Source: Bacteroidota bacterium
GTDB lineage: Bacteria > Bacteroidota > Bacteroidia > Bacteroidales > GCA-2748055
Assembly: GCA_002748055.1 (NCBI GenBank)
Contig: PDRI01000031.1
Coordinates: 1 to 36,921, forward strand
Direction: 5' to 3'
DNA length: 36,921 nt
Shown piece after piece: positions 1 through 36,921 of this stretch; the stretch's first letter is position 1, and each line of letters starts with the position of its first letter. Under the pieces are notes generated by a model. That model ran no database searches, had not been told where the DNA came from, and saw only the letters and a list, made by a program, of their open reading frames with translations. The position numbers were made by a program, and so were the translations under genes.

Positions 1-361
1 GGCAGTCGTGTGCGACATGGCAGTAAGACATAATCAGACAATCACTCCCGACTACCGTTTTGCCCCTGGCTTTGGTTGCCTTGTTAATGGTGACACATTC
101 CCTGATGGTTGTGTTGTCTCCAATTTCAACGGTGGTGTATTCCCCTTCAAATTTCAGGTCCTGGGGATCGCCCGCGATGACGGCACCGGGGAAGACCTTT
201 ACATTCTTTCCCAGGCGGGCCCCGCTCATGATGACGGCGTTTGGACCGATCCAGCTTCCCGGACCGATTTCAACATCATCATAGATGCTTGCAAATGCTT
301 CAACAGTTACATCATCTGTAATTTTAGCGCCGGGATGTACACTGGCAAGTTTATGTATCAT
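1..361 (-). CDS. lpxA: Acyl-ACP--UDP-N-acetylglucosamine O-acyltransferase LpxA (N-terminal part, runs off the left edge)
   Basis: Reverse-strand reading from ATG at 361: MIHKLASVHPGAKITDDVTVEAFASIYDDVEIGPGSWIGPNAVIMSGARLGKNVKVFPGAVIAGDPQDLKFEGEYTTVEIGDNTTIRECVTIN..., a LpxA left-handed beta-helix hexapeptide pattern; follows lpxC/fabZ with an 11-nt overlap. Confidence 0.93.
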   Translation of the reverse strand, partial: MIHKLASVHPGAKITDDVTVEAFASIYDDVEIGPGSWIGPNAVIMSGARLGKNVKVFPGAVIAGDPQDLKFEGEYTTVEIGDNTTIRECVTINKATKARGKTVVGSDCLIMSYCHVAHDC

Positions 362-1757
362 TTTCTTTATTTTTTACGATCTGTGCCATCAGTTCCCCTT
401 CCATAATGAGTTGGTTCCCGACATAGATTTCGGCAAACATCAGCGCAATGCCCCGGCGGATGGGTTCGAGCAGGTCCAATTTGAGTATCAGGGTGTCGCC
501 CGGAACCACCTTCCGCTTGAACTTTACTTTATCGATTTTAAGAAAATAGGCGGAGTAGTTCTCGGGGTCGGGTACAGTGCCCATGACCAGCATGCCGCCC
601 ACCTGCGCGGCTGCTTCAATCTGCAATACGCCGGGCATAACCGGTTCCCCCGGGAAATGGCCCCGAAAGAAGGGTTCGTTGATGGTGACATTCTTTATTC
701 CGACTACCGATTTTTCGTCCATGCTTATCACTTTGTCTACCAAAAGGAAGGGATAGCGATGGGGGAGGCGCTTTTTCACCTCGTTGATGTCGAGAATCGG
801 TTTTAAGGCAGGATTGTAAGCGGGCACTCTTTTTTGCAGGGCTGCTTTTTTCATGACCTGCCTCAGGGCCCTGGCAAATTCATTGTTGCTTTGGTGTCCT
901 GGCCTGGTTGCAATAATTTTGGCTTTGAACCAGCGTCCGACCAGGGCAAGGTCTCCGACCAGGTCAAGCAATTTATGTCGTGCCGGCTCATTCGGAAAGC
1001 GGAGGGCCACATTGTTCAGAATGCCTTCGGGCTGTACCTGTACCCTGGGTTTGTTAAACAGGGTGGCAAGACGGTCGAGCTCGCTCTGTTCCATTTCCCG
1101 GTCGACAATCACGATGGCGTTGTCCACGTCGCCGCCCTTGATCAGGTTATTCTTGGCCAGAAATTCCAATTCGTGCAGGAAAACAAAGGTGCGGCAGGGA
1201 GCAATTTCATCCTTAAAATTATCGAGGTCTTCCAATGAAGCATACTGGTTGCCCAGGACCTTTGAGCCGTAGTCGATCAGCACATTGATGCTCTGAACCT
1301 TGTCGGGATAGGCAATGATGTGTATGCCATGTTCTTCATCGTAGTACTCGAGCTTCTCCTTCAGGATGAAGTATTTGCGGTCGGTAGCCTGCTCTACTGC
1401 ACCGGTTTTTTCAATGGCCTCGACATAGTACTTCGAGCTGCCATCGAGGATGGGGGTTTCGGGCCCGTCGATTTCGATGAGCACGTTGTCGATGCCCATT
1501 CCGACAAAAGAGGCCAGGACATGCTCGATGGTAGCAATTTTGGCCCCGTTTTCCTCCAGGGTTGTGCCACGTGAGGTTTCAACCACATTTTCGGCCAGGG
1601 CATTAATGGTAGGTTGCCCCGGCAGGTCGGTTCGTTTGAAGATGTAACCGTGACTGTCAGGTGCGGGGAGAAAGGTCATATTCACCTCGGCACCGGTATG
1701 AAGGCCCTTACCCTGAAAGGTGATGGGTGCTTTTAGTGTTCTTTGCTTTTCCGCCAT
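351..1757 (-). CDS. lpxC/fabZ: Bifunctional UDP-3-O-acyl-N-acetylglucosamine deacetylase / 3-hydroxyacyl-ACP dehydratase (LpxC-FabZ fusion)
   Basis: N-terminal LpxC features (TFQGKGLHTGAEV, EHVLASFVGMGIDN, GRWFKAKIIATRPGHQSN) followed by FabZ (LPHRYPFLLVDKV, GHFPGEPVMPGVLQIEAAAQ); fusion typical of Bacteroidota. Confidence 0.97.
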   Translation of the reverse strand: MAEKQRTLKAPITFQGKGLHTGAEVNMTFLPAPDSHGYIFKRTDLPGQPTINALAENVVETSRGTTLEENGAKIATIEHVLASFVGMGIDNVLIEIDGPETPILDGSSKYYVEAIEKTGAVEQATDRKYFILKEKLEYYDEEHGIHIIAYPDKVQSINVLIDYGSKVLGNQYASLEDLDNFKDEIAPCRTFVFLHELEFLAKNNLIKGGDVDNAIVIVDREMEQSELDRLATLFNKPRVQVQPEGILNNVALRFPNEPARHKLLDLVGDLALVGRWFKAKIIATRPGHQSNNEFARALRQVMKKAALQKRVPAYNPALKPILDINEVKKRLPHRYPFLLVDKVISMDEKSVVGIKNVTINEPFFRGHFPGEPVMPGVLQIEAAAQVGGMLVMGTVPDPENYSAYFLKIDKVKFKRKVVPGDTLILKLDLLEPIRRGIALMFAEIYVGNQLIMEGELMAQIVKNKENDT

Positions 1758-1777
1758 AGAAATGCCTAATTAGTATC

Positions 1778-2827
1778 TTATTGTGCTGATTTTGCGGCCG
1801 CAAGATACGAAACTTTTTGTTCCAGTTCGAGGACCTGGTCCCTCAGCTGGGGCAGGTTCCTGAACACCACCGAGCTGCGCCGGAAATTTGAGTAATCGAG
1901 GACGGGTGTTCCCTGAACGACCTGGTTTTCCTTACGGATGGGTTTATTAACGCCCGATTGCGCCCCGATTTTGACTCCCCGGGCAATGGTAATGTGGCCC
2001 ACAATGCCAACCTGTCCGCCAAACATGCAATCGGGACCGATTTTTGTCGAGCCCGAAATTCCTGTCTGGGCTGCCATTACCGTGTTCTCCCCTACCTCCA
2101 CATTGTGGGCAATCATCACCAGGTTATCGAGTTTGACCCCCTTTTTGATGAGGGTGGCACCCATGGTGGCCCTGTCAACGGTAGTATTCGCACCAATTTC
2201 GACGAAGTCTTCCAGAACCACCTTCCCGATCTGCGGAACCTTCTCATAGTTGTTGTCCTGGTTGGGGGCAAAGCCAAAACCATCGGCCCCGATCACCGCC
2301 CCGGCGTGAATGACGCAGTTTGCACCAATCTCGCATCCTTCATAGATTTTTGCACCCGGGTAGATTACCGTAGCTGTGCCTATGCTTACACCGTCCCCAA
2401 TGTAAACCTGGGGATAGAGCCTGACACCGTCGCCGAGTTTCACATTCTCTCCGATGACTGTGTATTCTCCAATGTACAGGTCCTTGCCCAGCTGGCAGCC
2501 TTCGGGAATGCTGGCCAGTTTATGAATGCCCTGTTTTTTGGGTTTGTGCTCCTCGTAGAGCCGCAGCAGGGCTGCGAAAGCTTCGTAGGCATTGGGGACC
2601 CTGATCAGGGTGGCTTCAATACCCGCGCTTGCTTCAAAATCATCGTTGACAATTACAATGCTGGATCGGGTTTCGTAGATGTACTTTTCGTATTTGGGAT
2701 TGGCCAAAAAGGAGAGGGTCCCGGGTCGGCCTTCTTCAATTTTGGAAACGTCATGGATGGCCGCTTCCGGATCTCCTTCAACGCGGCCTTTAAGAAACTC
2801 AGCAATGGCAGCTGCGGTAAAATTCAT
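1778..2827 (-). CDS. lpxD: UDP-3-O-(3-hydroxyacyl)glucosamine N-acyltransferase LpxD
   Basis: N-terminal domain plus hexapeptide repeats, GADGFGFAPN and IAHNVEVGENTVMAAQTGISGSTKIG motifs; upstream of lpxC/fabZ and lpxA. Confidence 0.96.
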   Translation of the reverse strand: MNFTAAAIAEFLKGRVEGDPEAAIHDVSKIEEGRPGTLSFLANPKYEKYIYETRSSIVIVNDDFEASAGIEATLIRVPNAYEAFAALLRLYEEHKPKKQGIHKLASIPEGCQLGKDLYIGEYTVIGENVKLGDGVRLYPQVYIGDGVSIGTATVIYPGAKIYEGCEIGANCVIHAGAVIGADGFGFAPNQDNNYEKVPQIGKVVLEDFVEIGANTTVDRATMGATLIKKGVKLDNLVMIAHNVEVGENTVMAAQTGISGSTKIGPDCMFGGQVGIVGHITIARGVKIGAQSGVNKPIRKENQVVQGTPVLDYSNFRRSSVVFRNLPQLRDQVLELEQKVSYLAAAKSAQ

Positions 2828-2854
2828 GCTAAAATGGTTTGTCTGTTTTACAAC

Positions 2855-4123
2855 TCAGGATTCACGTATAAATTTTGGGTAGCAAAGGAAATACTTCCGG
2901 ACTGTTTTTGAAAGGACCGCGGTATTCAGGATATCGGATACTTCCGCAATATCGAGGGTTCGCCCCTGTTTGTCAAGGATGGTTATCTCTTCGTCATGCT
3001 CACTGTAGGCATTGTTGCTGATGCTGTCACTGACCACCAGATAGGCTGCTTCATCGAAGGATACTCCCAAGTGCCGGGCGATCTTCAGAAGCAGCTTATC
3101 TATGCGCCGGGGATCGGGAGGGGTCTCGCTGATCTCCAATGCAAAGAGATTCCGGTTGAGCAGGGCATCGGCCAGGTAAGCCAGGATTTTGTCGTCGTGG
3201 TCGAGCCAGATCTTGGCTGCGGCGAAGATGTCACTGTCGTCAAGTCGGGAGTAGTACCACAGGAAGCGGTTCTGGTCACTAAGGCTGTTGAGCTTTGGGG
3301 TTTCCGAAAGAAACCATTTCAGGGCATCTGGGGCATCAATCAGGCCCTTTTCCCTATGCAGATTCCTGGCACGCCTCAGCATCTGTACCAGCACCTGCTC
3401 GGCAGAGATGACGGTTCGGTGGAGATAAACCTGCCAGTACATGAGCCGGCGTGCCACGAGAAACTTTTCAATGGAATAAATACCCTTTTCATCGACCACC
3501 AGCTGGTCGTTTACCACGTTCAGCATTTTGATGATTCGGTCCGAACCAATGACCCCTTCGGTCACACCCGTGAAATAACTGTCGCGCTTCAGGTAGTCAA
3601 GCCGATCCATGTCGAGCTGGCTCGATACCAGTTGGTGTAGAAAGCGTTTGGGGTATTCGTTTTGGAAAATCTGAATGGCCATGTCCAGTTCTCCTTCCTG
3701 TTCCCGGTTAAACTGTTCCATGTACATGAGGCTGATGCTTTCATGCGGAAGGCCCTCAATGATGCTGTTCTCAAGGGAATGGGAGAAGGGACCGTGACCA
3801 ATGTCATGAAGCAGAATGGCAGTGGTAACCGCCTTCGCTTCTTCTTCGGTGATTTCGTGCCCCTTCGAGCGGATGCTGTCGATGGCCAGCCCCATCAGGT
3901 GCATGGCGCCAAGGGCATGCTGAAAGCGAGTGTGGTTGGCACCGGGATAGACATAGTGTGACAGCCCTCCCTGCCTGATTCTTCTCAGGCGCTGAAACCT
4001 GGAATCCTGCATCAGGTCAAAGATCTCCGCAAAGGGTATGCGGATAAACCCGAATACGGGATCGTTAATGATCTTTAGTTTGTTGCTGGTGAATACCTGC
4101 CCCATTTGGGTTATTTGCGACAT
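2855..4123 (-). CDS. HD-domain phosphohydrolase (dGTPase/SAMHD1-like family)
   Basis: NHTRFQHALGAMHLMG, ILLHDIGHGPFSHSLE (HD), SSQLDMDRLDYLKRDSYFTGV metal/substrate motifs. Confidence 0.88.
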   Translation of the reverse strand: MSQITQMGQVFTSNKLKIINDPVFGFIRIPFAEIFDLMQDSRFQRLRRIRQGGLSHYVYPGANHTRFQHALGAMHLMGLAIDSIRSKGHEITEEEAKAVTTAILLHDIGHGPFSHSLENSIIEGLPHESISLMYMEQFNREQEGELDMAIQIFQNEYPKRFLHQLVSSQLDMDRLDYLKRDSYFTGVTEGVIGSDRIIKMLNVVNDQLVVDEKGIYSIEKFLVARRLMYWQVYLHRTVISAEQVLVQMLRRARNLHREKGLIDAPDALKWFLSETPKLNSLSDQNRFLWYYSRLDDSDIFAAAKIWLDHDDKILAYLADALLNRNLFALEISETPPDPRRIDKLLLKIARHLGVSFDEAAYLVVSDSISNNAYSEHDEEITILDKQGRTLDIAEVSDILNTAVLSKTVRKYFLCYPKFIRES

Positions 4124-4180
4124 AAAAATAGGGTTTTATTGACATAATGCTGTTTGTATCAGTACAAAATAGGCGGGTTT

Positions 4181-4211
4181 TTTGTGTTTTTAACGATTAT
4201 TAGTACTTTTG
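4181..4211 (+). promoter_or_regulatory. Bacteroidota-type promoter for rimP-nusA-infB: TTTG-N19-TACTTTTG
   Basis: TTTG at 4181-4184, 19-nt spacer, exact TAnnTTTG -7 box at 4204-4211. Confidence 0.7.
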
Positions 4212-4227
4212 CGCAGTCGTTAGGAGG

Positions 4228-4281
4228 ATGATTGTTCTAGGGGGCTGGTGGTCCCCTATTTTGTTCTTAAAAAATGATTAG
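4228..4281 (+). other. Putative 17-codon leader ORF (MIVLGGWWSPILFLKND*) whose end overlaps the rimP start
   Basis: ATG at 4228 immediately after AGGAGG, two tandem TGG codons at 4246-4251, stop TAG 4279-4281 overlapping rimP ATG at 4274; contains inverted repeat TAGGGG(4238-4243)/CCCCTA(4253-4258). Confidence 0.3.
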
Positions 4282-4699
4282 CGAGGAGACAGTCAGAGCA
4301 ATTTTGGAGCCAAAGCTTGCGGGCAGCGAGATCTTCCTTGTGGAGGTCAGCGTGAAGCCCGGAAACAGGATTCGGGTGCTGGTTGACAGGATGGAAGGGA
4401 TTTCCATTGATGAGTGTGTGGAGATCAGTCGTTTCCTGAACGGAGCCATGGACCGCGATGTCGAGGACTACGCCCTTGAGGTTTCATCACCAGGGACTGA
4501 CAGCCCTTTCAGGGTGCCCCGGCAATATGAGAAGAATGTGGGCCGCACGATTCGGGTCAGCCTTGAAGAAGGAAGCCCGCTTGAGGGGAAACTGCTTGCT
4601 GTCGGGGATGAGCAAATCCTTATGATGATCAGGGGAAAGGAACGAAGTATTTCCCTGAATGAGATAAAAACTGCAAAAGCGATAATAACCTTTAATTGA
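4274..4699 (+). CDS. rimP: Ribosome maturation factor RimP
   Basis: RIRVLVDRMEGISIDECVEISRFLNGAMD...YALEVSSPGTDSPFRVPRQYEKNVGR; directly upstream of nusA. Confidence 0.95.
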   Translation: MISEETVRAILEPKLAGSEIFLVEVSVKPGNRIRVLVDRMEGISIDECVEISRFLNGAMDRDVEDYALEVSSPGTDSPFRVPRQYEKNVGRTIRVSLEEGSPLEGKLLAVGDEQILMMIRGKERSISLNEIKTAKAIITFN

Positions 4700-4713
4700 T
4701 CAACCGAAGCGCG

Positions 4714-5949
4714 ATGGAAAGTATCAATTTGATCGAGACATTTTCCGAGTTCAAGGAACTGAAGAATATAGACCGTGTGACTATGATGAGCGTCCTTGAA
4801 GACGTATTCAGGGGACTCTTGCTGAAGAACTACGGGACGGACGAAAATTTCGACATCATCATCAATATCGACAAAGGCGACTTTGAGATCTGGCGAAACC
4901 GTGAAGTGGTAGAAGATGACGAGCTCGAGGATGCTGCTGTTCAGATCACCCTTAGCAAGGCCAAGGAGATTGACGAGGACTACGAGGTAGGGGAAGAGGT
5001 TACCGATGAGGTAAAGCTTGCCGATTTTGGCCGGCGCTCGATTCTTGCCCTTCGGCAGAACCTCTCGGCCCGGATCATGGAGCTGGAGAAGAACCACCTC
5101 TACAATAAGTACAAGGACCGGATCGGGGATGTGGTTACAGGGGAGGTTTACCAGGTCTGGAAGCGCGAGATCCTGATCCTCGACGATGAAGGCAACGAAT
5201 TGATTCTGCCCAAATCGGAACAGATTCCTTCGGATTATTTCCGTAAAGGCGACACCATCAGGGCGGTGGTCATCAAGGTGGACATGCGGAATGCCAATCC
5301 CCTGATCATTCTTTCCCGCACCTCCCCGGTATTTCTCGAAAGGTTATTTGAACTGGAGGTTCCGGAGATTTTCGACGGACTCATTACCATTAAGAAAATT
5401 GTAAGGGTTCCGGGTGAGCGCGCTAAAGTGGCCGTGGAGTCCTATGATGAGCGCATCGATCCGGTCGGGGCCTGTGTGGGCATGAAGGGGTCGCGCATTC
5501 ACGGCATCGTGAGGGAGCTTAAGAATGAGAACATTGATGTGATCAACTATACCAACAACGTTCAATTGTTTATTACCCGGGCCCTGAGTCCGGCAAAGAT
5601 TTCTTCCATCAAACTGGATGATGAAGAGATGAAAGCGGAGGTTTACCTGCAACCCAAGGAGGTCTCACTGGCCATTGGGAAGGGAGGACTGAACATCCGT
5701 TTGGCCAGTCAGCTGACAGGTTATGAGATTGATGTTTACCGGGAATCGGATGACGATGATGAGGATGTGAATCTGGAAGAATTTGCCGATGAGATTGAAG
5801 GCTGGGTACTGGATGAACTCAAGGCCATAGGTTGTGATACCGCCAAGGCTGTGCTGAACCTGAGCGTAGAAGATCTGGTGAAGCGAACCGATTTGGAGGA
5901 AGAGACCATCAATGACCTGGTTAGTGTGCTTAAAGCTGAATTTGAATAA
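4714..5949 (+). CDS. nusA: Transcription termination/antitermination protein NusA
   Basis: S1 and KH domains (DPVGACVGMKGSRIHGIVRELKNENIDVINY, LAIGKGGLNIRLASQLTGYEIDV); first ATG at 4714 preferred over the TTG at 4696 in the ORF track. Confidence 0.96.
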   Translation: MESINLIETFSEFKELKNIDRVTMMSVLEDVFRGLLLKNYGTDENFDIIINIDKGDFEIWRNREVVEDDELEDAAVQITLSKAKEIDEDYEVGEEVTDEVKLADFGRRSILALRQNLSARIMELEKNHLYNKYKDRIGDVVTGEVYQVWKREILILDDEGNELILPKSEQIPSDYFRKGDTIRAVVIKVDMRNANPLIILSRTSPVFLERLFELEVPEIFDGLITIKKIVRVPGERAKVAVESYDERIDPVGACVGMKGSRIHGIVRELKNENIDVINYTNNVQLFITRALSPAKISSIKLDDEEMKAEVYLQPKEVSLAIGKGGLNIRLASQLTGYEIDVYRESDDDDEDVNLEEFADEIEGWVLDELKAIGCDTAKAVLNLSVEDLVKRTDLEEETINDLVSVLKAEFE

Positions 5950-5955
5950 ACATAT

Positions 5956-8913
5956 ATGGCTGAAAGAAAGGCAGTAAGACTAAGTAAGGCGGCGAGGGAG
6001 TTCAATGTGGGCCTCAGTACCATTGTTGAATTTCTCGGGAAGAAAGGCTTTGAATTGGATTTGAATCCGAATTCAAAAATAGCACCGGAGCAGTATGACC
6101 TTTTGCTCGAGGAGTACAGTTCCGACCTCAATGTCAAGAAGGAGTCAGAGAAGCTGACCCTGAAGAACCTCCGTGAGCGCCAGGAGTCCATTACCCTGGA
6201 GGATGTTGCCGGACAGAAGGATGGCGACGACGGGGAAGAGCTTTTGATTACCGATACCACAGCTGCCAAGATTGAAGCAGTTAAAGAGGAAGCCCCTCCC
6301 AGGGAGCCCGTGGTGGCAGAGGAAATTGCTGAAGAGAAGCAGCCGGAAGAGAAGGCTTCAGTGCCTGTTGATGCGGAGCGAGCGGCCGGGAAGGGAAGTG
6401 AAAGCCCCGCAGCCCCTGAGAAGGCAGCGAAGAAAACGTCGAAAAAGAAGTCCGACGAGAAAGCCGCTGCAGCTGTGGTTGATGAGGCCGGTAGCGGGCC
6501 GGTGGAAGAAGCCAAAGCAGATGAGTCTGCTGTTGGCGAAGAGCCTGTGGCTGAAACCGGACCAAAAGTGGTGGGCAGGATCGACCTTGATCAGGTGAAG
6601 AGCAGGAAGAAAAGCAAGACGGCTGAGGCTGCAACTGAAAAGAAGGAAGCGGAGAAGGACGAAGCCATCGCCGGGAAAGCCCCTGCAGCAGAGGAGAAGA
6701 AGCCTGTAGCCGATCAGGAGCCCCCCGCGAAGGAAGAGAAGAGGGAGAAGGAGAAGAAGGCGGAAGATGACAACCTGATTCCGACGCGTTCAGAAAAACT
6801 GAGTGGCCCCACGGTAGTGGGCAAGATTAAACTGCCCGAGAAGAGGGAGACGAAGAAGAAGCCCGTTGCCTCAAGCAAGGACAGCGATTTGCACCTCGAC
6901 CAGAAGAAGAAGCGGAAGCGTATTCGCAAGGATGGCCCCGTGGACATCGGAAATGCGAAAAAGGGAGACAGAAGTGGCAGAAAGCGCGGTCGAAGCAACC
7001 GGCCCGAGGTTAGTGAAGAGGATGTTCAAAGGCAAATCAAGGATACCCTGGCCAAACTGACCAACAAGGGTACCAAGTCGAAATCCTCTAAATACCGCCG
7101 TGAGAAGAGGGATGCGGTTCAGCAGCGTATGATGCAGGAGCAGGAGCAGATGGTTCAACAGCAGAATGTGCTGCAGGTGACCGAATTTGTCTCGGTCAGC
7201 GAACTGGCATCTATGATGAATACCCCCCCAAACCAGGTGATTGCCACCTGTATGAGCCTGGGCTTGTTTGTGTCTATAAACCAGCGTCTCGATGCCGAAA
7301 CCATGGCCATTGTTGCCGATGAGTTTGGCTATAAAATAGAGTTTGTAAGTGTCGATGTGGTTGAATCCATTGCAGAAGAGGAGGACGATCCGGCCGATCT
7401 GGAACCCAGGTCCCCGATCGTTACGGTTATGGGACATGTCGACCATGGGAAAACGAAGCTTTTGGACGTGATCCGTCACGCCGATGTCGTGGCCGGGGAG
7501 GCTGGTGGGATTACCCAGCATATCGGGGCCTACTCGGTGACCCTGGGCGATGGAAGAAAGATTACCTTTCTGGACACACCCGGACATGAGGCGTTTACAG
7601 CCATGCGTGCCCGTGGAGCCCAGATTACCGATGTTGCCATCATTGTGGTGGCCGCCGATGACGGGGTTAAACCCCAGACCGTTGAGGCCATCAACCATGC
7701 CTCGGCTGCAGGTGTGCCCATCGTTTTTGCGATCAACAAGATCGACCTCCCGGCTGCCAATCCCGAAAAGATCAAGGAAGAGCTGGCCAATATGAACTAT
7801 CTGGTCGAGGACTGGGGCGGTAAGTTTCAGTCGCAGGAGATTTCTGCCAAAGGCAACCAGAACATCGAGGAATTGCTGGAGAAGGTGTTGCTCGAGGCCG
7901 AGTTGCTCGAGCTAAAGGCCAACCCGAAGAAGGGAGCCAGGGGCACCATCGTTGAATCGACCCTGGACAAGGGGCGTGGAAATGTAGCCACTATTCTGGT
8001 ACAGGCCGGGACCCTCAGGATTGGAGATGTTGTACTGGCAGGCCAGTACTATGGTCACGTGAAGGCCATGTTTAACGAGAGGGGAAAGAAAATTGATGAA
8101 GCAGGGCCGGCTACTCCGGCACTGATTCTGGGTCTGAACGGTGCACCCCAGGCCGGTGAAAGCTTCAATGTAATGGGCACCGACAAGGAGGCCAAGGAGA
8201 TTGCCAATAAACGTGAACAATTGCAGCGCGAACAGGAGCTTCGGACCAATAAGCACATCACCCTGGACGAAATCGGCAGAAGGATTGCTATAGGCAACTT
8301 CCAGGAGCTGAATGTCATTGTAAAAGGGGATGTGGACGGCTCCATTGAAGCGCTTTCCGATTCCCTGATCAAGCTGAGTACCGAAGAGATTCAGGTGAAC
8401 ATCAAGCACAAGGCAGTGGGACAGATTTCCGAATCTGACATCCTGCTGGCAGCGGCCTCGAATGCCATTGTGATTGGCTTCCAGGTAAGGCCTTCGCTGA
8501 GCGCCAGAAAGCTGGCCGAGAAAGAGCAGATCGACATCCGTCTCTATTCCATTATTTACGATGCCATTGAAGAAGTGAAATCGGCCATGGAGGGCATGCT
8601 CTCGCCCGAGATCAAGGAAGAGATTGTGGGATCGCTTGAGATTCTGGAAACCTTCAAGATTACCAAGGTGGGCACCATTGCCGGTTGTATGGTTAAGGAA
8701 GGCAAGATCAAACGTAGCAACAAGGTCCGGCTGATTCGTGACGGAATCGTCATCTACAGTGGAGAACTGGGTTCCTTAAAGCGGTTCAAAGACGATGCAA
8801 AAGAGGTGGTAAGCGGACTGGAATGCGGACTCAATATCGAGAACTTTAACGACATTAAGGTGGGCGATGTAGTTGAGGCCTTCGAAGAGACTGAGCTGGA
8901 GCGCACACTCTGA
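5956..8913 (+). CDS. infB: Translation initiation factor IF-2 with a long low-complexity N-terminal region
   Basis: GTPase motifs [24 protein letters not shown]-2 N-terminal motif [25 protein letters not shown]. Confidence 0.98.
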
Positions 8914-8959
8914 TCCGTTCCCTTGATTTTACTATATTAGCGTAGCAAAATCTCAGGCT

Positions 8960-9541
8960 ATGTATGCGTTTATTGAAGGGGATTTCGTGGAGAAGTCTCC
9001 GGCCCATCTGGTGGTCAGTACGGGCCACCTGGCCTATCACATTTATATTTCGGTTCACACCTTTTCCCAGCTTAGTGCCAGGGACAGGGGAAGGCTTTAC
9101 CTTCACCAGGTAGTCAGGGAAGATGCTCAGTTGCTCTATGGTTTTGCCACCATGGAGGAGCGGGAGATTTTCAGGCTCCTGATTTCGGTCTCGGGCGTGG
9201 GAGCCAATACTGCACGTCTGATTCTTTCCTCCCTCAGCCCCGGCGAGGTGAGCCAGGCCATCCTCACAGGCGATGTGGGTACTTTGCAGGGAATCAAGGG
9301 GATCGGGGCCAAGTCGGCCCAGCGCATCATAATCGACCTGAAAGACAAGGTGGGAGAGGCTGCCGGCATGGACGAAATATTTTTTGCTCAGGACAATACG
9401 AGCCGGGAAGAAGCGTTATCAGCATTAGTGGCACTGGGTTTTCCAAAGAAGACTGTAGAGAAGGTGCTGAACCGGATTATGAAAGAGCGACCCGACGGAT
9501 CTGTTGAGGAGATCGTTAAGGCCGCCCTGAAGTTTATGTAG
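8960..9541 (+). CDS. ruvA: Holliday junction DNA helicase subunit RuvA
   Basis: MYAFIEGDFVEKSPAHLVV..., HhH motifs ISVSGVGANTARLILSSLSP and LQGIKGIGAKSAQRIIIDLKDK. Confidence 0.95.
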   Translation: MYAFIEGDFVEKSPAHLVVSTGHLAYHIYISVHTFSQLSARDRGRLYLHQVVREDAQLLYGFATMEEREIFRLLISVSGVGANTARLILSSLSPGEVSQAILTGDVGTLQGIKGIGAKSAQRIIIDLKDKVGEAAGMDEIFFAQDNTSREEALSALVALGFPKKTVEKVLNRIMKERPDGSVEEIVKAALKFM

Positions 9542-12500
9542 TGAAGCAGCTGCCAAGGCACATACTCCTGATCCTCTCCGGCCTCCTCCTGGTGGCGGGT
9601 GCCCTTGCCCAGGATAGCACTCTGCATTATCCCTTTAGCACAAAGGGGGCCTATCCCCTCTCGACCACAGCCCTGAGTTCGCCGCTCTATCTGCAGAATC
9701 CTTCAAACATTAAATCCCAGGTGATCTATGATCCCGTAAGCCGGCAATATGTCTTCAGCGAGACGATCGGGTCCTGGAATTACAGGCCGCCCTCGCTGAT
9801 GAGTCAGAAAGCCTACCAGAATTATGCCTTCGAACGAAACATCCGGGATTACTGGAAGCTGAAATCGGGAGGGCAATCACTGGAAGGCCAGCTATCCTTT
9901 ATTCCGCCGCTGAAGGTGGGTGGTGAGGCCTTTGACAGGCTCTTTGGCTCAAACACCATCAACATTGTTCCCTCGGGAAGTGCCGAACTCATCTTTGGTT
10001 TCAACCTCTCGAAGCAGGAGAATTACAATATCAGCGAGCGGCTGCGCAGTGTCCCTTCGTTCACCTTCGATTCGAAAATTATCATGAACGTCGCCGGAAG
10101 CATAGGCGATAAGTTCAACATGGATATATCCTACAATACCGAGGCGACCTTCGATTTCGAGAACCAGACCAAGCTGGAATATACGGGGAAGGAGGATGAG
10201 ATTATTCAAAAGGTGGAGGCAGGGAATGTAAACCTGCCACTCCCGGGCTCATTGATTAACGGAAGCCAAAGCCTCTTTGGCCTCAAGACCGAGATGCAGT
10301 TTGGGAAGCTGAGTGTAACATCGGTCTTTTCGCAGCAGCGCGGGGAGTCTTCGGTGATTAATGTGGAGGGCGGTGCCCAGCTGCAGGAATTTAGCGTTAG
10401 TGTGGATGACTACGATGCCAACAAGCACTTCTTTCTCTCGGATTATTTCAGGGACAATTACAACCAGGCCCTGGCCAATTTGCCGGTCATTACCTCGGAT
10501 GTTGCCATTACGCGTATCGAGGTCTGGGTCACGAATAAAACCACCAATTTCGAGCATGCGAGGAACATTGTTGTGCTGAACGATCTGGGTGAGTCCGAAC
10601 CCAGATCGGGGCTTTTTAGCAGGAATCCCGGAGGGGGTAACCATCCCCGGAATGCCCTCAATACCGCCTATGCCGAGCTCAGCACTACCTACAGCGCTAT
10701 CCGCGATATCAAGAATGCCACCGGCGAGTTGGAAGCAGCCGGTCTTGTGCTTGGTGTCGATTTTGAGAAGATAGAGAATGCCCGTATGCTGTCTCCGCGC
10801 GAATATACCTTCAACGACAAACTGGGTTATATCTCGTTGAACTCGGCCCTGAATACCGACGAGATTCTGGCTGTGGCCTATGAATACACCTATCGCGGTA
10901 AGACCTACCAGGTGGGAGAACTATCTCAGTCCTCGGGTATTTCTGCTCCCCAGTCGCTTATTCTGAAGCTGATTAAGCCCACGAACTTTACGCCCAATTC
11001 CTATACCTGGGATTTGATGATGAAGAATGTCTATGCGCTTGGGGCTTACCAGGTCGAGAAGAATGATTTTCAACTCGATGTACTTTATCGCGACGACAAA
11101 ACCGGCAACTCGGTCAACTATTTGCCTGTCGGGGAATTGAATAAAACGACCTTACTCAGGCTGTTTGATCTCGACAGGATGAACAGCCAGCAGGATCCTT
11201 ACCCCGACGGTGTTTTCGACTACATTCCCGGGGTAACGATCTCCCCGTCGAACGGAAGGGTATTCTTCCCCGTACTGGAACCTTTTGGAGAAGATCTTGC
11301 GAACATACTTCGGGACAGTCTGGACGGGCCGGCGGCCGACAAGGCCATCGCCACCTATGTTTATCAGGCCCTTTACGATTCGACAAAGACCAAGGCCAGA
11401 CAAATTGCCGAAAAGAATAAATTCCTGATAGCCGGAGAGTATTCGTCTTCGAGCTCATCGGAAATCATGCTGAACGCGATGAATGTGCCCCAGGGCTCGG
11501 TGAAGGTAACGGCAGGTGGCCGGGAGCTGGTCGAGGGAAGTGATTACACCGTCGATTACATGCTGGGAAGGGTCACTATCATCAACCAGGGCATCCTGGA
11601 ATCCGGTACGCCTATTCGCATCTCCCTGGAAAACCAGTCGCTGTTTGCCTTTCAAACCAAGACCCTGGTGGGGACCCACCTGAACTATCAGATTTCGAAG
11701 AATTTCAATCTGGGGGCCACAGCCATGCACCTGACCGAGCGACCCCTGACCCAGAAAGTCAATATCGGCGACGAACCCATCTCCAATACAATCTGGGGCT
11801 TGAATGGAAGCTACAGCACAGAGTCGCAGTTGCTGACCACCCTGGTTGATAAACTCCCCTTTCTGGAGACGAAGGTGCCCTCATCGCTGACCGTGGTGGG
11901 TGAATTTGCCCAACTGGTACCCGGGCATTCGAAGGCTATCGAGAAGGAAGGGAATGCCTACATCGACGATTTTGAAGGAAGTGAAACCTCCATTGATCTG
12001 AAGCAGTTTTCTTCCTGGAAGCTGGCTTCCACACCCCGGGGTTATTTTCCTGAGGCCGAGTTGAACAATGATCTGGCTTATGGTTTCGGACGGGCCCGTC
12101 TGGCCTGGTATCAGATCGATCCTTTGCTCGTTCGAGATGAATCCCGGACGCCAGGCCACATCAAGGCCAATCCCGACCTGGTTTCCAACCCTTATGTTTA
12201 CGAGGTATATGAGCAGGACATCTTCCCGAACAAGGAAAACCCCAATGGCATCCCAACGAATATTTCGGTCCTGAACCTTGCTTATTATCCCGATGAGCGC
12301 GGCCCCTACAATTACGATGCCGAACAGATCGATTTTGAAGGCCATCTCCTGAGGCCGAGAGAACGCTGGGGCGGCATCATGCGCGAAATATACTCCACCG
12401 ATTTCGAACAGGCCAATGTCGAGTTTATCGAGTTCTGGCTTATGGATCCCTTTGCAGGCATGCCCGATAACAGTGGAGGAGAGCTCTATTTTAACCTGGG

Positions 12501-15500
12501 GAACATTTCCGAGGATGTGCTCAAGGATTCCCGCAAGACTTTTGAAAACGGCTTGCCCACCTCTGAGCTGGTCGAGAAGGTCGATACCACAGTCTGGGGA
12601 CGCGTTCCGCTCACCCAGGCGCTGGTACAGGGCTTCAGTGCGGGCGATGAAACCCGGCGCTTTCAGGACGTGGGACTGGATGGGCTGAGTTCAGAGGATG
12701 AACTGGATTTCTTCGGATCTACGCCCGACAACTATCTCGGCCGTATCGAAACCCGTTACAACTCCGGATTATTGAGCGAGACGGCCCGCAACGCCATCTT
12801 CGAGGATCCCTCTTCGGACGATTACATGTACTTTCGTTCCACCGAACACGATGCAGCCAGACACGACGTCCTCGACCGCTACAAGCGTTACAACAACCAC
12901 GAGGGGAATTCCCCCAGCGATCTCGACAATCAGGAATCCTTCGCCACCTCGGGCACCTCTTTGCCCGACATAGAGGACATCAACCGCGACAATACCCTGA
13001 GCGAGGGCGAGGCCTACTTTTCTTACCGTGTCAGTTTAAAGCCTTCGGACATGGAGGTAGGACAGAATTACATCGTCGACAAGGTCGTCGACCGGGTTAC
13101 CTACCGGAACGATCAGAAAGACAATGTTACCTGGTACCAGTTCAGAATCCCCATCCACGATTATGAGGAAGTGGTGGGTGATATTTCCGATTTCAACAGC
13201 ATTCGTTTTATGCGGATGTTCCTGACGGACTTTGAGGATATGACGGTACTGCGTTTTGCCGAACTGAATCTGGTACGGGGCGAGTGGCGGCGTTATGCCC
13301 TGCCATTTACCCAGGGTGGTGAAAGCTGGACAGGGGAAGAGCCTGCGGAAGGGGTGCTCGATATCTCGGCGGTAAACATTGAGGAGAATGCCGGGAAGAC
13401 CCCTGTGAATTACGTTCTGCCCCCCGGATTTAACCGGATGATCGATCCCACCCAGCCCCAGCTCAGGCAGTTGAATGAGCAGTCGATTGTTCTGAAAGTT
13501 AATGAGTTGGACGATGGTGATGCGCGAGCTGCCTATAAGACCACCGAGCTGGATATGCGGCAGTACGGGAAGATTCGTATGGAGGCACATGCCGAAGCCA
13601 TTCCCGATATTAACCTGGAGGACGATGAGCTTACGGCCTTTATCCGCCTGGGGACCGACTATCAGAGCAATTTCTATGAGTATGAGGTTCCCCTGAAGCT
13701 TACGCAGCCCGGTAAATACGACAACGACCTTGAAAGTGACCGGGCTGTTGTTTGGCCCAGATCAAACCAGTTTGAGGTGGACCTCGACCAGTTCACAAAA
13801 GTGAAGCTGGCCAGGAACGAAGCGATGAGTCAGCCCGAAAGCGAGGTGTCGCTGAGCTCCGCATTCTGGGAAATCGATAAAAAGGGAAACAAGATTACCG
13901 TTTCCGGAAATCCGACGCTGAGCAGTGTGCGTGTGATTATGATCGGGGTCAGGAATCCCAAGGCCGGAGACAATCCTTTCGGAAATGATGATGGCCTGGC
14001 CAAGTCGGGCGAAATCTGGTTGAATGAGTTGCGATTGACCGATTTCGATGAGAAAGGGGGCTGGGCTGCCCAGGGCCGCGCCACCCTGAAACTGGCCGAT
14101 TTTGCCAATGTAACCCTCGCCGGAAACACCAGTTCGGCCGGGTTTGGCAGCATCGAACAGAGCGTTACCGAGCGGCAGCAGGAACAGTATATTCAGTATG
14201 ATGTGTCTTCCACAGCCCAGATGGGGAAGTTCTTCAAGGAGGAACTGGGAGTTAGCATTCCTGTGTTTACCAGCTATTCGAAATCCATGGTGAACCCTGA
14301 GTACGATCCGCTAAACCCCGATATTTTGCTGACCGAGAGTCTGGCCGCAGCAAATTCAAAGGCCGAACGGGACTCTATTCTAAACTATTCCCAGGAGGTG
14401 GTTGAAAGACGCGCCCTTGCCCTGACCAATCTGAGGGTGAATCCCTCCGGGAAGAAAAAGCACTTTTACAGCCTGTCGAACTGGTCGGCTTCCTTCAGCC
14501 TGAATGAGATGCGCTCCAGCAGTCCGAACATCGAGTACTACAATACCCGTAAAACCAGGGCAAATCTGAGTTACAACTTCAACACCCGACCGAAGAATGT
14601 ACAGCCTTTTAAGAAGGTGAAGTGGCTCAGCAACGACTGGCTCAGGCTGGTCAAGGACTTCAACTTTAATGTTACCCCTTCGCGCATTTCCTTCCGTACC
14701 GACATGGACAGGTACTACCTCGAGAAGCAGGTCAGAAATATCAACAATCCCGACTACATTGTCGAGCCAAACTTCAAGAAGGATTTCGAGTGGAACCGCC
14801 ATTTCGACTTCAAGTTTGATCTGACCAGGAACCTGCGTTTCGATTTTTCATCGACCAATATTGCGCGTATTGATGAGCCGGAGGGCAGGTGGCATCGCGA
14901 CGATATCGATGCCTATGAGATTTACCGGGACTCCCTATGGGCAGCTATTCTGTCGGGGGGAAGAAGCACCCGCTACTTCCACCAGTTCAATGCTTCCTAT
15001 ACGATTCCGGTGAATAAGATTCCGCTGTTCGACTGGATGAGCGCCAATGTGCGTTATGGGGGTACCTACGGCTGGGATGTGGGGCCCATTCTCCAGGATG
15101 AAAGCATCAACCTGGGGAACACCATTAAGAACTCCAATACGGCCCAGTTGAACGGGCAGATGAATTTCGTGAACCTCTATAATAAGGTGGGATTTCTGAA
15201 AGGCATCAACGAAAAGTACAGGAATGCCCGGAGCCGTGAAAGGGAGACGGAAAAACGAAGCAAAACCAGGGTCTATACCAAGGAGAATGTCTTCCTGCGG
15301 GAAGGGCGTAAGCGCTATGTGCCACATAATCTGAAGACAGAGGATATTAAGGTAGAGGTCTTTGACGAGAATCAACAGCCCGTAAAGGTCAGCATGGAAA
15401 TCCTGAGCGACAATCGCATCAGCATCGTTTCCGACAAGGCCATCCGGGGTGCCCGGATCGTGGTTACCGGAACCATTGAAAAGGGCGAAAATCCGCTCAT

Positions 15501-16899
15501 TTTCATTGCCGAATCTACGGTGCGGGCCCTGATGATGGCCCGCACGCTGAATGTTACCTACTCGAAGAGTGGAGGGAGTTTATTGCCCGGCTATCTGCCC
15601 GGTATCGATTACTTTGGTACGCAGATGTACAACGGACAGTTGAATCCGGGCTGGTCCTTCCTTAGCGGCTGGCAGAATTCATCTTATGCTGAGCGGGCTT
15701 TTCAGGCCGGGTTGCTGAGCACCGACCGGGCACTGAACGATGCCTTTACGATGAACAATACAGAGCGGCTTACGGTTAGGGCCAGTCTGGAGCCCTTTAA
15801 CGGGCTAAAGATCGATTTAACAGCCAATCGAATGTATGCTTCCAATCTGTCGGAGTACTATACGGCCAATCCGGATGGTACACTTCCTGCGGATACAGCA
15901 CGTGGAAGGGTCTATAGCGGAAACTTCAGCATGAGCTATCTCTCCATTGGTTCTGCCTTTGAGCGTGTCGGGGAGGAGGTGGAATCGTCCCTTTCTTTTA
16001 ACCGCCTGAAGAATGAATACCGAAAGCAGATTTCCAGGCGGCTGGCCGATGACTATTTCAGGCGTACCGGTCAGGTACTTGCCCAGGATACAGCCGGCTT
16101 CTACGAGGGCTACGGGTCCACCTCCCAGGAGGTCCTCATTCCCGCCTTCCTTGCGGCCTATGGCGGGAAGGACCCGAATACGGTGAGTTTCGGGGCCATA
16201 AAATCGTTGTTGGAGATGATGCCTAACTGGCAGATCCGTTTCGATGGCCTCGGCAAGATCGAGCCGCTGAAGAAGTATGTGAACTCCATCGTAATGAACC
16301 ATTCCTACCGGTCGACCTACAGTGTGGGTTCCTTCATCAACAATCCTTATTTCATTGTCGATTCCATCAGCGGGGTGCCGATTGCCACCGATTTGCAGGG
16401 GAACTTCATTGTAGAGAACGACATCAATACAGTGAGCATTAATGAGAATTTTTCTCCGCTCATCGACCTGAATATGGATTGGAAGAACAGCCTGACAACC
16501 CGGATCGAGTACAAGCGATCGCGGACAGTGGCACTGAATATGGCCAATACGCAGGTGAATGAAGTCAACAGTGTCGAAATTATTTTTGGCGCAGGCTATC
16601 GCTTCAATGAAGTGCCTCTTTACATCAATCAGCGCGAGTTCAACAGCGACCTGAATGTAAGGCTCGATTTTTCGACCAGGAACAACCGGACCGTGATTCG
16701 GAAACTGGAGGACCTCTCGGGCAGTGAAATTACTGCCGGACAGCGTATTTTAAGTATCAAGGCTTCGGCCGATTACAAGTTGAGCGACAAGTTTATTGTC
16801 AGGGTTTTTTACGATCAGCGTCTGACCAACCCCTATATCTCGAACAGCTACAAAAATGCCAACTACAATGTTGGTTTCAGCATGACCTTCACCCTTTGA
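9541..16899 (+). CDS. sprA: Cell-surface protein SprA, T9SS outer-membrane translocon (2452 aa)
   Basis: GTG start, signal peptide LLILSGLLLVAGALAQ; very long beta-rich ORF with SprA-like segments (GSAELIFGFNLSKQENYNISERLR, NMDISYNTEATFDFENQTKLEYTGKEDEIIQKVEAGNVNLPLPGSLI, AYIDDFEGSETSIDL, SGEIWLNELRLTDFDEKGGWA); followed by gcvH. Confidence 0.95.
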   Translation: MKQLPRHILLILSGLLLVAGALAQDSTLHYPFSTKGAYPLSTTALSSPLYLQNPSNIKSQVIYDPVSRQYVFSETIGSWNYRPPSLMSQKAYQNYAFERNIRDYWKLKSGGQSLEGQLSFIPPLKVGGEAFDRLFGSNTINIVPSGSAELIFGFNLSKQENYNISERLRSVPSFTFDSKIIMNVAGSIGDKFNMDISYNTEATFDFENQTKLEYTGKEDEIIQKVEAGNVNLPLPGSLINGSQSLFGLKTEMQFGKLSVTSVFSQQRGESSVINVEGGAQLQEFSVSVDDYDANKHFFLSDYFRDNYNQALANLPVITSDVAITRIEVWVTNKTTNFEHARNIVVLNDLGESEPRSGLFSRNPGGGNHPRNALNTAYAELSTTYSAIRDIKNATGELEAAGLVLGVDFEKIENARMLSPREYTFNDKLGYISLNSALNTDEILAVAYEYTYRGKTYQVGELSQSSGISAPQSLILKLIKPTNFTPNSYTWDLMMKNVYALGAYQVEKNDFQLDVLYRDDKTGNSVNYLPVGELNKTTLLRLFDLDRMNSQQDPYPDGVFDYIPGVTISPSNGRVFFPVLEPFGEDLANILRDSLDGPAADKAIATYVYQALYDSTKTKARQIAEKNKFLIAGEYSSSSSSEIMLNAMNVPQGSVKVTAGGRELVEGSDYTVDYMLGRVTIINQGILESGTPIRISLENQSLFAFQTKTLVGTHLNYQISKNFNLGATAMHLTERPLTQKVNIGDEPISNTIWGLNGSYSTESQLLTTLVDKLPFLETKVPSSLTVVGEFAQLVPGHSKAIEKEGNAYIDDFEGSETSIDLKQFSSWKLASTPRGYFPEAELNNDLAYGFGRARLAWYQIDPLLVRDESRTPGHIKANPDLVSNPYVYEVYEQDIFPNKENPNGIPTNISVLNLAYYPDERGPYNYDAEQIDFEGHLLRPRERWGGIMREIYSTDFEQANVEFIEFWLMDPFAGMPDNSGGELYFNLGNISEDVLKDSRKTFENGLPTSELVEKVDTTVWGRVPLTQALVQGFSAGDETRRFQDVGLDGLSSEDELDFFGSTPDNYLGRIETRYNSGLLSETARNAIFEDPSSDDYMYFRSTEHDAARHDVLDRYKRYNNHEGNSPSDLDNQESFATSGTSLPDIEDINRDNTLSEGEAYFSYRVSLKPSDMEVGQNYIVDKVVDRVTYRNDQKDNVTWYQFRIPIHDYEEVVGDISDFNSIRFMRMFLTDFEDMTVLRFAELNLVRGEWRRYALPFTQGGESWTGEEPAEGVLDISAVNIEENAGKTPVNYVLPPGFNRMIDPTQPQLRQLNEQSIVLKVNELDDGDARAAYKTTELDMRQYGKIRMEAHAEAIPDINLEDDELTAFIRLGTDYQSNFYEYEVPLKLTQPGKYDNDLESDRAVVWPRSNQFEVDLDQFTKVKLARNEAMSQPESEVSLSSAFWEIDKKGNKITVSGNPTLSSVRVIMIGVRNPKAGDNPFGNDDGLAKSGEIWLNELRLTDFDEKGGWAAQGRATLKLADFANVTLAGNTSSAGFGSIEQSVTERQQEQYIQYDVSSTAQMGKFFKEELGVSIPVFTSYSKSMVNPEYDPLNPDILLTESLAAANSKAERDSILNYSQEVVERRALALTNLRVNPSGKKKHFYSLSNWSASFSLNEMRSSSPNIEYYNTRKTRANLSYNFNTRPKNVQPFKKVKWLSNDWLRLVKDFNFNVTPSRISFRTDMDRYYLEKQVRNINNPDYIVEPNFKKDFEWNRHFDFKFDLTRNLRFDFSSTNIARIDEPEGRWHRDDIDAYEIYRDSLWAAILSGGRSTRYFHQFNASYTIPVNKIPLFDWMSANVRYGGTYGWDVGPILQDESINLGNTIKNSNTAQLNGQMNFVNLYNKVGFLKGINEKYRNARSRERETEKRSKTRVYTKENVFLREGRKRYVPHNLKTEDIKVEVFDENQQPVKVSMEILSDNRISIVSDKAIRGARIVVTGTIEKGENPLIFIAESTVRALMMARTLNVTYSKSGGSLLPGYLPGIDYFGTQMYNGQLNPGWSFLSGWQNSSYAERAFQAGLLSTDRALNDAFTMNNTERLTVRASLEPFNGLKIDLTANRMYASNLSEYYTANPDGTLPADTARGRVYSGNFSMSYLSIGSAFERVGEEVESSLSFNRLKNEYRKQISRRLADDYFRRTGQVLAQDTAGFYEGYGSTSQEVLIPAFLAAYGGKDPNTVSFGAIKSLLEMMPNWQIRFDGLGKIEPLKKYVNSIVMNHSYRSTYSVGSFINNPYFIVDSISGVPIATDLQGNFIVENDINTVSINENFSPLIDLNMDWKNSLTTRIEYKRSRTVALNMANTQVNEVNSVEIIFGAGYRFNEVPLYINQREFNSDLNVRLDFSTRNNRTVIRKLEDLSGSEITAGQRILSIKASADYKLSDKFIVRVFYDQRLTNPYISNSYKNANYNVGFSMTFTL

Positions 16900-16952
16900 T
16901 CTGGCCGGCATTTTTATGATGCATATCAGCTTCAGGATTCGTTCAAAAGCCG

Positions 16953-16960
16953 TACATTTG
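16953..16960 (+). promoter_or_regulatory. Possible -7 promoter box TACATTTG upstream of gcvH
   Basis: Exact TAnnTTTG match 29 nt before the gcvH ATG; no clear -33 TTTG. Confidence 0.4.
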
Positions 16961-16989
16961 GTTTGAATATCTTTAAAAACAGGAGCTAT

Positions 16990-17367
16990 ATGAATGTACC
17001 CGACGAACTGAAATACACCAGCGAACACGAATGGATTCGTGTTGAAGGTGACGAGATTATAGTTGGCGTGAGCGACTTTGCCCAGGGTGAACTCGGAGAT
17101 GTAGTCTTCATTGAGATTGAAACTGAAGGAGAGCAGCTGGCAAAGGGTGAAACCTTTGGAACCGTTGAAGCCGTGAAGACAGTTTCGGACATGTATATGC
17201 CGGTAGATGGGGAGATTATTGCAGTGAATCCTGCACTGGAAGACAACCCTGAGCTGGTAAATTCAGATCCCTTTGGTGAAGGTTGGATGGTTCGGATCAG
17301 GCCATCTGATCCGGCCCAGATCGATGAATTGCTGGATGCTGCTGCTTATAAGGCCCTGATCGGATAG
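16990..17367 (+). CDS. gcvH: Glycine cleavage system H protein
   Basis: VPDELKYTSEHEWIRVEGDEIIVGVSDFAQGELGDVVFIE...GTVEAVKTVSDMYMPVDGEI (lipoyl-Lys motif); ATG at 16990 preceded by AGGAG. Confidence 0.97.
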   Translation: MNVPDELKYTSEHEWIRVEGDEIIVGVSDFAQGELGDVVFIEIETEGEQLAKGETFGTVEAVKTVSDMYMPVDGEIIAVNPALEDNPELVNSDPFGEGWMVRIRPSDPAQIDELLDAAAYKALIG

Positions 17368-17417
17368 GGCTTTATTTTCGGCAAGGTTTTTGCTTCTACC
17401 CGGGAAAAGATTGACCT

Positions 17418-18164
17418 ATGAAAAAGCTATACCCCGGCCTGCTCTTTTTCTTCTGTTTTCTTTTCGGCCCAGCCGATTTAGGGGCCCAGTTGCGTCCGGT
17501 GTCTGCAGAGAGCCATCGTGAGATGGGGCGTGAATATGTCGATCTCTCCGGCGAAGGCCTCAGACTTGAACTGGGCTTTGATGGCTATTTCGATGGACGC
17601 ATGGTTTTCGATCTGGTGATTGTTAATGAAGGGCCAGATACCTGCAGGATAGATCCGTCTGCCTTTTACTATGTTCTTCTGACCGAACCCGAAGCCGACA
17701 GTTCACGCTTTCCTCCCCGCATGGCCCTGCATCCGGAGAGGGTTCTGAACAGCTACAACGACCAGGTGGAAGAAAGCTTGGCTGACAAGAGTCTGAACTT
17801 TGTTTTCGGTGTGCTTCAAACCGGCGTGGGTATCATTGCCAGCACCAGTGCATCTATTGCGCAGGGCGATGATCCCTTCTTTGCCGTTGATGCCGTACTG
17901 GGGACCGTGGAGTCGGCCGCGCAGTTTCTGTTGAACGATGCCAGGATATCGGCCGACATGGAAGCGATCGAGGCAGAACAAGGGATCGTCGCCAAAGAAA
18001 TCTTCCGGCCGACCAGCATTCCCCCGGGCAAGGCGAAGAGTGGTTTTGTGTTCTTTCCGCCCGAGGATGACCCCATGTATTACATGTTCTGTTTTCCCGT
18101 TGGCGACCAGGAGTTCCAGTTCGTCTATATGCCTCCGAACCTGCAGGCCTGCAATGCCTACTAA
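17418..18164 (+). CDS. Exported protein of unknown function
   Basis: Signal peptide MKKLYPGLLFFFCFLFGPADLGAQ; no family recognised from the sequence. Confidence 0.75.
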   Translation: MKKLYPGLLFFFCFLFGPADLGAQLRPVSAESHREMGREYVDLSGEGLRLELGFDGYFDGRMVFDLVIVNEGPDTCRIDPSAFYYVLLTEPEADSSRFPPRMALHPERVLNSYNDQVEESLADKSLNFVFGVLQTGVGIIASTSASIAQGDDPFFAVDAVLGTVESAAQFLLNDARISADMEAIEAEQGIVAKEIFRPTSIPPGKAKSGFVFFPPEDDPMYYMFCFPVGDQEFQFVYMPPNLQACNAY

Positions 18165-19253
18165 TCAGGAAGCACTTCCCAGATCTTCGGGCGATTCGTC
18201 CTTTACCTGCCTTTTGCCCTTCCCTGTTTTGAGCGGATTGGCTGTCATTTCTTCATGACGCCTGCGATTCTTGACAATGTCAATGGCCAGATAGAGGGCA
18301 TTTCTGAAAGAGGCCTCCTCCGCTTCATTCTTGCCAGCCAGTTCAAAGGCCGTTCCGTGTGCCGGGCTGGTTCTCACCACCGGCAGTCCGGCCGTATAGT
18401 TGACCCCGTTATCCATGCTCAGCGCCTTGAAGGGGGCCAGCCCCTGGTCGTGGTACATAGCCAGTACGGCATCGAACTTGCTGAATTTGCCGGCACCAAA
18501 GAAACCATCGGCCGGGTAAGGCCCAAATACGTTGATATTCTTCGACCTGGATTTGGCAATGGCCGGGACAATGATCTCCTCTTCCTCGCTTCCCAGCAGG
18601 CCCTGATCCCCTGCATGGGGGTTGAGGCCAAGCACGGCAATTCTGGGGTTGCGAATGGAAAAGTCCCGGGTCAGGGAGGCCGAGAGGATTTCAATTTTTT
18701 CTTCTATAAGTCCGGTGGTGATGAATGAACTCAGCCTGGAAATGGGCACATGGGCAGCCACCAGCCCCACTTTTAAGAGCTCGCTTACCATGAGCATCAT
18801 CACCTCGCTGGCCCTGAAGCGGGCCTGAAGGTATTCGGTGTGACCACTGTAATTAAACGCTGCCTGCTGGATGTTGTGTTTGTTGATTGGCCCGGTGACC
18901 AGGGCATCGATATGGCCTTTCTCAAGTGCATCGGTCGCTGCTTGTAAAGCCTGGAAGGAGGCCTGTCCACCGGTCCGTGTGGCCTTTCCCAGTTCAACCC
19001 TGATATGCTCGTCGATGCAATTGATCACATAGCATTTATTGCTTCTGGCCTCGGCGGCCGACAGAATGCTGGTGGGGCTGAAACCTTCCAGATCCAGGGT
19101 TTTTCGGTGATAGGCCAGGACCTTGGGCGAGCCAAAGATGACAGGGGTGCATATTTCCTGTATCCTTTGGTCCATCAATGTTTTAATAATGACTTCGTAG
19201 CTGATCCCATTGATGTCGCCCTGGGAAATGCCGATTTTGAGTTTTTCCTGCAT
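18165..19253 (-). CDS. pdxA: 4-hydroxythreonine-4-phosphate dehydrogenase PdxA
   Basis: KIGISQGDINGISYEVIIK, TGPINKHNI, HTEYL, GLNPHAGDQGLLGSEE, AMYHDQGLAPFKALSMDNGVNYTAGLPVVRTSPAHGTAFELAGK. Confidence 0.95.
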   Translation of the reverse strand: MQEKLKIGISQGDINGISYEVIIKTLMDQRIQEICTPVIFGSPKVLAYHRKTLDLEGFSPTSILSAAEARSNKCYVINCIDEHIRVELGKATRTGGQASFQALQAATDALEKGHIDALVTGPINKHNIQQAAFNYSGHTEYLQARFRASEVMMLMVSELLKVGLVAAHVPISRLSSFITTGLIEEKIEILSASLTRDFSIRNPRIAVLGLNPHAGDQGLLGSEEEEIIVPAIAKSRSKNINVFGPYPADGFFGAGKFSKFDAVLAMYHDQGLAPFKALSMDNGVNYTAGLPVVRTSPAHGTAFELAGKNEAEEASFRNALYLAIDIVKNRRRHEEMTANPLKTGKGKRQVKDESPEDLGSAS

Positions 19254-19259
19254 CTGTTT

Positions 19260-20696
19260 CTATTTTTGGCTCAGGTCTTTCAGGAAGCTGTAGATCAGTC
19301 TTACACCCACTCCGCTGCCCCCTTTACCGCGGTAATTAAAAGGCATTTTGTTAAAGGCCGGGCCTGCAATATCGAGGTGAATATAGGGATAATTGGTGAA
19401 GTGTTCGAGGAATTTACCGGCGGTTATGGCACCACCGTTTCGGGTGCCAATATTTTTCAGATCGGCCAGCTCCGATTTTAGTTGCTCCTTGTAGTCGTCC
19501 CAGAAGGGAAACTCGGCAATGCGTTCGGAACAACGTTCTCCGGAAGCCTTCAGCGCTTCCATGATGTCCCGGCTGGCATTTCCCATGCCTACCAGCCCGT
19601 ACTTGTCAATGGCCATATGGGCCGACCCGGTAAGGGTCGCCAGGTCTATGGTGAGTTCGGGCTCATATTGCTTTGCATAGCTCAGGGCATCGGCCAGGAT
19701 CATCCGTCCTTCAGCATCGGTATTGAGCACTTCCACCGTGCTCTGGTCGTGCATGGTAATGACATCACCCGGCACATAGGCATTTCCGTCGGGACGGTTG
19801 TCGGTGGCCGGAACAAGCCCAATCACCCAGAGTGGCAGCTTATTTCTGGCAATGGCGTAGAAAGCCCCGGCTACGGCTGCGGCACCTCCCATGTCGCATT
19901 TCATGTAGTCCATCGAATCGGGGGTGGGCTTCAGGCTGAGCCCTCCCGTATCGTAGACCACTCCCTTGCCCACAAGAACAATGGGTTTTTTGTTGCCGGC
20001 ATTGTCGGGTTTCCATTCCAGAATGCTGAAGGTCGGGGGATCGACACTTCCTTTGTTTACCGCAAGCAGACCTCCCATCTTGAGGCTCTGTATCTGCTTT
20101 TTGTTGAAGACTTCTACGCTGAACCCAGCCTCTGCGCCCATCTGTCTTATTTCCTCCGACAGGCGTGTGGCAGTCAGGTAGGAAAGGGGTTCATTGACCA
20201 GATTTCGGCTTAGATAGACGGCCTGTGTCAGGTGCTCCAATTCGGCAACCTCAGCTTCACCGGCTCCGCTTATATCGATCCTGATCTCTTTCAGGCTGTT
20301 AGGAAGGGCCTCCCGGGTTTTGTATTTCAGAAACTGGTAGGCTGCAAGCGCCAGGCCTTCTGTAAAGGCCAGGGCCAGCTGGCTGTCGATATCCGGCCCC
20401 GAAAGCACCAGGGTCTCTATTCCGTGTTCGTTCAGCACGGGAAGCAACGAAGCTCCGGCACGACGTGCCTTTTCCAGTGCCTCGCCGTCTGTGCCTTCGT
20501 CATCAAGAAAGGCCACCGCTCTCCATCGTTCGATCTGTTCCAGAATGGCCAGTTCTTTTTGGCTTTTGGCGCGTTTGCGGGCATAAGCCCGGACACGATC
20601 TTCGCAATTCAGTTTCCCGAGATCATTTGTTCTGAGACTCAGTATAATCTCGCCCGATTCTTCGGGGCTTCCCTTGTGTTTGCTTATCTTAATCAT
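19260..20696 (-). CDS. pepA: M17 family leucyl aminopeptidase
   Basis: GKGVVYDTGGLSLKPTPDSMDYMKCDMGGAAAV and NTDAEGRMILADALSYA metal-binding motifs. Confidence 0.95.
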   Translation of the reverse strand: MIKISKHKGSPEESGEIILSLRTNDLGKLNCEDRVRAYARKRAKSQKELAILEQIERWRAVAFLDDEGTDGEALEKARRAGASLLPVLNEHGIETLVLSGPDIDSQLALAFTEGLALAAYQFLKYKTREALPNSLKEIRIDISGAGEAEVAELEHLTQAVYLSRNLVNEPLSYLTATRLSEEIRQMGAEAGFSVEVFNKKQIQSLKMGGLLAVNKGSVDPPTFSILEWKPDNAGNKKPIVLVGKGVVYDTGGLSLKPTPDSMDYMKCDMGGAAAVAGAFYAIARNKLPLWVIGLVPATDNRPDGNAYVPGDVITMHDQSTVEVLNTDAEGRMILADALSYAKQYEPELTIDLATLTGSAHMAIDKYGLVGMGNASRDIMEALKASGERCSERIAEFPFWDDYKEQLKSELADLKNIGTRNGGAITAGKFLEHFTNYPYIHLDIAGPAFNKMPFNYRGKGGSGVGVRLIYSFLKDLSQK

Positions 20697-20701
20697 GTTT
20701 G

Positions 20702-20709
20702 CAAAAGTA
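20702..20709 (-). promoter_or_regulatory. -7 promoter box TACTTTTG upstream of pepA
   Basis: Exact TAnnTTTG on the minus strand, only 5 nt before the predicted ATG (20696); -33 element weak. Confidence 0.4.
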
Positions 20710-20755
20710 CAAATTATTGACTTTCACCCTGCTTTATTGTAATTTGCACGAAAGG

Positions 20756-20778
20756 GATTCGGGCAAATGCCCCGAATC
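20756..20778 (+). other. Hairpin-forming inverted repeat GATTCGGGCA-AA-TGCCCCGAATC in the presumed 5' UTR of the lipoprotein gene
   Basis: 10-bp arms with a single bulged C; no U-tract follows. Confidence 0.45.
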
Positions 20779-20799
20779 GTTACACTAAAGAACTTAGCT

Positions 20800-21336
20800 A
20801 TGAGAAATTTTGCCCCATTGTTTCTGCTCCTTGTCCTTGCCCTTGCCGGATGTGAGCAGCCAGTCGACTATGAGAAAGAACGGGCCGCCATTATCGAGGT
20901 GATTAATCACGAAACCGATTCTTATCTCGCAAGGGATTTTGAAGCGGTTTTCAATACCCATGTTCAGGACTCGATGAATATGCGACTGACCGCCGGGGCC
21001 GACAACTATATTTTTCTTCAGGGTTGGGAGGAGGTATCCCGGCATCTTTCCGGAGATGATACCGAGGATGACCTGAATCCCGAGCTTCATATCACGGTGG
21101 AAAAAAGCAATTTCAGGATGAAGATTTATCCGAACAGTGCTTTTGTGGTTTGTGATCAGAAATGGACCTCCAGGTATGATGATGATTTGACCGAGATCAA
21201 CAGCATTCAGGTTCGTTTTATGGAGAAAATTGAGGGAGAATGGAAAATCTCTTTTGTTTCCTTTATTGGCACTTCGGGTTATGACGACATTGAGGAAACT
21301 GAAGACTTGTTTGAAGATCCGGAAGAGCTGGACTAA
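20800..21336 (+). CDS. Small lipoprotein, possible SnoaL/NTF2-like fold
   Basis: Lipobox LVLALAGC; body EKERAAIIEVINHETDSYLARDFEAVFNTHVQDS resembles NTF2-like/SnoaL proteins. Confidence 0.65.
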   Translation: MRNFAPLFLLLVLALAGCEQPVDYEKERAAIIEVINHETDSYLARDFEAVFNTHVQDSMNMRLTAGADNYIFLQGWEEVSRHLSGDDTEDDLNPELHITVEKSNFRMKIYPNSAFVVCDQKWTSRYDDDLTEINSIQVRFMEKIEGEWKISFVSFIGTSGYDDIEETEDLFEDPEELD

Positions 21337-21746
21337 TTCCGGTTTCCGTTCGGGCCTTGTTTTTTTCGGATCGGAACTTCCACCGATTCACTCTGCCAGA
21401 GTCCGTGTTTGGTGCATACAGCCATTGCCGAGAGCTTCATGGTAACCGGCCCGGGTACGATGTAGAAGTCCACCTCGACCTGTCCGTTTTGGTGACCAAG
21501 TGCGCCGGATGCGAAGTGAGCCTCGGCCAGAAATGTTTCCCGGTTCCACAGCTGCACATAGTTGATAAAGTGATCCGGATCATCGGGATGCGGGTATTGC
21601 TTGCCTATCCTTACTTTGACCTTAAACTTTTCACCTTCCTGAGCCAGGCCATCGCAGAGGATGAAGGGGGTATGCCGGTCGAAGTAGTCCTTTTTGGCTT
21701 CCTTTTCTTCCTTCGATAGATCTACAGCTTTGAATACGCGTGGCAT
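21333..21746 (-). CDS. Class II superoxide reductase (neelaredoxin/desulfoferrodoxin-like)
   Basis: Iron ligand pattern: DRHTPFI (His), QYPHPDDPDHF (two His, 6 apart), AVCTKHGLW (Cys + His); start MPRVFKAV at 21746. Confidence 0.85.
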   Translation of the reverse strand: MPRVFKAVDLSKEEKEAKKDYFDRHTPFILCDGLAQEGEKFKVKVRIGKQYPHPDDPDHFINYVQLWNRETFLAEAHFASGALGHQNGQVEVDFYIVPGPVTMKLSAMAVCTKHGLWQSESVEVPIRKKQGPNGNRN

Positions 21747-21797
21747 TGAAAAACAGATTGGTTCTGCTAACAAATATAGGAAAAGCCATACAGCGAC

Positions 21798-24700
21798 TTA
21801 GCGCCTTCCATTGTTTTGGTTAATCCTTCGGGCAAGCATGGCTCCTTTCCCCATTGCCTGGGCTGTGAAAGCAATGGCCTTTCGCAGAATATCGAAATAG
21901 AGTGCAAGGTAGAGCAGGAAGGTGCTCAGCCAGATGACGCTCAGATTAAAAAGCCGGGTGTCGATTCGGAGCTTGCCAAGATGTTTTTCAGGTGCATAGA
22001 AATGTGCCCTTCCATACCTGGAGCGGGGAATCATGTAAATGGGTTCGAATTGCCGGACCAGCTTATCGCCACGTTCCACGGTCTTTTCCAGAACGTTCCG
22101 GTTTAACAGCATATTGGAGAGCTGCTTGTTGTCGTTGTCGTCCCGAAGAGCCGAGAAGGCTTTCAGCCCTCCCAGTTCTTTCACCAAGGCCTCCTGCACT
22201 TCTGTACGTTTGATATTGAGGGCCTGGGTCTGCTTCCGGAGATCTTCATTCAGGCGGTCGAGGCTGGCATGCATCCCGGCAGCTGTGGAATCGTCTGGCT
22301 CGATACCCAGCTCGGAGAAATAGCCGAAGAGTGCAGCAACCTTTTCTCTTTTTTGTTTGCTAAGGCTGCTTTCACAGGCATTGATTTTTTCTTTGAGCGT
22401 GGGGATGTAAAAGCTTGACAGATAGCGTAGATTACTGATTTCCTGGTCGATATCAAAAAAGTTTCGTTCGTAAGGATTTCTTTTATACTGGTCAACTGCC
22501 AGGGCTTCAAAAGCCCATCGGGAGGTTAGCATCTCGCCAATCAGGGGCACATATTCGTCGTGGGTCATGCTCTTATGCAGCTTGTCGAATTTTACCAGTA
22601 CCCCGCTGAACAGAATCTGAGGAATGAGCAGAAAAGGGATCATGATGTAAACCGTAATGACCGAATTGAAAGCACTTGAAATATTGAGGCCCAGAATATT
22701 TGCGAAACAGGCCGTTGCAAATAGAATACACCAGTAATTGTAGGTCATTCCCTGAATCTCAAAAATCTGATTGCCAATCAGGACATAACTAATGGTCTGG
22801 ATGGCCGAGATCGCAAACATGATCAGGATTTTGGCATTCAGATAGCTGAAGCGACTCAGGTTCAGAAAGGATTCCCTCTGTAGCAGCTTACGGTCCTTAA
22901 TGATTTCTTCCGAACTGATCGTTAGCCCAATGAAGAGGAAGACCACTACACTCATCAACAGGTAGGAGGGGAGGTTTTCGTTGTTCCTGAAGACATAGGC
23001 GCCAGGATCGTCGCGCGTGCCGCTGAAATACTTGGTGAATATTCCCAGGATGACAGCCAGTAAAGGGGCTTCCAGCATACTGATAAGCACGTACTGGGTA
23101 TTGCTTATTTTGGTGAGGAAATCCCTTAGCAGGTAAATCTTCATCTGGGCCCAGCGCCTGGGAATCCGGAAGTGGTTCTCGGGCAGAGGGCTGGGTTTCA
23201 TGCTTGCCGACGGATGCTGTGGGTTCCCGTACTTTTTGAAAAGCTCGAACCACTCCTTGGCATTCACACGGCGATTTCGGGAGAGCCGTCCGCGTTCATT
23301 TACCATCTTGGCCTCGATGATTTGCAGGACCTGGTCGGGATCGACATTCCCACAACGGGGACACTGGTCCTCCGTCGCATTGGCATGGTTGCTTCTGGTC
23401 TTGAAATAGACCACGGCTTCGGAGGGATTCCCCGAATAAATCTGATAGCCCCCTGTATCAAGGAAGACAATCCGGTCGAACATCTTATACAGGTTCGAGG
23501 AAGGTTGATGGATGTTTACAATGACCAGCTTTCCCTTGTAAACCTGTTCCCTCAGGAGGTTCATTACAACCTCGGAGTCGACGGAGGACAGGCCCGAGGT
23601 GGGTTCATCAACAAAAAGAACCGAGGGTTCCCTGATTAGTTCCAGGCCTATGTTGACCCGTTTTCGTTGCCCGCCACTGATGACTTTGCTGAGGGGGTCC
23701 CCCACTTTCAGATCTCGGATATCCCATAGCCCAAGGGACTTGAGTACTTCTGTTACCCTGGCTTCCATCTCTTCCTCACTGCTTCCCCCCATACACAGGC
23801 GGGCGTTGAACCAGAGGTTTTGGTACACCGTCAGGTCGTCCATCAGGAGGTCGTCCTGTGGAATGAAGCCGATTACACCCTGAATTGCTTTTCGTTCTTC
23901 TTTATTGTAAATATTGTGCCCGTTGATCAGGATTTCGCCGCTAGCCGGTTTGAGCTTGCCATTGAGTACATTCAGCAAGGTTGATTTCCCAACTCCGCTG
24001 CCCCCCATGATGCCGATCAGCCGTCCCGACTCCTCCTCCAGGTTGAATTCCTGGATCCCGTTCTTGCTGTTCTTAAAGCGAAAGACAACATCCCTGGCCC
24101 GAAAGTTGATCTTTTTGGCAATGGCAGCGGTGGAGAAAACGCCGGCCACATCCGTGTAATAGATGGGGCTGATGACCGAACCCCGCAGCGAGGCTCCGTG
24201 TTCAAACGCATAGGCCATTCCCGGATGGAGGTGCTGGCCGTTCAGGTAGAGGTCTCCCTTGCCATTGTAACGCATGATGTGTGCATTGACACTGGGTATA
24301 TGCAGGAAAGAGAGCCTTCCATCGAGCTTTTCCTTTCGAATATGATGAATGCCTTCCGGTCCTGCCTCTTTTTCATTGTTCACGATCAGGACATGGTCCT
24401 TGCGTGGCACCTCACTCAGCGAAAAGGCGATGAAGTTCAGAATGTCCCTGAATTCCTCATCCGGTATATTGAAGGAAGCAGCAACGGTTTCGAGGAAGTC
24501 AAGTTCGGTATCCCGAATTTCAATGCCGTAGGCAATGTACTCGACCAGTTGAATGATTACATATACCTTTTGGCGCTGTTCCAGTTCCAGATTGATTTTT
24601 TCACAAATACCCAGAATCCGCACTGCGGTAAGCGAAGTCCGTTTCCTTCGTTTAATGCTGCCTTTGGCCAGATTGTCCTGGTGATAGAGTCGGAGGTAGT

Positions 24701-24863
24701 GTTCGAACGACTCCATATATTTCTCTATCAGCTCATTGCTAATGAGTCTTGAGAGGAAGTTCCGGATGATGGAACGTTCTTTTTCGGAGATTTGCTGAAC
24801 CTCATCTACATCTACGATTAAAGCGAAAAGCTGCATCAGCGCTCTCAGAATAACTTCACTCAT
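21798..24863 (-). CDS. ABC transporter fusion: TerB-like N-terminal domain, FHA-like/beta-rich segment, ABCG-type ATPase and ABC-2 permease
   Basis: Walker A MGGSGVGKSTLLN, signature ISGGQRKRVNIGLEL, Walker B SVLFVDEPTSGLSS; several TM segments at C-terminus; N-terminal helical region FALIVDVDEVQQISEKERSIIRNFL...; CPRCGNVDPDQVL after the ATPase. Confidence 0.88.
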   Translation of the reverse strand: MSEVILRALMQLFALIVDVDEVQQISEKERSIIRNFLSRLISNELIEKYMESFEHYLRLYHQDNLAKGSIKRRKRTSLTAVRILGICEKINLELEQRQKVYVIIQLVEYIAYGIEIRDTELDFLETVAASFNIPDEEFRDILNFIAFSLSEVPRKDHVLIVNNEKEAGPEGIHHIRKEKLDGRLSFLHIPSVNAHIMRYNGKGDLYLNGQHLHPGMAYAFEHGASLRGSVISPIYYTDVAGVFSTAAIAKKINFRARDVVFRFKNSKNGIQEFNLEEESGRLIGIMGGSGVGKSTLLNVLNGKLKPASGEILINGHNIYNKEERKAIQGVIGFIPQDDLLMDDLTVYQNLWFNARLCMGGSSEEEMEARVTEVLKSLGLWDIRDLKVGDPLSKVISGGQRKRVNIGLELIREPSVLFVDEPTSGLSSVDSEVVMNLLREQVYKGKLVIVNIHQPSSNLYKMFDRIVFLDTGGYQIYSGNPSEAVVYFKTRSNHANATEDQCPRCGNVDPDQVLQIIEAKMVNERGRLSRNRRVNAKEWFELFKKYGNPQHPSASMKPSPLPENHFRIPRRWAQMKIYLLRDFLTKISNTQYVLISMLEAPLLAVILGIFTKYFSGTRDDPGAYVFRNNENLPSYLLMSVVVFLFIGLTISSEEIIKDRKLLQRESFLNLSRFSYLNAKILIMFAISAIQTISYVLIGNQIFEIQGMTYNYWCILFATACFANILGLNISSAFNSVITVYIMIPFLLIPQILFSGVLVKFDKLHKSMTHDEYVPLIGEMLTSRWAFEALAVDQYKRNPYERNFFDIDQEISNLRYLSSFYIPTLKEKINACESSLSKQKREKVAALFGYFSELGIEPDDSTAAGMHASLDRLNEDLRKQTQALNIKRTEVQEALVKELGGLKAFSALRDDNDNKQLSNMLLNRNVLEKTVERGDKLVRQFEPIYMIPRSRYGRAHFYAPEKHLGKLRIDTRLFNLSVIWLSTFLLYLALYFDILRKAIAFTAQAMGKGAMLARRINQNNGRR

Positions 24864-24956
24864 GGAACTTTGAGTTTCGGGGTTTTGATAAAGGTTATGT
24901 AAGATAGTTTTTTTTAGTTATTTTGGCTTTTCAACGGGGCTCAACTTCTGAACCAT

Positions 24957-25469
24957 ATGCCAGATACGGCTAAAGTCATACAATACCGGGGTGTTATCAA
25001 TTTTGAGACCATGGACATGGTCCTGAATCAGCTGCGTGATAACCCCGTTTTTTACGAGATGCCCAAACCTGTTCGGAAGCGCCTGTATAGCGCGCTGGCC
25101 GAGTCGATGGACAATATCTTTAAGTATGCCGCCAGGAGCGAAGAGCTTGAATCACAGGATATTGGAATGCCTCAGGTGGCGGTGGAAAGGGATGGAGATC
25201 GCTTCAGCATTGTGGCTGGAAACATGATCCTGAATGACCAGATCGATGAGTTGCAGTTTAAGCTTGACCGGGTAAATCAGCTTGATCTGGAGGCTCTCAA
25301 GTCGCTTTACGAGGATGTGATTACCCGCGAGACCAAAGCATCCGACAGGGGAGCCGGACTGGGTCTGATTACCATGGCCATGCGCACGGATCATGATATC
25401 AACTATCGCTTCGAGTCGATTGACGAAGACCATTCATTTTTTAGTATGCAAATCATAATCAAGGGATAA
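24957..25469 (+). CDS. SiaB-family (DUF6272) histidine-kinase-like protein kinase
   Basis: N-box-like ALAESMDNIFKYA and G-box-like DRGAGLGLITMAM; immediately followed by a SiaC-like gene. Confidence 0.82.
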   Translation: MPDTAKVIQYRGVINFETMDMVLNQLRDNPVFYEMPKPVRKRLYSALAESMDNIFKYAARSEELESQDIGMPQVAVERDGDRFSIVAGNMILNDQIDELQFKLDRVNQLDLEALKSLYEDVITRETKASDRGAGLGLITMAMRTDHDINYRFESIDEDHSFFSMQIIIKG

Positions 25470-25473
25470 ACCC

Positions 25474-25872
25474 ATGGAAAAACTAGTTATTGAAGCTACA
25501 CCCAACACCCCGGGCATTGTCCTTGATCCAGTTGAAGGGAAATTTAGTTTCAGCGGAGAATCCCGTCCGGAGAATGTCAGGAAGTTTTACCTTCCCGTAC
25601 TGGAATGGCTGGAGTCCTATACCGCAGAGCTAAAGGCCTCAGACAAGCCTGCGAAGGGCATGGAATTTCATTTCAGTTTTGAGTATTTCAACTCGACTTC
25701 TTCCAAGTTCATACTCGATATTTTCAAGTTGATCTCCCAGTTAAATGAGGCCGGTCTTGAGCCGGGTGTCCACTGGTACTACGAAGAGGACGATGAGGAT
25801 ATGCTTGAGGTGGGCGAAGAAATGTCGCGTATGTCGAAACTGCCTTTCAGCTTTATAGTGACCGAGGATTAG
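25474..25872 (+). CDS. SiaC-family (DUF1987) regulatory phosphoprotein
   Basis: LVIEATPNTPGIVLDPVEGKFSFSGESRPENVRKFYLPVLEWL and FSFEYFNSTSSKFILDIF (phosphosite-region motif). Confidence 0.85.
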   Translation: MEKLVIEATPNTPGIVLDPVEGKFSFSGESRPENVRKFYLPVLEWLESYTAELKASDKPAKGMEFHFSFEYFNSTSSKFILDIFKLISQLNEAGLEPGVHWYYEEDDEDMLEVGEEMSRMSKLPFSFIVTED

Positions 25873-25876
25873 TTGC

Positions 25877-28000
25877 TCAGACTTTGAGCCCCATCACCAG
25901 GACGTCGTCGATCTGTTCAATAGTGCCTTTCCATTCGAGAAAGTGTCGTTCCAGCATCTTCTTTTGTTCGGCCATGGAATCTGTTTGCATGCTGCTGAGG
26001 ACTTTTCTGAATCTGCCGGCACGGAAGGTTTTTCTGTCGGGTCCGCCCAGCTGGTCGACATAGCCGTCCGAGAAGAGGTAGATCTGGTCGCCTTTGTTCA
26101 GTTTCGTTTTCTGCAGGCGGAAGTCCGTTGCTTCCTGTTCATATATGCCTATTGGCATGCGGTCGGCCCGGAAGTGATGAAAAGCGTCTTCCTTGTCCTG
26201 ATCTGCTTCGAAAAGGTACAAGGGCCTGTTGGCACCTGCAAACTGAAGTTCCCCTTTTTCCGGATCGGCAATGATCAGGGCAATTTCGATGCCATCGCGG
26301 GCTTCGTATCCATGGCCAGTCTGGTGCAGAGAGGCGATGACCAGCGACCGGAGGAGGGTCAGGATTTCATTAGCAGACAGCCCTTTGTGCCGATTGATGA
26401 TTTCGTTCATGGAGGAAATACCCAGCATGCTTAGCAGGGCTCCGGGTACGCCGTGTCCCGTGCAGTCGGCTACCGCAACCAGGGTTCGTGCCCCTTCTGT
26501 GGCTACCCAGTAGTAGTCACCACTAACAATATCCCTTGGTTTGAAGAGAACGAAGTGCTCACTAAAGGCGTTTTTCAGGCCTTCCAGCGGTGGGAGCATG
26601 GCCATCTGTATGCGTTCGGCGTAGCGGATGCTGTCGAGGATCTGTTCATTCTGATTCACAATGGTGTCCTTCTGCAACCTGGTCAGGTCGAGCTGGGCCT
26701 CAATCTCTTCCTTTTGCAGCACAACCTCATTTGTTCGTTCTTTGACCTTCTTTTCAAGGTCGCGGTTCATGGCCGATATGTTTTCCACATAGGAATGGAT
26801 TTTCCTGGTCATCTGGTTATAGCCTTCGGCCAGTTCACCAATTTCGTCATTGGTGCGTACCACACAATATGCTTCGGTATCATCCCCTTTTGTGTTTCGG
26901 ATGACAGTCTGCAGTTCTCTAACCGGTCTTGTCACTCCCTCATTGGTCCAGCGGATGAAGGCGAGGATGTAAACCAGGGAGACCAGGATGCCGGTGCCGA
27001 TTCCAGACAGCATAATAACAGCGTCGATAACGTTTACATAGCTGAGCCGGTTGTAGGTTTTCATGCTCTCGATGCCGTCTGCTTTTCCCAGATTGCTCCA
27101 TTGCCCGATCAGGATTTCCCGCTGTTGATCGGAGAGTTCAGTGATTCCCAGCTCCTTTACAGGGCTGAGGCTCAGCACCAGATAGACGATCACAATGAGC
27201 AGGGGCAGAAAGGTGGTCATTCCACTGGCCAGGATGAGCCTGTCCTTAATGCTTCCCCGCTTTCTGCCGAAGATATTGCCCTGCAGCTCCCCGGGCGAAT
27301 AAATAATGTCCAGATAGCGCAGTTGAACCCGGTGTTTCTGCCAGTAGAACACAAAGAGGAATTGGAGCAGGGTGGATACGACAACCAGGTAGAAAAACTG
27401 CCGGAACAGTTTATGTTCAAGTGCGTCACCCTGTCCTTTTCCACTGAGGATATAGACCAGGGCGAAAACCGCACCTACCAAAGCAGGAGTGGTCAGGATC
27501 AGGGCGTTGATGATCGGGGTCTTAAGCAGATGCTTTTTACACCAGTGATGATGCTTGTCGCTGATTTCTCTGCCCTGGCGCTTCCATTTAAAATAGCGTT
27601 TGAAGCGATGGTTATAGATCCATCCGACCAGATAAGCGGCCACGCTGAGCAGAGCGAGCAGGCTAAAATAGACAACAAAGGGACCTTCATCGCCCAGGGG
27701 ATTGATGCCGGTACTTTCTGTTGTTTCGTCCTCGATCGTCCCGGACTCTTCCGCAAAGCTACTGTCAGCGGATGCTTTGTCGAGCTCAAGTGTTGAAGCA
27801 GGCAGGCTGTCTGCTTCCTGCAGGCCATTGTTCGTACCTCCGACAAAGTCACTCTTTGGCTGCTTCCTGGCGGCTATTTTGGGAATATTCTGGATAGCCA
27901 GGAACCCCAGAAAAGGCATCACCAGGAAGAAATAGAGCAGAGAGGAGGGAAAATAAATCCTGAGTCCGAAGTATGAAGGGAAGCCTTGTTTTCGAGCCAT
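25877..28000 (-). CDS. Multi-TM HAMP-SpoIIE/PP2C serine phosphatase (SiaA-like)
   Basis: About six hydrophobic segments, HAMP-like TRPVRELQTVIRNTKGDDTEAYCVVRTNDEIGELAEGYNQM, coiled coil, PP2C motifs FKPRDIVSGDYYW, VADCTGHGVPGALLSMLG, GDQIYLFSDGYVDQ. Confidence 0.9.
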   Translation of the reverse strand: MARKQGFPSYFGLRIYFPSSLLYFFLVMPFLGFLAIQNIPKIAARKQPKSDFVGGTNNGLQEADSLPASTLELDKASADSSFAEESGTIEDETTESTGINPLGDEGPFVVYFSLLALLSVAAYLVGWIYNHRFKRYFKWKRQGREISDKHHHWCKKHLLKTPIINALILTTPALVGAVFALVYILSGKGQGDALEHKLFRQFFYLVVVSTLLQFLFVFYWQKHRVQLRYLDIIYSPGELQGNIFGRKRGSIKDRLILASGMTTFLPLLIVIVYLVLSLSPVKELGITELSDQQREILIGQWSNLGKADGIESMKTYNRLSYVNVIDAVIMLSGIGTGILVSLVYILAFIRWTNEGVTRPVRELQTVIRNTKGDDTEAYCVVRTNDEIGELAEGYNQMTRKIHSYVENISAMNRDLEKKVKERTNEVVLQKEEIEAQLDLTRLQKDTIVNQNEQILDSIRYAERIQMAMLPPLEGLKNAFSEHFVLFKPRDIVSGDYYWVATEGARTLVAVADCTGHGVPGALLSMLGISSMNEIINRHKGLSANEILTLLRSLVIASLHQTGHGYEARDGIEIALIIADPEKGELQFAGANRPLYLFEADQDKEDAFHHFRADRMPIGIYEQEATDFRLQKTKLNKGDQIYLFSDGYVDQLGGPDRKTFRAGRFRKVLSSMQTDSMAEQKKMLERHFLEWKGTIEQIDDVLVMGLKV

Positions 28001-28021
28001 TGTTTACTGCTTTAAGGATGA

Positions 28022-28077
28022 GTCCGGGAAGCCAATTCTCTGGTTAAATCTCCGGGTATTCCACCCGGGATCCGGAC
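28022..28077 (-). other. Nested inverted repeats upstream of the SpoIIE phosphatase gene
   Basis: Outer arms GTCCGG (28022-28027)/CCGGAC (28072-28077); inner arms CCGGGT (28052-28057)/ACCCGG (28063-28068); no U-tract. Confidence 0.4.
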
Positions 28078-28135
28078 AGCGGGCAGGAAGAGGTTTCCAC
28101 AGGCAGGCATTTTGCGCAAGATAGCTAAATAATGC

Positions 28136-29845
28136 TTAGTGACAGGCCTCCAGATAAGCCAGGACGAAGACCGCTGAGGCGTTCCGGTTCAGGCAAACCT
28201 CATTCGATGCAAAACTGGCCTGGACATCCTCAAAGGCCTTGGCAGGTAGCTCCGATTGGTAGTCCAGGTATTGCCGGTCCTGTTGGGCCTTGTTCGGTCC
28301 CCCTGTTACAAGGCCGGGCACGGGAGCAACATTGTGGTCGGCCCCGCTGGGCCGGTGATGGGGATTCATAACCTGCTTCGACCCGAAACCTGTCAGAAAG
28401 GAATAGCCACAGGCATTCTTCCCGAAGATGTAATCGGTGTTTCGCAGGGCGCCATTGAGGTAGCTTTTTTCCGCACTCAGGTGGTGGGCAATGCAAAGGA
28501 TCTGGGCCTGGTTGAGAAGGTCACTGTTCGAGCCCCATTCAAAATGGTCCAGGCTGATGCCATAGGGGCTGTCTTTGATGGCCTGCAGGAGGGTATCTGC
28601 AAGGGCCAGGTGTTTGGTGCAGAGCTCCTGGGCCATTTCCCCGGGCAGCCTGTCGCGATTGATCAGGAGGCTGTGGAATCCCATGTTCCGGGCATAGAAT
28701 TTCCAGGGCGTGCTTATCAGATGCTCGTAGGGCAGCGGATTCTCCCGAATAAAGTTCAGGTATTCTTCCTCTCCCGTGGTGAGAAAGAGTTCGGCAGCTG
28801 CCCGGTAAAAGTCATCATCGAAGTCATCATCACCATATTCCCCGGTGGTCACATCAGGGGGATTGAGGTAGATCACATCCGGATGTCGGCGTGCCCAGTT
28901 CCAGGCACTTCGGGCCGAGAGTACAAGGGCCCGGGCCCATTCCGGATCGCTGGTTTCAAATACCCTGGCAGCCTGCGCCAGGACCGCTGCGTAGCTGAGG
29001 GTCGCGAAGGTTCCCTTTCCAATGATGTAGCGTGTAAGCGAATCATCTTCGGGCATGACAAAGTCGCAGAACTCAAGCGAGCTCAGCTTGTGAAAAACCC
29101 CGCCATCCATATCCTGCAAGGTGACGAGCCAGTCGAGTTCGTAGCGCAGTTCATCGAGCAGGTCGCTGCGACCGTTTCCGCTCTCGGGTATATTCAGCCT
29201 TCCATCCGGGATGGCCTCCGGGTAAATCTCAAGCAGACTCAGCATTTGTCCCAGTGCCATAGCGGCATTTACGGTGTATTTCCCATAGTCTCCGGCGTCG
29301 TACCAGCCACCGGGTGAACGGAGACAGCCTTCCTCATGTCCGCTGGAGGGATGGAAGGGGCATTCCATGTCGAAATGACCGCCGGCACGTTCAAAGATAT
29401 CCCCGTACTGCACCTCAATGGGCATGGAGGCGCGCTGAAAATAGTAGCTTTTGATACTGGCATTTAGCGCAGGCTCATAGACCTTTTCTCTGATTTCGAA
29501 GGGCAGGGATCCCAGTCCGTTTTCCAGCAGAATGGTATAGCGTCCCGGCCTTTTTACCCGGCTAAAGTCGCCCTGAAGCACATCTTCGCCCGATGCTTCC
29601 CACCGGCCTTTCCAATGGAGCCTTCCTCTGTACACCCTTCTGCCCTGGAAGTTGAGCACACAGAATTTTTCGACATCCATGTCGGTGACCAGAACTTCCT
29701 TGATGCTACCGGGATAGTAGCCAAGCTGGTTCACTTTGATATGGCTTGCCCCCATGTCTTCTTGTTCGACTATTGGTTTTTGGCAGGCAGTGAATCCAAG
29801 GGCAAAGCCTATGGCAATCGCAAATGCGGGTGAAGTCGTTCTCAT
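28136..29845 (-). CDS. Glycoside hydrolase family 9 (endoglucanase-like) lipoprotein with N-terminal Ig-like domain
   Basis: Lipobox-like GFTAC; CelD_N-like IKVNQLGYYPGSIKEV; catalytic GGWYDAGDYGKY; HHRPSGADHNVAPVPGLVTGGPN; SFASNEVCLNRNASAVFVLAYLE. Confidence 0.92.
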   Translation of the reverse strand: MRTTSPAFAIAIGFALGFTACQKPIVEQEDMGASHIKVNQLGYYPGSIKEVLVTDMDVEKFCVLNFQGRRVYRGRLHWKGRWEASGEDVLQGDFSRVKRPGRYTILLENGLGSLPFEIREKVYEPALNASIKSYYFQRASMPIEVQYGDIFERAGGHFDMECPFHPSSGHEEGCLRSPGGWYDAGDYGKYTVNAAMALGQMLSLLEIYPEAIPDGRLNIPESGNGRSDLLDELRYELDWLVTLQDMDGGVFHKLSSLEFCDFVMPEDDSLTRYIIGKGTFATLSYAAVLAQAARVFETSDPEWARALVLSARSAWNWARRHPDVIYLNPPDVTTGEYGDDDFDDDFYRAAAELFLTTGEEEYLNFIRENPLPYEHLISTPWKFYARNMGFHSLLINRDRLPGEMAQELCTKHLALADTLLQAIKDSPYGISLDHFEWGSNSDLLNQAQILCIAHHLSAEKSYLNGALRNTDYIFGKNACGYSFLTGFGSKQVMNPHHRPSGADHNVAPVPGLVTGGPNKAQQDRQYLDYQSELPAKAFEDVQASFASNEVCLNRNASAVFVLAYLEACH

Positions 29846-29897
29846 TCCAATGGGTATTTCCCTTCAAATTAGGGATTATTCTTTTTGGCCGAAGGTG

Positions 29898-30662
29898 CTA
29901 GCTGAGCGTGATTCCAACCGGACAATGGTCGCTGCCCATGACCTCACTGTAAATGCAGGCTTCTTCAAGTACGGGCAAAAGGGACTTGCTCAGAAGGAAA
30001 TAGTCAATTCTCCAGCCTACGTTCCGGGCCCGGGCTCCGGCTCGGTAACTCCACCAGGAGTAAGCCCCCTTCTGTGTGGGATGGAGATGACGGAAGCTGT
30101 CTGTAAGCCCCCCTTCAATATACCGGTCCATGCCATCGATTTCTTCCTGCATGTAGCCGGCCGATTTGTTATAATTGGGTTTGGGTCTGGCCAGATCAAT
30201 CTCGTGGTGGGCTACATTGAAGTCGCCACAGACCACAACCGGCTTGGTCTTTTCCAATTCCTTCAGGTGTCTGAAAAAGGCCTTGTCCCAGTCCTGCCGG
30301 TAAGCGAGCCGTTTGAGCTCGCTTCCTGAATTGGGAACATAGACATTCACCAGCTGAAAGTCGGGGTATTCAAGCCTGAGTACACGGCCTTCATGGTCAA
30401 ATTCCTTGATGCCCATGCCTTTGCTTTCATTCAGAACCTCACTTTTGCTAAGTACAGCCGTACCAGAATAGCCGGGTCTTTCGGCGGAATTCACGTGGAG
30501 GTGGAAGCCCTCCAGCTTGGAAAGCAGCTCTGCGACCTGGTGGTCCCGGGCCTTGGTTTCCTGCAGGCAGAGGATGTCGGGATTCATGGACTGCAGGTTT
30601 GGGAAGAATGCTTTTTTCGCTACGGCACGTATGCCGTTTACGTTCCAGGAGATGAGTTTCAT
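29898..30662 (-). CDS. xth: Exodeoxyribonuclease III
   Basis: MKLISWNVNGIRAV, ILCLQETKA, YSGTAVLSK, NVYVPNSG, VVCGDFNVAHHEIDLARPK, WRIDYFLLSKSL, GSDHCPVGITL. Confidence 0.95.
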   Translation of the reverse strand: MKLISWNVNGIRAVAKKAFFPNLQSMNPDILCLQETKARDHQVAELLSKLEGFHLHVNSAERPGYSGTAVLSKSEVLNESKGMGIKEFDHEGRVLRLEYPDFQLVNVYVPNSGSELKRLAYRQDWDKAFFRHLKELEKTKPVVVCGDFNVAHHEIDLARPKPNYNKSAGYMQEEIDGMDRYIEGGLTDSFRHLHPTQKGAYSWWSYRAGARARNVGWRIDYFLLSKSLLPVLEEACIYSEVMGSDHCPVGITLS

Positions 30663-30677
30663 CGTTTTTCAGTTTCA

Positions 30678-30685
30678 CAAATGTA
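30678..30685 (-). promoter_or_regulatory. -7 promoter box TACATTTG upstream of exodeoxyribonuclease III
   Basis: Exact TAnnTTTG on minus strand, 15 nt before the ATG at 30662. Confidence 0.4.
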
Positions 30686-30833
30686 CATTTTTTCGCCAGG
30701 CTTTACTGTCGATTTGAATTGTTGACGGATAGCATGGTTTTTCTCGGACTGCTTTTGTAAATTGGCCTTTTGAAACATTTGTCGCGTTTACCGCGTAAAA
30801 GAGCCAAGTAAGAACCTAATAAAAATCCGACCT

Positions 30834-32849
30834 ATGAAAAACAAATTACGATTCAGCTCAATGCTGCTTTTATCTTTAGTCTTTTCCTTTGCTGTCTTCG
30901 GGCAGTATAGTGGTGAAAACCCCAATGTAGCCGTTAATAAACTTGTGGTTGCCAGTGATTCAATTGTCGGTTTTGAACCGGGCCTGGCAGTCGATGAAGA
31001 TGTGGCTACTGCTGCCTCTATTCCGGGAAACGCCCCTGCATGGATTGAAATTGCACTTGGGAAGTTTTACAAAATTGATGGCTATAGTTTGCTTCTGAAT
31101 GTTGATACTGAATTGCCAAAAGCATTCCAGTTTCAGGTCAGTCAGGACGGTAATAGCTGGACTACAGCAGATGCTCAGACGGTGACTGAAGATGGGGAAT
31201 TTGCTTTTACTATTTCAGAAACAGATCCTGCGGACCATGTCAGAATATACATGACAGCGAAGGATGCCCTTGCCAAATTCGCAGAGATTGCGGTCTACGG
31301 AGAGGAGTTATTGGTTCCCGATCCACCGGTTCCCACAGAGGCGACCAACATTACCATGAACAGTTTTACAGCGCATTGGAACCCTGTAGCCGAAGCCGAT
31401 GGTTACGTGATAACTGTAGCCCTGGATGACAACTATACTTCATTCCCGGATGGATGGGACCAGAATGGGAAGTGGACCGGATCCTACACCACTTATGTTG
31501 TGGAAAATCTGGAACCGGGTACGGAATATTTTTACAAGGTCAGGTCCTATAATAAGGCAGGAACGAGTAATTTCGGTCTGACCTTGTCGGCCAGTACCCT
31601 GCAGGGAACACAGACCATTAGCTTTGCTGCACTCGATACGGTTGTTTATGGAGATGCTGATTTCGCACTCACAGCTACTGCCAGTTCCGGGCTTCCTGTG
31701 AGCTACCTCGCATCTAATGACACTGTTGTTACAATAAGCGGAAGTACAGTTACCATTGTTGGAGCCGGTACTACAACGATTACGGCCTCTCAGGCTGGCG
31801 ACGATCAGTATCTTGCTGCTGCCGATGTGAGTCAGACCTTGTTTGTTAGGAAAAAAGCCCTCACAGTAACTGGTGCTGAGGCTGCGGATAAGGCCTATGA
31901 CGGAACCACAGACGCCGTTATAAGTGGTGCGGTTCTTGATGGCGTAGTTGGTGATGATGATGTAAACCTGACGGGGGCCACGGAAGGTGTGTTTGCCCAG
32001 GCGGGCGTTGGTGCAGACCTTGATGTGGCTGTTCAAATGGGCATCACCGGCGATGATGAAACCAATTATGTGTTCACAGCCCCGACTGGTCTTACAGCCA
32101 GCATTACCCAGGCCGAACTAACTGTACTGGCCGATGATAAGAGCCGGGAGGAATGTGCCGACAACCCCGACTTTACCCTGAGTTATGCAGGCTTCGTTAA
32201 CGATGAAGATGTTTCTGTTATTGATACAGCACCCACGGTAAGCTGCGAGGCCGATGCAGGCAGTGCCGATGGTGACTATGACATTGTGGTAAGTGGCGGA
32301 CAGGACGATAACTACAGTTTTGTCTATGCGAACGGTACACTCACGGTGACCCCCGATGCCACGAATCCGACACTGCTTGTCAAGGATGCCACACTGGATT
32401 TGGATGAAAATGATGAGGGGACCCTCACAGCTGAGGATGTTGTAAGCGAATCCTCCGACAATTGTGGGATTGTTTCAACAACCTTGAGTAAGACCGACTT
32501 TACACTCGATGATGTTGGTACGGTTAATGTGGATGTTACTGTGGCCGATGAGACAGGAAACACGACCACAGAAACTGCAGTAGTGACTGTGAAGCGTACC
32601 ACCGGAATCTCCGACAGGGAAGTATTCAGGGGATTCTATCCGAATCCCACCAGTGGAATCGTACATCTTCAGCTGAGTTCAATAGCCGAAGAGCTTGTTG
32701 TGATAGACATGACCGGTAAGACCGTGATGCGGAAGCTGAATGTAGCGGAAAATGCACTGATTGACCTGAGCGAATGCCAGAGCGGACTGTATGTATTCCA
32801 GCTCAAGTTCGAAGGCAAAGTGAAGCAGTTCAGGGTTGTCAAGAACTAG
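30834..32849 (+). CDS. Secreted modular protein with T9SS type A C-terminal sorting domain (F5/8-type C-like, FN3, Big/MBG-like, YDG-like domains)
   Basis: Signal peptide; FN3-like PTEATNITMNSFTAHWNPVAEADGYVITV; YDG-like KAYDGTTDAVISGAVLDGVVGDDDV; CTD GFYPNPTSGIVHLQL...VIDMTGKTVMRKLNV...LSECQSGLYVFQLKFEGKVKQFRVVKN. Confidence 0.88.
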   Translation: MKNKLRFSSMLLLSLVFSFAVFGQYSGENPNVAVNKLVVASDSIVGFEPGLAVDEDVATAASIPGNAPAWIEIALGKFYKIDGYSLLLNVDTELPKAFQFQVSQDGNSWTTADAQTVTEDGEFAFTISETDPADHVRIYMTAKDALAKFAEIAVYGEELLVPDPPVPTEATNITMNSFTAHWNPVAEADGYVITVALDDNYTSFPDGWDQNGKWTGSYTTYVVENLEPGTEYFYKVRSYNKAGTSNFGLTLSASTLQGTQTISFAALDTVVYGDADFALTATASSGLPVSYLASNDTVVTISGSTVTIVGAGTTTITASQAGDDQYLAAADVSQTLFVRKKALTVTGAEAADKAYDGTTDAVISGAVLDGVVGDDDVNLTGATEGVFAQAGVGADLDVAVQMGITGDDETNYVFTAPTGLTASITQAELTVLADDKSREECADNPDFTLSYAGFVNDEDVSVIDTAPTVSCEADAGSADGDYDIVVSGGQDDNYSFVYANGTLTVTPDATNPTLLVKDATLDLDENDEGTLTAEDVVSESSDNCGIVSTTLSKTDFTLDDVGTVNVDVTVADETGNTTTETAVVTVKRTTGISDREVFRGFYPNPTSGIVHLQLSSIAEELVVIDMTGKTVMRKLNVAENALIDLSECQSGLYVFQLKFEGKVKQFRVVKN

Positions 32850-32875
32850 TTTCTCTTGTTGATGTTTTTTGGGAA

Positions 32876-32907
32876 GCCGCGCATCCGATGGGTGCGCGGC
32901 TTTTTTT
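32876..32907 (+). terminator. Rho-independent terminator after the T9SS-sorted protein gene
   Basis: GCCGCGCATCC-GAT-GGGTGCGCGGC stem followed by TTTTTTT. Confidence 0.88.
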
Positions 32908-33031
32908 GTTGGCTTCGAGAGCCGGAAAGGGAGGGTGCATTGAAAAATGCCCGAAATATCAATATGATGTTACCAGAACTTATGGACTGTGAAATAAATA
33001 GGTATATTTACGGATTTATTGCAAACAATAA

Positions 33032-33053
33032 GTAATTACACGTAATTAATTAC
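33032..33053. promoter_or_regulatory. Palindromic operator-like element GTAATTAC-AC-GTAATTAATTAC
   Basis: 8-bp perfect palindrome (33032-33039) and 12-bp perfect palindrome (33042-33053), 12 nt before the lyase ATG. Confidence 0.45.
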
Positions 33054-33064
33054 ATAATTTAAAT

Positions 33065-34513
33065 ATGGCAAATATCAAGTACCACCTGGGTGAGGAGCTT
33101 CCTCTGGAGATGCATAAAGTGCGCATGGTCCAACGTCTGAATCTCGTTCCCATTGAGAGAAGACTGGAAGCGATTGAAGAGGCCGGAAACAATACCTTTC
33201 TACTGTTCAATAAGGACATTTATCTGGATATGCTTACCGATAGCGGTGCGAATGCGATGAGTGATCGACAGACAGCCTCAATGCTTGCCGCCGATGACAG
33301 CTATGCCGGATCGGCCACCTTTACCCGCTTGGAGGATAAGCTGAAAGAGCTTTTTGGGAAGGAATACTTTCTGCCTGTTCATCAGGGGCGTGCATGTGAA
33401 AACCTCCTTTCCCGTTTATATGTTAAAGAGGGTAGTTATGTGCCCATGAACTATCATTTCACCACCACCAAGGCCCATGTCATGATCAATGGAGGTGAGG
33501 TGTTGGAGTTGCATTTACCCGAAGCCCTGGAAATAAATAGTTCACACCCTTTTAAAGGAAACATGAATCTTCCTTTGCTGGAGGAACTGATCAGGAAGGA
33601 AGGTGCGGACAAGATCGCTTTCATCCGCATAGAGGCCGGTACAAACCTGATCGGAGGACAACCGGTGGCCCTTGATAACTATATTGAAACAGGCAGGATT
33701 GCCCGCGAATACGGCATCCCCTTTATTATCGATGCAAGTCTGTTGGCCGATAACCTGCATTTTATAAAGCAAAGGGACGAAAAATACAAGGATCTTTCCA
33801 TCAGAGAGATTACAAGGGCTATTTCAGACAGCGCAGATCTTATTTACTTCTCGGCACGAAAGCTTGGTCATGCAAGAGGGGGAGGTATTGTTCTGAATGA
33901 TGAAAAGGCCTATAAACAGTTGCTCGAAATGCTGCCACTTTATGAAGGCTTTTCCACCTATGGGGGAATGTCGACCCGGGAGATGGAAGCCATGACCATC
34001 GGCCTGGAAGAAACGATGGACGAGGAGATGATCAATCAGGGGCCGATTTTTATCGAATACATGGTGAATGAGTTGGTCAGGCTGGGTATACCCGTGGTTA
34101 CCCCGGCCGGTGGACTCGGTGCACATATTGATGCCATGCAGTTCCTTTCTCACGTTCCCCGGGAGGAATACCGTGCAGGGGCACTGGCTGCAGCATTGTA
34201 TATCGTGAGTGGGGTGCGGGGTATGGAGCGGGGAACGGTCTCGGAGGAGCGAAAAGCCGATGGTAACGATCACCTGGCTGCAGTGGAGCTTTTGCGCCTG
34301 GCCCTTCCACGCCGGGTATTTACCCTTTCACAGGTGAAGTATGCCATCGATCGCATAGCCTGGCTATATGAGAACCGGGAGTTGATCGGAGGGCTCGAGT
34401 TTTATGATGAACCAAAGGTGCTTCGCTTTTTCTTTGGAAAACTCAAGCCGACCTCAGACTGGCAACAAAAGCTGGCACAGAAATTCAAACAGGACTTTGG
34501 GGACAGTCTTTAA
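33065..34513 (+). CDS. Tryptophanase/tyrosine phenol-lyase family PLP-dependent beta-eliminating lyase (divergent)
   Basis: LTDSGANAMSDRQ, SYAGSATFTRLE, VHQGRACENLLS, FTTTKAH, NLIGGQP, SARKLGHARGGG (predicted PLP Lys), STYGGMSTREMEAM, GVRGMERG, LPRRVFT, LRFFFGKL. Confidence 0.88.
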   Translation: MANIKYHLGEELPLEMHKVRMVQRLNLVPIERRLEAIEEAGNNTFLLFNKDIYLDMLTDSGANAMSDRQTASMLAADDSYAGSATFTRLEDKLKELFGKEYFLPVHQGRACENLLSRLYVKEGSYVPMNYHFTTTKAHVMINGGEVLELHLPEALEINSSHPFKGNMNLPLLEELIRKEGADKIAFIRIEAGTNLIGGQPVALDNYIETGRIAREYGIPFIIDASLLADNLHFIKQRDEKYKDLSIREITRAISDSADLIYFSARKLGHARGGGIVLNDEKAYKQLLEMLPLYEGFSTYGGMSTREMEAMTIGLEETMDEEMINQGPIFIEYMVNELVRLGIPVVTPAGGLGAHIDAMQFLSHVPREEYRAGALAAALYIVSGVRGMERGTVSEERKADGNDHLAAVELLRLALPRRVFTLSQVKYAIDRIAWLYENRELIGGLEFYDEPKVLRFFFGKLKPTSDWQQKLAQKFKQDFGDSL

Positions 34514-34530
34514 TGCGCGGTACCCGACCG

Positions 34531-34571
34531 AAAAAATGCCCCTGGAAAGTACGTTTCCAGGGGCATTTTTT
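34531..34571. terminator. Bidirectional rho-independent terminator between convergent lyase and nrdG genes
   Basis: Perfect 18-bp inverted repeat AAAAAATGCCCCTGGAAA-GTACG-TTTCCAGGGGCATTTTTT. Confidence 0.95.
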
Positions 34572-34594
34572 GCTCTACTTGTTTTGGGAGGCCA

Positions 34595-35299
34595 CTATCT
34601 GAGACTGATATGAACATCTTCCTGATCAAGGATTTTGTTTAGAGAGGCTACATCGCTTGGTGCGATAAGCCTTCCGGTCTGTCTTCCCCCCTCCAGGCGG
34701 TTCTGAATGAAATACCTGCCCGAAACAGCACTCGCAATGGCGAGGAGGTCTTCCATTTGCAGGCTTTTATCCATCGTTGTACGGAATTCGTAGTCGACGT
34801 CCTTTCGCATTAAAATTCCGATCGATTTCAAAACCTTGTCAAAGAGGGGGGCCGAAAGTGCATTCCCAACGACCTGTCTGTAGCGCATTAAATTCAGGGG
34901 CGCTTTTACATCCATGGCCACATAGTCGAGCTGTCTGGCCTGGATGAGTTGGTCGAGCATAGCCGGATTGCTTCCGTTGCTGTCCAGCTTTACCTTCAGT
35001 CCCATATTTTTGATCTGTCCGATAAAGGCAGGCAGAGAAGCATGCAGGCATGGTTCTCCTCCGCTAATCACCACAGCGTCGAGCAGGTGCCGGTTGGCTT
35101 TGATCCAATCCATGACGCTCTGCTGATTCAGGCCTTCTTCTTCTGCTCTGGCATTGATGTCGATTAGCCGGGCGTTGTGACAGTAGCTGCATCTGAAATT
35201 ACAACCACAGGTGAATACAACCGCAGAAATATGTCCCGGGTAGTCGATCAGGCTCTGCTTCAGGAAGCCTCCAATCGGAACAGATTCAGCACCGGGCAT
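34595..35299 (-). CDS. nrdG: Anaerobic ribonucleoside-triphosphate reductase activating protein (radical SAM)
   Basis: CNFRCSYC radical SAM cluster motif, ISGGEPCLH; 3 nt downstream of nrdD. Confidence 0.93.
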   Translation of the reverse strand: MPGAESVPIGGFLKQSLIDYPGHISAVVFTCGCNFRCSYCHNARLIDINARAEEEGLNQQSVMDWIKANRHLLDAVVISGGEPCLHASLPAFIGQIKNMGLKVKLDSNGSNPAMLDQLIQARQLDYVAMDVKAPLNLMRYRQVVGNALSAPLFDKVLKSIGILMRKDVDYEFRTTMDKSLQMEDLLAIASAVSGRYFIQNRLEGGRQTGRLIAPSDVASLNKILDQEDVHISLR

Positions 35300-35302
35300 C
35301 TC

Positions 35303-36921
35303 CTAGCTAAGCTGCAACTTTCCAACGCCTTCCTCTACTTCTGCAGCTTTTGGCCTGGCTTTTTTGGCCTCACTTTTGTCAATGCCTCCTTTGTCGAAAA
35401 GAGCCCTGCGTTTGTACTCCTCCTGTTTACCGGCGTTCCACTGGGATACCGGCCTCAGATAGCCGACAATACGCGAGAACACGGTGCAATCCTGGGTTTT
35501 GTTGGCTTCTTTGCATTTGGGACACTGAAAGTGCTCCCCATAGATGTAACCATGGTCGGGGCATACACTGAAGGTGGGGGAGAGCGTGAGATAGGGCAGG
35601 CGGAAATTAGCCGTTACTTTTTTCACGAGCTGCTTGACCGATTCAATGGGCAACTGGCTCTCGCCCAAAAATGTATGGAATACAGTGCCCCCGGTGTACT
35701 TGGCCTGAAGAGTGTCCTGTAGGCTAAGTGCTTCGAAAAGATCATCGGTGTAGTTCACAGGCAGCTGGGTCGAGTTTGTGTAATAGGGCTGTGCACCTTG
35801 CTGATAGGCTGTTTCATTGGCAACAATGATGTCGGGATATTGCATTTTATCGATGCGGGCCAGGCGATAGGCTGTACCTTCGGCCGGGGTAGCCTCCAGA
35901 TTGTAAATATGGCCTGTTTCCTCCTGGTACTCTTCCATTTTGTCGCGCATAAAGTCCATGATCCTGTTCGCAAATTCATGCCCTGCTGCATCTGTTATAC
36001 CCTGACCCAGGAAATTCAGGGTGCACTCGTTCATGCCGACAATGCCAATGGTGGAAAAATGGTTGTTCCAGTAGGCATTGTTCTTTTCGTACAGATGACG
36101 AAGGTAGAATTTAGAATAGGGGTAGAAGCCCTGTTCGGTGAGCCTTTCAATCACTTTCCGTTTGAGTTCGAGGCTGTTTTTGGCCATCTCCATCAGCCAC
36201 GACAGGCGATTGAACAGGTCTTCTTCCGATTCGGCTTCGTAACCAAGTTTAGGCAGGTTGATGGTGACCACACCAACGGAACCCGTGAGTGGATTGGAAC
36301 CAAATAAGCCTCCTCCTCTTTTTTGCAGTTCCCGCTTGTCAAGCCTCAGGCGGCAGCACATACTGCGTACGTCGTCGGGCTTCATGTCGGAATTAACAAA
36401 GTTTGAGAAATACGGAATCCCGTATTTAGCGGCCATTTGCCAGATGGGATCAAAGTCGGGATTGTCCCAGTTGAAATCGGGCGTGATGTTATAGGTCGGT
36501 ATGGGAAAGGAGAACACACTTCCGTTTGAATCGCCCTCTAACATAACCTCGGCAAAAGCCTTGTTGAAGATGTTCAATTCGGGTTGAAAATCGCCGTAGT
36601 TCAGGTCCTGGGGTTTCCCACCAATGATCACGGCCTGCTCTTTTAGATAAGAGGGCACCTCCAGGTCCAGGGTCACATTGGTAAATGGAGTCTGGAAGCC
36701 CACCCGGGTGGGGATGTTCATGTTGAAAAAGAACTCCTGTAAGCACTGCTTTACCTGGTCGTAGCTGAGTTCGTCGTAGCGAATAAAGGGGGCCAGATAG
36801 GTGTCAAAGCTGGAGAAAGCCTGTGCACCGGCGGCTTCACCCTGCATGGTGTAAAAGAAGTTGACAACCTGTCCAAGTGCTGTGCGAAAATGTTTGGCCG
36901 GCTTACTCTGGGTTTTTCCTT
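35303..36921 (-). CDS. nrdD: Anaerobic ribonucleoside-triphosphate reductase (class III), C-terminal part; runs off the right edge
   Basis: Frame stays open to the edge (...LGQVVNFFYTMQGEAAGAQAFSSFDTYLAPFI); VCPDHGYIYGEHFQCPKC metal site; glycyl-radical motif SRIVGYLRPVSQWNAGKQEEY. Confidence 0.96.
   Translation of the reverse strand, partial: GKTQSKPAKHFRTALGQVVNFFYTMQGEAAGAQAFSSFDTYLAPFIRYDELSYDQVKQCLQEFFFNMNIPTRVGFQTPFTNVTLDLEVPSYLKEQAVIIGGKPQDLNYGDFQPELNIFNKAFAEVMLEGDSNGSVFSFPIPTYNITPDFNWDNPDFDPIWQMAAKYGIPYFSNFVNSDMKPDDVRSMCCRLRLDKRELQKRGGGLFGSNPLTGSVGVVTINLPKLGYEAESEEDLFNRLSWLMEMAKNSLELKRKVIERLTEQGFYPYSKFYLRHLYEKNNAYWNNHFSTIGIVGMNECTLNFLGQGITDAAGHEFANRIMDFMRDKMEEYQEETGHIYNLEATPAEGTAYRLARIDKMQYPDIIVANETAYQQGAQPYYTNSTQLPVNYTDDLFEALSLQDTLQAKYTGGTVFHTFLGESQLPIESVKQLVKKVTANFRLPYLTLSPTFSVCPDHGYIYGEHFQCPKCKEANKTQDCTVFSRIVGYLRPVSQWNAGKQEEYKRRALFDKGGIDKSEAKKARPKAAEVEEGVGKLQLS

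Follow-up and report, generated by a model that had tools for sequence, protein, structure and literature searches.

A SiaABC-type phospho-switch linked to an ABCG-type transporter gene in a Bacteroidota lineage with almost no GGDEF proteins

The window analysed here, a stretch of 36,921 nt from contig PDRI01000031.1 of a Bacteroidota bacterium (assembly GCA_002748055.1), carries genes for a SiaB-family kinase, a SiaC-family phosphoprotein and a SiaA-like phosphatase, accompanied by a transporter gene that is divergent from the SiaB gene (Table 1). Spacings of 4 nt were found both between the SiaB and SiaC genes and between the SiaC and SiaA genes, and the ORFs, strands and spacings agreed with a preliminary description of the locus, in which a SiaB-like and a SiaC-like gene, 4 nt apart on the + strand, converged with a SpoIIE gene on the – strand. 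This order, with transporter and SiaB genes divergent, SiaC following SiaB, and SiaA convergent with SiaC, was kept wherever a same-genus orthologue of the window SiaC lay on a contig of sufficient length, and most genus orthologues have 34–140 bp between the transporter and SiaB genes, the choice of start accounting for one case of overlapping ORFs. The phosphatase gene is adjoined by a gene for a glycosyl hydrolase family 9 protein of the cellulase type with a CelD_N domain (28136–29845), a protein whose sequence cluster was not found beside the genus orthologues. Elsewhere in the window, a 2452-aa ORF (9541–16899) resembles the type IX secretion translocon SprA/Sov and is followed by a gcvH-like gene, both recognized by eye only.

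Table 1. Coordinates of the genes and features of the module within the window
Feature	Position	Strand	Basis
ABCG transporter with TerB-like/FHA-like N-terminal region, 1021 aa; conserved partner gene, proposed effector	21798..24863	-	
ABCG-type transmembrane domain with helical, probably periplasmic insertion, residues ~570-989	21897..23156	-	
ABC ATPase domain of transporter, residues ~253-490	23394..24107	-	
FHA-like beta-sandwich of transporter, residues ~154-228	24180..24404	-	
Helical TerB-like N-terminal domain of transporter, residues 1-146	24426..24863	-	
Divergent intergenic region transporter/SiaB, 93 bp	24864..24956		
SiaB-family Ser/Thr kinase, DUF6272, 170 aa	24957..25469	+	Pfam, NCBIfam, PDB match
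SiaC-family phosphoprotein, 132 aa	25474..25872	+	Pfam, PDB match
Codon of S74, aligned with P. aeruginosa SiaC phosphosite T68	25693..25695	+	
SiaA-like phosphatase, 707 aa: six TM helices, HAMP, SpoIIE/PP2C	25877..28000	-	Pfam, PDB match, hydropathy
SpoIIE/PP2C catalytic domain of SiaA-like protein, residues 503-706	25883..26494	-	
Six-TM membrane sensor region of SiaA-like protein, residues ~23-346	26963..27934	-	hydropathy, phmmer

The identification of a SiaABC-type switch was borne out by Pfam matches above the curated cut-offs and by best PDB matches to the P. aeruginosa proteins. The kinase matched DUF6272 (E 1.6e-32) and the NCBIfam family SiaB_fam_kinase (NF038262; 119.4 bits, cut-off 85), with P. 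aeruginosa SiaB as its best PDB match (6kko_A, E 5e-8). The phosphoprotein matched the SiaC family (E 3.5e-34) and the structures of P. aeruginosa SiaC (6kko/6kkp/7e6g, E 2e-13), and the phosphatase matched SpoIIE (E 2.2e-22), HAMP (E 3e-6) and the PP2C domain of P. aeruginosa SiaA (6k4e, E 1e-28). The cut-offs of the NCBIfam equivalogs of SiaABCD (NF038263/4/5) were not reached (SiaA 207/700, SiaB 58.7/225, SiaC 71.3/150). The catalytic motifs, already taken to be intact, were all present: E49 and N53 of the kinase were each kept in 173 of 175 SiaB-family ORFs, the other two showing gaps, the GAGLGL box was complete, and the phosphatase preserved the PP2C motifs KPRDIVSGDYY, ADCTGHGVPGA, SDGYVDQ and QIDDV. 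E49 aligned with E61, the predicted catalytic residue of P. aeruginosa SiaB (PMC7647112).

The phosphatase had been described as carrying a multi-TM sensor of about six helices, and hydropathy indeed placed six TM helices before the HAMP domain (residues ~21–39, 108–126, 167–185, 202–220, 263–281 and 328–346), no known sensor domain being detected in the protein. Among the proteins compared here by phmmer, only the same-genus orthologues had this sensor, whereas P. aeruginosa SiaA has two membrane-spanning regions (PMC7647112).

In P. aeruginosa, SiaB phosphorylates and SiaA dephosphorylates T68 of SiaC, and SiaC must be unphosphorylated to bind and activate SiaD (PMC7647112, PMC8457831). T75 or S76 had been put forward as the phosphosite of the window SiaC, and both were ruled out because the alignment placed T68, the mapped phosphosite of P. 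aeruginosa SiaC (PMC7647112), at S74 instead. Serine occupied the equivalent site in all 14 window-type SiaC proteins and threonine in nearly all SiaC of the two other transporter-linked types, which suggests that the phosphosite has been retained with serine in place of threonine. By analogy with P. aeruginosa, S74 would be the residue phosphorylated by SiaB.

The earlier statement that no GGDEF protein lies beside the module turned out to hold well beyond the window. No GGDEF match was found in the whole assembly (2.53 Mb, 82% complete), in which the positive controls were detected, and the domain was absent from 27 of the 28 genomes of the family, the single match being weak (27.5 bits). 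An order-wide draw of 295 genomes contained 4 with both SiaC and GGDEF, 118 with SiaC only, 8 with GGDEF only and 165 with neither, SiaC and GGDEF showing no association; 118 of the 122 SiaC-bearing genomes were thus GGDEF-free. These observations largely remove a cyclase elsewhere in the genome as a possibility. In the genome itself, six matches to SiaC, three to SiaB and twelve to SpoIIE were counted. Across the order, many genomes show an extreme expansion of SiaC, with at least 14 scored copies per genome and up to 43 candidates, and almost no GGDEF.

The output of the switch, left unassigned in the preliminary description, can now be given a candidate, since the conserved partner across the class is the divergent ABCG transporter gene, one gene beyond the region then considered. 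When genes were clustered around 85 SiaC and related loci, a transporter family of about 1020–1045 aa stood out among the neighbours, being found in 42 of the loci. The conserved neighbours c37 and c38, present near some SiaC genes, were dropped as partners, as they resemble TamB-like and TsaD housekeeping genes. A profile of the transporter N-terminal alignment, built from SiaC-linked members, was then searched in the 295 order genomes, and at E<=1e-60 both genes were present in 110, SiaC only in 12 and the transporter only in 1 (Fisher p 7e-66, for genomes that are not independent draws and with shared ancestry uncorrected). At 1e-30 the corresponding counts were 111, 11 and 9, with 164 genomes carrying neither. 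Among 297 genomes drawn from the phylum, exactly five were found to have the transporter (E<1e-30), the same five that carry SiaC without GGDEF, and the 13 SiaC genomes with GGDEF, all of other classes, carry no transporter.

Moreover, among 80 named genome loci picked by SiaC alone, a set that overlaps the others in part, the transporter lay within 1.5 kb in 40 and SiaB in 70, and GGDEF was near SiaC in none, with a profile that does detect four known GGDEF loci. Transporter-linked SiaC genes were found, for example, in Labilibaculum euxinus, Marinifilum, Carboxylicivirga linearis, Anaerophaga thermohalophila and Cesiribacter, the linkage crossing orders and families. Reciprocally, when 32 transporter genes were taken systematically along the ranked list, 21 were found to adjoin SiaC (chance ~0.03 each), and about a third of the sampled genes had no SiaC neighbour, some of them lying at contig ends.

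Three gene orders were distinguished among all the transporter genes examined: convergent (54), with the transporter convergently downstream of SiaC; operon (31), with the transporter as fourth gene after SiaA-SiaB-SiaC and gaps of 8–156 nt; and divergent (14), as in the window; a further 15 had no SiaC neighbour. The gaps between SiaC and transporter were mostly of 2–200 nt. The nearest neighbour belonged to the same gene-order type for 97/99 SiaC and 97/99 transporter sequences, and the SiaC phosphosite motif was type-specific (YFNTSSSK in 53/54, YFNTASSK in 31/31, Ser at the site in 14/14). SiaC and transporter distances were correlated (r 0.83), linked genes sharing their history and mirrored trees being partly expected.

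A second SiaB-SiaC-transporter module was found in the same genome (contig C110), near which small genes resemble, by eye only, those for an HPt and a STAS protein (locus L112, 11675–12360). On contig G000:C155 (locus L115), two SiaC paralogues with IDTAS/VDTAS sites flank a 269-aa protein (8749–9231, 9261–10070, 10110–10481), the adjoining genes resembling a polysaccharide export/synthesis locus. At operon-form loci (L148–L150, L182, L188, L191, L193), genes for the methylation enzymes CheR and CheB and for a membrane protein with a GAF domain lie before SiaA, which at L148 has a Cache-HAMP-GAF-PAS-SpoIIE architecture, and the transporter is followed by a lipoprotein and by a small exported protein that matches no Pfam family. 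Fusions were also observed, namely SiaB-SiaC (L160, L161, L190), SpoIIE-SiaB (L151) and a tandem DUF6272 protein (L153).

From its domains and structural model, the linked gene is predicted to encode an ABCG-type exporter. The Pfam domains ABC_tran and ABC2_membrane place the ATPase before the transmembrane domain in one chain, and the full AlphaFold2 model (pLDDT 84) matched the structures of ABCG1, ABCG2, ABCG5/8 and plant ABCG proteins with target-length TM-scores of 0.66–0.81. Residues 1–250, modelled separately (pLDDT 87, pTM 0.84), formed a helical domain followed by a small beta-sandwich. The helical domain resembled 2h5n, a P. gingivalis protein of unknown function (Foldseek prob 0.99, E 0.1), and Pfam TerB below the cut-off (E 0.09). 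The Foldseek matches of the beta-sandwich were mostly FHA domains with partial coverage (prob mostly 0.9–1.0, E 0.008–0.3). Of the residues compared with the phosphothreonine-binding Arg and the Ser-x-x-His of FHA domains, R183 and H195 are not conserved in the transporter family and N208 is. The domain was therefore called FHA-like only; a canonical phosphothreonine-binding FHA was ruled out by these residues and by the serine at the site of the window SiaC.

Other classes of the phylum offered a view of different SiaC partners, GGDEF proteins adjoining SiaC at three loci (L137, L140, L141) and histidine kinases at three others (L136, L138, L139). A strict SiaD-type docking stalk motif, [KR][ILVM]x[RK][IL][SG]DxxQ, had only six matches in 1.28 million translated residues, all in these six SiaC-linked genes, so that linkage to SiaC can serve as a good guide to the SiaC effector. 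The histidine kinase lies directly downstream of SiaB-SiaC, carries the stalk motif KITRISDxTQ and is probably SiaC-controlled. Like the module of the window, these loci combine a SiaB-SiaC pair with a presumed effector gene adjoining SiaC, but their effectors carry the strict motif, which is absent from the transporter; if SiaC binds the transporter, the interface must therefore differ. The transporter segment SVKVLKICxxIN, which resembles the K-V-x-R-I-S-D-R-Y-Q of SiaD, was rejected as a docking site, being not above chance when a PSSM was compared against 28 neighbour families, and the isolated stalk peptide had no match in the PDB.

We consider it probable that in this class the SiaA-SiaB-SiaC Ser/Thr switch has the ABCG-type exporter, and not a diguanylate cyclase, as its effector. 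In such a scheme, SiaB would phosphorylate SiaC on S74, a direction taken from P. aeruginosa, and the six-TM HAMP phosphatase, when its membrane sensor is stimulated, would take the phosphate off again. The phosphorylation state of SiaC would decide its docking on the cytosolic TerB-like and FHA-like N-terminal region of the exporter, presumably by the unphosphorylated form, and docked SiaC would gate the export of a probably hydrophobic substrate; the contact, the gating and the nature of the substrate are all conjectural. Direct docking is accorded less confidence than the effector role itself, as the transporter lacks the strict motif.

The same lack of a motif would also fit a transporter acting upstream in the same pathway, exporting or clearing a ligand or lipid read by the SiaA membrane sensor, with SiaC directed to some other target. 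The embedding of that sensor in the membrane and the variety of SiaC targets implied by three partner classes in the phylum (GGDEF proteins, histidine kinases with the strict motif, transporters) speak in its favour, but the pairing of SiaC and transporter persists in the convergent type, where none of 56 genes has a PP2C gene nearby, which ties the transporter to SiaC/SiaB and not to the sensor; a large N-terminal region preceding the ATPase domain also tells against this explanation, which we regard as unlikely. Less probable still is a general partner switch that acts by way of STAS proteins, sigma regulators or further SiaC paralogues, beside which the transporter would be incidental synteny. 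Cross-talk would be possible in a genome with six SiaC, three SiaB and about a dozen SpoIIE matches, and in the convergent type synteny extends to housekeeping neighbours; incidental synteny, however, would not be expected to survive three gene orders, to cross orders and families and to be matched by the genome-wide presence and absence of SiaC and transporter. Control of a diguanylate cyclase encoded elsewhere, as in P. aeruginosa, is hardly credible: the genome is 82% complete, and a GGDEF protein does occur in 4 genomes of the order that carry SiaC, but the searches of this genome, of the family and of the order point the other way.

All parts belong to known families, and their combination is a new variant of the SiaABC module. 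It shares with SiaABCD of P. aeruginosa the HAMP-PP2C membrane phosphatase, the SiaB kinase and a SiaC phosphosite at the start of helix 2, but SiaABCD forms one operon and includes the GGDEF protein SiaD, whereas here SiaA is convergent, an ABCG transporter is the linked gene in place of any GGDEF protein, and the phosphosite is Ser instead of Thr (T68). Rv1747 of M. tuberculosis is likewise an ABC transporter whose chain includes FHA region(s), and its regulation is linked to protein phosphorylation (PMC5549992); there a Hanks-type kinase is involved and here a SiaABC module, with one degenerate FHA-like region after the TerB-like domain. The ABCG half-transporters (ABCG1/2/5/8, plant ABCG16/25) have the same ATPase-TMD order and fold, from which the present protein differs in being bacterial, in its additional N-terminal region of 250 residues and in a large helical insertion that precedes the last TM helices.

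In the open-access literature searched, DUF1987 occurs in a single paper, and we found neither a link between SiaC-family (DUF1987) proteins and an ABC transporter nor a described SiaC output other than c-di-GMP synthesis. SiaC proteins are widespread, and one transporter family tracks them almost one to one in a GGDEF-poor lineage, which provides a testable effector for hundreds of unassigned SiaC modules. As a tentative generalization, SiaABC may, in a large part of the class, have lost its tie to c-di-GMP and come to gate, post-translationally and by direct binding of SiaC, dedicated ABCG exporters of the TerB/FHA-like kind. These findings suggest that SiaC is a general phospho-adaptor, rewirable to an enzyme, a histidine kinase or an exporter, and, if the exporter is indeed its effector, the phospho-switch would act on transport and not on second-messenger synthesis or transcription.
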